Assembly (NCBI RefSeq): GCF_032681285.1 | Contig: NZ_CP136336.1 | Coordinates: 186,001 to 250,000 of the forward strand | Direction of reading: 5' to 3' | DNA from: Piscinibacter gummiphilus | Lineage (GTDB): Bacteria > Pseudomonadota > Gammaproteobacteria > Burkholderiales > Burkholderiaceae_C | DNA length: 64,000 nucleotides | Shown here: one piece after another, positions 1-64,000 of the stretch | Layout of the letters: every line of letters begins with the position of its first letter | How positions within the stretch are numbered: the first letter of the stretch is position 1 | Translations under genes and position numbers: made by a program | Notes under the pieces: generated by a model | The model's input: only the letters and a program-made list of their open reading frames with translations | Told to the model about the DNA's origin: nothing | Database searches by the model: none

Positions 1-369
1 GCGCTTGGGCGGCGCCAGCAGCGGGATGGCGGCCGTCTTGTCGGCCACGGTGCAGGCGGCATACAAGTAGGTGTTGTCCGCAGTCATTCCCGAGTAGTCG
101 CACTGGTCGGCTCCGTATACGGTGGAGACGAGCTCGCAGACCGTGAGACCCGTGCTCGCGTCGAGCCGGCAGTTGGGGCTGTTGTCGGCCGTCCGCTTGA
201 TCTCGTGGATGCCGTACTGGCCGCCCACGAAGTAGCGGCCGTTGAGCAGGACGCCGCGCTCGGTCGATTTGAGCGTGGTGGGTGACACCAGGGTGTCGGC
301 ATGGGCGGCGCCGGTGAGGCCGAGCGCGAGCGCGCACAGCAGCAGCGATTTCGACAGGAGTTTGTGCAT
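1..369 (-). CDS. Exported protein of unknown function, C-terminus beyond the window
   Basis: An open frame on the minus strand starts at ATG 369 and runs off the left edge without a stop. The first ~25 residues are a clear Sec signal peptide (Lys-containing start, Leu-rich core, AHA-D cleavage site). The mature part contains several cysteines (for example SPNCRLD, TVCEL, DQCDY, YAACT), suggesting disulfides and a periplasmic or extracellular location. An AGGA ribosome site lies about 6 bases upstream of the start. It is divergent from the LuxR-type gene at 477. I do not recognise the family. The 123 visible residues show no catalytic motif. Confidence 0.7.
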   Translation of the reverse strand, partial: MHKLLSKSLLLCALALGLTGAAHADTLVSPTTLKSTERGVLLNGRYFVGGQYGIHEIKRTADNSPNCRLDASTGLTVCELVSTVYGADQCDYSGMTADNTYLYAACTVADKTAAIPLLAPPKR

Positions 370-476
370 GACGGGTCCTTTGTTTGTCTCCGAAGGGTTG
401 CGCCTGCGGCAGCAGGGCTCGGCGTTTGTAGGCAGGCCGCCCGTTCGGCTGAATACCGAAATCGGGTTAAGCCGCG

Positions 477-1319
477 ATGCGTCTTGACACGCGCGTCGAC
501 CTGCACTGGCTTGGCCTGCTCGACCAGCTCTACGCCTTGGTCGAGACCCCGGGAGCCGAGGCCGCGCTCGCCGGCACGGTTGACGAATGGCCGGCGCCGT
601 GGCGGCCGCTCATCGCGCGCTGGGCGGCGCGCATCGGCGCCCGTTCCATACAAATCGCATCGCCCTTCGGTGCCCGCATCGCGCCGCAATCGCCCGGTCA
701 CGAGCCGGGTCTTCTGTCGCACCGCCGCATCACCGGCCAGGTGATCTCGGCGCACAGCGCATCGCCCGAGGGCTTCACCGACGCGCAGGCACGCGAGTTC
801 AAGGCCTTCTGCTCGCACCTTCACAGCGCATGGGCGTTGCGATCGACGCTCGATGCCGCGCAGGCCAGCCTGGCCGCGCTGCACGACGTGATCGATGCAT
901 TGCCGATGGGCCTCGTGGTGCTCGACGAGCGCGCCGAGGTGGTGATGACCAACCGCCAGGGCGACAAGTGGCTCGCGCGCCTGCGCGAGATCGACACGCC
1001 ACCGCCGCTGCTCGCGCAGCTCCTGCAAAGCCAATACGGCCTGACCGACAAGGAACTGCCGCTCGCCTGGAACCTCGCCCAGGGCATGCCGCTCAAGCAA
1101 TACGCGGCGCTCTCGGGGCGATCGATCGAGACGCCGAGGGCACAGCTCAAGGCGGTCTTCCGCAAGCTCGGTGTGTCCGATCAGAAAGGCGTCAGCTTCG
1201 TCCTCTTCGAGGCCTTGCATGCCGTCACGCTGCAGGCGATGGGTGCGGGCGTGGCCGCGTGGGTCGCCGAGCGCCAGCTGCCCACGCCCGAATCCGCCCC
1301 GCGACTGTCATGGCGATAG
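477..1319 (+). CDS. LuxR-type HTH transcriptional regulator with PAS-like sensor region
   Basis: The 280-residue protein has a PAS-like stretch in the middle (about residues 135-175, with GLVVLDERAEVV, typical of a PAS first strand). It ends in a LuxR/FixJ-type helix-turn-helix (about residues 185-245: LTDKE, LAQGM, then VFRKLGVSD). The HTH deviates from consensus at the recognition helix (SIETPRAQL rather than S..TVR.H). The next gene starts inside this one (10-base overlap), so the two LuxR-type regulators form one transcription unit. The target is unknown. It probably senses a small ligand through the PAS-like region and acts with its partner on nearby promoters. Confidence 0.75.
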   Translation: MRLDTRVDLHWLGLLDQLYALVETPGAEAALAGTVDEWPAPWRPLIARWAARIGARSIQIASPFGARIAPQSPGHEPGLLSHRRITGQVISAHSASPEGFTDAQAREFKAFCSHLHSAWALRSTLDAAQASLAALHDVIDALPMGLVVLDERAEVVMTNRQGDKWLARLREIDTPPPLLAQLLQSQYGLTDKELPLAWNLAQGMPLKQYAALSGRSIETPRAQLKAVFRKLGVSDQKGVSFVLFEALHAVTLQAMGAGVAAWVAERQLPTPESAPRLSWR

Positions 1320-3049
1320 CCACCCCAGGCGGCCCGGTCGAGGCCCTGCTCGAAGCGATCTACCAGTCGGCGCTGCAGCCCGATCAGTCGGGGCGCCTGC
1401 ATCACCAGCTGCTCTTCCACTTCCGCGAAGACCGCAGCCGCGACGACACGCCGCTCACGCGGGTGATCCTGAGCCACATCAAGCGTGCGCTGCGCCTGGG
1501 GGCCGCGCATTCGGCGATGCAACGCGAGCGGCAGCGCCTGATGGACGTGATCAACGCGGTGGCGCCGCCCATCGTGGTGATCGATGCACAGTGCCGCATC
1601 CTCGGCATCAACGCCGATGCCGAGGCGCTGGTGCGCGACGGCGGGCTTTTCGCGAGCGAAGCGGGGCGGCTGCAATGCCGGGAGCCGGGCGTGCTGGCCG
1701 GGCTCATGGCGCAGGCCGATCGCGAGGCGCACGCCTGCGCGCGGCTCGACAGCGGCCCGCCGGGCGGCCTGCTGGCTTACCTCTACAAGAACCAGGGGCC
1801 GCGTGACGGCGGCGTGGCGCCGTCCTACGCGCTGCTGCTGGTCGACCGCCAGCGCGGACTGGTCCGCTCGATCGCTGGCCTGGGCCAGCGGGTGGGGCTC
1901 ACCGCGCGCGAGGTCGAGGTGATCGAACTCTCGATCCAGGGGCTCGAGCTCCCCGCGATCTGCGCACGCATCGGCATCACGCTCCACACCCTGCGACAGC
2001 ACATCAAGAACATCTACGCCAAGACCGGCGTGCACCACCAGAACGCGCTCTTCGCGCTGGTGCTGCGCAACATCGTGCTCGAGCAGGCCGGCAGCAGCCA
2101 CAACCCGGAGCTCCTGCCGCACATCACCGGTCTCGCCCACAGCCGCGTCCTGCGGCTTGCCGATGGCCGGGCGCTCAGCTACGCCGAGTACGGCGCGCCC
2201 GATGGCGTGCCGGTGCTGTACTTCCACGCGTTGAACGCGTCGCGTCTCGAGCTGCTGCTCCATGCCGACCGATTGCGCGAAGGCGGCGTGCGCCTGATCG
2301 CGTTAGACCGGCCTGGCTTCGGCCGCAGCTCGTTCGCCGAGCGGCGCGACTACCGCGAGTTCACGCCGGACGTGCGCGCGCTGCTCGACGAGCTACGGCT
2401 CGATTCGGTCCACCTGCTCAGCGCCTCGGCCGGCAGCGCGCATGCGATCCACACCGCGTGGGCGATGCCCGAACGCACACGCAGCCTGCAGTGCACGGCG
2501 GTGGTGCCGCCGATCGGTTTCATCCTCGCGTCCAAGTCTCCCTCGACGCTGAACGCCATGCTGAACAGCTTCTTCCGCGTGGTGCCCAGCCTGCTGCGGC
2601 CGGCGATGGAACTCGCCCTCTTCGGCGAGACGGCCGAGTCGCTGCTGACCTCGATGTCGACCGAGCGCGGCAGCAAGGCCTTCAGCTTGGCCGAGCCCGA
2701 CGTGTCCTACATCCTGCACCCCGACCGCCTGCCGTACTTCGTCGCATCGATCATGGAGTCATTGCACCAGGGGCCGCGCGCCTGGGCGCTGGAAGGCCAG
2801 CTGCTCAACCATCCCTGGTCGATCGACCTCGCCGAAGTGCGCGTGCCGGTGCACCTGTGGCACGGCACGCACGACGGCCTGGTGCCGATCGACATGGTGG
2901 AAGGCTTTCGCCAGGCGCTGCCCGAGGCCGAGCTCACCGTGCTGGAAGGCGACACGCACCTGCTCGCCTTCCGCAACATCGATCGGCTGGTGAAGGCGAT
3001 CCACGACGCCGAAAGAAGACCCCGCGCCCGCGCCAGCGCCGGGTCGTGA
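1310..3049 (+). CDS. LuxR-type regulator fused to an alpha/beta-hydrolase domain
   Basis: A 579-residue protein in two parts. Residues ~1-190 form a sensor-like region with a PAS-type strand (PPIVVIDAQCRIL). Residues ~195-250 are a LuxR HTH (LTAREVEVIELS...TLRQHIKNIYAKTG). Residues ~270-570 form an alpha/beta-hydrolase with nucleophile elbow SASAGSA (Ser ~373), acid loop GTHDGLVP and a C-terminal GDTHL histidine, so the catalytic triad looks complete. The open frame extends upstream, but ATG 1310 overlaps the end of the preceding regulator and gives the expected N-terminus. The hydrolase part may sense or degrade a signal ester, as in other HTH-hydrolase fusions; the substrate is unknown. The usual first Gly of GxSxG is Ser. 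Confidence 0.8.
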   Translation: MAIATPGGPVEALLEAIYQSALQPDQSGRLHHQLLFHFREDRSRDDTPLTRVILSHIKRALRLGAAHSAMQRERQRLMDVINAVAPPIVVIDAQCRILGINADAEALVRDGGLFASEAGRLQCREPGVLAGLMAQADREAHACARLDSGPPGGLLAYLYKNQGPRDGGVAPSYALLLVDRQRGLVRSIAGLGQRVGLTAREVEVIELSIQGLELPAICARIGITLHTLRQHIKNIYAKTGVHHQNALFALVLRNIVLEQAGSSHNPELLPHITGLAHSRVLRLADGRALSYAEYGAPDGVPVLYFHALNASRLELLLHADRLREGGVRLIALDRPGFGRSSFAERRDYREFTPDVRALLDELRLDSVHLLSASAGSAHAIHTAWAMPERTRSLQCTAVVPPIGFILASKSPSTLNAMLNSFFRVVPSLLRPAMELALFGETAESLLTSMSTERGSKAFSLAEPDVSYILHPDRLPYFVASIMESLHQGPRAWALEGQLLNHPWSIDLAEVRVPVHLWHGTHDGLVPIDMVEGFRQALPEAELTVLEGDTHLLAFRNIDRLVKAIHDAERRPRARASAGS

Positions 3050-3092
3050 TGGGGATGCTGCAGAGCGTCGAGCCGGACGCGCTCGCACGCCG

Positions 3093-3557
3093 TCAGCCCG
3101 CCTTGCGCTGCACCGGCAGGTAGATCTCGACGATCGACGCCGGGTCGTCGGGCTCGAAGGCCTCGTTGTAGCGCTCGAAGAGCGGCCCGGGCAACTGCAC
3201 GTAGCCGGACGCGGGCAGCAGCTTCTCGAAGATCTCGCCGAAGCCCGCGCCCAGGCCGGCGAGCGGGTAGCGGAAGAAGGCGTAGTGCGCGTTGGGCAGC
3301 ACCACGCTTTCCATGCCGGCGGGCGCGCGCTCGTTCGGCGGCACCGCCACGGCGGCCCAGTAGTCGAGGCGGCTCATGTCGGCGGGGTCGCTCTTCATCA
3401 CGCCGTAGGTCACCTTCGGTTCGGTGCGGCGGCCGATCTCGTGCACGCGGCCCATGAAACGGGGCCACAGCGCGGGAATGTCGGGCGACATGGGTTTCGT
3501 CTGGAGGTGCAGGCCCATCACGGTGAGGGCGGGGCGTTCGACGATGTGCAGGGTCAT
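3093..3557 (-). CDS. GyrI-like small-molecule-binding domain protein
   Basis: A 154-residue protein resembling the GyrI-like (AraC effector-binding/SOUL-like) fold: N-terminal strand IVERPALTVMGLHLQT, a central TYGVM and YWAAVAV, and a C-terminal FEP...VEIYLPV strand, which is the hallmark end of the family. There is no DNA-binding domain, so it is a stand-alone ligand-binding protein. An upstream extension exists, but ATG 3557 is preceded by AAGGA at good spacing and gives the family-typical start. It is encoded on the same strand downstream of the tautomerase operon, about 120 bases away. Known relatives bind hydrophobic cations or inhibit gyrase; the role here is unknown. Confidence 0.75.
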   Translation of the reverse strand: MTLHIVERPALTVMGLHLQTKPMSPDIPALWPRFMGRVHEIGRRTEPKVTYGVMKSDPADMSRLDYWAAVAVPPNERAPAGMESVVLPNAHYAFFRYPLAGLGAGFGEIFEKLLPASGYVQLPGPLFERYNEAFEPDDPASIVEIYLPVQRKAG

Positions 3558-3681
3558 GGTCAAGTCCTTCCGGGTTGCAGGGGGATCGGCGGCAGGCAGG
3601 GCCGCCCCTTGCACGACGAACGAGACCGGTCGGTTTCGACATGGGGTCAGGTTCGCCGCCAAGCCCGGGAAGGACAGTAGC

Positions 3682-4080
3682 TCACGGCCCCGTGGGTGCG
3701 GGCGGCGGCACGGTGTAGTGAAACACCTTGGCGACGATCTGCCAGCGGCCCTCGAGCTTCACGAGCGTGAGGAAGTCGGTGAAGTGCTTCGGCGGGACCG
3801 AGCATTCCACCGTCGCCAGGGCCGTCACCGGCCCGGCGAAGGTGATGCCCAGGATGCGGTCGGTGCGCGCATGGCCCTGGCTCGCGGGCGAGGGGCGCGC
3901 CTCGACGATCGGGAAATACCGCGCCATGTCGAGCGTGAGCAGCGTGCCGTCGGTCGCGCAGTGGTAGCGGGCATCCGGATGGAAGACGCGCCGCAGCCGC
4001 GCGGTGTCGCCGTGGTGCAGGCCGTCGAAGTACTCGCCCAGCACGGCGGTGACGTCGGCGAAGGCCTCGGCGCCGTTCAT
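3682..4080 (-). CDS. NTF2-like (SnoaL/lumazine-binding type) family protein
   Basis: The 132-residue protein has the cystatin/NTF2 fold pattern: an N-terminal helix (VLGEYFDGLHHGDTARLRRVFHPDARY), then FP..EARPSP and ending DFLTLVKLEGRWQIVAKVFHY, typical of the putative lumazine-binding / SnoaL-like family. Such proteins bind or isomerise small polar ligands; the substrate is not predictable. The start ATG at 4080 overlaps the stop of the tautomerase gene (ATGA), so translation is coupled. It is the last gene of the flavodoxin-tautomerase-NTF2 operon divergent from a LysR regulator. Confidence 0.8.
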   Translation of the reverse strand: MNGAEAFADVTAVLGEYFDGLHHGDTARLRRVFHPDARYHCATDGTLLTLDMARYFPIVEARPSPASQGHARTDRILGITFAGPVTALATVECSVPPKHFTDFLTLVKLEGRWQIVAKVFHYTVPPPAPTGP

Positions 4081-4283
4081 GGCGTTGGCCTCGCACGCCA
4101 GGCCGGCACGCTGAGGCCGGCAACGCCCCAGTTGTCGAGCTCCACCTCGTCGATCACCACGTAGGTGGTGGCCGGGTCCTTCTGCAACACACGCTGCAGC
4201 AGCGTGGTCACGCCGGCGATCAGCTCGGCCTTCTGCTCGCGCGTCACACCTTCGCGGGTGACCTTGATATTCACGTAGGGCAT
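4077..4283 (-). CDS. 4-oxalocrotonate tautomerase family protein
   Basis: A 68-residue protein beginning MPYVNIKVT: after removal of Met, Pro1 is the catalytic base typical of the tautomerase superfamily. The remainder (REQKAELIAGVTTLLQRVLQKDPATTYVVIDEV and DNWGVAG) matches the small 4-OT-like subgroup, which also has a conserved Trp near the C-terminus. A strong AAGGAG ribosome site precedes ATG 4283. It lies 11 bases downstream of the flavodoxin-like gene and overlaps the NTF2-like gene by 4 bases. The family performs keto-enol tautomerisation, often in aromatic or xenobiotic degradation; the exact substrate is unknown. Confidence 0.88.
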   Translation of the reverse strand: MPYVNIKVTREGVTREQKAELIAGVTTLLQRVLQKDPATTYVVIDEVELDNWGVAGLSVPAWRARPTP

Positions 4284-4294
4284 CGCTGGCTCCT

Positions 4295-4849
4295 TCAGTT
4301 GTAGCGGCGCACGAGGTCGGCCACACGCTCGCCGAAGGCGCGCGCGGTGGCCAGGTCGCCGGCCGCCAGCTCGTCCACGCCGGCATCGGCCGGGGTCGTT
4401 GCCATCAGGCCGGCGAACGACGCGAGGTAATTGATGTCGTCCCGCGTCGAGGCCTTGACGTTCGCCGGTGGCATGCCGGTGCTCGCCCACACCATGCCGT
4501 GCTGCTGCGAGAGCGTGAACATCGCATGCAGCGCTGCGAGCTTGTCGCCATTCAGCCCGGCGCTGTTGGTGAAGCCGGCGGCGAGCTTGTCCTTCCAGCC
4601 CTGCCGGGCCCAGACGCTGGAGCTGGCGTCCGCGAACTTCTTGAACTGCCAGCTCACGTTGCCCATGTAGGTGGGCGAGCCGAAGACGATGGCGCGCGAT
4701 GCGGCCAGGCGCGCCCAGGCGTCGGGCGGCAGCTCGCCCTGCGCGTCGATGGCCAGCAGCGTGCCGCCGCTGCCCTGGGCCACGGCCTGGGCGAGCTTCT
4801 CGGTGTGGCCGTAGCCGCTGTGGAAGACGATGCTGATGGGGGATGACAT
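4295..4849 (-). CDS. Flavodoxin-like NAD(P)H-dependent oxidoreductase (WrbA/FMN reductase type)
   Basis: A 184-residue flavodoxin-fold protein. The phosphate-binding loop is near the N-terminus (FHSGYGHTEKLAQAV). The conserved FGSPTYMGNVSWQFKKF segment contacts the isoalloxazine ring, and GFTNSAGLNGDK follows as in WrbA-type quinone reductases. It is cytoplasmic and predicted to bind FMN. It is the first gene of an operon with a tautomerase and an NTF2-like protein, transcribed away from the LysR gene at 4952, a common arrangement for LysR-controlled redox detoxification genes. The start ATG 4849 is preceded by a GAGGAACC stretch that serves as ribosome site. Confidence 0.85.
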   Translation of the reverse strand: MSSPISIVFHSGYGHTEKLAQAVAQGSGGTLLAIDAQGELPPDAWARLAASRAIVFGSPTYMGNVSWQFKKFADASSSVWARQGWKDKLAAGFTNSAGLNGDKLAALHAMFTLSQQHGMVWASTGMPPANVKASTRDDINYLASFAGLMATTPADAGVDELAAGDLATARAFGERVADLVRRYN

Positions 4850-4933
4850 GGTTCCTCGAAAGGCAGTGGATGAAGGCTTGCCAGCGTATTGATGCGAGTG
4901 CGATCGATAAACTGGCTGCCATGCACTTCATTC

Positions 4934-4948
4934 ATTACATGAGGTAAT
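4934..4948. promoter_or_regulatory. Candidate LysR operator (ATTAC-N5-GTAAT)
   Basis: A perfect 5-bp inverted repeat, ATTAC-ATGAG-GTAAT, lies in the 102-bp divergent gap between the flavodoxin-like and LysR genes. It fits the LysR T-N11-A rule and overlaps the ribosome site of the LysR gene, which would suit autorepression. Assignment to this LysR is by position only. Confidence 0.4.
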
Positions 4949-4951
4949 CCG

Positions 4952-5899
4952 ATGGCGCGAGAGACCTCGGGCGTGATGCTGGGCAGCATCGAACTCTTCT
5001 GTGCGGCGGCCGAGCTGGAAAGCTTCACCGCCGCCGCGGCGCAGGCGGGCATCACGCCTGCCGCCGTGAGCCGCGCGATTGGCCGGCTGGAGGAGCGGCT
5101 GGCGGTGCGGCTCTTCGTGCGCAGCACCCGCCGCATGCGCCTCACCGACGCGGGCCGCGCCTACCACGCGCAGTGCCGGCAGGCGCTGGCCCAGATCGTC
5201 GAGGCCGAGCGCGAGCTGACGGGTCGGCAGGCCGAGGCCGCGGGGTTGATCCGCGTCAGCGCACCCACGACCTTCGGCCACTCGGTGCTGCTGCCGCTGC
5301 TGCCGGCCTTCCGCAAGCGCTACCCGAAGGTGAGCGTCGAGGTGCAGGTGAGCAACCGCAATGTCGATTTCACCGAGGATCACTTCGACCTCGCGATCCG
5401 CGCCCGCACGCAGCCCGACTCGGGCCTGGTCGCGCGCCCGCTGATCGAGGCGGAGCTGGTGGTGGCCGGGGCGCCGTCGTACCTGCGCAGGGCCGGCAAG
5501 CCGAAATCACTGGCCGACCTGGCATCGCACGAGTGCATCCAGTTCCTGCTGCCGCGCACCGGGCAGAAGGTGCTGTGGGAGTTCCGCGACGAGGGGCGTG
5601 ACCTGCAGATCGAGACGAGCGGCCACTACACGGTGACCGACGACGTGCTGGCCACGCTCACCCTCGCACGCGCCGGTGCCGGGCTCGTGCAGACACACCG
5701 CTTCCTGATGGCGCAGGACCTCGCCGACGGCACGCTGGTGGAAGTGCTGCAGCGCTTCGGCGGGCGCTCGCGGCCGTTCTCGGTGCTTTACGCCGGCAGC
5801 CGCCACATGCCGCTGCGCGTGCGCCTCTTCATCGACTTCCTGGTGGAGCAGTCGCAGCGCCTGCAGGCGGCGCCACGGCAGCGCTCGACGACATCCTGA
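4952..5899 (+). CDS. LysR-family transcriptional regulator
   Basis: A 315-residue protein with an N-terminal winged HTH (residues ~10-70: IELFCAAAELESFTAAAAQAGITPAAVSRAIGRLEE...LFVRSTRRMRLTDAG) and a C-terminal periplasmic-binding-protein-like effector domain (from about residue 95, IRVSAPTTFGHSVLLPLL). The start ATG 4952 follows GAGGTAA. It is divergent from the flavodoxin/tautomerase/NTF2 operon and is its probable regulator. The effector is unknown; the TRRMRLTDAG segment puts it in the large group near DsdC/AaeR-type LysR proteins. Confidence 0.9.
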   Translation: MARETSGVMLGSIELFCAAAELESFTAAAAQAGITPAAVSRAIGRLEERLAVRLFVRSTRRMRLTDAGRAYHAQCRQALAQIVEAERELTGRQAEAAGLIRVSAPTTFGHSVLLPLLPAFRKRYPKVSVEVQVSNRNVDFTEDHFDLAIRARTQPDSGLVARPLIEAELVVAGAPSYLRRAGKPKSLADLASHECIQFLLPRTGQKVLWEFRDEGRDLQIETSGHYTVTDDVLATLTLARAGAGLVQTHRFLMAQDLADGTLVEVLQRFGGRSRPFSVLYAGSRHMPLRVRLFIDFLVEQSQRLQAAPRQRSTTS

Positions 5900-5914
5900 C
5901 CGCCGGCCGCGACG

Positions 5915-6082
5915 TCAGCGGTGGCGGCCTTCGAACACCCGGTCGGGCACGATGTTGGCGACGACCAGCCGGCCCTCTTCCTTCACCACGTAGACGGTGA
6001 AGGGGCGTGCGTTCGGTGCGTCCGCATACTGCATCCACATGTAGAACGCGAAGCCCTGCTGGCCCGACGCATCGGTGGTGCC
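5915..6082 (-). pseudogene. C-terminal remnant of an unidentified protein, in frame after the hydrolase stop
   Basis: Directly after the TAA of the hydrolase gene (6083-6085), the same frame stays open for 55 codons to a TGA at 5915. The translation looks like real protein (FAFYMWMQYADAPNARPF, then TVYVVKEEGRLVVANIVPD) with normal composition and a strand-rich ending. The first in-frame ATG gives only 41 residues, and no ribosome site is visible. It may be the tail of a deleted gene or a small gene. I do not recognise the family. Confidence 0.4.
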
Positions 6083-6961
6083 TTAGCGCGCCGTGATCGC
6101 CCGCTCGATCCACACGACGAGGTGGCCGATCACCTCGTCGCGGTTGGTCTCGTTGAGCGTCTCGTGGCGGCCGCCGCCGAAGACGTGCGTCGACACGTCG
6201 GTGAGGCCGGCGGCGCGGTAGCGTGCGGCGAGCGGGTCGAACCAGTCGAGGTTGCGGTTGATCGGGTCGTGGTCGCCGGTGAAAAGGTAGAGCGGCAGGT
6301 CTTTGGGCAGCCGCGCGAGCTCTTCCGGTTGCGTGGTGCGCATGCACGCCGCGTACATGCTCTTGCGCGACTCGGGCGTGACCGCGAAGCCACACAACGG
6401 GTCGGCGATGTAGGCATCGACCTGTGCCGCGTCGCGGCTCAGCCAGTCGAAGGGCGTGCGTGGGTTGGCGATGCCCTCGTTGGCATCCTCCAGCCGCCAG
6501 GTGGGCGGTCGGCCTTGCACCAGCAGGTCGAGCGCCGCGGTGCCCGAGAGCGAAACCGCGCTCACGAGCGCGGCGTGGTCGAGCATGTAGAGCTGCGCGG
6601 CAAACGACCCCATGCTGTGGCCGAGCAGCACCACCGGGAGGGCCGGGTGCTGCCGGTGGATGTGACGCGTGAGGTGCGCCATGTCGTCGGCCACGGCCGC
6701 GAAGCCGCGCGGGCCGAAGTCGCCCAGCGTGCCGGCTGCCTGCGCCGCGGGGCCGTGCCCGCGATGGGCGTTGGCGTAGACGGCCAGGCCTCGCGCGTTG
6801 AGCGCCTGTGCCAGGGGCCGGTAGCGCAGCGGGTGCTCGGCCATGCCGTGGGCGATCTGCACCACGCCGCGTGGCGCCGTGGCGGCCGGCCAGTGCCAGG
6901 TCTCGATGCGGTGGTCGTCGGCCGAGGGCAGGAAGAAGGTGGTGTCGTCCATGGGGGTCAT
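6083..6961 (-). CDS. Monoacylglycerol lipase/lysophospholipase-type alpha/beta-hydrolase
   Basis: A 292-residue hydrolase of the serine aminopeptidase S33 / PldB-like family. Motifs: IAHGMAEHPLRY oxyanion region (about residue 40), nucleophile elbow GHSMGS (about residue 117), acid loop GDHDPIN and catalytic His in GGGRHET near the end. HGM.EH plus AHRGHG are characteristic of monoacylglycerol lipases. It is cytoplasmic, with no signal peptide. ATG 6961 overlaps the hipA stop (ATGA), so it is translationally coupled to hipBA; an alternative ATG lies at 6952. Co-transcription of a lipase with a toxin-antitoxin pair is probably incidental. Confidence 0.85.
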   Translation of the reverse strand: MTPMDDTTFFLPSADDHRIETWHWPAATAPRGVVQIAHGMAEHPLRYRPLAQALNARGLAVYANAHRGHGPAAQAAGTLGDFGPRGFAAVADDMAHLTRHIHRQHPALPVVLLGHSMGSFAAQLYMLDHAALVSAVSLSGTAALDLLVQGRPPTWRLEDANEGIANPRTPFDWLSRDAAQVDAYIADPLCGFAVTPESRKSMYAACMRTTQPEELARLPKDLPLYLFTGDHDPINRNLDWFDPLAARYRAAGLTDVSTHVFGGGRHETLNETNRDEVIGHLVVWIERAITAR

Positions 6962-8304
6962 TGGTTGCTGCCGAAGGGGAGTTTTTCGAGCCCGGCCTCG
7001 AAGCGCGCGGCTTGCGCCCGCATGCCGCTGGAGATGGCCTGCCAGGTGCGGGGTGGGTAGTCGGCGGGCAGGTGGTGCTCCACCGCATCGAGTGCCGGGC
7101 CCACGCGCGCCACCTGCTCCAGCATGCGCGCCCACACCGGCGTGCCACCGGCCTGCATCGCCAGGGCGTGCCAGTGGCGCGGCTGCTGGCTGTGCAGCTG
7201 GTAGTGGACGTTTTTCGCCCGCAGCGCGAAGGCCAACTCGGCCTTGCGCCAGCGGAACTGGTTGGCCGCGTCGCCCATGTAGGGAAAGATCGACAGCACG
7301 TCGTACAGCGGTGTCATCACGTAGGCATCGCCGGGGTGCAGGAAGAGCGAGTAGTTCTTCGCGTGGCCGTCGGTGGCGGCCATCAGCCAGAACGCGAGCT
7401 GCGTGAGCGCGAAGCGGGCGCGGTCTTGCGGCTCGCGGCTGCCCGCCAGCAGGCGCAGGCAATCGGCGATGCCGGGGCCGCCGTCCTTCTCGTATTTGCG
7501 GCTGGGCGCCTGGCCGAGCGCCTGGCAGAAGTCTTCCTGTGGGAGGCGGGCGATCCACTCGTGGCCGCCGGCTTCCTGTTGCCAGGCGCGGTCGAAGCGG
7601 GTGACGGCGAGCACCTTCTGGTCTTCGAAGCGCCAGATCTCCGCGGGCGCCACCGGCAGGCCGAGGTGGTGCAGGACGAGCGCGCACAGCCACTCGTTTT
7701 CCACCGAGTCGCCGAGGTCGACACGGCGCGAGCCGCCCACCAGGCCGAGCGGCAGCTTCAGGATGTGCGTGGTGGGCGTGGCGCCGAGCGGGCGGTGCCA
7801 GCGGCCGTGGTGGCGCAGCAGGGCGGTCTTCTCCTGTGCGCCCGCCAGCGATATCCGAAAGGTCTCGTCGTCCTCGGCCTGGCCGAGCACCGCCTCGGAC
7901 GGCACCGCGCGCAGCGTGGCGGCCACCTGCGCTTCGCTCAAGGCCTCGCTGTCGATGCGGTCCCAGCCAGTGGGGGGTGTGCCGTCGGGCAGCAGCTGCA
8001 CCGCGCCCACGCAGTCGCGGCCGATGGCTTCGAGCAGGGCGAAGGCGTCGGCCGAGCCGGTCTTGAAGCGGCGTTGCAGCCGCTGGCGGATGCGCTCGTT
8101 GTCGGGCAGCAGGTTGTCGAAGTAGTTCTGCACCGCCGGGCCGCGCAGCTCGCGGCCCGGCGTGATCGGCAGCGAGAGCGACAGTGCCCGGCACCGGGGG
8201 GAGCGCAGCCAGGCTTCGTCGTAGGTGAAGCGGTGGGTGCCGCGCTCGACCGCCCAGCGCCCGACGAGTTCGCCATTCATCCACGCAGCGAGGTGCGAAC
8301 TCAC
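6958..8304 (-). CDS. hipA: HipA-family toxin serine/threonine kinase
   Basis: The 448-residue protein is full length for HipA (about 440 in E. coli). It has the N-terminal HipA domain (PITPGRELRGPAVQNYFDNLLPDN), ISLAGAQEKTALL, the loop TPTTHILKLPLG, then RFDR and the kinase core GGPGI, catalytic ATDGHAKNYS (about residue 310) and the metal-binding YDVLSIFPYMGD. In the E. coli protein this kinase phosphorylates glutamyl-tRNA synthetase and causes growth arrest. The start ATG 8304 overlaps the hipB stop (ATGA), giving antitoxin-first, coupled translation. All catalytic residues I can place are intact, so the toxin is probably active. Confidence 0.93.
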   Translation of the reverse strand: MSSHLAAWMNGELVGRWAVERGTHRFTYDEAWLRSPRCRALSLSLPITPGRELRGPAVQNYFDNLLPDNERIRQRLQRRFKTGSADAFALLEAIGRDCVGAVQLLPDGTPPTGWDRIDSEALSEAQVAATLRAVPSEAVLGQAEDDETFRISLAGAQEKTALLRHHGRWHRPLGATPTTHILKLPLGLVGGSRRVDLGDSVENEWLCALVLHHLGLPVAPAEIWRFEDQKVLAVTRFDRAWQQEAGGHEWIARLPQEDFCQALGQAPSRKYEKDGGPGIADCLRLLAGSREPQDRARFALTQLAFWLMAATDGHAKNYSLFLHPGDAYVMTPLYDVLSIFPYMGDAANQFRWRKAELAFALRAKNVHYQLHSQQPRHWHALAMQAGGTPVWARMLEQVARVGPALDAVEHHLPADYPPRTWQAISSGMRAQAARFEAGLEKLPFGSNQ

Positions 8305-8570
8305 CAGCTGCCTCGTGGCGGCGTGCGGGGCGGCGTGGGCTCCGAAGGCATGGGGCCCGGGTCGCGGATCACGAGCGTGGCGCCCAGCACACCCAGCACC
8401 TGCATGACCTGCTGCAGGCTCACCGCGCCCGGGTTGGCCTCGATCTCGACCACGCGGGCCTGCGTGACGCCAATGGCTGCACCGAGCTGGGCCTGCGTCA
8501 TGCCGCGCTGCTTGCGCAGGGCCTGCAGCTGCGGGCGCAACTGGTCGGCCAGTTTGAGGGGGTAGTCCAT
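8301..8570 (-). CDS. hipB: HipB-like antitoxin, Xre-family repressor
   Basis: An 89-residue protein with a Cro/CI-type HTH (residues ~15-70: LRKQRGMTQAQLGAAIGVTQARVVEIEANPG) and a hydrophobic VLGVLGATLVI strand that forms the dimer sheet in HipB. It neutralises HipA and represses the operon. Transcription starts almost at the ATG: the -10 element ends 7 bases before ATG 8570 and no ribosome site is visible, so the message may be leaderless. Three palindromic operators lie immediately upstream. The C-terminal tail is Pro/Arg-rich and flexible. Confidence 0.9.
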   Translation of the reverse strand: MDYPLKLADQLRPQLQALRKQRGMTQAQLGAAIGVTQARVVEIEANPGAVSLQQVMQVLGVLGATLVIRDPGPMPSEPTPPRTPPRGSW

Positions 8571-8577
8571 GAAAAGC

Positions 8578-8606
8578 ACATTACAAGTCGAGGCTTGTAA
8601 TGTCAA
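8578..8606 (-). promoter_or_regulatory. hipBA promoter
   Basis: On the minus strand TTGACA (8606-8601) is a perfect -35 element. A 17-base spacer separates it from TAATGT (8583-8578), a weaker -10. The spacer is occupied by the first palindromic operator. The predicted transcription start falls at or within a base or two of the hipB ATG. Confidence 0.6.
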
Positions 8607-8652
8607 GAAACAAGCCAGGACTTGTAATGACGGAATACAAGCCCTGGCTTGT
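8581..8652. promoter_or_regulatory. Three tandem HipB-type operators, ACAAG-N6-CTTGT
   Basis: Three palindromes share the arms ACAAG and CTTGT around 6-base centres: 8583-8598, 8610-8625 and 8637-8652. The first extends to TTACAAG-N6-CTTGTAA. Their centres are exactly 27 bases apart. The first sits between the -35 and -10 boxes of hipBA; the third abuts the stop of the MFS gene. The architecture resembles E. coli hip operators, but the half-site sequence differs. Confidence 0.7.
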
Positions 8653-9822
8653 TCAGTGGCGGCCGGCGCGCGGGATCCAGTAGCCCAGCACCGCGGCGCC
8701 ACTGAGCGCCAGGAGCCCCGTCATCGCCACGCCAGCCCCGAGCGTCAAGGCCACGGCCACGAACGACAGCAGCACCGGCCCGCAGGTGGAGCCCAGGTCG
8801 GCCATGAGGCGCCAGACGCCCAGAAAGTGCGCCCGCCGGCCGGGCGGCGAGTGGTCGGCGCCGAGCGTCATCACCAGGCCCGAGCCGATGCCGTTGCCGA
8901 AGCCGATGGCCATGGCGGCGATGAGCAGCGTCCATGGGCCCGTCGTGAACGGCATCAGCAGCAGGGCCGTGCCCATGACGAGCATCGACGGCACCGCGAC
9001 CCAGCGCCGGCCTTTCAGGTCCATCACCTTGCCGGCCGGGTAGAACACCAGCATGTCGATGCCCCCGGCCAGGCCATAGATCAGCGAGGCGACCGACGGG
9101 GCGAGCCCGAGGTGGTCGGCCCAGAGCGGGATCACCGCCTGCCGGCTCGCGCGCACCGCGGCCACCAGCATCACGCCGATGCCGAGCGTGACGAAGACGT
9201 GGCGGTGCTCGCGCAGCGTCGAGGCGAACGAGAGCCGGGCGCCCGGCAGGGTGTGCGCTTCGAGGTCGGGAATGCGGGCGGCCACCGCGGCGGCGATGAG
9301 CAGCGCGACGACGCCCGCGCCATACGCACCGACGAAACCCCAGGCATGCACCGCCGCCGCCGAGACGAAGGGGCCGATGAAGAGCCCGATGCGCATCACG
9401 CCACCGAGCGTGGAGAGCGCCCGTGCCCGCCATTCGGGCGGCACCGCTTCGCTGAGGTAGCTCTGCCGCGCCAGGTTGAACACCGCCTGCGACATGCCCA
9501 CCATGACGCAGCCCGCCGCGAAGACGCCGAGGTGCTGCGTCACCGCGCACAAGACCAGCCCGAGCGCCGCCCACAGCGCGGCCGCCACGATGGCCCGGCG
9601 CTCGCCGAAGCGCATGGTGAACACCGACGCAGGCAGGTTCGACACGAGCGAGCCGATGCCCATCAGCGCCACCATCAGGGCCGCCACCGAGACCGAGCCG
9701 CCGAGGTCGCGCGCGGTGAGCGGCAGGATGGGCAGGATCGCGCCTTCGCCGATGCCGAACAGCAACGACGGGCCGAACGCCGGAACGGCGATGCGGCGAA
9801 GCGGGTGGGGGGCGGGAGACAT
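8653..9822 (-). CDS. Major facilitator superfamily transporter
   Basis: A 389-residue integral membrane protein with about twelve hydrophobic helices and two halves separated by a loop near residue 195. MFS signatures are visible: VFTMRFGERR (loop 2-3, motif A) and the second-half equivalent PAGKVMDLKGRR. It is probably a drug or metabolite exporter; the substrate cannot be inferred. ATG 9822 is chosen because it leaves a short cytoplasmic N-terminus; an upstream GTG at 9846 would add 8 residues. The gene ends right at the hip operators, and is divergent from the small gene at 9884. Confidence 0.85.
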   Translation of the reverse strand: MSPAPHPLRRIAVPAFGPSLLFGIGEGAILPILPLTARDLGGSVSVAALMVALMGIGSLVSNLPASVFTMRFGERRAIVAAALWAALGLVLCAVTQHLGVFAAGCVMVGMSQAVFNLARQSYLSEAVPPEWRARALSTLGGVMRIGLFIGPFVSAAAVHAWGFVGAYGAGVVALLIAAAVAARIPDLEAHTLPGARLSFASTLREHRHVFVTLGIGVMLVAAVRASRQAVIPLWADHLGLAPSVASLIYGLAGGIDMLVFYPAGKVMDLKGRRWVAVPSMLVMGTALLLMPFTTGPWTLLIAAMAIGFGNGIGSGLVMTLGADHSPPGRRAHFLGVWRLMADLGSTCGPVLLSFVAVALTLGAGVAMTGLLALSGAAVLGYWIPRAGRH

Positions 9823-9883
9823 GGGAACGCGCCCATTCTCCGGCACCTAGAATCCCCACCCCACCTTCATAGACGCACACACC

Positions 9884-10261
9884 GTGGACCTCAAGCTGCC
9901 CATCACCATCACCGACGAGCTGACCGACGAGGTCATCCACTCGACCGGCATGCTCGACCTGGCCAGCGGCGAGATCCGCAGCGTCGACTACAAGGATTAC
10001 GACGCCGACCGCCTGGGCCTGCCGGCCGAGCGCGAGGACTACGAGTTCACCTCCGGCGCGCTGTCCAACGGCAAGAAGGAAGTCGAGTTCGGCATCCAGG
10101 TGAACCTCGCCACCGGCCAGTACTCGGTGACGCCCAACGAGCTGCTCGAACTCAAGGGCCGGGCGGCCAAGCTCTTCACCCTCGCCCCCGGCGAGACGAC
10201 CCGGCCCGAGGCGGCCGGCAAGAAGGCTGCCGCCCCGGCGGCAAAGCGCAAGCCGCGCTGA
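9884..10261 (+). CDS. Conserved acidic hypothetical protein with basic tail
   Basis: A 125-residue protein starting at GTG 9884. The body is acidic (ITITDELTDEVIHSTGMLDL, then VDYKDYDADRLGLPAEREDYEF) and the last 20 residues are Ala/Lys-rich (KKAAAPAAKRKPR). There is no signal peptide, membrane helix or catalytic motif. TAGAAT at 9848-9853 could be its -10 element. It is divergent from the MFS gene. I do not recognise the family; the acidic body plus Lys-rich tail suggests a small cytosolic binding protein. Confidence 0.65.
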   Translation: MDLKLPITITDELTDEVIHSTGMLDLASGEIRSVDYKDYDADRLGLPAEREDYEFTSGALSNGKKEVEFGIQVNLATGQYSVTPNELLELKGRAAKLFTLAPGETTRPEAAGKKAAAPAAKRKPR

Positions 10262-10284
10262 AGCTCCCCGTCTGAAGCCCCCCG

Positions 10285-11613
10285 TCAACGCGCGACCGAA
10301 AGCCGCCAGCAGGTGAGCCCCGGGTCGTCGCACGGCACCGCGTCGAGCGTGCCGCCGTGGATCGCGGCCACGCGTCGCACAAGCTGATGGCCGAGGCCGA
10401 GGCCGGCGCTGCGGCGTGAGGGCGGCGCGCCCGACGCTCGGCCGTTGTCGAGCACTTCCACCCCCGGGGGCTCGGCCGTCACCCGTACCTGCACCGCCGT
10501 GCCGCGCGGGGTGTGCAGGATCGCGTTGTCGATCAGGTTGCGCAGCGCGAGCTCCAGCAGCGCCGGGTGGCCGGTGACGGGGCAGGGCCCATCGGCGTCG
10601 AGCGACAGCTCGTGGTCGTGGTGGTCGGCGGCCTGCGCGCAGTCGGCGGTGACTCGCCGCGCCAGCTCGGCTAGGTCGACCGGCTGCGCCGCTTCGGCCA
10701 GCTCGGTGCGGCTCGCGCGGGCCAGCGCCAGCAGATCGGCGAGCACGTCGCCGGCACGGCGGGCGTCGTCGTCGAGTCGGCGCAGCACGTCGGCCTTTTC
10801 TTCGGCCGACAAGGGTTGCTGCAGGGACGCCGCGTGAAGCTGCAGCGAGGCGAGCGGCGTGCGCAGCTCGTGCGCGATCTCGCTGGCCAGCGCCCGCTCG
10901 CGCTCGAGCGCGGCGTTGTAGCGCTCGATCAGCGTGTTGATCGCATCGACCGTGGCCTTGAACTCGTCGTGCGGTGGGGCGTGCAGGCGCTTGTCGTGGT
11001 GGATGTCGAGTGCGAGCACCTGGCGGCCCAGGTCGTTCAGCGGGCGCAGGCCGCGCCGGATGGCGAGCACGAGCCCGATCGCCACCACCGGCAGCAGCCA
11101 CAGGCCCGGCTCGGCCACCTGCTCGGCGATGTCTTCGGCCAGGTCGTCGCGCTCGGCCATGCTGAGCAGCACCATGATCTTGCGCTGATGCTCGGCGCCG
11201 CTCCAGCGCGAGAAGGCGCGCCAGGCCTGCCGCCTGGGGCCGAGCTGCAATGTCTCGAAGCCTTCCTGCGCGCTGAACGCCGGGGTGGGCGCGCTGCCGC
11301 TGCGCGTGACGACGCGGCCCTCGCCGTCCCACACCACGATGCTCAGCGACTGCTGGTAGTCGTGCGCCTTCAGCTCGGGGTGGCTGCCCATCGCCTGCCC
11401 TTCGGGCGTGGGCAGGAACTCGGGGTTGCGCTGGCGCAGCAGCAGCGTGGCCACGCTCGCGAGGTGGCCGTCGGTCAGCTCGTCGGCCTCGTGCTCGCCG
11501 GTGTTGTAGCCCACCACCACGAAGAAGAGCCACACCGCGCACAGCGCGGCCAGCGCCCAGGCCAGCAGGTGCTGGAGCAGGGAGCCTCGCTGCAGGGTCA
11601 ACAGGCGCTTCAT
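10285..11613 (-). CDS. Sensor histidine kinase, PmrB/QseC-like
   Basis: A 442-residue inner-membrane kinase. It has an N-terminal membrane helix (about residues 15-35), a periplasmic sensor of ~120 residues, a second helix (GLWLLPVVAIGLVLAI), HAMP-like linker, the phospho-acceptor motif SEIAHELRTPLASL, N-box NLIDNAILHTP and a G-box GLGLG. The DxG box (LDNGRASG) is followed almost directly by SAGLGLG, so the ATP lid is unusually short. ATG 11613 overlaps the response-regulator stop (ATGA). Context (PAP2 phosphatase and EptA divergently transcribed) argues for PmrB-like control of lipid A modification. Confidence 0.88.
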   Translation of the reverse strand: MKRLLTLQRGSLLQHLLAWALAALCAVWLFFVVVGYNTGEHEADELTDGHLASVATLLLRQRNPEFLPTPEGQAMGSHPELKAHDYQQSLSIVVWDGEGRVVTRSGSAPTPAFSAQEGFETLQLGPRRQAWRAFSRWSGAEHQRKIMVLLSMAERDDLAEDIAEQVAEPGLWLLPVVAIGLVLAIRRGLRPLNDLGRQVLALDIHHDKRLHAPPHDEFKATVDAINTLIERYNAALERERALASEIAHELRTPLASLQLHAASLQQPLSAEEKADVLRRLDDDARRAGDVLADLLALARASRTELAEAAQPVDLAELARRVTADCAQAADHHDHELSLDADGPCPVTGHPALLELALRNLIDNAILHTPRGTAVQVRVTAEPPGVEVLDNGRASGAPPSRRSAGLGLGHQLVRRVAAIHGGTLDAVPCDDPGLTCWRLSVAR

Positions 11614-12296
11614 CGGTCTTCGTCGGTCGGCACGAAATAGCCCACGCCGCGCAGCGTGCGGATCACCCGCTCGCCGAGCTTGCGCCGCAGGTGGTGCACA
11701 TGCACCTCGATCGCGTTGCTCTCCAGCGGCGTGTCGAAGTTGTAGAGGCTCGCCTCGATCTGCTGGCGCGAGAGCACGCGGGGGCGTGCTTCCATCAGCG
11801 TCATCAGCAGGTTGAACTCGCGCGCCGAGAGTTCCACCGGCTGCCCGGCGCGGCGCACGGTGCGGCTCGCCGGGTCGATCACGAGATCGCCCCAGGTGAG
11901 CAGCACCTGGGCGCGCCCGGTGGCGCGGCGGCGCAGGGCGCGCATGCGCGCGGCCAGCTCGGCGGGGCTGAAGGGCTTGGTGACGTAGTCGTCGGCGCCC
12001 ATGTCGAGGCCGGCGATGCGCGAGGCCACTTCGTCGCGCGCGGTCATGATGAGCGTGGGCGTGGCCGGGTCGGGCAGGCCGCCGGGCGGTGCGGCGCGCA
12101 GCCGGCGCAGCACCTGGGTGCCGTCGCCGTCGGCCAGGCCGAGGTCGAGCAGCACCATCTCGAAGGGCTCGGCCGTCAGCGCCGCCCACGCCGCGGCCAC
12201 GCTCGGCACGATGTCGGCCACCCAGCCCTCCTGCCGCAGCGCCAGGCCCAGGCCGTGGGCGATGCCCTCGTCGTCTTCGATCACCAGAACCCGCAT
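11610..12296 (-). CDS. OmpR-family response regulator, PmrA/QseB-like
   Basis: A 228-residue protein: receiver domain (residues 1-120) with acidic pocket EDD, phospho-acceptor Asp in VLLDLGLADGDG, Thr in TLIMTARD and Lys in YVTKPF; winged-helix DNA-binding domain (residues ~130-225, LSAREFNLLMTLMEARPRVLSRQQIE and VHHLRRKLG...RTLRGVGY). It is translated coupled to the downstream kinase. A TTAAG direct repeat resembling a PmrA box lies 26 bases upstream of its start and 23 bases before the divergent PAP2 gene, so it likely regulates both directions. Confidence 0.92.
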   Translation of the reverse strand: MRVLVIEDDEGIAHGLGLALRQEGWVADIVPSVAAAWAALTAEPFEMVLLDLGLADGDGTQVLRRLRAAPPGGLPDPATPTLIMTARDEVASRIAGLDMGADDYVTKPFSPAELAARMRALRRRATGRAQVLLTWGDLVIDPASRTVRRAGQPVELSAREFNLLMTLMEARPRVLSRQQIEASLYNFDTPLESNAIEVHVHHLRRKLGERVIRTLRGVGYFVPTDEDR

Positions 12297-12322
12297 GCGC
12301 CGGATTCTGCACTTTGCGTTTC

Positions 12323-12339
12323 GTTAAGCCGTACTTAAG
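12323..12339 (+). promoter_or_regulatory. PmrA-box-like direct repeat, GTTAAG-N5-CTTAAG
   Basis: Two TTAAG-containing hexamers spaced by 5 bases (GTTAAG, CCGTA, CTTAAG) sit in the 65-bp gap between the response-regulator gene and the PAP2-eptA pair. The published PmrA box is YTTAAK-N5-YTTAAK; only the first base of the first hexamer deviates. The 11-base periodicity is what an OmpR-family dimer needs. Confidence 0.6.
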
Positions 12340-12361
12340 CCGGCGGCGAGATGCTTCCGGC

Positions 12362-13027
12362 ATGAGATCGACGCGTGCGGCCGTGTGGGGCCTGTTCCTG
12401 TTGCCTGTCCTGCTGCTGTGGGACCGGTCCGGCTTCGACCTTGCGCTGGCCCACCTGGCCGGCACGTCGCAGGGCTTTGCCTGGCGTGACGAATGGTGGC
12501 TCACCGCGGTCCTGCATGACGGTGCACGCCACGCGGCGTGGGCGCTCGTCGTGGCCTTGTGCCTGGCCGTGGTGTGGCCGGTGGGCGCTTTCGCGCGGCT
12601 GCCGTTCCGGCGCCGCCTGCAGGTGCCGGTGGTGGCCTTGATGGCGACCGCCGCAGTGGCGCTGCTCAAGGCGGGCAACGCCACCAGCTGCCCGTGGGAC
12701 ATGGCCGAGTTCGGCGGTGTGGCCCACCCGGTGTGGCACTGGCAGGGCTGGCTCGTGAGCGACGGCGGTGCGGGGCATTGCTTCCCGGCCGGCCACGCGA
12801 CGACGGGCTTCGCCTGGGTCGGCGGTTGGTTCGCATGGCGCGAGACCTCGCCGGTGGTCGCCTCGCGCTGGTTGTGGGCCGCCCTTGCCACAGGCCTCGC
12901 GCTCGGGCTCGCGCAGCAATGGCGCGGCGCGCATTTCGCGAGCCACACGCTGTGGTCGGGCTGGATCTGCTGGATGCTCGCGAGCGTCTCCGACCGCTGG
13001 TTCGCCGCCGAGGAGGCCCGCGCATGA
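12362..13027 (+). CDS. PAP2-superfamily membrane phosphatase
   Basis: A 221-residue membrane protein with about five to six hydrophobic helices. The three PAP2 phosphatase motifs are recognisable in degenerate form: KAGNATSCPW, CFPAGHATTGF (PSGH-type) and QQWRGAHFASHTLWSG (SR...H-type with the catalytic His). The family removes phosphate from lipid pyrophosphates; here, next to an EptA-type transferase and a PmrAB-like system, a lipid A 1-phosphatase or undecaprenyl-pyrophosphatase role is plausible. Its stop overlaps the eptA start (ATGA), so the two are coupled. ATG 12362 is the first Met of the open domain. Confidence 0.85.
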   Translation: MRSTRAAVWGLFLLPVLLLWDRSGFDLALAHLAGTSQGFAWRDEWWLTAVLHDGARHAAWALVVALCLAVVWPVGAFARLPFRRRLQVPVVALMATAAVALLKAGNATSCPWDMAEFGGVAHPVWHWQGWLVSDGGAGHCFPAGHATTGFAWVGGWFAWRETSPVVASRWLWAALATGLALGLAQQWRGAHFASHTLWSGWICWMLASVSDRWFAAEEARA

Positions 13028-14679
13028 CCCGCCACCTGCCTGTGCTGACGCGTTCGGCGCCAATTTCGCCACTGTGGGTGCTCGCCGCCTGCAGCCTGTG
13101 GATGGCCGGGCCGGGCAACTGGGTGCTGTGGCGCAAGCTCGCGCAACTCGGCCTGCTGCAAGGTCTCGGCGGTGCGGCGTTTGCCGTCGCACTCGGCGTG
13201 ATGCTCGCTGCGGCGCTGGCCGCGCTCATGGCCTTGCTGGCCTGGCGCCTCACGCTCAAGCCCGCGGCCACGCTGCTGCTCGTGGCCACCGCGGCGGGCA
13301 GCCACTTCATGGGCAGCTACGGCGTGGTCATCGACCCCGGGATGATGCGCAACGTGATCGAGACCGACCTGCACGAAGCGCGGGCCCTGGTCGACGTGCG
13401 CCTGCTGCTCGCGCTCGGGCTGCTGGCTGGCTTGCCGGCCTGGTGGTTGTGGCGGCAGCCGATTGCGCCGCGCCGCTTCGGCCGGGCGCTGTGGCAGAAC
13501 GCCGCCACGGTGGGGGCCGCGTTGCTCGTGCTGGTGGCCGCGGGGCTTGCGAGCTTCCAGCCGCTGGCCTCGTCGATGCGCAACCACAAGGATCTGCGCT
13601 ACCTCTTCAACCCGCTCAACAGCGTCTACGCCGTGGCGCGCGAGGTGGGGCTGCCGCGGGCGAATGCGGCCACGCCGATCGAGCCGCTGGGCGCTGATGC
13701 GCAGGTGGCCTCGGCTGCTCCGGCCTCGCGCGCGCCGATCCTGGTGCTGGTGCTCGGTGAAACCGGCCGCAGCGGCAACTTCGGCCTGAACGGCTATGCG
13801 CGCGACACCACGCCCGAGCTGGCGCGCGAGTCGGTGGTCAGCTTCCGCAACGCCTGGGCCTGCGGCACCAGCACGGCGGTGTCGGTGCCCTGCATGTTCT
13901 CCGGGCTCGGGCGCGAGCAGTTCAAGCCCGATGCCGCGCAGCGTGCCGAGGGCCTGCTCGACGTCCTGCAGCACGCGGGCCTCGCGGTGCTCTGGCTCGA
14001 CAACCAGTCGGGTTGCAAGGGCGTGTGCGACCGCGTGCCGCACGCGGCCACCTGCCCGCAAGGCGATTGCCTCGACGACGTGATGCTCGCCGGCCTCGAC
14101 GAGCGCCTCGCCGCACTCGACCCGGCCCGCCGCGCCCGCGGCACGGTGATCGTGATGCACCAGATCGGCAGCCACGGCCCGGCCTACCACCTGCGCTCGG
14201 GGCCGGCGCAGAAGCGCTTCATGCCGGAGTGCACGGCGGCCTCGCTCACCGCGTGCAGCCGCGAGGCGATCGTCAACGCCTATGACAACTCCATCGCCGC
14301 CACCGACCACGCGCTCGCGCTGACCATCGGCTGGCTGAAGGCGCGCGGCGATGCGCCGACGGCGATGGTCTACGTGGCCGACCACGGCGAGTCGCTGGGC
14401 GAGAACAACCTCTTCCTGCACGGCATGCCCTACGCCATCGCACCCGAGGTGCAGAAGCGCGTGCCGTGGGTGACGTGGATGTCACCCGCCTGGCAGCGCG
14501 AGTCGGGCGTCGACCTGGCCTGCCTCGCGTCGCGCCGTGACGAGGCCGTCACGCACGACAGCTACTTCCACTCGGTGCTCGGCCTGATGGGCGTGCACAC
14601 GCGCGTCTACCAGCGCACGCTCGATGCCTACGCGCCTTGCCGTGCCGAGGGGGTGGCCAGCGCGCGGGCGCCGGGCTGA
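13024..14679 (+). CDS. eptA: Lipid A phosphoethanolamine transferase (EptA/PmrC family)
   Basis: A 551-residue inner-membrane enzyme close to the E. coli EptA length. The N-terminal part has five hydrophobic helices and a periplasmic loop (SYGVVIDPGMMRNVIETD) typical of EptA. The C-terminal sulfatase-fold domain carries GETGR (metal ligand), the catalytic threonine region CGTSTAVSVPCMFS (about residues 280-292), a Cys-rich stretch (SGCKGVCD, CPQGDC) and DHGESLGENNLFLHG metal ligands. It transfers phosphoethanolamine from phosphatidylethanolamine to lipid A, which lowers surface charge and cationic-peptide susceptibility. It lies in a PmrA-box-controlled unit with the PAP2 gene. Confidence 0.93.
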   Translation: MTRHLPVLTRSAPISPLWVLAACSLWMAGPGNWVLWRKLAQLGLLQGLGGAAFAVALGVMLAAALAALMALLAWRLTLKPAATLLLVATAAGSHFMGSYGVVIDPGMMRNVIETDLHEARALVDVRLLLALGLLAGLPAWWLWRQPIAPRRFGRALWQNAATVGAALLVLVAAGLASFQPLASSMRNHKDLRYLFNPLNSVYAVAREVGLPRANAATPIEPLGADAQVASAAPASRAPILVLVLGETGRSGNFGLNGYARDTTPELARESVVSFRNAWACGTSTAVSVPCMFSGLGREQFKPDAAQRAEGLLDVLQHAGLAVLWLDNQSGCKGVCDRVPHAATCPQGDCLDDVMLAGLDERLAALDPARRARGTVIVMHQIGSHGPAYHLRSGPAQKRFMPECTAASLTACSREAIVNAYDNSIAATDHALALTIGWLKARGDAPTAMVYVADHGESLGENNLFLHGMPYAIAPEVQKRVPWVTWMSPAWQRESGVDLACLASRRDEAVTHDSYFHSVLGLMGVHTRVYQRTLDAYAPCRAEGVASARAPG

Positions 14680-15218
14680 AGCCCTGCCAGCAGCGCGAGG
14701 TAGTAGCCGAGCGGCGGCGTGGCCTGGTCGGGGGTCTTGGCGAGGTCGTCCCAGCGGCGCAGCCGCACCGCGTCCATCGCGAAGGGTGTGGATTCGAACT
14801 CCGCCGCCTCGCAAGCCGTCATCGGCCCGCCCTGCAGCGCGAGCGAATGCACCGAGGCCTCTGACAACCCGCGGAGGTAGGTGTCGTCGGTGGCCACCAG
14901 GTAGCGCTTGGCCGCCACGTGCAGGCGGATCGGCTCCAGCACCGCCGCGCCGAAGCAGCCGGCGAGGTAGGGCAGGGCGATGGCCTCGTGGCGGTCGTCT
15001 TCGCTGTCGCCTTCGACGGGGGTGAGGAAGTGGCCGATGTCGTGCAGCAGGGCGGCGGCGACGAGCGCGTCGTCGGCATGCGCCCACTCGGCCAGCTGCG
15101 CGCACTGCAAGGCATGCTGCAAGGCGGTGACCGACTCGCGCCGGCTGCCGTCATACAGCTGCTGCCCGTGCTGCGTGAAGAGGGCTTCGATCTCGTCGAG
15201 CCTGAGGGTGCGCGGCAT
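14628..15218 (-). CDS. HD-domain phosphonate-degradation protein (PhnZ-like)
   Basis: A 196-residue HD-domain protein. A full metal-ligand series is visible: His in ALQHALQCA, LLHDIGHF, DDRHEA, RLHVAAKRYL and Asp in RRWDDLAK, as in diiron PhnZ-type oxygenases that cleave 2-amino-1-hydroxyethylphosphonate to glycine and phosphate. It is the last gene of the phnC-D-E operon, 11 bases after phnE, which strongly supports a role in phosphonate breakdown. The PhnY partner is not in the window. The 3' end overlaps the convergent eptA gene by 52 bases. The exact phosphonate is an inference. Confidence 0.8.
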   Translation of the reverse strand: MPRTLRLDEIEALFTQHGQQLYDGSRRESVTALQHALQCAQLAEWAHADDALVAAALLHDIGHFLTPVEGDSEDDRHEAIALPYLAGCFGAAVLEPIRLHVAAKRYLVATDDTYLRGLSEASVHSLALQGGPMTACEAAEFESTPFAMDAVRLRRWDDLAKTPDQATPPLGYYLALLAGLQPGARALATPSARQGA

Positions 15219-15229
15219 GACGGTCGGCC

Positions 15230-16030
15230 TCAGGTGGCGAGCTTGCGCAGCCGCGAGGAGGCCACGTCGATCAGCGACACCGACACCACCAGCATGATGA
15301 GCACCGCCGCCGTCTGCGCATAGGCGAAGCCGCGGATCACGTCCCACAGCACCATGCCGATGCCGCCCGCGCCCACCATGCCCACCACCGAGGCCGAGCG
15401 CACGTTGGATTCGAAGCGGTAGAGCGCATACGAGATCCACAGCGGCATCACCTGCGGGATCACGCCGTAGACGATCTCGGCCAGCGGGTGGGCGCCGGTG
15501 GCGCGGATGCCCTCCACCGGCTGCGGGTCGATCGCCTCCACCGCTTCAGAGAAGAGCTTGGCCAGCACGCCGGTCGTGTGCACCCAGAGCGCCAGCACGC
15601 CCGCGAACGGGCCGAGGCCCACCGCCACCACGAAGAGCAGCGCGAACAGCATCTCGTTGATGGCGCGGCAGCCGTCGAGCAGGCGGCGCACCGGCTGGTG
15701 CACCCACCACGGCGTGATGTTGGCCGAGGCGAGCAGTGCGAGCGGCACCGAGCACGCGATGGCCAGCGCCGTGCCCCACAGCGCGATCTGCAGCGTGACC
15801 ACCAGCTCGGTGACGTAGTGGCGCCAGTCGCTGAAGTCGGGCGGAAAGAAGCCACGGGCGTACTCGCCCATGTTGCCGCCGTCGCGCAGCAGGTCGAGCG
15901 GGCGCATGTCGGCACCCTTCCAGCTGGCGGCGAGCACCGCCAGCAGCATGCCCCACACCGCGAGGGTGAGGAGCGAGGTGCGCGGCGGGGCGATGCGGTC
16001 GGCCACCGGGGCGAGGCTGAGCGAGGACAC
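15230..16030 (-). CDS. phnE: Phosphonate ABC transporter permease PhnE
   Basis: A 266-residue permease with about six membrane helices and the ABC-permease coupling loop ([33 protein letters not shown], shown by its EAA-like core about residue 170), followed by [20 protein letters not shown], a signature of PhnE/PtxC. It forms the transmembrane channel with PhnC ATPase and PhnD binding protein. It lies 3 bases downstream of phnD in one operon. Only one permease gene is present, as in many phosphonate importers. Confidence 0.93.
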
Positions 16031-16033
16031 GGC

Positions 16034-17014
16034 TTACTTCGCGAGCGCGATCTGCTGCGCCAGCTCGGCCAGGCGCTGGTCGATGTCCTTCAGCTTCTTC
16101 GCGCGCTCGTCGGCGGGCAGCGCGGTGTCGGCCTCGACCTTGCTGCGCTCCTTGGCGAGCTCGAGCTGGCGGATCGGCGTGAGCTGCTGGTTGTCGGACT
16201 TCACGAAGGCCGACCAGGTGAGCGTCTTCATCACCTCCTTCTCGCGCGCGTCCTTGCTGCCGTAGGTGAAGAAGAAGTTGCGCAGCTTCTGCTTGGTGAC
16301 CTCATCGAGATCCTTGCGGTACAGCAGCGGGTCGCTCGGGATCAACGGCGAGCGCCAGACTTCGCGCAGCTCGGCCGCCTTTTCCGGCAGCTTCGCTTTC
16401 ACACGGTCGAAGGTGTCGCTCGCCACCGTGGCCACGTCGACCTGCTTGTTCGCCACCGCGAGGATGTTGCTCTCGTGGTTGGCGCGGGCGCTGCGTTTGA
16501 AGTCGCGCACCGGATCGACCTTGTTCGCCGCCCAGGCATAGAAGCCCGGCACCAGCGTGCCGCTCGTGGAGTTGGTGTCACCCATGCCGAGGGTGAGGCT
16601 CGTGCGCTGCTTCAGCACGTCGTCGAGCGACTTGAGCGGGCTGTCCTTGTGCACGATCATCAGGCTCCAGTAGCCCTGCGTGCCGTCGAGCGAGACGACC
16701 TTGCCGAACACTTCGCCGTTCGCGCGGTCGACCGCTTCCATGCCCGACTTGTTGCCCATCCACGCGAGCTGGACCTTGTTGAAGCGCATCGCCTCGATCA
16801 CGCCGGCGTAGTCGGGCGCGAAGAAGGCGGTGACCTTGAGGCCGGTGGCCTTCTGCAGGTCGTCGATCAGCGGCTGCCAGGCGGTCTTGAGGTTGGCCGA
16901 GGACTCGGTGGCAATGATGCCCATCTGCAGCTCACGGGCCTGCGCATGGGCATGCTGGTGGAGCCACATCGAGGCGGTGGTGGCGAGGACGAGAAGAATG
17001 GCTCTGCGGTTCAT
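16034..17014 (-). CDS. phnD: Phosphonate ABC transporter substrate-binding protein PhnD
   Basis: A 326-residue periplasmic protein. A Sec signal peptide occupies residues 1-27 (ends AHAQA). The mature part shows PhnD features: LQMGIIATESSANLKTAW, FFAPDYAGVIEAMRFNKVQLAWMGNKS and MGDTNSTSGTLVPGFYAW, which form the phosphonate pocket. The C-terminus is a Lys/Glu-rich helix. ATG 17014 is preferred over an upstream Met at 17026 because GGAG lies at the right distance. It is encoded 18 bases after phnC. Confidence 0.93.
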   Translation of the reverse strand: MNRRAILLVLATTASMWLHQHAHAQARELQMGIIATESSANLKTAWQPLIDDLQKATGLKVTAFFAPDYAGVIEAMRFNKVQLAWMGNKSGMEAVDRANGEVFGKVVSLDGTQGYWSLMIVHKDSPLKSLDDVLKQRTSLTLGMGDTNSTSGTLVPGFYAWAANKVDPVRDFKRSARANHESNILAVANKQVDVATVASDTFDRVKAKLPEKAAELREVWRSPLIPSDPLLYRKDLDEVTKQKLRNFFFTYGSKDAREKEVMKTLTWSAFVKSDNQQLTPIRQLELAKERSKVEADTALPADERAKKLKDIDQRLAELAQQIALAK

Positions 17015-17032
17015 GCGGGGCTCCAAAGGGGG

Positions 17033-17860
17033 TCAGGCGGCCAGGGGCACGGGGTGGAAGGGCGCCGAGGCGTCGTGCGGCCTCGGCATGAGTTCATCGG
17101 TCTGCGTGCCGTAGAGGTCACGCAGGCGTTGCGGGGTCAGGTCGCGCGTGGCGCCGTCGTGCACCACCTCGCCGGCGCGCAGCGCCACGGTGCGCGGGCA
17201 GTAGGCGAAGGCGTAGTCGATCTGGTGCAGCGAGACGATCACCGTCACGCCCAGCTCGCGGTTCACTTCGGCCAGCAGCTCCATCACACGCCGGCTCGAT
17301 TCGGGGTCGAGCGAGGCGATGGGCTCGTCGGCGAGGATGATCTGCGCGCCCTGGACCAGCGCGCGCGAGATCGCGGCCCGCTGCTGCTGGCCGCCGGACA
17401 GCGTGGAGGCGCGCTGCCAGGCGCAGCGCTCGATGCCCACACGTTTGAGCGCGTCGAACGCGCGTTGCAGCTCGTGTTGCGGAAACTGCGCGAAGAGCCC
17501 GCGCCACAGCGGCTGGCGGTGCAGCGCACCGGCCAGCACGTTCTTCATCACGGAGAGGCGGTCGACCAGGTTGAACTGCTGGAAGATCGCCGCCACCTGC
17601 GCCCGTGTGGCGCGTGCATCGCGGGCCAGCCTGCCGCCGCGCTGCAGCGTGCGGCCCAGCACCTCGACGTGCGAGGTGCTGCTAGCGTCGGCCCGGTGCA
17701 GCCCGTTGAGGTGGCGCAAGAGCGTCGACTTGCCCGAGCCCGAAGCGCCGAGCAGCGCGACCATCTCGCCGCGTTGCACGCTGAGCGACACGTCGCGCAA
17801 GGCGGTGTGGGCACCGAAGGTCTTGCGCAGCTGCGTCACCTGGATCACGTTGTTCGTCAT
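17033..17860 (-). CDS. phnC: Phosphonate ABC transporter ATP-binding protein PhnC
   Basis: A 275-residue ABC ATPase with Walker [11 protein letters not shown]-loop [10 protein letters not shown], signature [15 protein letters not shown], Walker [16 protein letters not shown] and switch His in VSLHQIDYA. This, with PhnD and PhnE downstream, identifies the phosphonate importer. It is the first gene of the operon. ATG 17860 follows GAGGA; an upstream in-frame ATG at 17881 lacks one. A Pho-box-like direct repeat lies 47-64 bases upstream. Confidence 0.94.
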
Positions 17861-17890
17861 GCTTGGCGTCCTCGTCTTCAAACCTCGAAG

Positions 17891-17924
17891 ATTGTGGGAA
17901 GCCAGCGTGACGATTGCGTGACGA
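17891..17924 (-). promoter_or_regulatory. Pho-box-like promoter of the phnCDE operon
   Basis: On the minus strand TCGTCAC (17924-17918), a 4-base spacer, then TCGTCAC again (17913-17907): two identical 7-mers in the 7-4-7 geometry of the PhoB Pho box (CTGTCAT repeats; GTCA core conserved). Ten bases downstream is CACAAT (17896-17891), a possible -10, the spacing seen in PhoB-activated promoters. Confidence 0.6.
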
Positions 17925-17956
17925 CTCCTCTACAGGGAGATGAAAGGTCTAGATGA

Positions 17957-19516
17957 CTACGGCACGCTGTAGCTGGCCAGCGGCTGGCCGAAACGGATCA
18001 GCCAGAGACGCGTGTCCCGCTCGCTGTCGGCCCCGCGCGCGAGGCGGGCGCCCACCACGCCGGCCGGGCAGCCGGAGACGATGGCACCGCTCGCGTCGAC
18101 CGTGCAGTCCTCGATGCTGCCGGCCACCGTGGCGCCCGCCGCGTCGAGCAGGATGGTGCGCAGGCCGAAGTCGTTGTCGTTGACGAGGGCCAGCGTGTTG
18201 GCGTCCACGAGGGTCAGGCCCTCGGCCTTCTCGGCCACCCAGCCGGCGGCGTTGAGGTCGAGCAGCTCGGTCTTGCGCAGGGTGACGACGGTCGAGTAGT
18301 CGGCGCCGTTCGAGGCGGCCTGCGTGATGCTGCTGATCTCGAGGTCATGGCCCTGCGCGGTGATGTCGGTGGCGTTGGCCGGGATCTCCACCAGGTACAG
18401 CTTGTTCATCACCCGCGCATCGCTCTTGCGAGCACCCTGCTCGATGACGATGAACTTGCCATGGCCGAGGCTCACCACGTCGCCGAGCTTGGCGTTGCCG
18501 GTGCGGTCGCGGTCGTACTGCGTGCCGTCGATCGGGTAGGCGTAGAGCTTCGAGGTTTCGGTCGTCGGGTCGAACTCGAGCCAGCGCACGAACTTCGCGA
18601 TGTGGCGCACGTCGGTGTTGCTGCCGCCGGGCGGGCGCGCGCGGAGGGACGCGCCGTTCGCGTCCTTCGGGTCGATGGGGCTTTGCAGGAAGCCGTGCAG
18701 ATTGCCGCTCGCGACATCGAGCGTGAGACCTTCCATGCCGCGGTTGACGCGGCGCTTGGCGAGCACGGCCGGCAGGTCGGCGGCGCCCGGCCCCGGGCCG
18801 TACTTGCGCTCGATCACGCCGGTCGTGCGGTTGATGCGCACGATGAAGGGGCCGTATTCGTCGCTCGCCCACAGCACGTTGCGCGCGGCGTCGACGACGA
18901 TGGATTCGGGGTCGAGGCCGTTGGCGTCGTAGTTGGCGGTGGCCGCATCGAAGCGGTAGGCGTCGTTGAGCGGCGTCTCGCCGGTCGAGCCCGTGCCGGC
19001 CTGGGGCGGCAGGCCAGTGATGCGGGTGGTGGCGTTCGACCGGAGCGGGGTGGCGCTCTGGAGCACGGCGTTGGCGCCCACGCGGATCACGCCGAAGCTC
19101 GGCGCGAACGAAGGCGCTGGGAACACCTTGCTGATGCCGTTGCCCGTGCCGCCGGGCACGGGCGCGCTGGGGCCGTCGCCATTGGGGCCGCGGTCGGTGA
19201 TGGCGTAGAACTCGAGCGTGCCGTCGGCGAGTCGCTCCTTGAAGGCGAGGCCGGAGCCGTAGGCGGGCAGGAAGCCGCTCGCGAAGTCGGCCGCGATGGC
19301 GGCGTTGCGGCCTTCGTAGGGAAGGTTGAAGGACGCGGCCGCCTGCAGCTCGTGCTTGGTGACGCTCACCGACACGTTGCCGAGCGCATTGCTCTGCGCA
19401 TAGGCCTGCGGCGCCGGCGCGGTGGGGCCGGAGGTGTCATCGTCGCCACCACCGCAGGCGGTGAGCAGGAAGGTGGCCGCGGCAAATGCGGCCCAGGAGC
19501 GAGTGTGTTGTTTCAT
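17957..19516 (-). CDS. Phytase-like esterase-family lipoprotein
   Basis: A 519-residue protein with a lipoprotein signal peptide (lipobox LTAC, Cys about residue 21, followed by GGGDDD). The rest matches the esterase-like activity of phytase family (beta-propeller): YAITDRGPNGDGP, DPESIVVDAARNVLWASDEYGPFIVRI (quoted in part), RRVNRGMEGLTLD, FVRWLEFDPTT, AEGLTLVD and NDNDFGLR are its recurring blades. It is anchored in the membrane and faces the periplasm or exterior. Neighbouring phnCDE genes and a triple Pho-box-like repeat upstream suggest a role in organic phosphate use; true phytase activity is unproven. Confidence 0.88.
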   Translation of the reverse strand: MKQHTRSWAAFAAATFLLTACGGGDDDTSGPTAPAPQAYAQSNALGNVSVSVTKHELQAAASFNLPYEGRNAAIAADFASGFLPAYGSGLAFKERLADGTLEFYAITDRGPNGDGPSAPVPGGTGNGISKVFPAPSFAPSFGVIRVGANAVLQSATPLRSNATTRITGLPPQAGTGSTGETPLNDAYRFDAATANYDANGLDPESIVVDAARNVLWASDEYGPFIVRINRTTGVIERKYGPGPGAADLPAVLAKRRVNRGMEGLTLDVASGNLHGFLQSPIDPKDANGASLRARPPGGSNTDVRHIAKFVRWLEFDPTTETSKLYAYPIDGTQYDRDRTGNAKLGDVVSLGHGKFIVIEQGARKSDARVMNKLYLVEIPANATDITAQGHDLEISSITQAASNGADYSTVVTLRKTELLDLNAAGWVAEKAEGLTLVDANTLALVNDNDFGLRTILLDAAGATVAGSIEDCTVDASGAIVSGCPAGVVGARLARGADSERDTRLWLIRFGQPLASYSVP

Positions 19517-19554
19517 GGTCGTTGACGGACTGCGACGGTGCAGCCCCCCATTGC

Positions 19555-19583
19555 ATGACGTCGGCATGAAACCCGTGTGACAC
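19555..19583 (-). promoter_or_regulatory. Triple Pho-box-like repeat upstream of the phytase-like gene
   Basis: On the minus strand three 7-mers occur at exact 11-base intervals: GTGTCAC (19583-19577), GTTTCAT (19572-19566), ACGTCAT (19561-19555), each separated by 4 bases. All resemble the PhoB half-site CTGTCAT. The array ends 38 bases before the start codon. Confidence 0.55.
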
Positions 19584-19630
19584 TCCCGCGCATAAAACCG
19601 GGCACGTCGATGACCCGAAGGGAGTGTGTG

Positions 19631-20143
19631 ATGTGGCATGGATGGGCCTTGGGTCCGATTTGGCGTGGCGCGGCGGGCCGCCTGCGCGACTGGGTGCGGC
19701 GCAGGCTGAAGATGGGTGCTCCGCCGCCCGCGGCGGCGGCCGGCGTGCAAGGCTCAGAGGCACGGGCTCGCCTGCGGCGCCTGCTGGAGCAGCGGCGCTC
19801 GGCCGATGCGCTCGCCGTCTACATCTCGACGCTCAAGGTGCATCCCTCATTCGACCCTGGCACGGTGGCGGTGGTGCCGCTCACCAAGCAGGCGCTGAAG
19901 CAGCAGCGGCCCGACCTCGCCCTGCAGCTGCTCGAAGCCTTCGGCCAACGGCGGCCAGCCGACACGCGCACAGCGCTCTATCGCTGGCTGCACGGGCAGG
20001 CGTTGATCGAAGCTGGCCGTGGGCCGGAAGGCGTGGCGCAGCTGCAGGCGCTGATGCTGCACCACCCGGGCGATCGGCACGCGCGCGAGGCGCGCAGCCT
20101 GCTGGCGCACCACCGCGACAGCGGCACCACGTCGACGGCCTGA
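19631..20143 (+). CDS. TPR-like hypothetical protein
   Basis: A 170-residue protein with a basic, Trp-rich N-terminus (about residues 1-30) and a helical body resembling degenerate TPR units: ARLRRLLEQRRSADALAVYIS, LTKQALKQQRPDLALQLLEAF, LHGQALIEAGRGPEGVAQLQALM. There is no signal peptide or catalytic motif. ATG 19631 is chosen because AAGGGAG precedes it; upstream Met codons at 19577 and 19610 lack ribosome sites. It is divergent from the phytase-like gene and convergent with the deacetylase-caspase gene. The function is unknown, possibly protein-protein interaction. Confidence 0.65.
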   Translation: MWHGWALGPIWRGAAGRLRDWVRRRLKMGAPPPAAAAGVQGSEARARLRRLLEQRRSADALAVYISTLKVHPSFDPGTVAVVPLTKQALKQQRPDLALQLLEAFGQRRPADTRTALYRWLHGQALIEAGRGPEGVAQLQALMLHHPGDRHAREARSLLAHHRDSGTTSTA

Positions 20144-20158
20144 GGCGCTGAGCGCGGC

Positions 20159-22888
20159 TCAGGGCAGGCGTGGCCGGTGCGCCGCGTCGGGGGTGGCGAT
20201 GAAGGCCTGCAACTCCGCCGCCCGTGCGTGCTGGGGCGACAGGCCCACGAAGGTGCTGTAGGCCGCCAGCGCCTTCTTGTCGTCGCCAGCCTGCAGCTGC
20301 GCATCGCCGAGGTTGAGGTAGGCGAGCGCGCGGCTGCCGTCCATCTCGATGGCCTTTTCGAACCAGCGCGCCGCTTCGACCGGCTTGCCGCGCTTGAAGT
20401 AGACGAAGCCGAGGTTGTTCGCGGCGAGCGCGAATTTCGGTTGCAGCTTCAGCGCCTCGGTGAACGCGGCTTCGGCTTCGTCGTAGCGGCGCTCGCGGTA
20501 GAGCGCGAGGCCGCGGTCGTTGGCGCGCTGCGCGGCCACGCGGGCTGGCACGGCGGTGGCGGCGGTGGTGATGAGCTTCACGTCGGCGCCATCGAGGTTC
20601 TTCACCGTCACCTGCACCGCCGCACCGGGTTTGGCGGCTTCGGGGGCGGCGTCGTCGAGGCGCTTGGCGAGCTGGCTCGCGGCGGCGTCGAGCTGGCGGG
20701 TGTCGGCGCTCAGGCCGTCGCGCTCGATGGGCAGCTCGAACACGAACTCGCCACCTTCCGAGCCGGGCAGGTTGCCGAAGGCCGGCGTCTGCTTGGCGAT
20801 CGCGCTGACCGAAGGCGCCACGTAGGCCGCGAGCTCGGTGCCGGTGATAACACCGTCGCCGTTCAGGTCGGCCTTGCCGTTAAGGGCCTGCAAGAGCGTC
20901 CAGGTGAAGACCGAGTGGCCGCCGGGGCCGTCGTCGGCCACCTGCTGGTCGGCACCGCCGGCCGTGAGCATCTGGCGGCCCACGCGACGTGCGTTGTCGG
21001 CGAGGAAGTTCTTGCTGGCACCGGCGCCGCCACGGGTGAGGCCGAGGCCGGAGTAACACGCGTCGACCATGAACATCACGTGCTTGGCGCTGATGGCTTC
21101 GGCCACCTCCTGCAGCTGCGGCATCGAGATCGCATCGCTCGCGAAGTCTTGCAGTGAGGCATCGACCGGGATCAGGTAACCCACGTCGCGCCCGCTCGTC
21201 AGCTTGCGCGTGCCGCCGTGGCCGGCGAAGAAGACGAGCACCCGGTCGTCTCGCTTGATGCGGGCGCCATCGGCGAGGCGTTCGTTGAGGGCCTTCAGGA
21301 TGTTGGCGCGCGTGGCCTCGCCGTCGTAGAGCGCGGTCACGTTCTCGGGCTTGAAGCCGAAACGGGTGGTGAGGGCTTCTTGCACCGCCTTCGCGTCGCG
21401 CACCGCGTGCTGCAGGCCGGGCCACTTGCCGTACTTGTCGATGCCGATCACGAGGGCGTGGCTGTCGCGGTAGAGTGTGTCGCTCGACGCGGCCATCGCC
21501 GCATCGGGCGCGGCCTTCTTCGGCGTGCCGACGACGAACTTGCCGTCGCGCCAGGTGGCGAAGCGGTAGCCGTCGGCCACCAGCGCATCGAGCACCGCCG
21601 GCAGCGCCTGCACCGTGCGACCCTGGATGTCGTGGAAGAGGATCACGCCGCGCTGGTGCTTGTCGACTTCGCTCAGCACGCGCTCGGCGATGGAGCGCGG
21701 CACCGGGTCGGCCCAGTCCTGCGAGTCGATGTTCCACATCATCGAGTGCAGCTTCAGGCCTTCGACGGTGGCCAGCGAGACTTCGTTGCGCGCACCGTAG
21801 GGGAAGCGAAAGAGCTTCGAGGGCTGGCGGCCGGTGGCGTCGAGCAGCGCCTCGGTGTTGGCCGCCTCGACCTTCACCGCATCACCCGTCAGCTTGGCCA
21901 TCACGCTGTGGCTGTAGCTGTGGTTGGCGAGCTGGTGCCCGGCGGCGAGCACGCGCTTGGCCACCGCCGCATGGGCGCCGGGCCTGGCTTTGCCCTCGGC
22001 GTCGACGCTGCCGAGGTTGCGCCCGAGGTGGAAGAAGATCGCGGGTGCGTCGTAGCGCTTGAGGATGTCGAGGATGTCGTCGGTGTAGCGTGCGTGCGGG
22101 CCGTCGTCGAAGGTCAGCACCACGGTCTTGGGTGGCAGCGACATGCCGAAGATCTCGCGCGTGTCGGCCTCTTCGGCGCCCGCCTTGCCGCTCGGTGCGG
22201 TGTACGGCACGACGGTGGCGTAGTCCTTCAGGATCTGCTCTCGGTTGTAGAGCGTCGAGAGCTTGGCGACGTAGTCGCTCCACTTCTCGCGCTTGAGCTC
22301 GATGCCGCGTTTCGCGAAGCGCCCGAAGACCTCTTTCAGCTCCTTGTCGTAGGCCTGCTCCACCTCGGCGAGCACGGCCAGGTCTTCGTTGGCGCGCTTG
22401 GCGAGCTTGAGGCCGGCGATGGAGTGCGAGCTGCTGTAATGCGCGGCCACGCGGGTCAGGAACTCCTTGAATGCGAGCCGGTCGGCATCGAACCACGAGG
22501 GCTCGCCCTCGATGCGGTCGAGCAGTGTGTTGACCGCGCCGAGCACGGCCGGGTCTTGCGCGGTGGCGGCGGTGGTCAGCGTGTCCAGGCGCTGCTGCAT
22601 GTCGTGGAACAGCATCTGGCCGACGGCCGCGACCGCGCGCCGCTCGGCCGGCTTCAGGCTGCGCTCGCCGTGCATCAGCACGATCATCTGGCGGTGCGAG
22701 GCGAGCACTGCGTCGGCCATCGGCGTGAGCTGTGGGGCTGGCGCGTTCTGCGATGCAGGCGCGGCGGGGCTGGCGGCGACCGCCGCGGTCGGCGTGGCCG
22801 GAGCTTCCGGCGTCTCTTGCCGCTGGCAGGCGACCAGCATCAACAGGCAGGAAACGGCGAGGCTTCGGCGCGGCGTGAACATGGGCAT
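20159..22888 (-). CDS. Lipoprotein fusing polysaccharide deacetylase, caspase-like protease and TPR domains
   Basis: A 909-residue protein. Residues 1-19 are a lipoprotein signal peptide (lipobox LVAC). A helical region follows (to ~245). A NodB-type deacetylase domain occupies ~250-460: TFDDGPH (about residue 260), NHSYSH metal ligands, RFPYGARN, and a late LFHDIQG. A caspase/peptidase C14 domain occupies ~480-720: HALVIGIDKYG, catalytic His in FFAGHGGT (about 557), catalytic Cys in VDACYSG (about 611). Within it is an EF-hand-like DLNGDGVIT loop (about 674). TPR repeats occupy ~790-890. It is predicted to be anchored in an envelope membrane. I know of each domain but not of this combination's function. 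Another ATG lies at 22882. Confidence 0.88.
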   Translation of the reverse strand: MPMFTPRRSLAVSCLLMLVACQRQETPEAPATPTAAVAASPAAPASQNAPAPQLTPMADAVLASHRQMIVLMHGERSLKPAERRAVAAVGQMLFHDMQQRLDTLTTAATAQDPAVLGAVNTLLDRIEGEPSWFDADRLAFKEFLTRVAAHYSSSHSIAGLKLAKRANEDLAVLAEVEQAYDKELKEVFGRFAKRGIELKREKWSDYVAKLSTLYNREQILKDYATVVPYTAPSGKAGAEEADTREIFGMSLPPKTVVLTFDDGPHARYTDDILDILKRYDAPAIFFHLGRNLGSVDAEGKARPGAHAAVAKRVLAAGHQLANHSYSHSVMAKLTGDAVKVEAANTEALLDATGRQPSKLFRFPYGARNEVSLATVEGLKLHSMMWNIDSQDWADPVPRSIAERVLSEVDKHQRGVILFHDIQGRTVQALPAVLDALVADGYRFATWRDGKFVVGTPKKAAPDAAMAASSDTLYRDSHALVIGIDKYGKWPGLQHAVRDAKAVQEALTTRFGFKPENVTALYDGEATRANILKALNERLADGARIKRDDRVLVFFAGHGGTRKLTSGRDVGYLIPVDASLQDFASDAISMPQLQEVAEAISAKHVMFMVDACYSGLGLTRGGAGASKNFLADNARRVGRQMLTAGGADQQVADDGPGGHSVFTWTLLQALNGKADLNGDGVITGTELAAYVAPSVSAIAKQTPAFGNLPGSEGGEFVFELPIERDGLSADTRQLDAAASQLAKRLDDAAPEAAKPGAAVQVTVKNLDGADVKLITTAATAVPARVAAQRANDRGLALYRERRYDEAEAAFTEALKLQPKFALAANNLGFVYFKRGKPVEAARWFEKAIEMDGSRALAYLNLGDAQLQAGDDKKALAAYSTFVGLSPQHARAAELQAFIATPDAAHRPRLP

Positions 22889-22935
22889 GGAATGTGGGTC
22901 GGCGAAAGACGCGCGACGATAGCGCACCCGCCTAA

Positions 22936-24384
<1,449 letters not shown>

Positions 24385-24388
24385 CGTC

Positions 24389-24997
24389 CTACTTCAGCAG
24401 GCCTTCTGCCTTCAACGCCGCCTGCACCTGCGGGCGTGCGCTCACGCGCGCGAGATAGGCCTTGAGGTGCGGCACGTCCGACAGCGGCAGCCCGAGGAAG
24501 TTGGACCAGTTCACGATCGTGAACGCATAGGCGTCGGCCACGCTGAATTCACCCGCCAGGTACTCGCGCGAGGCGAGGTGGCGGTCGAGTTCGGCGAAAC
24601 GTGCGGCGAGCTTCTCGCGCACGGCCTGCTTGGTGGAGTCGGCCGTCTCCTTGTGCCACAGCCAGGGGCTGAAGGCCTTGTGCAGCTCGCTCGCCACGAA
24701 CGCGAGCCACTGCGTGACCTGCAGGCGGCGCTCGGTGCGGGGTGCGCCGATCAGTGCGAAGGCGGCGTCCTGGTCGGCGATGTGCGCGAGCAGCGCGGCC
24801 GCTTCGGTGTGGCGGCTGCCGTCGTCGAACTCCAGCATTGGCACGTAGCCGCGCGGCGAGATGTCGAAGTAGTTGCGGCCGTCTTCGAGCGTGTGCCGGG
24901 CGAGGTCGACCTTCACGAGCTCGAAAGGCTGGCCGGCTTCGCGCAGGGCGATGTGGACGGCAAGCGAGCAGGCACCGGGGGCGTGGTAGAGCTTCAT
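24389..24997 (-). CDS. Glutathione S-transferase, beta-class-like
   Basis: A 202-residue protein with an N-terminal thioredoxin-like domain (MKLYHAPGACSLAVHIALREAG; the Cys at residue 10 is the beta-class catalytic/GSH-contact Cys; GYVPMLEFDDG holds the cis-Pro, HTEAAALL the GSH-binding Glu) and an all-helical C-terminal domain with FSVADAYAF. It conjugates or reduces electrophiles with glutathione in the cytoplasm. It lies 29 bases downstream of a DoxX gene; both are transcribed away from a LysR regulator, suggesting a stress- or xenobiotic-induced unit. Confidence 0.92.
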   Translation of the reverse strand: MKLYHAPGACSLAVHIALREAGQPFELVKVDLARHTLEDGRNYFDISPRGYVPMLEFDDGSRHTEAAALLAHIADQDAAFALIGAPRTERRLQVTQWLAFVASELHKAFSPWLWHKETADSTKQAVREKLAARFAELDRHLASREYLAGEFSVADAYAFTIVNWSNFLGLPLSDVPHLKAYLARVSARPQVQAALKAEGLLK

Positions 24998-25026
24998 GGT
25001 TCAAGTCCTTTCAGGGTGAGGAACGA

Positions 25027-25440
25027 TCAGGCGCGCGAGGCGCCGGGGGTGAGGAAGGGGCTGCGCTTCAGGCTGTAGTCGCCGTCGCCGAGCAGCCAGT
25101 GCACGAGCGAGGCGACGGCGAGGAACACCGGGTACTCCCAGCCGCCGCCGGTGCTGGTGTGCACCCAGCCGTTGGGCAGGTGCACCCAGGCCGCGGCCAG
25201 CAGCACCGGCACCAGCAGCAGCGAGACCTGGCGGGCGTACACCCCCGCCAGCAGTGCGACGCCGCCCAGCAGCTCGGCGGCAAACACCGGGTAGGCGAGC
25301 GCGCCGGGCAGGCCGATGGAGTCGAAGAACTGCGCCGTGCCGGGCAGCGTGAAGACGAAGAGCTTGAGCAATGCGTGCGCGATCCACATCGTGCTGAGGG
25401 CGACGCGCAGCAAGAGCAGGCCGAGGGAGGTGGGGGTCAT
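25027..25440 (-). CDS. DoxX-family inner-membrane protein
   Basis: A 137-residue protein with four hydrophobic helices, with the DoxX features LLRVALSTMWIAHALLKLF at the start and the PGALAYPVFAAELLGGVALLAGVY hairpin (about residues 45-70). DoxX proteins are linked to respiratory quinone or sulfur/thiol redox functions, but the activity here is unknown. ATG 25440 follows GGAG; an in-frame extension upstream overlaps the regulatory gap. It is co-transcribed with the downstream GST. Confidence 0.85.
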   Translation of the reverse strand: MTPTSLGLLLLRVALSTMWIAHALLKLFVFTLPGTAQFFDSIGLPGALAYPVFAAELLGGVALLAGVYARQVSLLLVPVLLAAAWVHLPNGWVHTSTGGGWEYPVFLAVASLVHWLLGDGDYSLKRSPFLTPGASRA

Positions 25441-25446
25441 GGAAGG

Positions 25447-25469
25447 GCTCCGTTGAGTGATGACGGAGC
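25447..25469. promoter_or_regulatory. Inverted repeat GCTCCGT-N9-ACGGAGC in the doxX/LysR gap
   Basis: A perfect 7-bp inverted repeat directly upstream of the doxX start, inside the 78-bp divergent gap with the LysR gene. It overlaps the doxX ribosome site on the minus strand, so it could be an operator or a small leader hairpin. No test of the binding protein is possible from sequence. Confidence 0.35.
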
Positions 25470-25518
25470 GAAATCTATGATTGCGCCTGTGCATTTAAAA
25501 TAGGCAGAACGGCAAACG

Positions 25519-26397
25519 ATGAATGCATCCATGCAATCGACCCTCGGCGCCGCCGAGCTGGCCCTGCTGCTCGCGCTGGTGCGCGGCGGCAACCTCGCCG
25601 CAGCCGCGCAGCTGGCGGGGGTCGACGGGTCCACCGTCTTTCGCACCGTGCAGCGCGCCGAGAAGGCGCTGGGCCAGCGGCTCTTCGAGCGCTCGCGCAG
25701 CGGCTACCAGCCCACCGAGCTCGGCCAGCGCCTCGCCCACCACGCCGAGCGCATCGAGGCCGAGCTGGAAGCGGCGCGCGCCGAGGCTCGGCTCGATGCC
25801 GGCGCGGTGAGTGGCGTCGTGCGCATCGCCACCGCCGACACGCTGCTCAAGGGCCTGCTGATGCCGGTGCTCAAGCCGCTGCATGCGGCGCACCCGGGGC
25901 TGCGGCTCGACATCACCGCGCGCAACGAACTGGCCAACCTCACCCAGCGCGAGGCCGACATCGCCCTGCGCGCCACCGCCAAGCCGCCGCCGCATGTGGT
26001 GGGCCGTGAGCTGGGCACGGTGCGCAACGCGGTGTTTGCGCCCAGGCCTGCGGGCCGGCGCGCGCGGGTGCTCGACCTGAGCACCGCGCCGTGGATCAGC
26101 GTCGACGACGCGATGCCCGACCACCCCTCGGTGCGCTGGCGCCGCAAGCACTTCCCGCGGGCGGAGCCGGTGCTCTGCGTCAACAGCGTGCAGGCGGTGT
26201 TCGACGCCATCGTGGCCGGCCTCGGCGTGGGCCTGGTGCCGGTCTTCCTGGCCCGCGAGCGCCACGATGTCGTGCAGGCGAGCGAGCCCGTGCCCGAGTG
26301 CGACGTGCAGCTCTGGCTGCTCACGCACCCCGAGTCGCGCCATCTGCGGCGCATCGCCACCGTGGCTTCACACCTCGCAGAGCACATCGCTCTCTAA
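25519..26397 (+). CDS. LysR-family transcriptional regulator
   Basis: A 292-residue protein. The winged HTH at residues ~8-65 (ELALLLALVRGGNLAAAAQLAGVDGSTVFRTVQRAEKAL, with RSRSGYQPTELG wing) is somewhat atypical in the recognition helix. The effector-binding domain follows (VVRIATADTLLKGLLMPVL to PVFLARERHD). It is divergent from the doxX-gst pair and probably regulates it. Its stop codon lies within the TAAAAT that may serve as the pyrF -10 element. Confidence 0.9.
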   Translation: MNASMQSTLGAAELALLLALVRGGNLAAAAQLAGVDGSTVFRTVQRAEKALGQRLFERSRSGYQPTELGQRLAHHAERIEAELEAARAEARLDAGAVSGVVRIATADTLLKGLLMPVLKPLHAAHPGLRLDITARNELANLTQREADIALRATAKPPPHVVGRELGTVRNAVFAPRPAGRRARVLDLSTAPWISVDDAMPDHPSVRWRRKHFPRAEPVLCVNSVQAVFDAIVAGLGVGLVPVFLARERHDVVQASEPVPECDVQLWLLTHPESRHLRRIATVASHLAEHIAL

Positions 26398-26409
26398 AAT
26401 CCGGCTCTC

Positions 26410-27240
26410 ATGAAATTCACCGACCAGCTCGCCGCCGCTCAGCGTGGCAACGACTCCCTGCTGTGCGTGGGCCTCGACCCCGAGCCGGGCAAGTTTCCGG
26501 CCAAGTGGAAGGGCGACGCCGATCGCATCTACGACTTCTGCGCCGCCATCGTCGATGCGACCAAAGACGTGGCCTGCGCCTTCAAGCCGCAGATCGCCTA
26601 CTTCGCCGGCAACCGCGCCGAAGACCAGCTCGAGCGGCTGATGGCCCACATCAAGCGCGTGGCGCCCAGCGTGCCGGTCATCCTCGACGCCAAGCGCGGC
26701 GACATCGGCTCGACCGCCGAGCAGTACGCGCGCGAAGCCTTCGAACGCTACCAGGCCGATGCGGTCACGCTCTCGCCCTTCATGGGCTTCGACTCCATCG
26801 AGCCCTGGCTGCGCTACAGCGGCAAGGGCCTGATCCTGCTGTGCCGCACGTCCAACCCCGGCGGCTCCGACCTGCAGGCGCGACAACTGGCGAACGGCGA
26901 CCTGCTGTACGAGCACGTCGCCAAGCTCGCGCAGGGCCCGTGGAACACCACCGGCCAGCTTGGCCTGGTGGTGGGCGCGACCTTCCCCGGCGAGATCGCG
27001 CGTGTGCGCGAACTGGCGCCCACGCTGCCGCTCTTGATCCCCGGGGTCGGCGCGCAAGGCGGCGATGCCGAAGCGACCGTGAAGGCCGGCTTCAAGCCCG
27101 GCGGCACGATCGTCGTCAATTCCTCGCGCGCGGTGCTCTACGCCTCGTCGGGTGACGACTTCGCGAGCGCCGCGCGGGCCGTGGCGGTGCAGACGCGTGC
27201 GGCGTTAAATGCCGCACGGTCATCCTACGCAGCCGGGTAA
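26410..27240 (+). CDS. pyrF: Orotidine 5'-phosphate decarboxylase (type 2)
   Basis: A 276-residue enzyme of the longer PyrF subgroup. Motifs: [14 protein letters not shown] at the N-terminus, FKPQIAYF, the catalytic [17 protein letters not shown] (Lys-Asp-Lys-Asp tetrad), [14 protein letters not shown] and [11 protein letters not shown] phosphate loop. It converts OMP to UMP, the last step of pyrimidine nucleotide synthesis. TAAAAT (26395-26400) ends 9 bases before the ATG and there is no ribosome site, so the transcript may have a very short leader. Confidence 0.96.
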
Positions 27241-27317
27241 AACACGCATCGCACGCCCGTGCATGGCGCGGGACACTTGCGGCTGGCCGTGGCGCCTGAG
27301 CGTGCCGCGGCTGCCGC

Positions 27318-30300
27318 ATGACAGAAGTACACGACACGTCCGAGGGAAGTGCCACCGCCACCAGGCGCAATGGCCTGAATGCCACCATCGCCCGCCTGTT
27401 CTTCGGGCTGGGCTGCGGCATGTCCGTGGTGGGTGCGGCCGCCTACGGGCTGCTCGACCTCCGGCTGGAGCCCGGCATGCAGGCGATGCTGGTGTCGGTG
27501 TGCTCGGCGCTGGCGCTCGTCTTCGCGCTCGCGACGGTGCTGCTGCGCCGCGCGCCCCTGTCGACGGTGATGCTGGTGGTGGGCTGGAGCGGCGTGACCG
27601 TGGTGGCGCTCACCGCGGTCGGGGTCGGCGAAGGGGTGCGCAGCCTGAGCCTCGGCTTCTTCGGCCTCATGGTGTGCCTGGTGACGGTGCTCACCAGCCT
27701 GCGCGCCGGCCTGGTGCTCGCGCTCGGCTGCGTGGCAGCGGTGCTGGGCCTCACCTGGGCCGAGTCGGCCCGGCTGCTGCCCGGTGTGCTGGCGCTGCAG
27801 CGCAACCCCACCGTGCTGCACGTGATCGCGCACATGATGCTGCTTGCGACCGCCGTGGTGGCCGGCACGCAGATGTCGCAGATGATCGACCGCGCGATGC
27901 GCGACGCCGAAGAGCGCCAGCAGCGTTTTCGCAACCTGCTCGCCATCGCCGCCGACTGGTACTGGGAGCTCGACGCCGACCTGCGCTTCAAGCGCATCGA
28001 CACCCATGTGCACGCGAGCGCCGGCCCGGCCGCCGAAGCGCGCATCGGCCAGCGCCCCTGGGAGAGCCCGCAGCTCGACATGGACCCGATCGCGCTCGAC
28101 CTGCACCGCCAGGACCTCGAAGCGCACCGCCCCTTCAGCGACCTGCCGGTGCGCTACCGCTCGCCCTCGGGCCGGCTGTCGCACTTCAGCGTGAGCGGGC
28201 GACCCCGCTTCGACGAGGACGGCCACTTTCGCGGCTACTGGGGCGTGGGCCGCGACATCACACCCGAGGTGCAGGCGCGCGAAGCGCACCGCGCGAGCGA
28301 GACGCGCTACCGCGAGCTCTTCGCGATGTCGCCCACGCCGCTGGTGCTGCACCGCAACGGCATCACCATGCTCGCCAACGAAGCTGCGGCCCGCCTCTTC
28401 GGCTTTGCGAGCCCCGAGGCGATGGGCGGCTTCAACCTCGAGCAGCTCTACCCCGTGCCGCAGCGTGGGCTGCTGCACGACCGCATCCGTACGCTGAACG
28501 GCTACCCCATCGGCAAGACCCTGGACCTGGCCGAGTTCCACCTGCACGCCGTCGACGGCCGGCGCCTCACGGTGCAGGCCAACAGCGCCCGCGTGAGCAC
28601 CAACGACGGCACGGCGATCCTGTCGATGTACTTCGACGTGACCGAGCGGGTGAGCACCGAGATCCAGCTGCGCCGTTCGCAGGCGATGCTGTCGCACCTC
28701 TTCGCCACCAGCCCCGACTTCATCACCCTGAGCGACATGGAGACCGGCGTCTACGTGATGGTCAACGAGAGCTTCACGCGCATGTTCGGCTACAGCGCGG
28801 CCGAGGTGGTGGGCAAGAGCGCGCTGGAACTCGGAATCTGGTACCAGCCGGCCGACCGCCAGAGGATGGTGGCCGAGCTGCTGGCGCACGGCGGCGTGAA
28901 CGAAGTGGAGACGCTCTTCGTGCACAAGTCGGGCGCCATCGTCACGCTGATGATGTCGGCCGGCCGCTTCACGATGGACGGGCGCAACTACCTGGTCGTC
29001 AACGGCCGCGACGTGACCGAGATCCAGCGCACGCGTCTCGAGCACGAGGCCATCCTGAAAAACGCGTCGATCGGCATCGCGCTCACGCGCAACCAGCGCT
29101 TCCTGCAGGCCAACCCGAGCTTCGAGCGCATGTTCGGCTGGGCGAGCGGCGAGCTGATCGGCAAGCCCGGCGCGGTGGTGTGGGCCACCGAAGAAGACTA
29201 TGCCGAGGTGGGCCGCATCGCCGGGCCCTTGCTCTCGGTGGGCAAGCCGGTCGAGATCGAACGTCAGATGCTGCGCCACGACGGCACGCTCTTCTGGTGC
29301 CGCCTGCTCGCGCAGGTGGTCGACCCCGGCCACCCGAGCATGGGCGGCACCATCTGGATCGCCGAAGACGTGACCGAGCGGCGCCAGATCGAGCAGGCAC
29401 TCGCCGCCGCGCGCGACGTGGCCGAGGCGGCGAGCCGCGCCAAGAGCGCCTTCCTCGCCAACACCAGCCACGAGATCCGCACGCCGCTCAACGGCCTGCT
29501 GGGGCTCGCAAGCCTCGCGATGCAGAAGGGTGTCGACGAGAAGCGCCGCCTGCAGTACCTGGAGCAGATCCAGGACAGCGCGCAAAGCCTCTCGGGGATC
29601 ATCAGCGACATCCTCGACCTTTCGAAGATCGAAGCCGGCAAGTTCAGCATCGAGGCGGTGCCGTTCAATCTGCGGCACCTGCTGAAGGCGGTGCACCATG
29701 CGTACCAGTCGCTCGCCACGGCGCGCTCGCTGCAATTGAAGCTCGACGTGGCACCCGACGTGCCGGTCACCGTGCTCGGCGACCCCGTGCGCCTGCGGCA
29801 GATCCTCAGCAACTACATCACCAACGGCCTGAAGTTCACCGAGCGCGGCGAGGTGAGCCTGGAGGTGTCGATGTCGACCGCCCCGGCGCGCTCGGGGCAG
29901 GTGCGCTTCACCGTCAGCGACACCGGGCCGGGCATCGACACCACCACGCAGAAGCGCCTGTTCCAGCCCTTCACCCAGGCCGACGATTCGACGACGCGGC
30001 GCTTCGGCGGCACGGGCCTCGGCCTGTCGATCTGCAAGGAGCTTGCGGAGCTGATGGACGGCGCGGTGGGCGTCGACAGCACGCCGGGCATCGGCAGCCG
30101 CTTCTGGGCCGAGCTGCCCCTGCCACCGACGGACCTGCCGGTGGTCGACCCGCGCGTGGAGGCAGAGGACATCCAGCGCCTCGAAGGCCTGCGCGTGCTG
30201 CTGGTGGAAGACAACCCCGTCAACATGATGATCGGCGTGGCCATGCTCGAGCAGTGGGGCGTGGAGGTGACGCAGGCCGCCGATGGCGCCGAGGGCGTGG

Positions 30301-30563
30301 CGGCGGTGGAGCGGGCGCAGGCGGCGCAGCGGCCCTTCCATGTGGTGCTGATGGATGTGCAGATGCCCCGGCTTTCGGGGCATGAGGCGGCGCGGCAGCT
30401 GCGGTGCCTGTACTCCGCGGAGGAGCTGCCGATCATTGCGCTCACCGCGGCTGCGCTGGTGTCGGAGCGCGAGGAGGCGTTGGCTTCGGGGATGAACGAC
30501 TTTTTGACGAAGCCGATTGATGTGCACAAGTTGAGGGTGGCGTTGGTTCGGGCGGTGGGGTGA
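27318..30563 (+). CDS. Membrane hybrid sensor histidine kinase with four PAS domains
   Basis: A 1081-residue protein. Residues ~20-180 hold about six hydrophobic helices (an integral-membrane sensor). Four PAS/PAC units follow (~200-320, 325-450, 455-575, 580-700; each PAC ends in a GRDIT, FDVTERV, GRDVTEI or EDVTERR motif). The HisKA motif FLANTSHEIRTPLNG has the phospho-acceptor His at about 718. The ATPase domain shows NYITNGLKFTERG, DTGPGID and GGTGLGLSI. The C-terminal receiver has its Asp about 1013 (VLMDVQMP). It ends in the receiver with no Hpt domain, so a separate Hpt protein would be needed for a full phosphorelay. The cognate signal is unknown. Confidence 0.92.
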   Translation: MTEVHDTSEGSATATRRNGLNATIARLFFGLGCGMSVVGAAAYGLLDLRLEPGMQAMLVSVCSALALVFALATVLLRRAPLSTVMLVVGWSGVTVVALTAVGVGEGVRSLSLGFFGLMVCLVTVLTSLRAGLVLALGCVAAVLGLTWAESARLLPGVLALQRNPTVLHVIAHMMLLATAVVAGTQMSQMIDRAMRDAEERQQRFRNLLAIAADWYWELDADLRFKRIDTHVHASAGPAAEARIGQRPWESPQLDMDPIALDLHRQDLEAHRPFSDLPVRYRSPSGRLSHFSVSGRPRFDEDGHFRGYWGVGRDITPEVQAREAHRASETRYRELFAMSPTPLVLHRNGITMLANEAAARLFGFASPEAMGGFNLEQLYPVPQRGLLHDRIRTLNGYPIGKTLDLAEFHLHAVDGRRLTVQANSARVSTNDGTAILSMYFDVTERVSTEIQLRRSQAMLSHLFATSPDFITLSDMETGVYVMVNESFTRMFGYSAAEVVGKSALELGIWYQPADRQRMVAELLAHGGVNEVETLFVHKSGAIVTLMMSAGRFTMDGRNYLVVNGRDVTEIQRTRLEHEAILKNASIGIALTRNQRFLQANPSFERMFGWASGELIGKPGAVVWATEEDYAEVGRIAGPLLSVGKPVEIERQMLRHDGTLFWCRLLAQVVDPGHPSMGGTIWIAEDVTERRQIEQALAAARDVAEAASRAKSAFLANTSHEIRTPLNGLLGLASLAMQKGVDEKRRLQYLEQIQDSAQSLSGIISDILDLSKIEAGKFSIEAVPFNLRHLLKAVHHAYQSLATARSLQLKLDVAPDVPVTVLGDPVRLRQILSNYITNGLKFTERGEVSLEVSMSTAPARSGQVRFTVSDTGPGIDTTTQKRLFQPFTQADDSTTRRFGGTGLGLSICKELAELMDGAVGVDSTPGIGSRFWAELPLPPTDLPVVDPRVEAEDIQRLEGLRVLLVEDNPVNMMIGVAMLEQWGVEVTQAADGAEGVAAVERAQAAQRPFHVVLMDVQMPRLSGHEAARQLRCLYSAEELPIIALTAAALVSEREEALASGMNDFLTKPIDVHKLRVALVRAVG

Positions 30564-30572
30564 TGTCTTTCG

Positions 30573-31061
30573 CTGCGTGGTGGGTTGCCGGGATTTCGCC
30601 CCGGCGGGCGACCTTCTTTTCTTTGCTTGCCCAAAGAAAAGAAGGCAAAAGAAAGGGCACCCCGTTCGCCGGTCGGCCTAGGGCCGACTGCTCTGCGCTG
30701 CTCGGACTTTGTGGGTCGGGCAGAACTCACTCCGCGAGCTTCGCTCGCTGCGTTCAAACAGCTGCCCGAAGTCAGATTACGAAGCGCGCTGACGCGCGCC
30801 CCACAAAGCCCTGCGCTGCTCGACGGCACTCAAGGGCCCCGGGATACCCTCGCCCGCTGCGCGGGCCTCGTACTCTCGGCTCGCTTCGCCTCGTGCTTGA
30901 AGCGGCGTGTGCGTAGCGCCGCCCTGGAGGCGATGCGAAGCGAGCAGTCCGGCCTTCGGCCGGACCGCCACCGTCGGGTCGCCTTTTCTTGGTTACTTCT
31001 TTTGGCGAAGCAAAAGAAGTAACTCGGCCGCCGGGCCGAGACCCGGCAAGCCGCCACGCAG
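30573..31061. repeat. 489-bp intergenic element with ~85-bp imperfect terminal inverted repeats
   Basis: The gap between the convergent hybrid-kinase and SDR genes is almost wholly occupied by one element. The left end (30573-30658) and the reverse complement of the right end (31061-30976) align over about 85 bases, both starting CTGCGTGG and sharing TTGCCGGG and CCCGGCGG blocks. Each end holds a perfect hairpin: 30612-30645 (14-bp stem, 6-base loop) and 30992-31023 (13-bp stem, 6-base loop). The interior has further GC palindromes. It has no convincing gene. It begins 10 bases after one stop codon and ends 4 bases before the other. It resembles dispersed intergenic repeats of beta-proteobacteria (inference). 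Confidence 0.75.
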
Positions 31062-31064
31062 TGC

Positions 31065-31850
31065 TCACATCTTCGGCGGCACCACCGGCAACGAAGACGA
31101 CAACCCGCCGTCGACAGGAATCGCCTGCCCATTCACATACGACGCGTCATCGCTCGCGAGAAACAGCGCCGCATACGCAATCTCATGCGGCAACCCCCCG
31201 CGCCGCAGCGGGTTCAGCTGCCCGATCTTGTTCTCGGTGCCCCGCTCACGCGCCCGGTCGAACACCGGCTTCGTCATCCCGGTTTCGATCAACCCCGGGC
31301 AGATCGCATTGATGCGCACCCCGGTGCCGCCAAACTGGTTCGCGCTCGTCTGCACCAGGCTGATGACCCCGGCCTTGCTCGCGCTGTACGGCGGCCCGCC
31401 CGCGCCCGAACGCAAGCCCGCGACCGACGCGGTGCAGATGATCGAGCCGTGCCCCGCCGGCACCATCACCCGCGTGGCGTACTTGATGGCGAGAAACGTG
31501 CCGACCAGGTTGATCGAGAGGACGCGGTTCCACTCCTCCACCGTCCACTCGTCGAAGGCGCCCATGCCACCGCTCACCCCGGCGTTGGCGAAACACACGT
31601 CGAGCCCGCCGTGGTGGCGTACTGCCGTTTCGATGTAGTCGGCGACGTCCTTCTCCTGCGAGGTGTCGCGCTGGAGCGCGATGGCGGTGCCGCCGGCGGC
31701 GCGGATGTCGGCGACGGTGGCCTCGACTTCGGGGGCGCGGTCGACGGCGACGACCTTGGCGCCCTGCTCGGCGAAGAGTTTGGCGGTGGCGCGGCCGATG
31801 CCGCTGGCAGCGCCGGTGACGACGGCGGACTTGCCTTCAAGACGTTTCAT
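31065..31850 (-). CDS. Short-chain dehydrogenase/reductase
   Basis: A 261-residue classical SDR. Cofactor motif [10 protein letters not shown] near the N-terminus, NAG (FANAGVSGG), active-site Ser in ICTASVAG and YSASK (Tyr-x3-Lys), ending with GQAIPVDGG. The Asp at the end of strand 2 (VVAVDRAPE) favours NAD(H). The substrate is an unknown alcohol or ketone. It is monocistronic, divergent from the hydrolase at 31996, and its 3' end abuts the repeat element. Confidence 0.92.
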
Positions 31851-31995
31851 GGGTGGCTCCGTACCGATGTTTCCAAACCGCCAAGCATAGGCCGAGGCGC
31901 GGCCGCCCGGCCCCGGTGCGATCCCCAGGCAAGGGTGTCGTGCAGGCGACGCGGGTTTGCTTTAGTATGACGACCATCATGTAAAGGAGAAGCCA

Positions 31996-32784
31996 ATGAG
32001 CGCCACCACCTTGACCGTCGACCCCGCCATCGAGCGCGCTGCGCTGGCCTTCCTCACGCCCTCGCCGCTCGCCAAGGCACCGTCGCTCGACTTCCTGCCC
32101 GGCGCACGCCGCCGTTTCATCGACAGCCCGAGTGGCCCGCTGGCGGCGGCCGAGTGGGGCGATGGGCCGGCGGTGCTGCTGCTGCATGGCTGGGATGGCA
32201 AGGCCAGCGACCTCGCCGCATTCGCGCCGCCGCTGCTGGCGGCTGGCCACAAGGTGATCGCCGTCAACCTGCCGGCGCACGGCGAATCGGCCGGCGAGCG
32301 CACGTCCATTCCGGGTTCGGCGCGGGCGTTCGTCGCGGCTCAGCAGGCGCTGGGCCCGCTGCACGCGGTGGTGGCGCACTCCATCGCCACGGCGGTCACC
32401 GTGGAAGCGGTGGCCCTCGGCCTGCCAGCGCAACGGCTTGCGCTGATCTCCGCGCCGGCGCGCTATGCGATGTATGCGAAGGGCTTCGCGGCGCAGGCCG
32501 GCCTGTCACCCGAGCAGACGGAGCAGATGCTGCTGCTGTTGCGCGAGATGGGCGTCGACGTGCACGCGATCTCGACACCCCGCCGCGGGGCCTCGTTGCA
32601 GCAGCCGGTGCTCTTCGCCCACTCGGCCGACGACCGCGTGGTGCCGATTGCCGATGCCGAGGCCAGCCATGCCAAGTGGGCCGGGCCGGCGCAGTTCCTG
32701 CGGCTCGAGGGCCTCGGCCACCGGCGCATCCTGCAGGCGCCCGAGGTGGTGGCGGCGGTGACGGCCTTCGTCACCGCGCCCTGA
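31996..32784 (+). CDS. Alpha/beta-hydrolase
   Basis: A 262-residue hydrolase. Oxyanion HGWDGKASD (about residue 65), nucleophile elbow VAHSIATA (Ala-His-Ser-Ile-Ala, the flanking glycines replaced by Ala), acid SADDRVVP and catalytic His in GLGHRRIL. The triad is complete, so it should be active; the substrate is unknown. AAAGGAGAAG is a very strong ribosome site, suggesting high expression. It is convergent with the IclR regulator at 32791 (6-base gap) and divergent from an SDR. Confidence 0.85.
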   Translation: MSATTLTVDPAIERAALAFLTPSPLAKAPSLDFLPGARRRFIDSPSGPLAAAEWGDGPAVLLLHGWDGKASDLAAFAPPLLAAGHKVIAVNLPAHGESAGERTSIPGSARAFVAAQQALGPLHAVVAHSIATAVTVEAVALGLPAQRLALISAPARYAMYAKGFAAQAGLSPEQTEQMLLLLREMGVDVHAISTPRRGASLQQPVLFAHSADDRVVPIADAEASHAKWAGPAQFLRLEGLGHRRILQAPEVVAAVTAFVTAP

Positions 32785-32790
32785 GCGACT

Positions 32791-33600
32791 TCAGCCTGCC
32801 AGTCGCTGGCCCGAGGTCACCGGCCAGTGGCCCCCGAGCGTGCGCGTGGCGGTCTCGGCGGCGGTGAAGAGCAGCGAGTTCATGCGCTGCACGGCCAGGT
32901 CCGAGAAGCGCTCGAGCGGCCCCGAGAGCGACAGCGCACCCAGCAGGATGCCGGCCGGGCCGAACACCGGGGCGGCGACGGCACCGCACAGCGGATCGCG
33001 CTCGCCGAAGGAGTTGTGCAGGAGCGGCGTGTCGCCCGCCACGTTGAGCCCGCCGGCAAACGCCTGCAGCACCTTGCCGGCCGCGCCGCGGTTGAGCGGC
33101 AGCACGTCGCCCGCGCGCACGCGGTCGAGCGTGGAATGGGCCGAGTCGATGCGGAAGAGGCACAGGCGCGAATCCTTGCCGTGCCGCACATGGAACGACG
33201 GGCTCTCGGTGCCCTTGCTCACCAGCCACTCCAGCACCGGCTGCACGCCTTCCTTCAACCCGTAGGTCTGCTCGAAGGAGCGGCCGAAGAGAAAGGCCAG
33301 CGGCCCGAGCGCGTAGCGCTTGTCGCTGCGGTGCACGACGAGCCCCGCACGGGCCAGCGAGGCCAGCAGGCGCAGCAGCGTGCTCTTGTACATGCCGGTG
33401 CGCCGCGCGAGTTCGGCCAGCGTGAGCGGTGCGCTGGCGCGGGCGAGCGTGGTGGCGATCGAGAGGGCGCGGTCGACCGCAGCCACCCCGTCGGCGGGCG
33501 CCGAGGGCGGGGGTGCGACGGTCGGGATGTCGTGCGGAAGCGCGGTGGGAGCGGGCGCCACGGGTGCCGCGGCGGAAGGGGGCGTCAAGACCTGGGACAC
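32791..33600 (-). CDS. IclR-family transcriptional regulator
   Basis: A 269-residue regulator: Pro/Ala-rich N-terminal extension (residues 1-35), winged HTH (~38-95: AVDRALSIATTLARASAPLTLAELARRTG...STLLRLLASLARAGLV), then the IclR GAF-like effector domain (to ~260, with VRAGDVLPLNRGAAGKVLQAF). The start is GTG 33600, preceded by GGAGG at 5 bases; an ATG at 33678 also opens the frame but lacks a ribosome site. Divergent from the Bug/carboxyltransferase/CoA-transferase operon, it is its probable regulator. Confidence 0.88.
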   Translation of the reverse strand: MSQVLTPPSAAAPVAPAPTALPHDIPTVAPPPSAPADGVAAVDRALSIATTLARASAPLTLAELARRTGMYKSTLLRLLASLARAGLVVHRSDKRYALGPLAFLFGRSFEQTYGLKEGVQPVLEWLVSKGTESPSFHVRHGKDSRLCLFRIDSAHSTLDRVRAGDVLPLNRGAAGKVLQAFAGGLNVAGDTPLLHNSFGERDPLCGAVAAPVFGPAGILLGALSLSGPLERFSDLAVQRMNSLLFTAAETATRTLGGHWPVTSGQRLAG

Positions 33601-33724
33601 GGAGACCTCCGAATACACCCGCGTGGTGAGGCACGACGTGTGTTCTGCTAAGTGGAATTTGGGTTCTCTTTGTGGCATCAGTGTGCGGCAGCAAGGGGGT
33701 CGACCGTTCCTCGGGTGATCCCTA

Positions 33725-33754
33725 TTGACCTGCCGGCCGGCTGGTTCGGATACT
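33725..33754 (+). promoter_or_regulatory. Promoter of the Bug/carboxyltransferase/CoA-transferase operon
   Basis: TTGACC (33725-33730), an 18-base spacer, then GATACT (33749-33754): a fair sigma70 promoter. Transcription would start about 33761, and the first gene begins at 33834 after an AGGAGG ribosome site. Confidence 0.5.
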
Positions 33755-33769
33755 GAAAAAACGGACCCA

Positions 33770-33790
33770 GAGTTCCATCCGACAGAACTC
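33770..33790. promoter_or_regulatory. Candidate IclR operator GAGTTC-N9-GAACTC
   Basis: A perfect 6-bp inverted repeat lies about 16 bases downstream of the -10 element of the operon. A second, offset pair (GGACCC at 33763, GGGTCC at 33803) surrounds it. The position suits repression by the divergent IclR protein. Confidence 0.4.
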
Positions 33791-33833
33791 ACGAACTTCA
33801 CCGGGTCCACCGGAATTCACAGGAGGCGAACCG

Positions 33834-34823
33834 ATGACCCCTCGCAAGGCCAGAAGAGCCCTTTGCCTCGCCGCGGCGCTGTGCGTTGCGGCGGGCGTGT
33901 CCCCGGTGCAGGCGCAGGGCTACCCGGCCAAGCCGATCCGCTTCGTGGTGGGCTTCAGCCCCGGCAGTTCGATCGATACCGTGGCGCGCATCGTGGCCGA
34001 CCACCTGAAGACGAAGCTCGGCCAGCCGGTCACCGTCGACAACCGCACCGGCGCCAACGGCATGCTGGCTGCCAGCGAGCTCGCGCGTGCGCCGGCCGAT
34101 GGCTACACGGTGCTCGTGAGCAACTCCAGCACCATCACCGTCAACCCGCTGCTCTACGGCAAGAAGATGGCCTACGACGTGGAGCGCGACCTGGCGCCCG
34201 TCTCGCTGGTGGTCTCGGTGCCCTTCATCCTGACCGTCAACCCCGACAAGGACACGACGGCCAAGGTGATGAACGTGCCCGACTTCGTGAAGGCCGCAAA
34301 GGCCGGCTCGTTGGCCTACGGCTCGGCCGGCGTGGGCAACCTCACGCAGCTGAGCATGGAGCTGCTCGCGCAGCAGTCGGGCATGAAGATCACGCACGTG
34401 CCCTACAAGGGCTCGGCGCCGGCGCAGCTCGCGTTGCTGGGCAAGGAGGTCGATGCGGCCTTTGACAACCCGGCCGCCATGCAGCAGATCAAGGCGGGCA
34501 AGCTGCGCGCGATCGCGGTGTCGTCGGCGCAGCGCTGGCGTGACCTGCCCGAGGTGCCGAGCATCGCCGAGCAGGGGTTCCCGGGCTACGACATCTCGTT
34601 CTGGGTCGGCGCCTTCGTGCCGGCGAACACGCCGCCTGCGGTGGTGAAGGTGCTGTCCGATGCGATGAAGGCCGCCACCGAAGACCCCGCCACGCGTGCC
34701 CTGCTCGCGCAGCAGGGAAACATCCTCGCGCTCGGGCCGAAAGACTTCGCCACCCGCATCAAGAGCGAGACCGCGCAGTACGCCGAGATCATCAAGCGCT
34801 CGAACATCGAGTTGAAGGAATGA
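33834..34823 (+). CDS. Bug-family tripartite tricarboxylate transporter substrate-binding protein
   Basis: A 329-residue periplasmic protein with a Sec signal (residues 1-28, ending VQAQG). The mature sequence starts YPAKPIRFVVGFSPGSSIDTVAR, has the DNRTGANGMLA block, HVPYKGSAPAQLALLGKEVD and the GFPGYDI region: all Bug/TctC family marks. It captures a carboxylate for import, but the TctA/TctB membrane subunits are not nearby. It is the first gene of a long operon; its stop overlaps the next start (ATGA). The presumed ligand is the acid handled by the CoA-transferase downstream. Confidence 0.93.
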   Translation: MTPRKARRALCLAAALCVAAGVSPVQAQGYPAKPIRFVVGFSPGSSIDTVARIVADHLKTKLGQPVTVDNRTGANGMLAASELARAPADGYTVLVSNSSTITVNPLLYGKKMAYDVERDLAPVSLVVSVPFILTVNPDKDTTAKVMNVPDFVKAAKAGSLAYGSAGVGNLTQLSMELLAQQSGMKITHVPYKGSAPAQLALLGKEVDAAFDNPAAMQQIKAGKLRAIAVSSAQRWRDLPEVPSIAEQGFPGYDISFWVGAFVPANTPPAVVKVLSDAMKAATEDPATRALLAQQGNILALGPKDFATRIKSETAQYAEIIKRSNIELKE

Positions 34824-36373
34824 CGTCTTCCTGGCAGGCCGAACTCGACGAGCTGGCCCGGCGCCAGCAACTCGCCGCGCGCATGGGTGGCGAAGACAAG
34901 CTCAAGCGCCACCGTGACAACGGCAAGCTGCCGGTGCGCGAGCGCATCGCAGCGCTCGTCGACGAAGGTTCGTTCATCGAAGTCGGCGGCCTGGCCGGCA
35001 GCGGCCAGTACGACGAGCGCGGGCAGCTGAAAGACTTCACGCCGTCCAACGTGCTGATGGGCCGCGCGCAGGTCGAGCAGCGGCCGGTGGTGGTGGTCGG
35101 CGACGACTTCACCGTGCGCGGTGGTGCCAACGATGGCGCGGTGGGCGACAAGCTGATCGTGGCCGAACAGATGGCGCACGACCTGCGCGTGCCGCTGGTG
35201 CGCCTGGTCGACGGCACCGGGGGTGGCGGCTCGGTCAAGAACATTGAGCTCAAGGGCCACACGCTGCTCCCGAAGCTCAAGGCCTGGCCCTACATCGCGC
35301 GCAACCTCGCCACCGTGCCAGTGGTGTCGCTCGGCCTCGGCTCGGTGGCCGGCATGGGCGCGGCGCGCGTGTCGGCGGCGCACTACTCGCTGATGGTGAA
35401 AGACATCTCGCAGGTCTTCGTCGCCGGCCCGCCAGTGGTCGAGCGCACCGGCCAGAAGATCGGCAAGAACGAACTCGGCGGCAGCCACATCCACACCCGC
35501 AACGGCGTGGTCGACGACGAGGTGGCGAGCGAAGCCGAAGGCTTTGCGCGGGCGCGGCGCTTCCTCTCCTACCTGCCCTCGTCGGTGCATGGCCTGCCGC
35601 CGCGCAGCGGGGTGGGCCGCGAGCAGGCGAGCGATCCCAGCCTGCTTCGCAATGCGATCCCGAAGAACCCGCGTGCTGTCTACAAGGTGCGCAGCATCGT
35701 GGAGTCGGTGGTCGATGCCGGCAGCTTCATGGAGCTCGGCCGCCACTGGGGCCGCGCCATCGCCACCGGCCTCGCACGCCTCGATGGCTGGCCCGTTGCG
35801 GTGATCGCGAGCGACCCGTATCACTACGGCGGCGCGTTCGACCGGCTGAGTGCCGAGAAGTACACCCGCTTCATCGACTTCGCCGAGCTCTTCCACCTGC
35901 CGGTGATCAACTTCGTCGACATCCCGGGCTTCCGCATTGGCCTCGAAGCCGAGCAGGAAGGTGTGATGCGTGCCGGCGTGCGTGCGCTCACGGCCTTGTC
36001 GCAGACGACCGTGCCCTGGTGCAGCTTCATCCTGCGCAAGGCGTTCGGCGTGGCCGCGGCCTCGCACCAGCATCCGGAGCGTTTTGCCTTCCGTTATGCG
36101 TGGCCCTCGGCGCAATGGGGCTCGCTGCCCATCGAAGGTGGGCTCGAGGTCGCCTACAAGGCGGAGATCGAAGCCGCCGCCGACCCCGAAGCCAAGCGCA
36201 CCGAGATCGAGGAACGTGTGCGCGGCCTGACCTCGCCCTTCCGCAGCGCCGAGGCCTTCGTCGTCGAAGACATCGTCGACCCCGCCGACACGCGCAAGCT
36301 GGCCGTCGAGTTCGCCAACCTCGCCGCACCGCTGCGCGTGGCGGGTGTCACCCGCTTCCCTTACAGACCCTGA
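34820..36373 (+). CDS. Acyl-CoA carboxylase beta subunit (carboxyltransferase)
   Basis: A 517-residue protein with both N- and C-terminal carboxyltransferase halves, the usual size of PccB/MccB-type subunits. Features: GKLPVRERIAALVDEGSF at the N-terminus, GAARVSAAHYSLMVKDISQVFVAGPPVVE (in part; acyl-CoA pocket), GSHIHTRNGVVDDE, and C-terminal FVDIPGFRIGLEAEQEGVMRAG and PWCSFILRKAFG. It transfers CO2 between carboxybiotin and an acyl-CoA. The biotin carrier follows directly, but no biotin carboxylase gene is present. The acyl substrate is unknown. It is translationally coupled to the Bug gene. Confidence 0.9.
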   Translation: MTSSWQAELDELARRQQLAARMGGEDKLKRHRDNGKLPVRERIAALVDEGSFIEVGGLAGSGQYDERGQLKDFTPSNVLMGRAQVEQRPVVVVGDDFTVRGGANDGAVGDKLIVAEQMAHDLRVPLVRLVDGTGGGGSVKNIELKGHTLLPKLKAWPYIARNLATVPVVSLGLGSVAGMGAARVSAAHYSLMVKDISQVFVAGPPVVERTGQKIGKNELGGSHIHTRNGVVDDEVASEAEGFARARRFLSYLPSSVHGLPPRSGVGREQASDPSLLRNAIPKNPRAVYKVRSIVESVVDAGSFMELGRHWGRAIATGLARLDGWPVAVIASDPYHYGGAFDRLSAEKYTRFIDFAELFHLPVINFVDIPGFRIGLEAEQEGVMRAGVRALTALSQTTVPWCSFILRKAFGVAAASHQHPERFAFRYAWPSAQWGSLPIEGGLEVAYKAEIEAAADPEAKRTEIEERVRGLTSPFRSAEAFVVEDIVDPADTRKLAVEFANLAAPLRVAGVTRFPYRP

Positions 36374-36387
36374 TTCCCGACGCCACC

Positions 36388-36600
36388 ATGCCCCAGATCG
36401 AATCCCCGCTGACCGGCCGTGTGCTGTCGGTCCTCGTGTCCGAAGGTGATGCCGTCACGCCCAGCATGTCGCTGATGCTCATCGAGTCGATGAAGATGGA
36501 GATCCCGCTCGAAGCGGAAACCTCGGGCGTCGTCGCCAAGGTGCTGGTGGCCGAGGGCGACGAGATCAGCGAAGGCCAGGCGGTCATCGCACTCTCGTAA
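36388..36600 (+). CDS. Small stand-alone biotin carrier domain protein
   Basis: A 70-residue protein consisting only of a biotinyl domain: start IESPLTGRVLSVLVSEGD, biotinylation motif ESMKME (Lys about residue 37) and repeat half GVVAKVLVAEGDEISEGQ. It would carry CO2 between a biotin carboxylase and the neighbouring carboxyltransferase. It lacks the Pro/Ala-rich linker and N-terminal domain of AccB, so it is a minimal carrier as in some split carboxylases. It is encoded 14 bases downstream of the carboxyltransferase, 9 bases before the CoA-transferase genes. Confidence 0.92.
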   Translation: MPQIESPLTGRVLSVLVSEGDAVTPSMSLMLIESMKMEIPLEAETSGVVAKVLVAEGDEISEGQAVIALS

Positions 36601-36609
36601 GGCTGGTCG

Positions 36610-37302
36610 ATGCTCGACAAGACCGTTGCCACGCTGGCCGACGCCGTGCGCGGCGTACACGACGGCGCCACGCTGCTCGTGGGCGGCTTCGGTGTCTCGG
36701 GCGTGCCGCAGGAACTGCTGTGCGCGCTGCTCGACCAGGGCGCGCGTGATCTGGTGGTCGTCAACAACAACGGCGGCAACGGGCCGAAGGGCCTGAGCCA
36801 GCTGATCGAGGCCGGGCGTGTGCGCAAGGTGATCACCTCGTATGCGCGCTCGGCCAACCCGGCGCGGCCCAGCGCGCAGGCGCTGGCCGAGGCCTATCAC
36901 GCCGGCCTTGTCGAACTCGAATGCGTGCCGCAGGGCACCATCGCCGAGCGGCTGCGCGCGGCCGGCGCCGGCATCGGCCCCTTTTTCACGCCGGTGTCGT
37001 ATGGCACGCCGCTGGCCGAGGGCAAGGAAACACGCGTGATCGATGGACGCGGCTATGTGCTCGAACACCCGCTGCACGGCGACTTCGCCTTCGTGAAGGC
37101 ACAGGCCGCCGACCGCCACGGCAACCTCGTCTTCAAGAACGCTGAGCGCAACTTCGGCCATGTGATGGCCACTGCCGCGAAGACGACGGTGGTGCAGGTG
37201 GAAGAGATCGTGCCGCTCGGCGCCATTCCGCCCGAGCAGGTGATGCTGCCGGGCATCTTCGTGCAGCGGGTGGTGCAGTGCCACCACGAGCCCTGGATAT
37301 GA
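36610..37302 (+). CDS. 3-oxoacid CoA-transferase subunit A
   Basis: A 230-residue alpha subunit of the SCOT/PcaI family: DGATLLVGGFGVSGVPQELL at the N-terminus, VNNNGGNGPKGLSQLIEAG, ELECVPQGTIAERLRAAGAGIGPFFTP (in part) and the E.PLGAIPPEQV end. With the B subunit it moves CoA from succinyl-CoA (or acetyl-CoA) to a carboxylic or oxo-acid. It is closest in pattern to 3-oxoadipate/3-oxoacid transferases; the acceptor cannot be fixed. Its stop overlaps the B-subunit start. Confidence 0.92.
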   Translation: MLDKTVATLADAVRGVHDGATLLVGGFGVSGVPQELLCALLDQGARDLVVVNNNGGNGPKGLSQLIEAGRVRKVITSYARSANPARPSAQALAEAYHAGLVELECVPQGTIAERLRAAGAGIGPFFTPVSYGTPLAEGKETRVIDGRGYVLEHPLHGDFAFVKAQAADRHGNLVFKNAERNFGHVMATAAKTTVVQVEEIVPLGAIPPEQVMLPGIFVQRVVQCHHEPWI

Positions 37303-37961
37303 CGCATACGCCACTGACCCGATTGCAGATGGCCCAGCGCGTGGCGCAGGACATCCCCGACGGCGCCTACGTCAACCTCGGCATCGGCATCCCCACGCTG
37401 ATCGCGAAATGCCTGCCGCAGGACCGCGAGGTCATCCTGCACAGCGAGAACGGCATCCTCGGCATGGGCCCCGGGCCGGCCACGATCACCGACGTGAGCC
37501 TCATCAACGCGAGCAAGGAACAGGTGACGCTCCTGCCCGGCGCGGCACTCTTCGATCATGTGCTCTCGTTCGCGATGATGCGCGGCGGCCACCTCGACCT
37601 CACGGTGCTCGGCGGCTTCCAGGTCTCGCAACACGGCGACCTCGCGAACTGGGACACCGGGGCACCGGGCGCCATTCCCGCGGTGGGTGGTGCGATGGAC
37701 CTCGCAGTCGGCGCGCGCCGCATGTTCGTCGTGATGGAGCATGTCGACAAGCAGGGCCGGCCCAAGCTCGTGCGCGAATGCAGCTACCCGCTCACCGGCC
37801 GCGCCGTGGTCGACCGGGTCTACACCGACCTCGCGGTGATCGACATCGAAGACGGCCAGTTGCTCGTGCGCGAGATCGTGCCGGGCCTGGGCTTCGATGG
37901 ACTTCAGGCGCTCACGGATGCACGATTGACCCTCGCCCTTCATCCCCACCGCACGACATGA
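37299..37961 (+). CDS. 3-oxoacid CoA-transferase subunit B
   Basis: A 220-residue beta subunit (PcaJ/ScoB-like): RVAQDIPDGAYVNLGIGIPTL, the catalytic glutamate motif SENGILGMGP (Glu about residue 50), RGGHLDLTVLGGFQVS and GGAMDLAVGARRMFVVMEH (in part). It pairs with subunit A to form the active heterotetramer. The coupled ATGA starts on both sides of this gene show an operon. ATG 37299 is preferred over an in-frame upstream Met. Confidence 0.92.
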   Translation: MTHTPLTRLQMAQRVAQDIPDGAYVNLGIGIPTLIAKCLPQDREVILHSENGILGMGPGPATITDVSLINASKEQVTLLPGAALFDHVLSFAMMRGGHLDLTVLGGFQVSQHGDLANWDTGAPGAIPAVGGAMDLAVGARRMFVVMEHVDKQGRPKLVRECSYPLTGRAVVDRVYTDLAVIDIEDGQLLVREIVPGLGFDGLQALTDARLTLALHPHRTT

Positions 37962-38824
37962 GCGACCTCCCCGCCCGTGGATTGACCGAGCCCGACCCGG
38001 CCCGCCACGTCTTCGACGAAACCCTGGGCCGAGCACCCGCCCGCGGCCGCATGCAGGGTCGCTCGGTGCTGGTGGTGGGCGCCGGCCAGCAGGTGGTGCC
38101 CGACGACCCGTCGCCGCCCACCGGCAACGGCCGCGCGATCGCGATGCTGCTCGCGCGCGAAGGCGCGCACGTCGCCTGCCTCGACCGCGACGCCGCCGCC
38201 GCGCAGGCCACCGTCGACCTCATCCAGCGCGACGGGGGCCGGGCCTTCCCCGTGATCGCCGACGTGGCCCAGCCGCCCGAGATCGAGCGCGCGGTGCAGG
38301 AAAGCCTCGCCACGATGGGCCGACTCGACGGCCTGGTGATCAACGTCGGCATCGGCGGCCCGCCGCTGCTCGCCGGCCAGACGCCCGACGCGTGGGATGC
38401 CGCGATGGCCGTCAACCTGCGTGCGCACATGCTCTTCTGCCGAGCCGGCCTGCCGGTGATGGCGCCGGGTAGCGCCATCGTCTTCATCTCGTCGACGGCG
38501 AGCCTTCGCCCCGGCACGCGCATCCCGTCGTACGACACCTCGAAGGCCGCGCTCGCTGGCCTGTGCCGCCATGTGGCGCTCGAAGGCGAAGCGCTCGGCG
38601 TGCGTGCCAACGTGCTCGCCCCCGGGCCCATCGACACCCCGCTCGGCCGCAACGCCAGCGCGCGCCGCCCGGCGCGTGCGGCGCAGCGCCTGCCCTTCGG
38701 CCGCGAAGGCACGGCGTGGGAGGTGGGCTACGCCACGCTCTTCCTGCTGTCGCACGAAGCCTCGTTCATCAACGCGCAGGTGATCGTGGCCGACGGCGGC
38801 ATCACCGGCCTGCAGTTGCGCTAG
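37958..38824 (+). CDS. Short-chain dehydrogenase/reductase of the CoA-transferase operon
   Basis: A 288-residue SDR with an N-terminal extension of ~35 residues. The cofactor region is modified: VVGAGQQVVPDDPSPPTGNGRAIA carries an insertion between the usual GxxxGxG glycines. Later motifs are intact: ACLDRDAA, NVGIGG, ISSTAS, YDTSK and VIVADGG. Such SDRs with a PDDPSPPTGNG insert recur in CoA-linked catabolic operons. The substrate is probably a hydroxyacyl intermediate of the pathway encoded here (inference). Confidence 0.85.
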   Translation: MSDLPARGLTEPDPARHVFDETLGRAPARGRMQGRSVLVVGAGQQVVPDDPSPPTGNGRAIAMLLAREGAHVACLDRDAAAAQATVDLIQRDGGRAFPVIADVAQPPEIERAVQESLATMGRLDGLVINVGIGGPPLLAGQTPDAWDAAMAVNLRAHMLFCRAGLPVMAPGSAIVFISSTASLRPGTRIPSYDTSKAALAGLCRHVALEGEALGVRANVLAPGPIDTPLGRNASARRPARAAQRLPFGREGTAWEVGYATLFLLSHEASFINAQVIVADGGITGLQLR

Positions 38825-38833
38825 GAGTCAGAG

Positions 38834-39361
38834 ATGCCCCGCCTTCCCTACATCACCGACGAAGAGGCTGGCCCGCCGGAGCTGGTCGAAGCGATCCGCA
38901 AACGCCGCGGCGGGCGCCTCGCCGAACTCGACCGGCTGCTGCTCTACAGCACCCCGTTCGCCACCGGCTGGGGCTTGATGATGGGGCGTGTGCGCACCGA
39001 ACTCTCGCTCTCGCCCCTGCTGCGCGAGATCGGCATGCTGGGCGTGGCAGTGCTCAACGGGGCGGAGTACGAGTTCCACCACCACAGCCAGCCCTTTCTC
39101 GATGCGGGCGGCACGCCCTCGCAACTGGAGGCGCTGCGCAAGCTGCCGGCGGTCGATGCGTTGCTCTTCAATGCGACTGAGCGTGCCGCGCTGCAACTCA
39201 CGGTGGAGATGACGCGCGACGTGAAGGTGGCCGATGCGACCTTCGCTGCCGCCCGCGCCGCGCTCGGCAACGACACGCACCTGGTCGAGCTGATTGCCGT
39301 CATCTCGTCCTACAACATGGTGTCGCGCTTCCTCGTGGCCCTCGACCTCACACCCGAGTAG
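38834..39361 (+). CDS. Carboxymuconolactone decarboxylase-like (AhpD-fold) protein
   Basis: A 175-residue all-helical protein. It has the CMD-family pattern: RGGRLAELDRLLLYSTPFATGW, MLGVAVLNGAEYEFHHHSQPF and a C-terminal LIAVISSYNMVSRFLVALDL helix. The AhpD redox Cys pair (CxxC) is absent; instead a His-rich EFHHH is at the usual active-site position, as in decarboxylase-like members. It lies 9 bases downstream of the SDR, so it is in the same operon. The likely role is a decarboxylation or lactone reaction on the pathway substrate. Confidence 0.85.
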   Translation: MPRLPYITDEEAGPPELVEAIRKRRGGRLAELDRLLLYSTPFATGWGLMMGRVRTELSLSPLLREIGMLGVAVLNGAEYEFHHHSQPFLDAGGTPSQLEALRKLPAVDALLFNATERAALQLTVEMTRDVKVADATFAAARAALGNDTHLVELIAVISSYNMVSRFLVALDLTPE

Positions 39362-39390
39362 TTTTTCAACTGACCTTCAAGGGAGACAAG

Positions 39391-39825
39391 ATGAGCGCAG
39401 AAACCCAACTGCTGGAGATGATCGCCACCAAGGCCGCCTACCCGGCCTCGATGCTGATGCCGCTCTTCGACCAGCTCAAGCCGATCAGCGCCGCCGAAAT
39501 CATCGGCATGTGGCGCGGCGGCAAGTTCGACGGCGGCAAGGACCCCGACCCGATCAAGTGGTACGGCAAGCGCTTCGTCTCGCGCGAGCACGTCGACCCG
39601 CTGATGTGCCGCGCCGAAGACGGCTCGATCTATTCCTACGACAAGCTCGGCTTCGCGCAGCTGCGCGAGGTGGCGCACAACGGCGTGGTGTCGGCCTCGC
39701 TGATCTACGACAAGCAGCCGATCATGGATTACTTCCGCAAGGTCACCGACAACGTGATCGTCGGACTGGGCGACATCAAGGGCAAACCGCTGGACTTCTT
39801 CTTCCACCTCACGCGCGAAGGATGA
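39391..39825 (+). CDS. GXWXG/DUF4334 domain protein
   Basis: A 144-residue protein with the GXWXG motif (GMWRGGKFDG, about residues 40-50) followed by WYGKRF, and a C-terminal DUF4334-type half (VVSASLIYDKQPIMDYFRKV, LDFFFHLTRE). The family is uncharacterised, found with catabolic operons in actinobacteria and proteobacteria. There is no signal peptide. It lies 29 bases after the CMD-like gene and overlaps the next gene by 4 bases. A small ligand-binding or enzyme role in the operon is inferred. Confidence 0.8.
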   Translation: MSAETQLLEMIATKAAYPASMLMPLFDQLKPISAAEIIGMWRGGKFDGGKDPDPIKWYGKRFVSREHVDPLMCRAEDGSIYSYDKLGFAQLREVAHNGVVSASLIYDKQPIMDYFRKVTDNVIVGLGDIKGKPLDFFFHLTREG

Positions 39826-40346
39826 CAGCCCCTCGGGCCGGTTTGGGAGCGGCCCGCCCCGCGCGAACACCCTGCTGTGCGGTGCTCGCCCTGTGCGCCC
39901 TTGGGGCGCACGCCGCCGAGCCCCTGAAGAACTGGTTCGACGATCCGTTCTTCCAGGTGTCGTCGGCGATCGAAGGCTGCCCCACGCCGCTCGGCCCCCT
40001 GATGACCGAGGCCGAGCGGCGTGTGCAAGCGCATTCACGCGCCGAGCGGGGCACGACGTGCTGGCTCGCCGGGCAATGCGACCGGCCCAACGACTTCGCC
40101 TATTCGGCCGACATCGCCGAGGGCGTGCGCGCAATGGTGGCCGCAAACGCGAAGCGCTTCGAGCGCACGAGCTTGTGGGTCACCGTCCAGGGCCGGGTGG
40201 TGTTCATCGAAGGCTGTGTGCCCGATGCCCGGGCCGGCCCGGCCATCGAGGCACTGGCGATGAAGGTGCCGCATGTGAAGCAGGCGATCGCCAGCGTGCG
40301 CGTCGGGCGCTCGGGCCAGGTGCCGTACAAGCCGATGCCGCGCTGA
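39822..40346 (+). CDS. Exported protein with BON-like C-terminal domain
   Basis: A 174-residue protein with a probable signal peptide (Arg/Ala-rich start, hydrophobic CCAVLALCALGAHAA). The mature N-terminus starts EPLKNWFDDPFFQVSSA; three Cys occur in the middle (GCPTP, TTCWLAGQCD). The C-terminal ~75 residues (RTSLWVTVQGRVVFIEGCVP... VKQAIASVRVG) resemble a BON domain, which binds phospholipid. It starts in the ATGA of the DUF4334 gene, but its envelope location suggests an unrelated role. Function unknown. Confidence 0.65.
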   Translation: MTAPRAGLGAARPARTPCCAVLALCALGAHAAEPLKNWFDDPFFQVSSAIEGCPTPLGPLMTEAERRVQAHSRAERGTTCWLAGQCDRPNDFAYSADIAEGVRAMVAANAKRFERTSLWVTVQGRVVFIEGCVPDARAGPAIEALAMKVPHVKQAIASVRVGRSGQVPYKPMPR

Positions 40347-40399
40347 TGCCCGCGTTCTTTTCCTGACATTTACACGGGCGACGCATTCCATCACCGGCA

Positions 40400-40428
40400 G
40401 ATCGTGGAGCATCGCGGTTCTCACGATC
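40400..40428. other. Inverted repeat GATCGTG-N15-CACGATC
   Basis: A 7-bp perfect inverted repeat lies in the 110-bp gap between two exported-protein genes. It has no T-run, so a terminator is uncertain; it could be an operator for the gene at 40457. Confidence 0.3.
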
Positions 40429-40456
40429 AGCACGCGTGCCACGCGTTGGAGCCACC

Positions 40457-40810
40457 ATGAAACCCACCCCCGTCGCCGCCGCGCTTGTCTTCGCTGCCGC
40501 CACGCTCGCGCCTTGGGCCGCGCAGGCGCAATCGATGCGCTGCAAGAACGACCTCGCCAATGTCGGCGAGGGCAAGGCGTCGGTGCTGCAGAAATGCGGC
40601 GAGCCGATGCACCGCGAGTCGTTCTGCAAGCCGGTGGCGCAGACGCCGGCGCCGAGCCCCAACGCGGGCGGCACGACTGTCGTCAACGTGACGCCCTGCG
40701 AGACCGTCGACGAGTGGACCTACAACCCCGGGCGCGGCCAGTTCCTGACCATCCTGCGCTTCGAGTCGGGCCGGCTCGCGGGCATCTCCTACGGCGATCG
40801 TGTGAAGTAG
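40457..40810 (+). CDS. DUF2845-family small exported protein
   Basis: A 117-residue protein with a Sec signal peptide (ending AQAQ). The mature part begins SMRCKNDLANVGEGKASVLQKCGEP, the DUF2845 pattern, with four Cys (RCKN, KCGEP, FCKP, PCETV) and ending FLTILRFESGRLAGISYG. It is periplasmic, function unknown; similar folds are found in BLIP/SmpA-like proteins. GGAG precedes ATG 40457. It stands alone between an exported protein and the MtfA-like gene. Confidence 0.85.
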   Translation: MKPTPVAAALVFAAATLAPWAAQAQSMRCKNDLANVGEGKASVLQKCGEPMHRESFCKPVAQTPAPSPNAGGTTVVNVTPCETVDEWTYNPGRGQFLTILRFESGRLAGISYGDRVK

Positions 40811-40878
40811 GGCGGTGGCTTGAAACCGCCGGGCGCGGGCCTCACCTGAGAAGCCTCCCCGCTTCAAAAGGCCCGCGT

Positions 40879-41703
40879 GTGACCCTCTTCGTCGCCTTCG
40901 GTGTGATGGCGTTGCTCGTGGCCTGGTTCGCCGGACAGCCGCTGTGGGTGGCGCTGCGCCGTGCGCGCATCCGGCGTCAGCCGTTTCCGCTGGCGTGGCG
41001 CGAGATCCTGCGCCGCCGGGTGCCCTACGTGCGGCACCTGCCGGCCGACCTGCAGCTGCAGCTGAAGAAGCACATCCAGGTGTTCGTGGCCGAGAAGCCT
41101 TTCATTGGCTGCGCCGGCCTCGCCGTCACCGACGAGATGCGCATCACCATCGCCGCGCAGGCCTGCCTGCTGCTGCTCAACCGCGTGCGGCCCGGCTACT
41201 ACCCGATGCTGCGCCAGGTGCTGGTCTATCCCGGCGCCTTTGCCGTCGACCGGGTGCATGCCGATGGCAGTGGCGTGCTGCAGGAGCAGCGGCTCGCGCT
41301 CTCGGGCGAGTCGTGGTCGCAGGGGCAGGTGATCCTGTCGTGGCAGGACACGCTCGATGGCGCCGCCGCACCCGGCGATGGCCAGAACGTGGTGATCCAC
41401 GAGTTCGCACACCAGCTCGACCAGGAAAACGGCCCCGCCAACGGCGCTCCGCACGTGCCCGGCCGCCGTGCGCGCGAGCGCTGGGCGCAGGTCATGACGG
41501 CGGAATTCGCGCAGTTGCAGTCGGCCGTCGAGTCGGGCGAGTCCACTCTGCTCAACCCGTATGGCGCCACCAACCCGGCCGAGTTCTTCGCGGTGGCGAG
41601 CGAGGTCTTCTTCGAGCAGCCGCAGGCCCTGGCCGAACGGCACCCGGCGCTGTACGACGAACTCGCGCGCTGCTACCGGCTCAACCCGCTGTCCTGGGCG
41701 TGA
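40879..41703 (+). CDS. mtfA: MtfA-like M90-family zinc metallopeptidase
   Basis: A 274-residue protein starting at GTG 40879, with one hydrophobic N-terminal helix (FGVMALLVAWF), then the M90 domain: REILRRRVPYVRHLP, FIGCAGLAVTDEMRITIAAQACLLLLN (in part), and the zinc site VIHEFAHQLDQENG (HEXXH, about residue 178) with NPAEFFAVASEVFFE supplying the third ligand. In E. coli MtfA degrades/binds the repressor Mlc and is a peptidase. Here the N-terminal helix may anchor it to the membrane. No ptsG or mlc homologue is nearby. Confidence 0.9.
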   Translation: MTLFVAFGVMALLVAWFAGQPLWVALRRARIRRQPFPLAWREILRRRVPYVRHLPADLQLQLKKHIQVFVAEKPFIGCAGLAVTDEMRITIAAQACLLLLNRVRPGYYPMLRQVLVYPGAFAVDRVHADGSGVLQEQRLALSGESWSQGQVILSWQDTLDGAAAPGDGQNVVIHEFAHQLDQENGPANGAPHVPGRRARERWAQVMTAEFAQLQSAVESGESTLLNPYGATNPAEFFAVASEVFFEQPQALAERHPALYDELARCYRLNPLSWA

Positions 41704-41755
41704 GGGAAATTGCAGACGCCTGAAAGACGTGATCGTCTCTCGGGGCAAACCCATA

Positions 41756-41774
41756 AATGTGCAAAAAGCACATT
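41756..41774. promoter_or_regulatory. Palindrome AATGTGC-N5-GCACATT upstream of the DUF6502 gene
   Basis: A perfect 7-bp inverted repeat with an AAAAA centre, 31 bases upstream of the GTG start of the DUF6502 gene. Its size and AT-rich centre fit a dimeric repressor site, possibly for the DUF6502 protein itself. Confidence 0.45.
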
Positions 41775-41805
41775 CAGGTAGAGTAGGCCCTCCCGTGGCC
41801 CGTCC

Positions 41806-42723
41806 GTGCACGCCTTGTTCCTCGAAGACCACCCCTCGCCGCCTGCCGCCCCGCCCTCCGCGCCCGACGCGTCGGCGGTGCTGGCCGCCTGCCGGGCGCT
41901 GCTGAGGCCGCTGGCCGAGCTGGCCATTGCGCGGGGTCTGCATCACGCCGACGTCGACGAGCTGCTGCGAGGCGCCTTCGTCGACGCCGCCCTGGCCGCC
42001 CACCCCGATGTGACGCCGCACCGCGCGGTGAGCCGGGTCAGCACCGCCACCGGCCTGCACCGGCGCGAGGTCAATCGCCTCCTTCAACGAGAGCCTGCAC
42101 TCACTGCGAAGCGCACGCCGGCGACCCAGGTGTTCACCCGCTGGTTGAGCGACCCGGCCTGGCGCGAGCAGACCTCCTTGCCACGCCAAGGGGCCGGCTC
42201 CAGCTTCGAGGCCCTGGCCCAGTCGGTCACGAAAGACGTGCACCCGCGCAGCCTGCTGGAAGAGTTGTGCCGGCTAGGGCTGGCGCGCGTCGACGAGGAA
42301 AACGACCGCGTGGAGCTCTTGCTCGAACGTTTCACCCCGGCCGGAGACGAGCCGCGCATGCTGGGCTTCGTGGCCAGCAACGTGGGCGACCACCTGCAGG
42401 CCGCGGTGGCCAACGTGCTGTCGCCGAAACCGCTGCACCTGGAGCAGGCCGTGTTTGCCGACGAACTTTCAGCCGAGTCGGTGCAACAGCTGCAGCCGCT
42501 GATCCGCGAGCAATGGCAGCGACTGCTGCGCGCGCTGGCGCCTGAGCTGCAGAAGGCCATCGACGACGACGCCGCGAGCGGCCGCACCCAGGACCATCGC
42601 CTGCGCGTGGGCCTCTACGGCTATCACGCACCGATGCAGGACGATCCCCCACCCCACGACGTGATCGAGAAGGCCCCGAGGCGCGCTGCCGCCCGCAAGG
42701 CCGCACGAAGGAGCAGCCCATGA
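41806..42723 (+). CDS. DUF6502-family protein, possible transcriptional regulator
   Basis: A 305-residue protein starting at GTG 41806. The N-terminal half has HTH-like helices (LHHADVDELLRGAFVDAAL, HRAVSRVSTATGLHRREVNRLLQRE), the DUF6502 pattern; the middle part DVHPRSLLEELCRLGLARVDEENDRVELL looks like a winged-helix. The C-terminus is basic (RRAAARKAARRSS). There is no signal peptide. It begins an operon with a DUF5666 lipoprotein, a receiver protein and a His-rich exported protein; each pair overlaps by 4 bases. The regulatory role is inferred. Confidence 0.8.
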   Translation: MHALFLEDHPSPPAAPPSAPDASAVLAACRALLRPLAELAIARGLHHADVDELLRGAFVDAALAAHPDVTPHRAVSRVSTATGLHRREVNRLLQREPALTAKRTPATQVFTRWLSDPAWREQTSLPRQGAGSSFEALAQSVTKDVHPRSLLEELCRLGLARVDEENDRVELLLERFTPAGDEPRMLGFVASNVGDHLQAAVANVLSPKPLHLEQAVFADELSAESVQQLQPLIREQWQRLLRALAPELQKAIDDDAASGRTQDHRLRVGLYGYHAPMQDDPPPHDVIEKAPRRAAARKAARRSSP

Positions 42724-43925
42724 AGCGCCTGCGGTTCGACGGGCCCGCGTCCACCACCGCCGTGCTGTCGCTGGCGGCCGTGCTGGCCCTGTTGCTGCTG
42801 GCCACGGTGCTGCCCGGTTGCGGCGGCGTCGACAGCGGCGGCACCGGCCAGACCGTGGAAGACCCCAACTCCACCTCCGGCCGCATCAGCGGCTTCGGCT
42901 CGGTGATCGTCAACGGCATCCGCTTCGACGACAGCCAGGCGGTGGTCATCGACGACGACGGCGTCATGCACCCACGCACCGACCTGCGCTTGGGCATGGT
43001 GGTCGAGGTCGAGGGCCGCTTGCGCGGCAACTCCGGCGAGGGCACGGCACGCCAGATCCAGTTCGGCCACGAGATCGCGGGGCCGGTGGAGTCGGTCGAC
43101 GTGCCGGGCTCGAAGCTCGTGGTGCTCGGCCAGACGGTGCTGGTCGATGCCGACACCCTCTTCGACGGCTACGCCGCCGGCCTGGGCGATGTGCTCGCGG
43201 GCCAGCTGGTGGCGGTGCACGGCTTCTACGATCCGAGCGCGGGCCGCTACAGCGCCACGCGCATCGAGCGGCGCGCGTCGCTTTCGCAATACACGCTGCG
43301 GGGCCGCATCAGCGGGCTGCAAGGCCCGCCGGCGCGCACCTTCTCGATCGGTGCCGCGCTCATCGCCTACGGCAGCGTGTCCCCGCCTCCGCCGCCGCTG
43401 TCCAACGGGCTGTCGGTGCGGGTGAGCCTCAACACCACGCCGGTGTCGGGCCGCTGGGTGGCGAGCTCGGTACACGTCTCGCAGCGCAACTTCCCCGACA
43501 ACGACGAAGCCGAGGTCGAGGGCTACGTGAGCGGCTATGCCAGCAGCGCCGATTTCCTCGTGGCGGGTCTGCGGGTGGATGCGAGCGGCCCCGGCGTGAG
43601 CGTGCGCCACGGCACGCTTGCCGACCTGGCCGATGGTGTGCGCGTGGAAGTCGAAGGTGTCATGCAGAGCGGCGTGCTGGTGGCCAGCACGGTCGACTTC
43701 AAGCGCGGCGGCCGGCAGGAATTCGAGTTGCACGGCGCGGTCGAGTCGATCGACTTCGGCGCGCAGACCCTGGTGCTGCGCGGCGTCACCGTCGCATGGG
43801 GCAGTTCCACCCGCTTCGCCGGCGGCAGGGCGGCCGACCTTGCGGTCGGCGCCCGGCTCGAGGTGCGTGGCATGCCGTCGGGTGGTGTGCGCATCCAGGC
43901 CGATTCCATCCGTTTCGAACGATGA
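42720..43925 (+). CDS. DUF5666-repeat lipoprotein
   Basis: A 401-residue protein with a long signal and lipobox (LPGC, Cys about residue 34, then GGVDSGGTGQ). Residues ~50-400 are several OB-like DUF5666 repeats, each with a pattern such as GRISGFGSVIVNGIRFD, GMVVEVEGRL, and YTLRGRISGLQGPPARTFSIG; the last is VELHG-type. All-beta, surface- or periplasm-facing. The family is uncharacterised but always occurs beside DUF6502 genes in this type of operon (inference from memory). ATGA overlap with both neighbours. Confidence 0.88.
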   Translation: MKRLRFDGPASTTAVLSLAAVLALLLLATVLPGCGGVDSGGTGQTVEDPNSTSGRISGFGSVIVNGIRFDDSQAVVIDDDGVMHPRTDLRLGMVVEVEGRLRGNSGEGTARQIQFGHEIAGPVESVDVPGSKLVVLGQTVLVDADTLFDGYAAGLGDVLAGQLVAVHGFYDPSAGRYSATRIERRASLSQYTLRGRISGLQGPPARTFSIGAALIAYGSVSPPPPPLSNGLSVRVSLNTTPVSGRWVASSVHVSQRNFPDNDEAEVEGYVSGYASSADFLVAGLRVDASGPGVSVRHGTLADLADGVRVEVEGVMQSGVLVASTVDFKRGGRQEFELHGAVESIDFGAQTLVLRGVTVAWGSSTRFAGGRAADLAVGARLEVRGMPSGGVRIQADSIRFER

Positions 43926-44419
43926 AGACCGATCTCAACCCGTCGCCGCGCCGCACGCCGCTCTGGCAGGAGCGGCACGACGCCCCGACCTTCGTGGCCG
44001 GCAGCCGCCGACCGCATGTGCTCGTGGTGGAAGACGACCCCGTGCAGGCCCTGCTGCTCACGCTGATGCTCGACCACCACGGCGTCGACGCCACGCTCGT
44101 CACCGATGGCGCCCAGGCCGTCGAGGCGGTGAAGGCCGGCGGCTACACGCTGGTGCTGATGGACTACCTGATGCCGGTGGCCAACGGCATCGAGGCCACG
44201 CGGCAGATCCGCCAGTGGGAACATGAGCACCATCACATGCCCACGCCCATCGTCGCCGTCACGGCAAGCGTGATGGCCGCCGATTGCGCGGCCTATCGCG
44301 CGGCGGGCATGGACGACGTGATCCTCAAACCTTTCTCGGCCGGTGCCCTGGCCGACGTGCTGGCCCGCCACGGCTGCGCACGGCAACACGGGGCTTTCGT
44401 ACACGGAGCACTCTCATGA
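43922..44419 (+). CDS. Single-domain response regulator (receiver)
   Basis: A 165-residue protein with a 32-residue N-terminal extension and one receiver domain: HVLVVEDDPVQALLLTLML, phospho-acceptor Asp in VLMDYLMPVANG, Thr/Ser switch VAVTASVM and Lys in VILKPFSAG. There is no output domain, so it works through protein-protein contact, as CheY-like or phosphorelay proteins do. No kinase is adjacent; the partner could be one of the hybrid kinases elsewhere. It lies inside a coupled operon. Confidence 0.9.
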   Translation: MKTDLNPSPRRTPLWQERHDAPTFVAGSRRPHVLVVEDDPVQALLLTLMLDHHGVDATLVTDGAQAVEAVKAGGYTLVLMDYLMPVANGIEATRQIRQWEHEHHHMPTPIVAVTASVMAADCAAYRAAGMDDVILKPFSAGALADVLARHGCARQHGAFVHGALS

Positions 44420-44820
44420 AGCAGTATTCGAATCTCTTGGGCCTCGCCGCGGTGGTTGCGGCCCTGTCGTGCGGCGGCGCCGCCTCTGCGCAGACCAGCG
44501 TGGGTGTTTCGGTGCAGGTCGCGCAGCCGGGCGTCTACGGCCGCATCGACATCGGCAACATGCCGCCGCCGCCGGTGGTCTACACCCGGCCGGTGGTGAT
44601 CGCGCAGCCGGCCGTCGTCGTGCCGGCGCAGCCGGTGTACCTCTACGTGCCGCCCGGCCACCAGAAAAAATGGGCCAAGCACTGCCACCGCTACAACGCG
44701 TGCGGCCAGCAGGTGTACTTCGTCAAGGAAAGCTGGGTGCGCGAGCGCTACGAGCACGAGCACGGCCACAAGCACGGCAAGAAGGACAAGTCGCACAAAG
44801 GCCACGGCAAGCACGACTGA
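44416..44820 (+). CDS. Exported His/Lys-rich protein
   Basis: A 134-residue protein with a Sec signal (residues 1-25, ASAQ). The middle is Pro/Val-rich (PPPPVVYTRPVVIAQPAVVV), followed by YVPPGHQKKWAKHCHRYNACGQQVYFVKE with two Cys, then a C-terminal tail of alternating His, Lys and Gly (11 His in the last 30). Such tails bind divalent metals or polyanions. GGAG precedes ATG 44416. It is the last gene of the DUF6502 operon; a hairpin downstream may end transcription. Confidence 0.8.
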   Translation: MKQYSNLLGLAAVVAALSCGGAASAQTSVGVSVQVAQPGVYGRIDIGNMPPPPVVYTRPVVIAQPAVVVPAQPVYLYVPPGHQKKWAKHCHRYNACGQQVYFVKESWVRERYEHEHGHKHGKKDKSHKGHGKHD

Positions 44821-44891
44821 CCCAACTTCGGATCGGCGGGCGGGCCGAGCGCCGGGCCGCTCCCAAGCCGGCCCGCCATCCCCTTGGGGGA

Positions 44892-44915
44892 TCGACCGGC
44901 GTACCCGCCGGTCGA
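44892..44915. terminator. Hairpin between convergent genes
   Basis: TCGACCGGCG, a TACC loop, and CGCCGGTCGA form a perfect 10-bp stem between the His-rich gene and the convergent binding-protein gene. There is no T-tract, so intrinsic termination is only suggested by position. Confidence 0.4.
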
Positions 44916-44928
44916 GGGGTCAACATCT

Positions 44929-46068
44929 CTAGCCGACGAGGCGCCCGTAGCGGTCGATCGCGATCAGGTCGACGTACTGCGAGCCCTGCGTCACACCGGG
45001 TGCGAACTCGACGCGGTAGCCGCCGAGGTCGGTGCGCAGGCCGGCGATCGATTCCTTCAGGCGCGCGCGGCTCACCCGCTCGCCGCCGCTCACCTTGAGC
45101 GCGGCACGCGCCGCTTCGATGGCGGTGCGGCCGGCGATGTAGCCCTCGAGCGTGGTGATGCCGAGCTTGGCTTCACCACCGAACGCGGCGAAGTCCTGCT
45201 TGGCGCGGCTCACCACGTTGGCGGCCCCCGAGTTCGGGCGCGGCACCACCATGCTCATGATGCAGCTCTGCTTGCGCGCGGTGAGCGTATCCATCAGCCC
45301 CTGGCCCGCGTACGACGACGCGTAGAAGAGGCCCGGGTACTTCGCGTTCGACATGTGGTCGATGATGGTGGCCACCGGGCCGGCGTTGGCCGAGATCAGC
45401 ACGATGTCGACCTTGGCGGCCATCAGCGAGGCCGCCACGTCTTCGAAGTTTGTGCCGGCGCGTTCGATCGCGATCGACACCGTCGGCGTGATCTGCACCG
45501 CGTTGAGCGCCTGCGTCATCACCGCCAGGTTGGCCGGCGAGGTGTCTTTCAGGTAGACGTAGCCGATGCGGCGCATGCCGAACTCCTTGATGTAGTTCGC
45601 CATGCGCTTGTATTCGAGGTCGTAGCCGGCGCGCACGTGGAACACGCCGCCGGACACGCCGGTGCGCAGGCCCATGTTGCCGCTGGCCGTGCCCAGGAGC
45701 GCCATCTGTTCCTTGTTGGCCAGCGGCACGCAGGCCTCGGCCGCGATGCCGTTGGTCAGGCCGACGATCGCCGACACGCCGCCCTCGACGAGCGTGTTCA
45801 CGTTCTGGATGCAGCGGTCTTTCACGCCGCCGTCGTCGAGTGTCACGAGCTCGAAGCGCGGGCTGCCCGGCACCGCCGAGGCCGCGGCAAAGGCGGCGGT
45901 GATGCCGTCGCGGATGTCCTTGCCATACGCGGCCTGGCCGCCGCTCAGCGAGGCCGATTGACCGAACTTGATGACGGGGCCGTTGGCGGCACGGGTGGCC
46001 GCCCAGGGGGCCAGCATGCTGCCGGCGACGATGGCGGGGCTGCCGATCACGAGGTGTCTGCGCTTCAT
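44929..46068 (-). CDS. LivK-like branched-chain amino-acid-type ABC substrate-binding protein
   Basis: A 379-residue periplasmic-binding protein (type I fold) with a signal sequence (MKRRHL..., twin-basic start, cleavage near ATRAANG). The mature part shows IKFGQSASLSGGQAAYGKDIRDG, a ligand loop VGLTNGIAAEACVPLANKEQM, GRTAIEAARAALK and the C-terminal DLGGYRVEFAPGVTQGSQYVDL. It resembles LivK/amide-urea binders. No LivHMGF genes adjoin it, so it is an orphan that may serve a distant transporter or act as a sensor. It faces a 304-bp gap with several palindromes. Confidence 0.9.
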   Translation of the reverse strand: MKRRHLVIGSPAIVAGSMLAPWAATRAANGPVIKFGQSASLSGGQAAYGKDIRDGITAAFAAASAVPGSPRFELVTLDDGGVKDRCIQNVNTLVEGGVSAIVGLTNGIAAEACVPLANKEQMALLGTASGNMGLRTGVSGGVFHVRAGYDLEYKRMANYIKEFGMRRIGYVYLKDTSPANLAVMTQALNAVQITPTVSIAIERAGTNFEDVAASLMAAKVDIVLISANAGPVATIIDHMSNAKYPGLFYASSYAGQGLMDTLTARKQSCIMSMVVPRPNSGAANVVSRAKQDFAAFGGEAKLGITTLEGYIAGRTAIEAARAALKVSGGERVSRARLKESIAGLRTDLGGYRVEFAPGVTQGSQYVDLIAIDRYGRLVG

Positions 46069-46225
46069 TTCAACTCTCCCTAGCTAGAACAGTGGACCTG
46101 AGAAAGAACTGCCTGCCGTCCGCGGAGGACGGATGGGGTGACGGGTTCTCGGCCGACTTTTTTCACGGTTGAGGGTTGTGTACAGATTGATACCGTCGCT
46201 GCATTTCGGTTGCAGCTGCGATTCG

Positions 46226-46250
46226 TGAAGTGACGCACAACGTCACTTCA
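46226..46250. promoter_or_regulatory. Perfect palindrome TGAAGTGACG-N5-CGTCACTTCA in a 304-bp gap
   Basis: The region 46069-46372 contains no gene. Its main structure is this 10-bp perfect inverted repeat with a 5-base centre, placed midway between the divergent LivK-like and exported-protein genes. Smaller palindromes lie at 46265-46278 (GCGCA-TTTG-TGCGC) and near 46114-46130 (CCGTCC-N5-GGACGG). The main repeat is a good candidate operator for an unidentified dimeric regulator. Confidence 0.45.
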
Positions 46251-46372
46251 GACGCGAACCGAGCGCGCATTTGTGCGCAATGACGACGCGCTGTATCAGC
46301 CGTTTACGAATTGACACAGCCCGCGGCGCGCCAAGACACTGGCCTCACCGCAGCACACGGAGCCTTGACGCC

Positions 46373-46879
46373 ATGAAGACCGCACGCACTGCCACCCGCC
46401 TGATCGCGCCGTCCCTGGTCGCTTCCGTCCTCGTGCTGGCCGCGGTGGGCGCACAAGCCTTCCAGTTGCGTGGTTTCCGCGGTGTCGAGTGGGGTGCCGA
46501 AGCCGAACGCCTGGGGCCCGATGCGACGGTCGTGTCGCGCGAAGGCGAACTCACCTGCTACCAGCGCGCCAACGAGAACCTGCTCTTCGGCGACGCCGAA
46601 CTCAAGGCGGTGCACTACTGCTTCGTGAACGACCGGCTCTACACCGTGCGCCTCGAAGCCGCGGTGGGCGCGAAAGCGCTGGCCGCCGAACTCGAACGCG
46701 CCTACGGCCGCCCCGATGCCCGCCGCGGCCTCAACGCCACCTGGGGCCGCAAGGCGAGCGATGCGCGCGCCGAGCTGGTCTCGCGCGGCGAGCATTCGCT
46801 GCTCACCCTGTCGCCCGACAGCTCACGCAAGACCGAGCTGGCGCTGCGCAGCACGGCCGCGCCCGCGCCCGGCTTCTGA
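46373..46879 (+). CDS. Small exported protein of unknown family
   Basis: A 168-residue protein with a Sec signal (residues 1-29, cleavage AQAF). The mature sequence is FQLRGFRGVEWGAEAERL, then ELTCYQRANENLLFGDAELKAVHYCFVNDRLYTVRLE, a pattern seen in small periplasmic proteins that follow the form of a mature-strand pair with two Cys (TCYQ and HYCF). No catalytic motif. It is divergent from the LivK-like gene and convergent with paiB. Function unknown. Confidence 0.7.
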   Translation: MKTARTATRLIAPSLVASVLVLAAVGAQAFQLRGFRGVEWGAEAERLGPDATVVSREGELTCYQRANENLLFGDAELKAVHYCFVNDRLYTVRLEAAVGAKALAAELERAYGRPDARRGLNATWGRKASDARAELVSRGEHSLLTLSPDSSRKTELALRSTAAPAPGF

Positions 46880-46880
46880 T

Positions 46881-47516
46881 TCAGCGCGGCGCGGCGGCCT
46901 TCTCCACCCAGTCGGCCACCGCGCTCGCCTCGGCGCCCTGGGTGCGCAGGCCACGCGCCACACCTTCGCGGTTGGCGGCCGTGTGGTTCTGGCTCATCTT
47001 CCATTTGCCACGCAGCGACGTCAGCGGGATCTCGATGCCCACGATGCCGCGCAGCATGGCCTCGAGGTAGTCGGCCGGCGCATCGCTCACCTGCCATGGC
47101 ACTGCCTGCGTCGCCTCGTGGCGCTGCGTGAGCCGCGTGACCAAGCGGCGCAGCCACGCCACGTCGTCACGAACCACGAGCTTGCCGCGCGCCTGCACCA
47201 CGACATAGTTCCAGGTGGGCACGGCCTTGCCGTTCTCGGCCTTGCTCGGGTACCAGTTGGGTGAGATGTAGGCCTGCGGGCCCTGGAAGGCGACGAGCAC
47301 CTCGGCGTCGGCGGCTTCTTTCCAGACGGGGTTGGCGCGTGCCACATGCGCGGTCAGCACACCGGCACCACCGGGCTGCGCGTCGTACAGGAAAGGCACG
47401 GGGTTGGCGTCCAGCCCCTGCGGGCCGTGCGTGATCAAGAGGCCCAGCGGGTGCTCGTGGAGCAACTGCTGCAGCGGCTCGGGCCGGGTCTCGTCGAAGT
47501 GGCTCGGTGTGTACAT
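46881..47516 (-). CDS. PaiB-like FMN-binding negative transcriptional regulator family protein
   Basis: A 211-residue protein with the PaiB split-barrel pattern: MYTPSHFDETRPEPLQQLLHEHPLGLLIT (in part), ANPVPFLYD, LTAHVARANPVWK, PQAYISPNWYPSK and the C-terminal GKWKMSQN. It binds FMN or a related flavin; in Bacillus PaiB is paired with a polyamine N-acetyltransferase and affects sporulation/protease genes. It is the last gene of the GNAT-osmC-paiB operon, 2 bases after osmC. ATG 47516 is preferred over upstream in-frame codons. Confidence 0.9.
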   Translation of the reverse strand: MYTPSHFDETRPEPLQQLLHEHPLGLLITHGPQGLDANPVPFLYDAQPGGAGVLTAHVARANPVWKEAADAEVLVAFQGPQAYISPNWYPSKAENGKAVPTWNYVVVQARGKLVVRDDVAWLRRLVTRLTQRHEATQAVPWQVSDAPADYLEAMLRGIVGIEIPLTSLRGKWKMSQNHTAANREGVARGLRTQGAEASAVADWVEKAAAPR

Positions 47517-47518
47517 GG

Positions 47519-47992
47519 TCAGGTCGCGATCGTCGGCTCGCAGAGGATCTCGCTCTTCACCGAGTTGGCGATGAAACATTCCTCATGGGCGCGGTGGTGC
47601 AGGTGCTCGTGCTCTTCTGGCGTGGGCTGCTTGCCGACGAAGCGCACGGCAGGCCGCAGCGTGACGCGCGTGACGGCGACGCGCCCTTCGGCGTTGGGCT
47701 CCATCACGCCCACCGCGTCGTCTCGGTAGCCGTCGACCACGAAGCCGGCGCGGCAGGCGATGTCGAGGAACCACAGCAGGTGGCAGCTGGAGATCGAGCC
47801 GATGAAGCTCTCTTCCGGGTCGACTGCGGCCGCGTCGGAGTAGGGCACCCGCACCGACAGCGGTGACGAGGAGGCCGGCAGCACGTGCCCGCCGTCGAAA
47901 CGGATCTCGTGGCGGCGGCTGTATTTCTTGTCGCTGAAGGGCGCGTCACCGCGTTGCCAGACGGTGGTGGCGGTGTAGACGTGTTCGGCCAT
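47519..47992 (-). CDS. OsmC-family peroxiredoxin-like protein
   Basis: A 157-residue OsmC/Ohr-fold protein. Features: HVLPASSSPLSVRVPYS, PEESFIGSISSCHLLWFLDIAC (first catalytic Cys in SSCH) and the second Cys in EECFIANSVKSEI. It reduces organic hydroperoxides in relatives. It is cytoplasmic. ATG 47992 gives the family-typical start MAEHVYTATTVW. It sits between a GNAT gene (13-base gap) and paiB. Confidence 0.9.
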   Translation of the reverse strand: MAEHVYTATTVWQRGDAPFSDKKYSRRHEIRFDGGHVLPASSSPLSVRVPYSDAAAVDPEESFIGSISSCHLLWFLDIACRAGFVVDGYRDDAVGVMEPNAEGRVAVTRVTLRPAVRFVGKQPTPEEHEHLHHRAHEECFIANSVKSEILCEPTIAT

Positions 47993-48005
47993 GGGATGCT
48001 CCGGG

Positions 48006-48449
48006 TCAGAGGGTGTAGTCGTAGCGGATGAAGCCCTGGAATTGGGCCACCTTGTCGTACAGCGCACGCGCGGTGTGGTTGTGTTCCTGCGTGAGCCAGT
48101 AGTAGCGCTGGGCGCCGGTTTCGCGTGCTGCGGCCGCCACCGCGTGGATCAGCGCCCGCGCCACGCCGCGCCCGCGCTGCGCGGGCTCGACGAAGAGGTC
48201 TTGCAGGTAGCCATAGCGGGGTGCCCATACGCCGGTATGGAAGAGGTAGTGCGCGATGCCGACCAGGCGGCCGTCGAGCGTGGCGCCCAGTCCGTAGACC
48301 TCGTCCCGCTTCAGCAGGCGTTGCCACGCCGTCTCGTACTGGTCGGGCGTGGCCTCGGTCTTGTAGAAGGTCTTGTAGCCGCGCGCGAGCCGCTCCCAGG
48401 CGGCGCGGTCGTCGGGGCGCAGTGGCGTGATTCGGAGTTCTGAATTCAT
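48006..48449 (-). CDS. GNAT-family N-acetyltransferase
   Basis: A 147-residue GNAT protein: LRITPLRPDDRAAWERLARGY at the N-terminus, acetyl-CoA loop VEPAQRGRGVARALIHAV (Q/RxxGxG/A) and a C-terminal YYWLTQEHNHTARALYDKVA. It acetylates an unknown amine; next to paiB a polyamine or amino-acid substrate is possible (PaiA is a GNAT). AGGAGCCA lies directly before ATG 48449. It is the first gene of the operon divergent from the MocR regulator. Confidence 0.9.
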   Translation of the reverse strand: MNSELRITPLRPDDRAAWERLARGYKTFYKTEATPDQYETAWQRLLKRDEVYGLGATLDGRLVGIAHYLFHTGVWAPRYGYLQDLFVEPAQRGRGVARALIHAVAAAARETGAQRYYWLTQEHNHTARALYDKVAQFQGFIRYDYTL

Positions 48450-48494
48450 TGGCTCCTGATCGTAGACACAATGCGGTGCACCAAAGGAGCCAAT
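48448..48494. promoter_or_regulatory. Inverted repeat ATTGGCTCC-N29-GGAGCCAAT between GNAT and MocR genes
   Basis: A perfect 9-bp pair in the 50-bp divergent gap. Each arm also contains the ribosome site of its gene, so the symmetry might partly reflect two similar translation starts. As MocR proteins bind repeats in such divergent gaps, it is a candidate operator. Confidence 0.4.
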
Positions 48495-48499
48495 CCGCC

Positions 48500-49963
48500 A
48501 TGGATGCCAGAACCAATCCGGCTGCGTCGCTGCGCCAGCAGGTCTACCTGCAGTTGCGCAGCGCCATCGAGCAGGGCACCTTCGCCCCGGGCAGCCGGCT
48601 TCCGCCCTCGCGCGAGCACGCCCAGGCGCTGGGCGTGGCGCGCAACACGGTGCTGTGGGCGCTCGACCGGCTGCGTGCCGAGGGCTACATCGTGGCGCGG
48701 GTGGGCGACGGCAGCTACGTCGCGCCCGACCTCGCCGCGCTGCACCCCGCGGTCGCGCCGGGCAAGCGCGGTGCACTGCAGCCCGAGGGCGGGCTGTCGG
48801 GCCGCGGCCGGCAGATCGCCGACACCGCCTTGCGCTGGCGCCCGCCGGTGTCGACCGTGGTGCCCTATCGCATCGGCGCCCCTTCAGTGGCCGACTTCCC
48901 GTTCGAGCTGTGGTCGCGCCTGGCGCGCCAGGTGCCGCTGGGCCTGCAGCAGCGCCTCGCGCAGTACGGTCCGCCGGCCGGCCACCCGCCGCTGCGCGAG
49001 GCGATCGCGCAGTGGTTGCTGGTGTCACGCGGCATCCGCTGCGCGCCGGAGCAGGTGGTGGTGACCTCGGGCTCGCAGCAGGCCATCGACCTCCTAGCCC
49101 GACTGCTGCTCGACGTGGGCGACGAGGTGATGGTCGAAGACCCGGGCTACCTCGGCATCCGCGCGTGCCTCGTCAGCCATGGCATCACGGTGCGGCCAGT
49201 GGAGGTCGATGCGCAGGGCTTCGCCATCGCCGAGGGCGCGGCGCGGTGGCCGCAGGCGCGCATGGCGGTGGTCACGCCCACGCACCAGTTCCCGCTGGGC
49301 GTGCACATGGGCCTGCCGCGCCGGCTGGAGCTGCTGGAATGGGCGCGCCAGCAGCGAGCGTGGATCGTGGAAGACGACTACGACGGTGAGTTCCAGTACG
49401 GCACGCACCGCATTCCGGCGCTGTGCAGCCTGCCGCACAGCGAACGCGTGCTCTACGTGGGCACCTTTTCGAAGACGCTGCACCCGGGCCTGCGGTTGGG
49501 CTTCATCGTGCTGCCGCACCACCTGGTGGAGGCCTTCGCCAGCGCGCGCTCGCTCACCGACCGCCACAGCCCGGGGGCCTCGCAGGAGGTGCTCGCGCGC
49601 TTCATCACCGACGGCCACTTGCTGCGCCACCTGCGCCGCATGCGCGAGCTCTACCAGGAGCGGCAGGCGGCGCTGGTCGATTCGCTGCGCAAGGCGACCG
49701 ACGGGCGGGTGCAACTCACGCCGGCGGCGCAGGGCATGCACCTGTCGTTCGAGATCGGGGCTGGGCGGGACGACACGGCGCTGAGCCGTGCGGCGGGGGA
49801 GGCAGGTGTGTATCTGGCGCCCTTGTCGCTGTATGGCGTGGAAACGCGGCGGCGTGGGTGGGTGTTCGGGTATGCGGGGTTTTCGGAGCGCGCGCTGCGG
49901 TCGGCGGCGCGGGCGTTGGGGCCGGTGGTGGTCGGAGCGGCATCCCGGGCGTGGGGTGGGTGA
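48500..49963 (+). CDS. MocR/PdxR-family regulator (GntR HTH + aminotransferase-like domain)
   Basis: A 487-residue protein with an N-terminal GntR winged HTH (residues ~10-75: SLRQQVYLQLRSAIEQGTF...PPSREHAQALGVARNTV, DGSYV) and a class I aminotransferase-like PLP domain (about residues 120-480; VTSGSQQAIDLLARLL, EDPGYLG, VTPTHQFPLG, DDYDGEF and PLP lysine in GTFSKTLHPGLRLGF). It probably senses PLP or an amino compound. AAAGGAG precedes ATG 48500. The last residues (ASRAWGG) are encoded by one arm of a 113-bp palindromic element. Confidence 0.93.
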   Translation: MDARTNPAASLRQQVYLQLRSAIEQGTFAPGSRLPPSREHAQALGVARNTVLWALDRLRAEGYIVARVGDGSYVAPDLAALHPAVAPGKRGALQPEGGLSGRGRQIADTALRWRPPVSTVVPYRIGAPSVADFPFELWSRLARQVPLGLQQRLAQYGPPAGHPPLREAIAQWLLVSRGIRCAPEQVVVTSGSQQAIDLLARLLLDVGDEVMVEDPGYLGIRACLVSHGITVRPVEVDAQGFAIAEGAARWPQARMAVVTPTHQFPLGVHMGLPRRLELLEWARQQRAWIVEDDYDGEFQYGTHRIPALCSLPHSERVLYVGTFSKTLHPGLRLGFIVLPHHLVEAFASARSLTDRHSPGASQEVLARFITDGHLLRHLRRMRELYQERQAALVDSLRKATDGRVQLTPAAQGMHLSFEIGAGRDDTALSRAAGEAGVYLAPLSLYGVETRRRGWVFGYAGFSERALRSAARALGPVVVGAASRAWGG

Positions 49964-50052
49964 CTCCGTTCATGTCCCCCGACGAAGACCACTCCCGTGG
50001 TCGTCGTCTCCTCCTTCACTCCACTCCGTCACCCACCCCACGCCCGGGATGC
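49940..50052. repeat. 113-bp palindromic element with 25-bp perfect arms
   Basis: The left arm (49940-49964) and right arm (50028-50052) are perfect reverse complements over 25 bases. Inside lies another near-perfect hairpin around GACCAC-TCCC-GTGGTC. The left arm overlaps the end of the MocR gene, including its stop. It sits between convergent mocR and metE, so it may serve as a bidirectional terminator or be a REP-like mobile palindrome. Confidence 0.8.
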
Positions 50053-50074
50053 GAGACACCGTGCCCAAGCGAGA

Positions 50075-52360
50075 TCACGTCAGTTCGGTGCGCAGTGCTC
50101 TTGCGGCTTCCACCATGTGCCGCAGGGCACCGCGTGTCTCTTCCCATCCGCGGGTCTTCAGGCCGCAGTCGGGGTTGACCCAGAGGCGGTCGTCGGGAAT
50201 CACCTCGCGGGCCTTGCGCAGCAGGGCCAGCATCTCATTCGCATCGGGCACGCGTGGCGAGTGGATGTCGTAGACGCCGGGGCCGATCTCGTTGGGGTAG
50301 GCGAAGTCGCCGAAGCCGCGCAGCAGCTCCATCTGCGAGCGCGAGGTTTCGATGGTGATGACGTCGGCGTCCATCGCGGCGATCGACGGCAGGATGTCGT
50401 TGAACTCCGAATAGCACATGTGGGTGTGGATCTGCGTGTCGTCGCGCACGCCGCTCGCGCTGATGCGGAAGGCGCGGGCGGCCCACTCGAGGTAGGTCGC
50501 CCAATCGGCGCGACGCAGCGGCAAGCCTTCGCGGAAGGCCGGCTCGTCGATCTGGATCACGGCGATGCCGGCGGCTTCGAGGTCGTTGACCTCGTCGCGC
50601 AGCGCGAGCGCGAGTTGCAGCGCCACCTGCTCGCGTGGCAGGTCGTCACGCACGAAAGACCATTGCAGCATCGTCACCGGGCCGGTGAGCATGCCCTTCA
50701 TCCAGCGCTTCGTGAGGCCTTGGGCGTAGCGTGTCCACTCGACCGTCATCGGCACCGGGCGGGCCACGTCGCCGAAGAGCACCGGCGGTTTCACGCAGCG
50801 CGAGCCGTAGCTCTGCACCCAGCCGTTGTCGGTGAAGGCATAGCCCGAGAGCTGCTCGCCGAAGTACTCGACCATGTCGTTGCGCTCGGCTTCGCCGTGC
50901 ACCAGCACGTCCAGGCCCAGCGCTTCCTGCTCGCGCACGGCCTGGCCGATCGCCTCCTGCATCTGCTCGCGGTACAGCGCCTCGCGCAGCTCTCCGCGCT
51001 TGAAGCGGGCGCGGGCGACGCGGATCTCGTTGGTCTGCGGGAAGGAGCCGATGGTGGTGGTGGGGAAGGCCGGCAGCTTGAGGCGCGCGCGTTGCTGCAC
51101 GCGGCGCTCGGCATAGGCGTGCTGACGCTCGGCGTCGGCAGCCTGCAGCGCGGACACGCGGGCGCGCACCGCGGGCTGCTGCACCTGCGGGCTGCTGCGG
51201 CGTGAGCGCTGGGCGGCGTCGCTCTCGGCGAGCGCTGTCTCCTCTGCGGCCTCGCCGTCCTGCAATGCGCGCTTCAAGGTGCCGAGTTCGGCCAGCTTCT
51301 GCACCGAGAACGCGAGCCAGCGCCTGACCTGCGGGTCGAGCCGCGTCTCAGGGGCGAGGTCGACCGGGCAGTGCAGCAGCGAGCAGCTCGGCGCGAGCCA
51401 CAAGCGCTGTCCCCAGCGGGCGTGCAGGGGTTTCAGCTGCACCAGCACGGCGCGCAGGTCGGCGCGCCAGATGTTGCGCCCGTCGATCACGCCGGCCGAC
51501 AGCACCTTGTCGCGTGGCCACAGGCGCAGCGCCGCGGCCGCCTGATGTGGGGCGCGCACCAGGTCGAGGTGCAGGCCGTGGATGGGCAATGTCGCCAGCG
51601 TTGGCAGATGCGCTTCGATCGATTCGAAGTAGGTCGCGAGCAGGATGCGAAGGTGCGCCGGGGCCAGCGTGCGGTAGACGTGGGGCAGCGCGTCCACCCA
51701 CGCCGGTGGTAGGTCGAGCGCGAGCACGGGCTCGTCGATCTGCACCCAGGCCACGGCGCGGGCTTCGAGTGCGGCGAGCAGTTGCTGGTAGATCGGGAGC
51801 AGTCGCGGCAGCAACGCAAGTTTGGCCTCGGCTTCATCGCTTCCCTCGGGCACGCCGTGGATCTTCGAGAGCCACAGGAAGGTCAGCGGCCCGATCAGCA
51901 CCGCCTTCGGGGTGAAGCTGCGGTTCTCGACCTCGCGCACCGCGTCGAGCAGGCCTTGCGCGTGCAGGCTGAAGTCCTGGTCGGGCGACAGCTCGGGCAC
52001 GAGGAAGTGGTAGTTGGTGTCGAACCACTTGGTCATCTCCATCGCGCCCTGTGCGGCATTGCCGCGGGCGAGCGCGAAGTACTCGGCCAGCCCGATCCGG
52101 CCCGGCGTGAAGCCGAAGCGTTGTGGCACCGCGCCGAACATGAGCGCGTGGTCGAGCATGGTGTCGTAGAGCGAGAAGTCGCCGGTGGTGGCGAAGTCGA
52201 GCCCCGCGTGCCGCTGCAGCAGCCAGTGGCGGGTGCGCAGCTCCTGCGCCATCTGCGGCAGCACCTCGGGTTGCGACTCGCCGCGCCAGTGGCGTTCGAG
52301 GGCGAACTTCAGTTCGCGTTGTGCGCCGATGCGCGGAAAGCCCAGGGTGTGCGTCTTCAT
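50075..52360 (-). CDS. metE: Cobalamin-independent methionine synthase
   Basis: A 761-residue enzyme, full length for MetE. N-terminal: [24 protein letters not shown]-terminal catalytic domain has [12 protein letters not shown], zinc ligands in [10 protein letters not shown] (His, Cys) and NPDCGLKTR (Cys), and the [15 protein letters not shown] active-site region. It transfers a methyl group from 5-methyltetrahydropteroyltriglutamate to homocysteine to make methionine. It is divergent from metR with MetR boxes in between. The intergenic palindrome at 49940-50052 lies beyond its stop. Confidence 0.97.
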
Positions 52361-52420
52361 GCCGATCTCGTGGAATCAAAGAGAGTCGGGATGCTAGGAA
52401 CGCGACGCATATGATTCAAG

Positions 52421-52455
52421 CGAAAGAATTTCACCGATCGCTTGAAAAGCATTCA
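52421..52455. promoter_or_regulatory. Tandem MetR boxes
   Basis: TGAA-AAGCA-TTCA (52443-52455) is a perfect match to the MetR consensus TGAA-N5-TTCA. CGAA-AGAAT-TTCA (52421-52433) matches with one mismatch. The sites start 22 bases apart, two helical turns, in the gap between metE and metR. Confidence 0.7.
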
Positions 52456-52461
52456 TACCCC

Positions 52462-53379
52462 ATGCCCACACTCCTCGAACTGCGCCACCTGCGCACCCTC
52501 GCCGTGCTGATGGATGCCCCCTCGCTGAGTGCAGCCGCCGAGCGCTTGCACCTCACGCAGTCGGCGCTGTCGCATCAGTTGAAACTGCTGGAGGGCGTGT
52601 ACGAACTCGAACTGCTGGAGCGCCGCACGCAGCCGGTGCGGCTCACGCCGGCGGGCCTGCGCCTCGCGCAGCTGGGCCTGCAGGTGATGGATGCGGTGCA
52701 GGCCGCCGAGCGCGACCTCGCCAACATGGCCGGCGGCAGCGCCGGGCCGCTGCGCATCGCGGTGGAGTGCCACACCTGCTTCGACTGGCTGATGCCCGCG
52801 ATGGACGCCTTCCGCCCGCACTGGCCCGAGGTCGAGCTCGACATCGTCTCGGGCTTCCACGCCGACCCGGTGGGCCTGGTGGTGAGCGACCGCGCCGAGC
52901 TGGCGATCACCTCCGAGGTCGACGACAGCAGCGGCATCGAGTTCGTGCCGCTCTTCCAGTACCCGATGGTCGCGGTGATGGCCAACGACCACCGGCTCAC
53001 CGCCCGCACGCACCTCACGCCGAAAGACTTCGCGGGCGAGACGCTGATCCACTACCCCGTGCCCGACAGCCTGCTCGACATCATGCGGGTGCTCGCCCCC
53101 GCAGGCGTGAACCCGACACGCCGTACCTCGGAGCTCACGGTGGCCATCCTGCAACTCGTGGCCAGCCGCCGCGGCATCGCGGTGCTGCCGAGCTGGAGCG
53201 TGCAGCCCTACGTGGAGCGCGGCTACGTCAGCACACGGCCGGTGGGCAAGCGCAGCTTGATGTCGCGCCTGCATGCGGCGCACAAGGCCGGCCTGTCGCA
53301 GCGGCCCTACGTGCGCGCCTTCGTGGAGACCTTGCGCGACACCAGCTTCCAGCTGCTGCCCGGTCTCGTGCGCCTCTAG
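52462..53379 (+). CDS. metR: LysR-family activator of methionine genes
   Basis: A 305-residue LysR protein. The HTH (LLELRHLRTLAVLMDAPSLSAAAERLHLTQSALSHQLKLLE, in part) and the effector domain (LRIAVECHTCFDWLMPAMDAFR) match MetR, whose co-activator is homocysteine. Divergent metE, plus MetR boxes in the gap, support the assignment. ATG 52462 is the start that gives the typical N-terminus (MPTLLELRHLRTL). Its 3' end overlaps the convergent desaturase by 4 bases. Confidence 0.93.
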   Translation: MPTLLELRHLRTLAVLMDAPSLSAAAERLHLTQSALSHQLKLLEGVYELELLERRTQPVRLTPAGLRLAQLGLQVMDAVQAAERDLANMAGGSAGPLRIAVECHTCFDWLMPAMDAFRPHWPEVELDIVSGFHADPVGLVVSDRAELAITSEVDDSSGIEFVPLFQYPMVAVMANDHRLTARTHLTPKDFAGETLIHYPVPDSLLDIMRVLAPAGVNPTRRTSELTVAILQLVASRRGIAVLPSWSVQPYVERGYVSTRPVGKRSLMSRLHAAHKAGLSQRPYVRAFVETLRDTSFQLLPGLVRL

Positions 53380-54476
53380 GTCGACAGAGCCAGGGCGGGC
53401 CGCCGCCCCATCTGCCGCAGGAAGCGGAAGTGCGAGCCCACCGCTTCGCGCACCGTGCCGAAGCAGCGGTAGGGCACGCCGTACTCCGCGCAGGTCTCGC
53501 GGACGATGCGGTGGAGCGCCGGGTAGTGCACATGGCTCACGTGGTGGAAGAGGTGGTGCTCCACCTGGAAGTTGAGGCCGCCCATGTAGAAGGTGGCGAG
53601 CCGGTTGCGCGGTGCGAAGTCGGCGGTGGTCTGCACCTGGTGCGTGGCCCAGTCGGTGGCCATGCGGCCGTTGGCCGGGTCGGGCTGCGGGAACTCCAGG
53701 TCTTCGACGATGTGCGCGAGCTGGAAGACGAGGCTCAATGTCAGCCCGAAGAGCGCGTGGATGCCGAAGAAGACCAGCAGCACCAGCCACGCCGGGTGGA
53801 AGAGCATCGGGATCACCAGGGCATAGGTGACGTAGAAGGCCTTGGTGGCGAGGAAGTAGGCCACGTCGGTCCACTTGCGCGGCAGCAGCGGCGTGTGGCC
53901 GATGCGGCCGGTCACGAGCTTGTGCCAGTCGGAATAGATGGCGAGGTAGAGGGTGAGCAGGCTGTACAGCAGCGGGGCGTACCAGTGCTGCACGCGGTGC
54001 CACGGGTGCCACGGCTGCTGCGGGCTCAGGCGCAGCAGGCGGCCCAGCGCCAGGTCGTCGTCCTTGCCGTCGATGTTGGTGTAGGTGTGGTGCAGCTGGT
54101 TGTGCTTCTGGCGCCACAGCAGGGCGCTGGAGCCGATGAAGTCCATCGACGCGCCGGCCAGGCGGTTGACCCAGGTGCGGCGCGAGTAGCTGCCGTGCGC
54201 GCCGTCGTGCATCACGTTGAAGGCGATCAGCACGTAGCCTTGCACCATGCCGAGGGCCGCCAGCAGGAGACCCCAGCCGCTCTGCACCCACCAGATGGCA
54301 CTCACATAACTGCCTATCAAAAGGGCATAGGAGAAGACGGTCTTGGCGAAGAGGCGCCAGTCTCCGCGCTCGCTGCGGCCGGTGCTCGTGAAATACGCGG
54401 CGACGCGCGACTTGAGGGCATCGGCAAAGGGCGCACGTGGCGCGAAGCTGATGCGGGGAACACTGAGGGTGGTCAT
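53376..54476 (-). CDS. Membrane fatty-acid desaturase (linoleoyl-CoA desaturase-like)
   Basis: A 366-residue integral membrane diiron enzyme with hydrophobic pairs of helices. All three His boxes are present: HDGAHGS (about residue 89), HNQLHHT (about residue 124) and QVEHHLFHH (about residue 315). These match the Delta-6/linoleoyl-CoA desaturase family without a cytochrome b5 domain. It introduces a double bond in acyl chains of membrane lipid. It lies downstream of the MBL-fold gene on the same strand, separated by 120 bases with two hairpins. Confidence 0.93.
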   Translation of the reverse strand: MTTLSVPRISFAPRAPFADALKSRVAAYFTSTGRSERGDWRLFAKTVFSYALLIGSYVSAIWWVQSGWGLLLAALGMVQGYVLIAFNVMHDGAHGSYSRRTWVNRLAGASMDFIGSSALLWRQKHNQLHHTYTNIDGKDDDLALGRLLRLSPQQPWHPWHRVQHWYAPLLYSLLTLYLAIYSDWHKLVTGRIGHTPLLPRKWTDVAYFLATKAFYVTYALVIPMLFHPAWLVLLVFFGIHALFGLTLSLVFQLAHIVEDLEFPQPDPANGRMATDWATHQVQTTADFAPRNRLATFYMGGLNFQVEHHLFHHVSHVHYPALHRIVRETCAEYGVPYRCFGTVREAVGSHFRFLRQMGRRPALALST

Positions 54477-54504
54477 GCGGATCGGCGCGTGCGCCGAGGT
54501 GGTC

Positions 54505-54575
54505 GGGTCGGAGCGGGATTCTGCCCGGTCCGACCCTTACCGCCGCCACCCCCATGCGGGTTGCTTGACCCGCAT
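54505..54575. other. Two inverted repeats in the MBL/desaturase gap
   Basis: ATGCGGGT-TGCTTG-ACCCGCAT (54554-54575) is an 8-bp hairpin just after the MBL stop codon on the minus strand; GGGTCGGA (54505-54512) and TCCGACCC (54539-54546) form a second with a 26-base loop. Without a T-run the first is only a possible terminator of the MBL gene. Confidence 0.35.
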
Positions 54576-54597
54576 CATCGGCGGGCCGTCGGGTGCG

Positions 54598-55560
54598 TCA
54601 TTTGATCGGCGTGTAGTGCACCGGCACGAACACGTAGCCCTTGCCGTCGGCGCGCAGATGGCCGATGCCGGGGAAGGGCAGGTGCGCGCTGGCCACCCAG
54701 TAGCCGCCCTTGGCCGCATCGGCGAACGCCTTCTTGCGCTGCGCCATCGCCGCCTTGCTGTCGCTGTCGAACTGGATCGTGACCTCGGGTTTCGGGAACT
54801 GCACCGCCGCCACGTGCATCAGGTCACCCCACAGCACGAGCTTCTGGCCCTTGGACTCGACCGCGTAGACCGCGTGGCCCGGCGTGTGGCCGTGTGCGGC
54901 GATCGCCTTCATGCCCGGCACGATCTCGGTGTTGCCCTCGAAGGTCTTGAACTTGCCGGCCGCCACGTAGGGGTTGAGCGTCATCTGCGCGCCCTGGAAG
55001 AACATCTTCATCTGCTCGGGCGCCTTGGCCAGGTTCTCGGCGCTGAGCCAGAAGTCGGCGTCGTGCTGGTCGGCCATCACGGTGGCGTTGGGGAAGGCGA
55101 TCTTGCCGCCCTGGATCAGGCCGCCGATGTGGTCGCCATGCATGTGCGTGATGACCACCACGTCGACCTGCTCGGGCTGGTAGCCCGAGGCCTTGAGGTT
55201 GGCGTGCAGCTGGTCGAGGCCGGGGCCGAAGAGTGCGGCCGCGCCGGCGTCGATCAGCACCAGCTTGCTGCCGGTGTTGACCAGGTAGGCGTTGACCGAG
55301 GTCGGCACCGTGTCGCTCAGGAACGACTTGGCCAGGAGCCGGCTCACGTCTTTCGGCTTGGTGTTGGTCAGGAGCTTCTGCGGCTCGAGGTTGATGACGC
55401 CGTCGAGCAGCGCGGTGACCTCGATGTCGCCGATCATCAGGCGGTACCAGCCGGGGGCCTGGGTCTTGACCTGCGGCGCCTCGGCGTGGGCGGCGGTCGA
55501 GAGCAGCAGGGCGCCGGCGAAGGCGGCCACGGCGCGGCGAAGTGATCGTGCAATCGTCAT
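54598..55560 (-). CDS. Exported metallo-beta-lactamase-fold hydrolase
   Basis: A 320-residue protein with a Sec signal (residues 1-27, AHAEA). It is an MBL-fold enzyme: THMHGDHIGG (zinc motif), HGHTPGHAVYAV, LVLWGDLMHV metal ligands, and a final His in ASAHLPFPGIG. The family includes quorum-quenching lactonases and other periplasmic hydrolases; the substrate is unknown. GAGGGA precedes ATG 55560. It is transcribed on the same strand as the desaturase downstream. Confidence 0.9.
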   Translation of the reverse strand: MTIARSLRRAVAAFAGALLLSTAAHAEAPQVKTQAPGWYRLMIGDIEVTALLDGVINLEPQKLLTNTKPKDVSRLLAKSFLSDTVPTSVNAYLVNTGSKLVLIDAGAAALFGPGLDQLHANLKASGYQPEQVDVVVITHMHGDHIGGLIQGGKIAFPNATVMADQHDADFWLSAENLAKAPEQMKMFFQGAQMTLNPYVAAGKFKTFEGNTEIVPGMKAIAAHGHTPGHAVYAVESKGQKLVLWGDLMHVAAVQFPKPEVTIQFDSDSKAAMAQRKKAFADAAKGGYWVASAHLPFPGIGHLRADGKGYVFVPVHYTPIK

Positions 55561-55638
55561 GGGAGTCCCTCTTGGTGTTGTGAGTGGGGACGCGAGCATA
55601 GGCGCGGCGCGTTAAACCGCATTCATGACAGGGAATGC

Positions 55639-56226
55639 TCAGACCCCTGCTTTGGCCAGCACCACCACCGACACGCCTTGCGCTGCGGCCAGGGCATCGG
55701 CGTTCTGGTACGAATGCGGCAGGTTGCCCGGGAAGGCCAGTACTTCACCCGCTGCCAGCGGGTAGCGCTCGCCGGCCACGCTGATCACCACCTGGCCGTG
55801 CAGGCAGGTGAAGAACTCCCGCGTGCCCGGCAGGTGCGGCGTGCCGGCCATCACCGCGCCCGGGGCGAAGTCCATCACCTCCATCATCTCGTCGGGCACG
55901 GGCTCGGGCACCAGCTCGCGGATGGTGACGCCGCGCCCTTTCTGCCGCTTCGCCACCTCGGCGGCCGACCAGTGCCGCACCAGCGCGCGCGGCGAGGCCA
56001 GCAGCTCGTCGATCGGCACGCCGAGCGCGCCGGCCACCTTCACCAGCACCGCGAGCGACGGGTTGCCTTCGCCGGACTCCAGGTTGGCGATCGTCGACCG
56101 CGGCACGGAGGCGGCCTTGGCCAGCTGCTCCTGCGTCAACGAGCGCGTGTGACGCAGGCCGGCGAGGTTGCGGGCGAGGTGGGCAGGAATCGAAGACGGG
56201 TCGTCGGCCGGCATGGTGGGCTGCAT
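55639..56226 (-). CDS. XRE-family regulator with C-terminal cupin domain
   Basis: A 195-residue protein with an HTH at residues ~15-75 (LARNLAGLRHTRSLTQEQLAKAASVPRSTIANLESGEGNPSL, in part) and a cupin domain (~100-190: GTREFFTCLHGQVVISVAGERYPLAAGEVLAFPGNLPHSYQN, in part). Such regulators sense small ligands through the cupin. It is divergent from the SDR/QueA-like pair and probably controls it; an inverted repeat spans its own start codon. A second in-frame ATG (56214) is an alternative. Confidence 0.88.
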   Translation of the reverse strand: MQPTMPADDPSSIPAHLARNLAGLRHTRSLTQEQLAKAASVPRSTIANLESGEGNPSLAVLVKVAGALGVPIDELLASPRALVRHWSAAEVAKRQKGRGVTIRELVPEPVPDEMMEVMDFAPGAVMAGTPHLPGTREFFTCLHGQVVISVAGERYPLAAGEVLAFPGNLPHSYQNADALAAAQGVSVVVLAKAGV

Positions 56227-56264
56227 TGTCCATTCGAAGGCCGGCTTGCCAATCGGATGGACAA
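56226..56264. promoter_or_regulatory. Inverted repeat TTGTCCAT-N23-ATGGACAA at the XRE-cupin start
   Basis: A perfect 8-bp inverted repeat with one arm against the XRE-cupin start codon, in the divergent gap with the SDR/QueA-like pair. Likely the autoregulatory operator. Confidence 0.45.
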
Positions 56265-56328
56265 GACGCTCGTCGCGCAGGGCACGGCTGCCTATCGTGC
56301 AGCCCATCGACACCTCGAAAGCCACACC

Positions 56329-57030
56329 ATGCACCACTCCTCTCTTCAAGACCTGCAGGATCTTCGAGTGGCCGTCACCGGCGGCACCTCGGGCCTCGGC
56401 CTCGCGCTCGTGCGCGAGCTGCACGCGGCGGGCGCCCACGTCGCCTTCGTCGCCCGCACGCCCGGGCGTGTGGCCGACGTGGCGCGCAGCCTGCCGGGCA
56501 CGCACGGGCTCGTCGGCGACATCACCCGCAAGGACGACATCTACCCGCTCGCGCTGCAGATCACCGCCGCACTCGACGGGCTCGACGTGCTGGTGAACAA
56601 CGCCTCGCACCTCGGCCCGGTGCCGCTGGCCTTGCTGGCCGACACCGACTGCGAAGACCTGGAGGCGGCGCTGGCCGCCAACCTGCTCGGCCCCTTCCGC
56701 CTCACCAAGGCGCTGCTGGGGTCACTGCGTGCCTCGGCGCGCGATGGCCGGCCGGCCACCGTCGTCAACATCACGAGCGACGCCGCCGCCACGCCCTACC
56801 CCGGCTGGGGCGCCTACGGCGCGAGCAAGGCTGCGCTCGCGCACCTGAGCCGCATCTGGCACGAAGAGCTGCGCGAGCACGGCGTGCGCATGCTGGCGCT
56901 CGACCCGGGCGACATGGACACACCTTTCCACGCGCTCGCCCTGCCCGACTCCGACCCCGCCGCCCTCAAGCGGCCCGTTGATGCGGCGCGCGAGATCCTG
57001 CACCACCTGATCGACAAGGAGCCTGCATGA
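56329..57030 (+). CDS. Short-chain dehydrogenase/reductase paired with the QueA-like gene
   Basis: A 233-residue SDR: TGGTSGLGLA cofactor motif, NNASHLGPVP, catalytic Ser in VNITSDA and YGASK (Tyr-x3-Lys). LDPGDMDTPF follows. An in-frame ATG at 56257 would add 24 residues but lies in the operator repeat. Its stop overlaps the start of the QueA-like gene (ATGA), so the two proteins are made together. The substrate is unknown. Confidence 0.88.
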   Translation: MHHSSLQDLQDLRVAVTGGTSGLGLALVRELHAAGAHVAFVARTPGRVADVARSLPGTHGLVGDITRKDDIYPLALQITAALDGLDVLVNNASHLGPVPLALLADTDCEDLEAALAANLLGPFRLTKALLGSLRASARDGRPATVVNITSDAAATPYPGWGAYGASKAALAHLSRIWHEELREHGVRMLALDPGDMDTPFHALALPDSDPAALKRPVDAAREILHHLIDKEPA

Positions 57031-58115
57031 CACCCGCCACCACCCCGGTGCAACGCCCACGCGATGCGCGCCTGCTGGTCGTCGACGGCCAAGGCCGGCT
57101 GAACCACGCCGCCCGCAGCGCATTGCCGCGCTTCCTGCGCGCAGGCGACCTGCTCGTGGCCAACGACGCGGCCACGCTGCCTGCCAGCCTGCACGGCCTG
57201 CACCTGCCCACCGGCGAGGTGATCGAGGTGCGCCTCGCCGGCCGCCGCTCGCTGGCGGTCGACGACGTGCACGAGTTCACCGCCATCGTCTTCGGCGCTG
57301 GCGACCACCGCACCCGAACCGAAGACCGCCCTTTGCCGCCGCCCCTGAAACCCGGAGACCGGCTCGCGCTCGGCCCGCTGCGCGCGCAGGTGCTGCGGCT
57401 GCTCGACCACCCGCGCCTCATCGCGCTGCACTTCGAGGGCACGCCCGATGCCATCTGGGCCGGCCTCGCGCGCCACGGCAAGCCGGTGCAATACGCCCAC
57501 GTGCCGCAGGCGCTGGCGCTGTGGGACGTGTGGACCCGCGTGGCCGCGCTCCCCGTCGCCTTCGAGCCGCCCTCGGCCGGTTTCCTGCTCGACTGGGGCC
57601 TGCTGCACACGCTGCGCGACCAAGGGGTGGGTTTCGCCACGCTGACACACGCGGCCGGCTTGTCGTCGACCGGCGACGACACGCTCGATGCGCGCCTGCC
57701 CTTCGACGAGCCCTATCACCTGCCCGCTGCCACCGTGCAGGCGATCCACGCCACGCGTGCAGAGGGAGGCCGCGTCATCGCGCTCGGCACCACCGTCACA
57801 CGCGCGCTCGAACATGCGGCCCGCCGCGGCACCTTGCGCGCCGGCCCCGGTGTGGCCACCCAGCGCCTCGGCCCGCAGAGCTTCGGCTGGCTGCAGGTGG
57901 TCGACGCCATCGTCACCGGCACGCACGAGCCGGGCTCCAGTCACCATGGGCTGCTGCACGCGTTTGCCCCGGCGGCGCTGCTGCAGCAGGTCGACCGCAG
58001 CCTCGAGGCGGGCGGATACCGCACGCACGAGTTTGGGGACTCCGTGCTGATTGAGCGACAGCCGGTGCGCAGGGCAGAACCCGCGTCGAGTCGCGCCATA
58101 TCGCACGCGGCGTGA
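57027..58115 (+). CDS. QueA-family protein (SAM:tRNA ribosyltransferase-isomerase-like)
   Basis: A 362-residue protein of the QueA fold. QueA-type segments: FLRAGDLLVANDAATLPASL, the middle PLPPPLKPGDRL, FAPPSAGFLLDWGLL-type segment (SAGFLL), FATLTHAAGLSSTG and the C-terminal GTHEPGSSHHGLLHAFAPAALL. In queuosine synthesis QueA transfers ribose from SAM to preQ1-tRNA. This copy is divergent and tied to an SDR and an XRE-cupin regulator rather than to tgt, so it may act on another substrate. Also note its long, basic, Arg-rich tail. Confidence 0.85.
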   Translation: MTPATTPVQRPRDARLLVVDGQGRLNHAARSALPRFLRAGDLLVANDAATLPASLHGLHLPTGEVIEVRLAGRRSLAVDDVHEFTAIVFGAGDHRTRTEDRPLPPPLKPGDRLALGPLRAQVLRLLDHPRLIALHFEGTPDAIWAGLARHGKPVQYAHVPQALALWDVWTRVAALPVAFEPPSAGFLLDWGLLHTLRDQGVGFATLTHAAGLSSTGDDTLDARLPFDEPYHLPAATVQAIHATRAEGGRVIALGTTVTRALEHAARRGTLRAGPGVATQRLGPQSFGWLQVVDAIVTGTHEPGSSHHGLLHAFAPAALLQQVDRSLEAGGYRTHEFGDSVLIERQPVRRAEPASSRAISHAA

Positions 58116-58201
58116 CGCGGCGCGGGGTTTCCCGGGAGCCGCGCGCTTCGGCGGGGCAGGAATAATCCGGCCATACCGACATCTCGAAATCCGGAGTTCT
58201 C

Positions 58202-58783
58202 ATGCGTGCTGCCCTTGCCCGCCCGTTAGCCGCCTTCGTGACCAGCCTGGTGCTGACGCTGGGTGCTGCGCAGGCGCAAAACACATCCACCAAATTCGAA
58301 ACGACCACGGTGGTCGCAGGCACACCGCTCATCCTCAATGGTTCCGGCACGCGCCACCGCGCGGTGTTCAAGGTCTACGACATGGCGCTCTACACCGCCA
58401 AGAAGGTGAGCAAGGTCGACGAGCTGCTCGCGCTGCCCGGGCCGAAGCGGCTCAACTTCGTGGCGCTGCGCGAGCTGCCCAGCACCGAGCTCGGCCGCCT
58501 CTTCCTCAAGGGCATGGGCGAGAACTCGTCGAAAGACCTGATGACCAAGCACGCACTGGCCTCCACGCGGCTGATCGAGGTCTTCTCGGCCAAGGCCAAG
58601 CTGATGCCGGGCGACTCGTTCGCGATGGAATTCGTGCCCGGCAAGGGCACGCAGTTCTTCATCACCGGCAAGGCCCAGGGCGAACCCGTGGGCGACGCCG
58701 AGTTCTTCTCGATGATCCTGAAGATCTGGGTCGGCCCCTCGCCCGCCGACAACCTGCTGAGAGACGCGCTGCTCGGCGGCTGA
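58202..58783 (+). CDS. Exported chalcone-isomerase-like protein
   Basis: A 193-residue protein with a Sec signal (residues 1-25, AQAQ). The mature part shows the chalcone isomerase-like pattern: VAGTPLILNGSGTRHRAVFKVYDMALYTAKKV (in part) and FAMEFVPGKGTQFFITGKAQGEP, DNLLRDALLGG. Bacterial members (CHI-like, periplasmic) lack proven flavonoid isomerase activity and may bind fatty acids. GGAG precedes ATG 58202. It is monocistronic and convergent with a receiver gene. Confidence 0.88.
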   Translation: MRAALARPLAAFVTSLVLTLGAAQAQNTSTKFETTTVVAGTPLILNGSGTRHRAVFKVYDMALYTAKKVSKVDELLALPGPKRLNFVALRELPSTELGRLFLKGMGENSSKDLMTKHALASTRLIEVFSAKAKLMPGDSFAMEFVPGKGTQFFITGKAQGEPVGDAEFFSMILKIWVGPSPADNLLRDALLGG

Positions 58784-58794
58784 GGCCGCCCCGC

Positions 58795-59172
58795 TCAGTC
58801 CACCGGCGGCGCCAGCAGCGCACGCACCGCTGCCAGCGAAAACGGCTTGGGCAGCACTCCCGCCGTCTGCAGGCCCATTGCCCGCGCTTCGTCGAGCGCT
58901 TCGTCGAGCTCACCGGCGCCGAGGCCGCTCGAGACGATCACCTTCGCGCGGCATCCCGCGTCGGCCAGCCGGCGCAGCACCTCCTGGCCGGAGATGTCGG
59001 GCATCAGCAGGTCGACCGCCACATGCGTGGGGTGCCAGTCGGCGAGGGTTTGGAAGAAGGTGTGAACGTGCTCGCACCATCGTGCCTCGACGCCCGCGCT
59101 CTTGGCCGCCATCTGCAGGATCTGGCCCACCGCGGGGTCGTCGTCGAGGATCAACAGTCGTCCATCGGGCAT
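58795..59172 (-). CDS. Single-domain response regulator (receiver)
   Basis: A 125-residue CheY-like receiver: LLILDDDPAVGQIL (acidic pair), phospho-acceptor Asp in VAVDLLMPDISG, Ser in VIVSSGLG and Lys in VLPKPFSL. There is no output domain. It is divergent from the hybrid kinase at 59314, a common partnership; it may receive phosphate from it or from its receiver. ATG 59172 is chosen (an overlapping ATG in another frame follows). Confidence 0.88.
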   Translation of the reverse strand: MPDGRLLILDDDPAVGQILQMAAKSAGVEARWCEHVHTFFQTLADWHPTHVAVDLLMPDISGQEVLRRLADAGCRAKVIVSSGLGAGELDEALDEARAMGLQTAGVLPKPFSLAAVRALLAPPVD

Positions 59173-59313
59173 CGGGCAAGACCTCTGTCGGATACAGCCA
59201 CTGGCGCGGTCGGCGCTTATGATCCGCCGCAACTTCGCCCTCGGCGCACCCGCTGCCGCAAGGCCGAAGCAGCATAGCAGCGCACACCGCACGCACAGAC
59301 AGCAGGGAGAACC

Positions 59314-61551
59314 ATGAGCATCCGAACCCGGCTGTTGCTGCTCACGTTGTTGGCCACCGCCCTGCCCGCCCTGCTCGCGCTCGCCCGCTTCTTCCACGAC
59401 CGCGACCGCGCCGTCGAAGCCGACACCGCCGTGCTCGTGGCCTTCGCGCAGCGGCGCAGCGAGACGATGGTCGACCGCATCCAGGGCACGGCCCAGCTGC
59501 TCTACGGCCTGGGCCGCGCACGCGACCTGCAGACCGACGACCGCGATGCGTGCTCGGCCTTCCTCTCCAACGTGCGCGAGACCTACCCGCAGTACACCGG
59601 CATCCTCACGATCAAGCCCGATGGCCGGCTCTTCTGCGACTCGCTGCGCACCGGCCGCGACCTCGACCTGCGTGACCGCGCCTACTTCAAGGCTGCGCTC
59701 GCATCGCGTGACGACAAGGTGCTGCTCGAGCCGACCTTCGGCCGCCTGACCGGCGTGGCCGTGCTGCAGATCGCCTACCCCGTGCGCGCGGCCGACGGGG
59801 CGCTGCAGTTCGTGCTGCTCGCCTCGCTCAACCTGCAGAAGCTCTTCGACGGCGACACGCCGCCGCTGCCCGGCGCGAGCCTGATGCTCTTCGACCGCAA
59901 GGGCGCGGTCTACGCCCGCTCGCATGGCCCCGATGCGGTGTTGCCCGAAGGGGCCTCGCTCGCCGGCACCGCGCTGCACCAGTTCGCTGCCCAGCACGCC
60001 GGGGTGGCCAGCGGCGAGCTGGCCGACACCGCCGGCCATGCGCACGTGTGGGCCCTGGCCGACAGCGCCCCCTTGCAGGGCACCGGCCTGCGCATCGCGG
60101 CCGGTGCCCCCAAGAGCAGCCTGCTGGCCAGCGCCAACCGCCGCTTTGGGCAGGACATCTCGCTGCTGGCCGGGCTCGCGCTGGTGCTGTTTCTCGTCGT
60201 GTGGTTCTTCGCCGAGATCGTGCTGCGCCGGCAGATCGTGCGCAGCACGCGCATGGCGCGCCAGCTCGCCGAGGGCGACCTGAGCGCCCGCATCGCCCCG
60301 CCGCTGCCGCGCGGCGAGCTGGGCGAGCTGATGACGCGGCTCAACCAGGCGGCCGAGTCGCTGCAGCACCAGCACGACGACATCAGCACGCTCAACGCGC
60401 GGCTGATGCAGTCGCAGCGGCTCGAAGCCGTGGGCCAGCTCACCGGCGGCGTGGCGCACGACTTCAACAACCTGCTCACCGTGGTGATGGGCAATGCCGA
60501 GCTGCTGGCCGAGCAGGCGGGCGACAACGTCGAACAACGCCAGCTCGCCGAGATGATCGTCGGCGCCGCGCAGCGCGGGGCCGCGCTCACGCAGCAGCTG
60601 CTCGCCTTCGCACGCAAGCAGGCGCTGAGCCCCAAGCCGCTCGACGTCAACCAGCTCATCGCGCAGATGGACTCGATGCTGCGCCGCACGCTCGGCGAGC
60701 ACATCGAGATCGAACTCATCCGCGCGGCCGGCCTGTGGCAGGGCATGGTCGACCAGGGCCAGCTCGAGAACGCGCTGCTCAACCTGTGCCTGAACGCGCG
60801 CGACGCCATGCCCAAGGGCGGCCGCCTCACCATCGAGACGGCCAACACCGTGCTCGACCAGGCCTACGCCGACAGCCACCCCGAGGTGAAGCCGGGCCAG
60901 TACGTGATGCTGGCCGTGTCCGACACCGGCCAGGGCATCTCGCCCGAGCACCTCGAACTCGTCTTCCAGCCCTTCTTCACCACCAAGGAAAAGGGCAAGG
61001 GCACGGGCCTCGGCCTCGCGATGGTCTACGGCTTCGTCAAGCAGTCGGCCGGGCACATCAACATCTATTCCGAGCAGGGGCACGGCACCGCCGTCAAGCT
61101 CTACCTGCCGCGGGCGCTCTACACCCAGGCCGGCAGCCCCGAGACCCACGATCGCGTCATGCCCACCGGCGGCAAGGAAAGCATCCTCGTGGTCGAAGAC
61201 GACGAGATGGTGCGCCGCTACGCCTGCCAGCAGCTGCGTTCGCTCGGCTACCGGGTGATCGACATGGACAACGGTGCCGATGCGCTCGCCCACATCGAGC
61301 AGCACGACAACATCGACCTGCTCTTCACCGATGTCGTCATGCCGGGCGGCATGAACGGCCGCGCCCTGGCCGACGCGGCGCGCAAGCTGCGCCCCGGCCT
61401 GCGCGTGCTCTACACCTCGGGCTACACCGAAAACGCGATCGTCCACCACGGCCGGCTCGACCCGGGCGTGCAGCTGCTGGCCAAGCCCTACCGGCTGGTC
61501 GAGCTGGCGCGGGCCGTGCGCTCGGCGCTGGGGCAGGCGACGACGGCCTAG
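59314..61551 (+). CDS. Membrane hybrid sensor histidine kinase with extracytoplasmic sensor
   Basis: A 745-residue kinase. An N-terminal membrane helix (about residues 5-25), a periplasmic dCACHE/CHASE-like sensor (~30-275, with [12 protein letters not shown], a dCache hallmark), a second helix (~285-305), HAMP (~310-360), HisKA with His about 382 ([18 protein letters not shown]), ATPase domain ([33 protein letters not shown]) and a C-terminal receiver with Asp about 673 ([10 protein letters not shown]). It is like cache-type kinases for small organic ligands. It is divergent from the receiver gene and convergent with GNAT (4-base overlap). Confidence 0.93.
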
Positions 61552-61994
61552 CCTTCGTCGTCCGAGAGCGGCAGCCGCTCCAGCAGCACCGCGTAGTCGC
61601 GGTAGCCCATGCGGCGCCAGAAGGCGAGCGCGCGGGCGTTGCCGGCGAGCACATCGACGGTGAGGCGCTTGTCGGGCCAGCGCTCGAAGACGCTCAGCAT
61701 CAGGTGGCGCGCCACGCCCTGGCGGCGGTGCTCGCGCTGCACGAAGATCTGGCGCAGGTAGACGCAGTCGGGCTCGTCGCGCCACAGCACGTAGGCCACC
61801 AGGTCGTCGCCGTCGAAGCCGAGCAGCGCTTCATAACCCTCGTCGGCCAGCCAGCGGCGCATGCGCTCGACCAGCTCGTCGACCCCCATCGGGTTGCGGT
61901 GGCCCTCGTCCCGGATCAGCAGGTGGTTCAGGCGCCCGAGCACCGCGGCATCGGCCACGGTGGCTGCGCGGAAGCACAGAGACTCTTCAACCAT
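61548..61994 (-). CDS. GNAT-family N-acetyltransferase
   Basis: A 148-residue GNAT protein. The acetyl-CoA loop is REHRRQGVARHLM (Q/RxxGxG/A), with IFVQ before it and RLTVDVLAGNARALAFWRRMGYRDYAVLLER (in part), the typical GNAT C-terminal region. The substrate is unknown. It is monocistronic; its 3' end overlaps the kinase gene by 4 bases on the opposite strand. Confidence 0.9.
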   Translation of the reverse strand: MVEESLCFRAATVADAAVLGRLNHLLIRDEGHRNPMGVDELVERMRRWLADEGYEALLGFDGDDLVAYVLWRDEPDCVYLRQIFVQREHRRQGVARHLMLSVFERWPDKRLTVDVLAGNARALAFWRRMGYRDYAVLLERLPLSDDEG

Positions 61995-62066
61995 GCGGCC
62001 GATCCTAGCCAGTGAGCCCGCACTTGCGCCCTTCGGGTCTACCCCAGAAGGATATTCATGCGCCCG

Positions 62067-62651
62067 TCATCGGCGCTGGAACTTGAACACCGCCACGCTG
62101 GCCATGAGGTTCGGGAAGCGGCGCACCACCTCGCCGTTCTGGATGCCGAAGCCGTCGAGCACCTCGAAGCCGTCCTTGCGCAGCAGCACCTCGCAGTCGG
62201 TGTAGGTGCCGACGCGGATGTTGGGGGTGTCGTACCACTGGTAGGGCAGCGCTTTCGTCACCGGCATGCGGCCGGTGGCCACGCGCAGGCGGTTGGGCCA
62301 GTGCGCGAAGTTGGGAAAGCTCATGACCCCCACACGCCCCACGCGGGCCGTCTCGCGCAAGAGGCGCTCGGTGTGGCGCAGGTGCTGCATCGTCTCCAGC
62401 TGCAGCACCACGTCGAAGCTCTGGTCTTCGAAGATCGCGAGGCCGTCTTCCAGGTTGAGCTGGATGACGTTGACGCCGCGCTGCGTGCAGGCGAGCACGT
62501 TGGCGTCGTCGATCTCGATGCCGTAGCCGGTGCAGCCGCGCTTGTCGCGCAGGTGGGCGAGCAGCTCGCCGCTGCCGCAGCCGAGGTCGAGCACGCGCGA
62601 GCCGGGCGGCACCAGCTCGGCGATCAACTCGATGTCCTTCCTGTCGCTCAT
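62067..62651 (-). CDS. metW: Methionine biosynthesis protein MetW
   Basis: A 194-residue SAM-methyltransferase-like protein: [12 protein letters not shown] (motif I), [32 protein letters not shown], and the C-terminal [26 protein letters not shown], typical of MetW. It accompanies MetX in methionine synthesis in beta- and gamma-proteobacteria and raises MetX activity in studied cases. ATG 62651 overlaps the metX stop (ATGA). Confidence 0.95.
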
Positions 62652-63784
62652 GCGCCGACCTCCTTCGCGATGCCATCGAATCGAGCCCGCATCAGTGCGT
62701 GGTAGCGCGGGTCGTCGAGCAGGAAGGCGTCGTGCCCGTGCGGTGCGTCGATCTCGGCGTAGCTCACGTCGAAGCGGTTGTGCAGCAGCGCCTTCACGAT
62801 CTCGCGTGAGCGTGCCGGCGAGAAGCGCCAGTCGGTGGTGAAGCTCACCAGTTGGAACTTGCAGCGGGCGGGCGCGAATGCCGCCGCCAGGTTGCCGCCG
62901 TGCTCGCGCGCCGGGTCGAAGTAGTCGAGGGCGCGGGTGATGAGCAGGTAGGTGTTGGCGTCGAAGTACTCGCTGAACTTGTCGCCCTGGTAGCGCAAGT
63001 AGCTCTCGATCTCGAACTCGATGTCCTGCGTGCTGTAGGCCGGCTGCTCGCCCTTGAGGCTGCGGCCGAACTTGGCCTCCATCGAGTCGTCCGACAGATA
63101 CGTGATGTGGCCGATCATGCGTGCCACGCGCAGGCCGCGCTTGGGCACGACGCCGTGCGCGTAGAAGTGGCCGCCGTGGAACTCGGGGTCGGTGATGATG
63201 GCGCGGCGCGCCACTTCGTTGAAGGCGATGTTCTGCGCCGAGAGGTTGGGCGCGGTGGCGACTGCGATGCAGTGGCGCACCCGCTGCGGGTGGCGCATGG
63301 CCCAGCTGAGCGCCTGCATGCCGCCGAGGCTGCCGCCCAGCACCGCGGCGAGCTGCGTGATGCCCAGGCGGTCGAGCAGACGGGCCTGCGCGTCGACCCA
63401 GTCTTCCACCGTGATCACCGGGAAGTCGGCGCCGTAGGGGCGGCCGGTGTCGGGGTTGGTGTGCATCGGGCCGGTGGAGCCGAAGCAGGAGCCGGGGTTG
63501 TTGACGCCGATCACGAAGAAGCGGTTCGTGTCGAGCGGCTTGCCGGGGCCGACGAGGTTGTCCCACCAGCCCTCGCTCTTGGCCTGGCCTTCGTAGGTGC
63601 CGGCCACGTGGTGCGACGCATTGAGCGCGTGGCACACGAGCACGGCATTGCTCTTGTCGGCATTGAGCGTGCCGTAGGTCTCGTAGGCGAGGGTGTAGTC
63701 GCGCAAGGAGGCCCCGCTGCGCAGCGGCAGCGGGTCGGCAAACTGCATTGCCTGAGGTGTCACATGACCGAGTGAAGCTGTCAC
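62648..63784 (-). CDS. metX: Homoserine O-acyltransferase (MetX)
   Basis: A 378-residue alpha/beta-hydrolase-fold acyltransferase. Features: [41 protein letters not shown], the nucleophile elbow [13 protein letters not shown] (about residue 152) and C-terminal His in [12 protein letters not shown]. It activates L-homoserine with acetyl- or succinyl-CoA; which one cannot be read here, since some proteobacterial MetX are succinyltransferases. The start is GTG 63784 after AAGGA. A SAM-II riboswitch with terminator lies in the leader. Coupled with metW. Confidence 0.95.
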
Positions 63785-63807
63785 GTTGTCCTTCGCACCA
63801 TGAAAAG

Positions 63808-63842
63808 AAAAAACCCGGTGCCGCCAAAGCGGGACACCGGGT
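63808..63842 (-). terminator. Intrinsic terminator in the metX leader
   Basis: On the minus strand the stem ACCCGGTG/CACCGGGT (63842-63835 and 63820-63813), with an inner CCGC-TTTG-GCGG, is followed directly by a U-run (63812-63808). It lies 10 bases after the SAM-II aptamer and 24 bases before the GTG. Confidence 0.8.
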
Positions 63843-63852
63843 GTGCGTCCTG

Positions 63853-63903
63853 TCTTTAGCTGAATTTATTAAGCGCTCGCAATCCGGAACAAATCAGCGC
63901 TGG
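63853..63903 (-). promoter_or_regulatory. SAM-II riboswitch
   Basis: The metX leader carries the SAM-II consensus: AGCGCT (63901-63896), the following GATTTG and ATTGCG loop segments, the pairing AGCGCT (63877-63872), AATAAA, and the conserved AGCTAAAGA (63861-63853). The order and spacing closely follow the crystallised metX SAM-II aptamer. It binds S-adenosylmethionine; here, with the terminator downstream, it likely stops metX-metW transcription when SAM is high. Confidence 0.85.
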
Positions 63904-63909
63904 GGGCGG

Positions 63910-63915
63910 AGTATA
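63910..63915 (-). promoter_or_regulatory. Likely -10 element of metX
   Basis: TATACT on the minus strand, 7-8 bases before the riboswitch. The -35 is poor; CTGACA lies 21 bases upstream. Confidence 0.45.
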
Positions 63916-63930
63916 GGCGCGTCGGGAACT

Positions 63931-64000
63931 TCAGCGTGTCAGCACGCCGGCTTTGAGGAGCTCGCGCCGGCTGGGTGTCCAGATGTCGTCGTGCGGTGTT
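63931..64000 (-). CDS. C-terminal end of an unidentified gene
   Basis: On the minus strand a frame enters from the right edge and ends in TGA (63933-63931). The 22 visible residues read TPHDDIWTPSRRELLKAGVL plus Thr-Arg. The peptide is too short to assign a family. The reading is supported only by frame openness and natural composition. Confidence 0.4.
   Translation of the reverse strand, partial: TPHDDIWTPSRRELLKAGVLTR

Follow-up and report, generated by a model that had tools for sequence, protein, structure and literature searches.

In a 2012 survey, Asplund-Samuelsson et al. named the 'Xanthomonas-type metacaspase' (PMC3501461). According to the sections of that paper cited here, a PF01522 domain is followed in this type by a caspase domain and then by one to three TPRs, some members having no TPRs, and the protein is of 97-100 kDa in Xanthomonas. 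The same sections count 17 sequences, taken from Xanthomonas, Xylella, Stenotrophomonas and two Acidobacteria, and every one of them has the Cys-His dyad; for the three gammaproteobacterial genera they describe the gene in an operon with trmE (mnmE), close to yidC and rnpA. In the open-access literature we found the deacetylase-metacaspase type of Xanthomonas in this survey alone; later work on it may exist in subscription journals.

Gene layout and family membership

The window, that is the whole stretch of 64,000 nucleotides analysed here, carries on its minus strand at 20159-22888 a single open frame of 909 aa (97.8 kDa), which we assigned from the frame, Pfam and homologs as a predicted deacetylase-caspase-TPR lipoprotein of the Xanthomonas type. 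Along the chain the order is lipobox, low-complexity linker, helical domain, NodB, C14 with an EF-hand-like loop, linker and TPRs. By translation and Pfam we recovered everything that an earlier, sequence-only reading of this DNA had placed in one 909-residue chain (lipobox, NodB, C14 pair, EF-hand-like loop and TPRs). The NodB/CE4 deacetylase domain (residues 244-450, 21539-22159, minus strand like all parts of the gene given below) was delimited by Pfam, solved relatives and a fold search, with Polysacc_deac_1 at residues 251-378 (E 3e-27). The C14 caspase-like domain (residues 471-718, 20735-21478) rests on Pfam, with Peptidase_C14 at 477-674 (E 2.3e-20), and on the fold search. The C-terminal TPR region (residues 783-895, 20204-20542) comes from structure prediction and from Pfam, where TPR_1 matches in three stretches (E 2e-17, best 791-819). 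On the opposite strand a 592-aa frame overlaps the gene (21218-22996), a usual by-product of 67-70% G+C.

The deacetylase-then-caspase order, the C-terminal TPRs and the Cys-His dyad are those of the published type, the size also agrees (97.8 kDa versus 97-100 kDa), and homology runs over the full length. When we compared the protein with the copy from Stenotrophomonas sp. SY1 (P0122, the same as L037), which served as the reference member for identity, 461 of 898 columns were identical (51%). The SY1 copy has the same Pfam order and its gene is flanked by yidC and mnmE, as published. From this identity, the shared Pfam order and the neighbours of the Stenotrophomonas copy, the window's protein almost certainly belongs to the Xanthomonas-type metacaspases, as a Rhizobacter-like representative from Burkholderiales. 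Unlike the described members, its host belongs to Burkholderiales, which is not among the groups given for the type in the cited sections, and its gene adjoins purB and a phytase-like gene, not mnmE. The mnmE/yidC/rnpA operon is absent from this locus: purB (22993-24384, plus strand) is upstream and divergent, 104 bases apart, and the phytase-like gene is downstream on the strand of the fusion gene, as is a phosphonate ABC transporter. Membership stands despite these other neighbours because the operon was reported, in the sections at hand, for three genera and not for the whole type. The sequence-only reading could not name the combination of domains; it is already known and named, having been described in 2012 (PMC3501461), and this analysis adds, among other things, Burkholderiales members, as assigned from their sequences.

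Spread of the fusion

In a search of 5.8 billion proteins with the window's protein as query, 7993 candidates were scored and 2355 matched. We examined the best 120 of these, which are 61-94% identical to the query; precomputed Pfam annotation shows both domains in all of them, and their named sources include Rhizobacter, Piscinibacter, Variovorax, Roseateles, Pelomonas and Mitsuaria. With the Stenotrophomonas copy as query, both domains were again present in all of the best 120 of 2265 matches. Two entries of this second list, P0142 and P0226, are close to the Stenotrophomonas copy but recorded as Bacillus subtilis and as the fungus Knufia peltigerae, probably through contamination of those records. 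The window's protein and the two lists of 120 together form the alignment of 241 sequences used below. The same domain order, which the earlier reading had proposed to look for in other genomes, is thus present in the 240 listed homologs.

Within the genus, the full-length architecture was found in five of ten other genomes, and one incomplete assembly (G005) gave a match to residues 12-88 alone. The copy in G010 (L016, G010:C26:215173-217908) has two in-frame TAG, from decay or sequencing error; with the window's own copy counted, the genus gave six full-length matches, and no other of them is interrupted in this way.

In the family sample the N-terminal domain of the fusion was detected in 33 of 399 genomes, a count that takes in the window's genome, and in 17 of 141 genera. 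At 31 of these 33 places (the window, two same-genus genomes, eight and twenty further genomes) the NodB and caspase motifs share one uninterrupted frame with it; the 32nd is the G010 copy with its TAG codons and the 33rd, in G935, is in a 1450-aa frame. In the class sample it was present in 3/369 genomes, again including the window's own. A distant copy from another class of the phylum (L038, 54-2547, G435; 38% identity) has its deacetylase and caspase-TPR halves in different frames, which may be error or decay.

This N-terminal helical domain (residues 57-228, 22205-22720) was defined from a Pfam null, structure prediction and the family sample: in the window's copy no Pfam family matches it above its cut-off. 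When it was modelled alone (A3, 34 sequences) a helix bundle was predicted with a pLDDT of 82, and no solved relative of this model could be named. Among the places examined the domain was found solely in this fusion, with 31/33 confirmed.

Could the chain be two genes joined by an assembly or sequencing error? The frame break between the halves of the single distant copy L038 would fit such an origin, which is nevertheless left with practically no probability by the presence of both domains in every one of the 240 listed homologs, by the uninterrupted frame in 31 of 33 family genomes and by the co-variation of the four domains in distance. An artefact of this kind is ruled out by the homologs. 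Over 40 sequences, correlations of 0.83-0.92 were obtained between the pairwise distances in one domain and those in another, and 0/999 shuffles reach any of these values: the four domains diverge in step.

Catalytic sites, EF-hand-like loop and envelope anchor

The full-length structure prediction has a mean pLDDT of 72 and a pTM of 0.38; because of this pTM, the single domains can be used and their mutual arrangement cannot. In a Foldseek search with the model, CE4 deacetylases headed the list, followed by MALT1 and plant metacaspase 9.

In the NodB domain, translation and alignment give motif 1 TFDDGPH (residues 259-265, 22094-22114), motif 2 HSYSH with the metal histidines (323-327, 21908-21922), motif 3 RFPYG (361-365, 21794-21808), motif 4 DSQDW (388-392, 21713-21727) and motif 5 LFHD (417-420, 21629-21640). 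The sequence-only reading had listed TFDDGPH, H-x3-H and RFPYG; DSQDW and LFHD complete the set of five, and all five CE4 patterns (TFDD, H-x3-H, RxPYG, DxxDW, LxH) are found in the window's protein. By aligned position, the residues of motifs 1-5, acids and histidines included, are kept in 241/241 sequences, bar T259, which is Ser in 19/241, and P264, which is Thr in 1/241. The NodB and caspase motifs are also present in all 20 further genomes of the family sample, which hold none of the listed database proteins; one of them reads DSCYSG.

The fold and motifs 1-5 are those of the CE4 deacetylases (PgdA, PdaC, PdaB, NodB, acetylxylan esterases), for which we know of no fusion to a protease. 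Over the NodB range the best solved relatives by sequence are Caldanaerobacter 7y51/7fbw and pneumococcal PgdA 2c1g. We predict with good confidence, from the conserved motifs, that the deacetylase is active. Unlike those enzymes, the window's domain matches the function-naming NodB models (deacetylase equivalogs) below their cut-offs, and the nearest solved deacetylase, 7fbw, carries the title acetylxylan esterase; the glycan is therefore a candidate only. We propose peptidoglycan, at about even chances, because it is the glycan within reach and because the closest solved relatives include PgdA-type enzymes.

As the earlier reading had it, the C14 pair is complete, with His557 in AGHG (21218-21220) and Cys611 in DACYSG (21056-21058). 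H557, D609 and C611 are kept in 241/241 by aligned position, so the loss of catalytic residues in relatives, which that reading had considered, is not observed, and each catalytic position is kept in 40/40 of the 40-sequence set. The AGHG and DACYSG dyad and the fold, like that of MALT1 and metacaspase 9, are shared with orthocaspases and bacterial metacaspases, from which the window's protein differs in being predicted exported and fused to a deacetylase. A search of solved-structure sequences gave no caspase-domain chain among the 60 chains listed. The PADLOC 'caspase' defence model also matches (E 1e-20), as a generic caspase match; in contrast to a defence setting, the Pfam-identified neighbours here are metabolic, regulatory and transport genes. 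Asp609, beside Cys611, is presumably the S1 acid, as in metacaspases. Because of this position of Asp609 next to the catalytic Cys, we predict that the protease is probably active on Arg/Lys.

One could suppose instead that the protein is a wall deacetylase whose caspase domain is a non-cleaving sensor or scaffold. Both sites are on one tether, and C14 pseudo-enzymes have been described, mostly in Alphaproteobacteria and Cyanobacteria according to the cited part of PMC6426788. However, a pure scaffold would not need the His/Cys pair kept in 241/241, and none of the other three domains is as well conserved between the two groups of sequences as the caspase domain (65%, versus 58% for the TPRs, 52% for NodB and 42% for the N-terminal domain), which makes this supposition very unlikely.

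Within the caspase domain, at residues 674-685 (20834-20869, translation and alignment), we observed the EF-hand-like loop DLNGDGVITGTE claimed by the sequence-only reading. It follows the EF-loop ligand pattern (positions 1, 3, 5 and 12 acidic or Asn, with Gly6), and the predicted calcium ligands Asp1, Asn3, Asp5 and Glu12 are kept in 241/241, Gly6 being Ser in seven sequences and Asn in three. The Pfam scores remain below the cut-offs, for EF-hand_5 (E 0.038, 13.9 bits versus 25.9) as for EF-hand_1 (12.2 versus 25.4). None of the ten readable same-genus C14 paralog loci (of eleven; by eye) has an EF-like loop. Across the family, where 22 of 30 C14 loci are readable and two of the 22 stop before the loop, the pattern occurs in 4/22, all four fusion members, L048 being a near-match. 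The stretch may at best work like an EF loop, and we do not file the protein as an EF-hand protein; a single EF loop may also be without calcium binding. Given the loop, a calcium dependence of the protease is conceivable, at somewhat less than an even chance.

The signal peptide and lipobox (22826-22888) were read by eye from the sequence, with L18-V19-A20-C21 followed by Q at +2. By the E. coli rule, Q at +2 after the lipid-modified Cys directs a lipoprotein to the outer membrane. A loose lipobox pattern is present in 114/121 sequences (the window's and the best 120 of 2355) and in 120/120 (the best 120 of 2265), although some N-termini in the lists look truncated. Eleven of 20 further divergent members (L091-L096, L098-L101, L104) have, by eye, a plain hydrophobic N-terminal stretch and no lipobox; the type of anchor varies within the family. 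Therefore attachment seems to be conserved and anchor chemistry not, and the label of lipoprotein given by the sequence-only reading holds for the window's copy and its near kin (LVAC, C21), not family-wide. Its broader proposal of an envelope-anchored protein carrying both catalytic sites is supported by sequence, and a location in the envelope or periplasm is very probable.

Past C21, Cys611 is the sole Cys of the chain. Across the columns of residues 57-909 exactly one Cys is found in 237/241 sequences, two in P0005, P0015, P0018 and P0065 (a cruder count gave 233 single-Cys sequences). The same holds after the anchor in 20/20 of the further family genomes, so that the catalytic Cys is the only one past the anchor in 257/261 overall. 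Twelve genes of the window average 0.79% Cys, from which about 6.8 Cys would be expected at this length, with a Poisson chance of 0.0012 for a single protein. The neighbouring periplasmic PhnD has zero Cys, and few Cys may be partly a general habit of periplasmic proteins. The pattern fits an oxidising periplasm and a protease kept active; since the homologs are not independent and PhnD also lacks Cys, it supports the location and the kept active site and proves neither.

Proposed working and neighbouring genes

With some preference, we read the protein as an envelope protein whose two enzymes face the periplasm and would link changes of the wall to proteolysis in the envelope. Given Q at +2, the lipid anchor would fix it to the outer membrane on the side of the periplasm, where the deacetylase would strip acetyl groups from peptidoglycan. 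The TPRs would recruit envelope proteins and the protease would cut these after Arg/Lys, calcium at the EF-like loop stabilising the protease or switching on its activity. Wall modification would thus be coupled to envelope proteolysis, probably under stress or in stationary phase.

The protease might also be a zymogen, in which self-cleavage in the loop after Cys611 (R619, R634/R635, R638) activates it or frees the deacetylase from the anchor. These positions are basic in 61/61 aligned sequences, the structure model gives loop 613-636 a pLDDT below 50, and a difference between 55 and 100 kDa was reported for Xanthomonas (PMC3501461, cited sections). However, same-genus paralogs without the fusion also have, by eye, Arg close to the positions that correspond to 619 and 638, which may be structural, and the NodB-caspase linker lacks a conserved basic position. 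Across residues 440-479, a stretch that includes this linker, no position is Lys/Arg in >90% of 61 sequences, and this alignment speaks against a conserved Arg/Lys self-cleavage there. We regard the zymogen as unlikely.

The same difference in size bears on a role as cell-death executioner, in which the protease would be the bacterial caspase of Xanthomonas programmed cell death and would act likewise here. In the cited sections of PMC3501461, which refer to Gautam 2002, Raju 2007 and Wadhawan 2010 for the primary work, antibodies against caspase and PARP recognised the homologous gene product (GI 88792532), and the death did not occur in mutants of X. campestris pv. glycines that were caspase-deficient. 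Yet that activity is of 55 kDa versus about 100 kDa for the fusion, a discrepancy by the survey's own account, for which processing was offered as a possible answer. In addition, a protein predicted to be extracytoplasmic would not be expected to reach cytosolic targets until lysis, and the fusion occurs in just 33/399 family genomes. Such a role appears quite improbable here.

Coming back to the coupling of wall modification to proteolysis, a more specific and rather speculative form, to which we give a low probability, is a periplasmic calcium-sensing switch. Damage to the wall or outer membrane would shift calcium or substrate access, the EF-like loop would activate the caspase site, which would cut TPR-recruited proteins or itself, and the deacetylase would modify the wall. 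If true, this would be a bacterial envelope checkpoint using a caspase outside the cytoplasm. The lone catalytic Cys and the envelope anchor sharpen the vague claim of 'bacterial apoptosis' into the role of a periplasmic caspase joined to a wall enzyme. The 2012 survey, in the sections cited, considered the role of this type outside Xanthomonas a question worth exploring (PMC3501461). Since the family is now seen in Rhizobacter, Variovorax and other genera of Burkholderiales, gene removals are possible outside a crop pathogen.

In the Burkholderiales neighbourhoods we saw no widely conserved neighbour gene pointing to a pathway. In the window, the genes at 15230-19750 for the permease, binding protein and ATPase of a phosphonate-type ABC transporter and for the phytase-like esterase possibly form a phosphorus-scavenging cluster beside the fusion gene. 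At 10285-14679 a minus-strand frame of 1378 aa, which is over-long, has a histidine kinase (HisKA, HATPase_c, 2CSK_N) in its C-terminal third. An EptA/EptB-type phosphoethanolamine transferase is encoded nearby on the plus strand, and the two may make up a locus for lipid A modification that includes its regulator. The hybrid kinase encoded at 27318-30563 (1081 aa) combines several PAS domains with HisKA, HATPase_c and a receiver.
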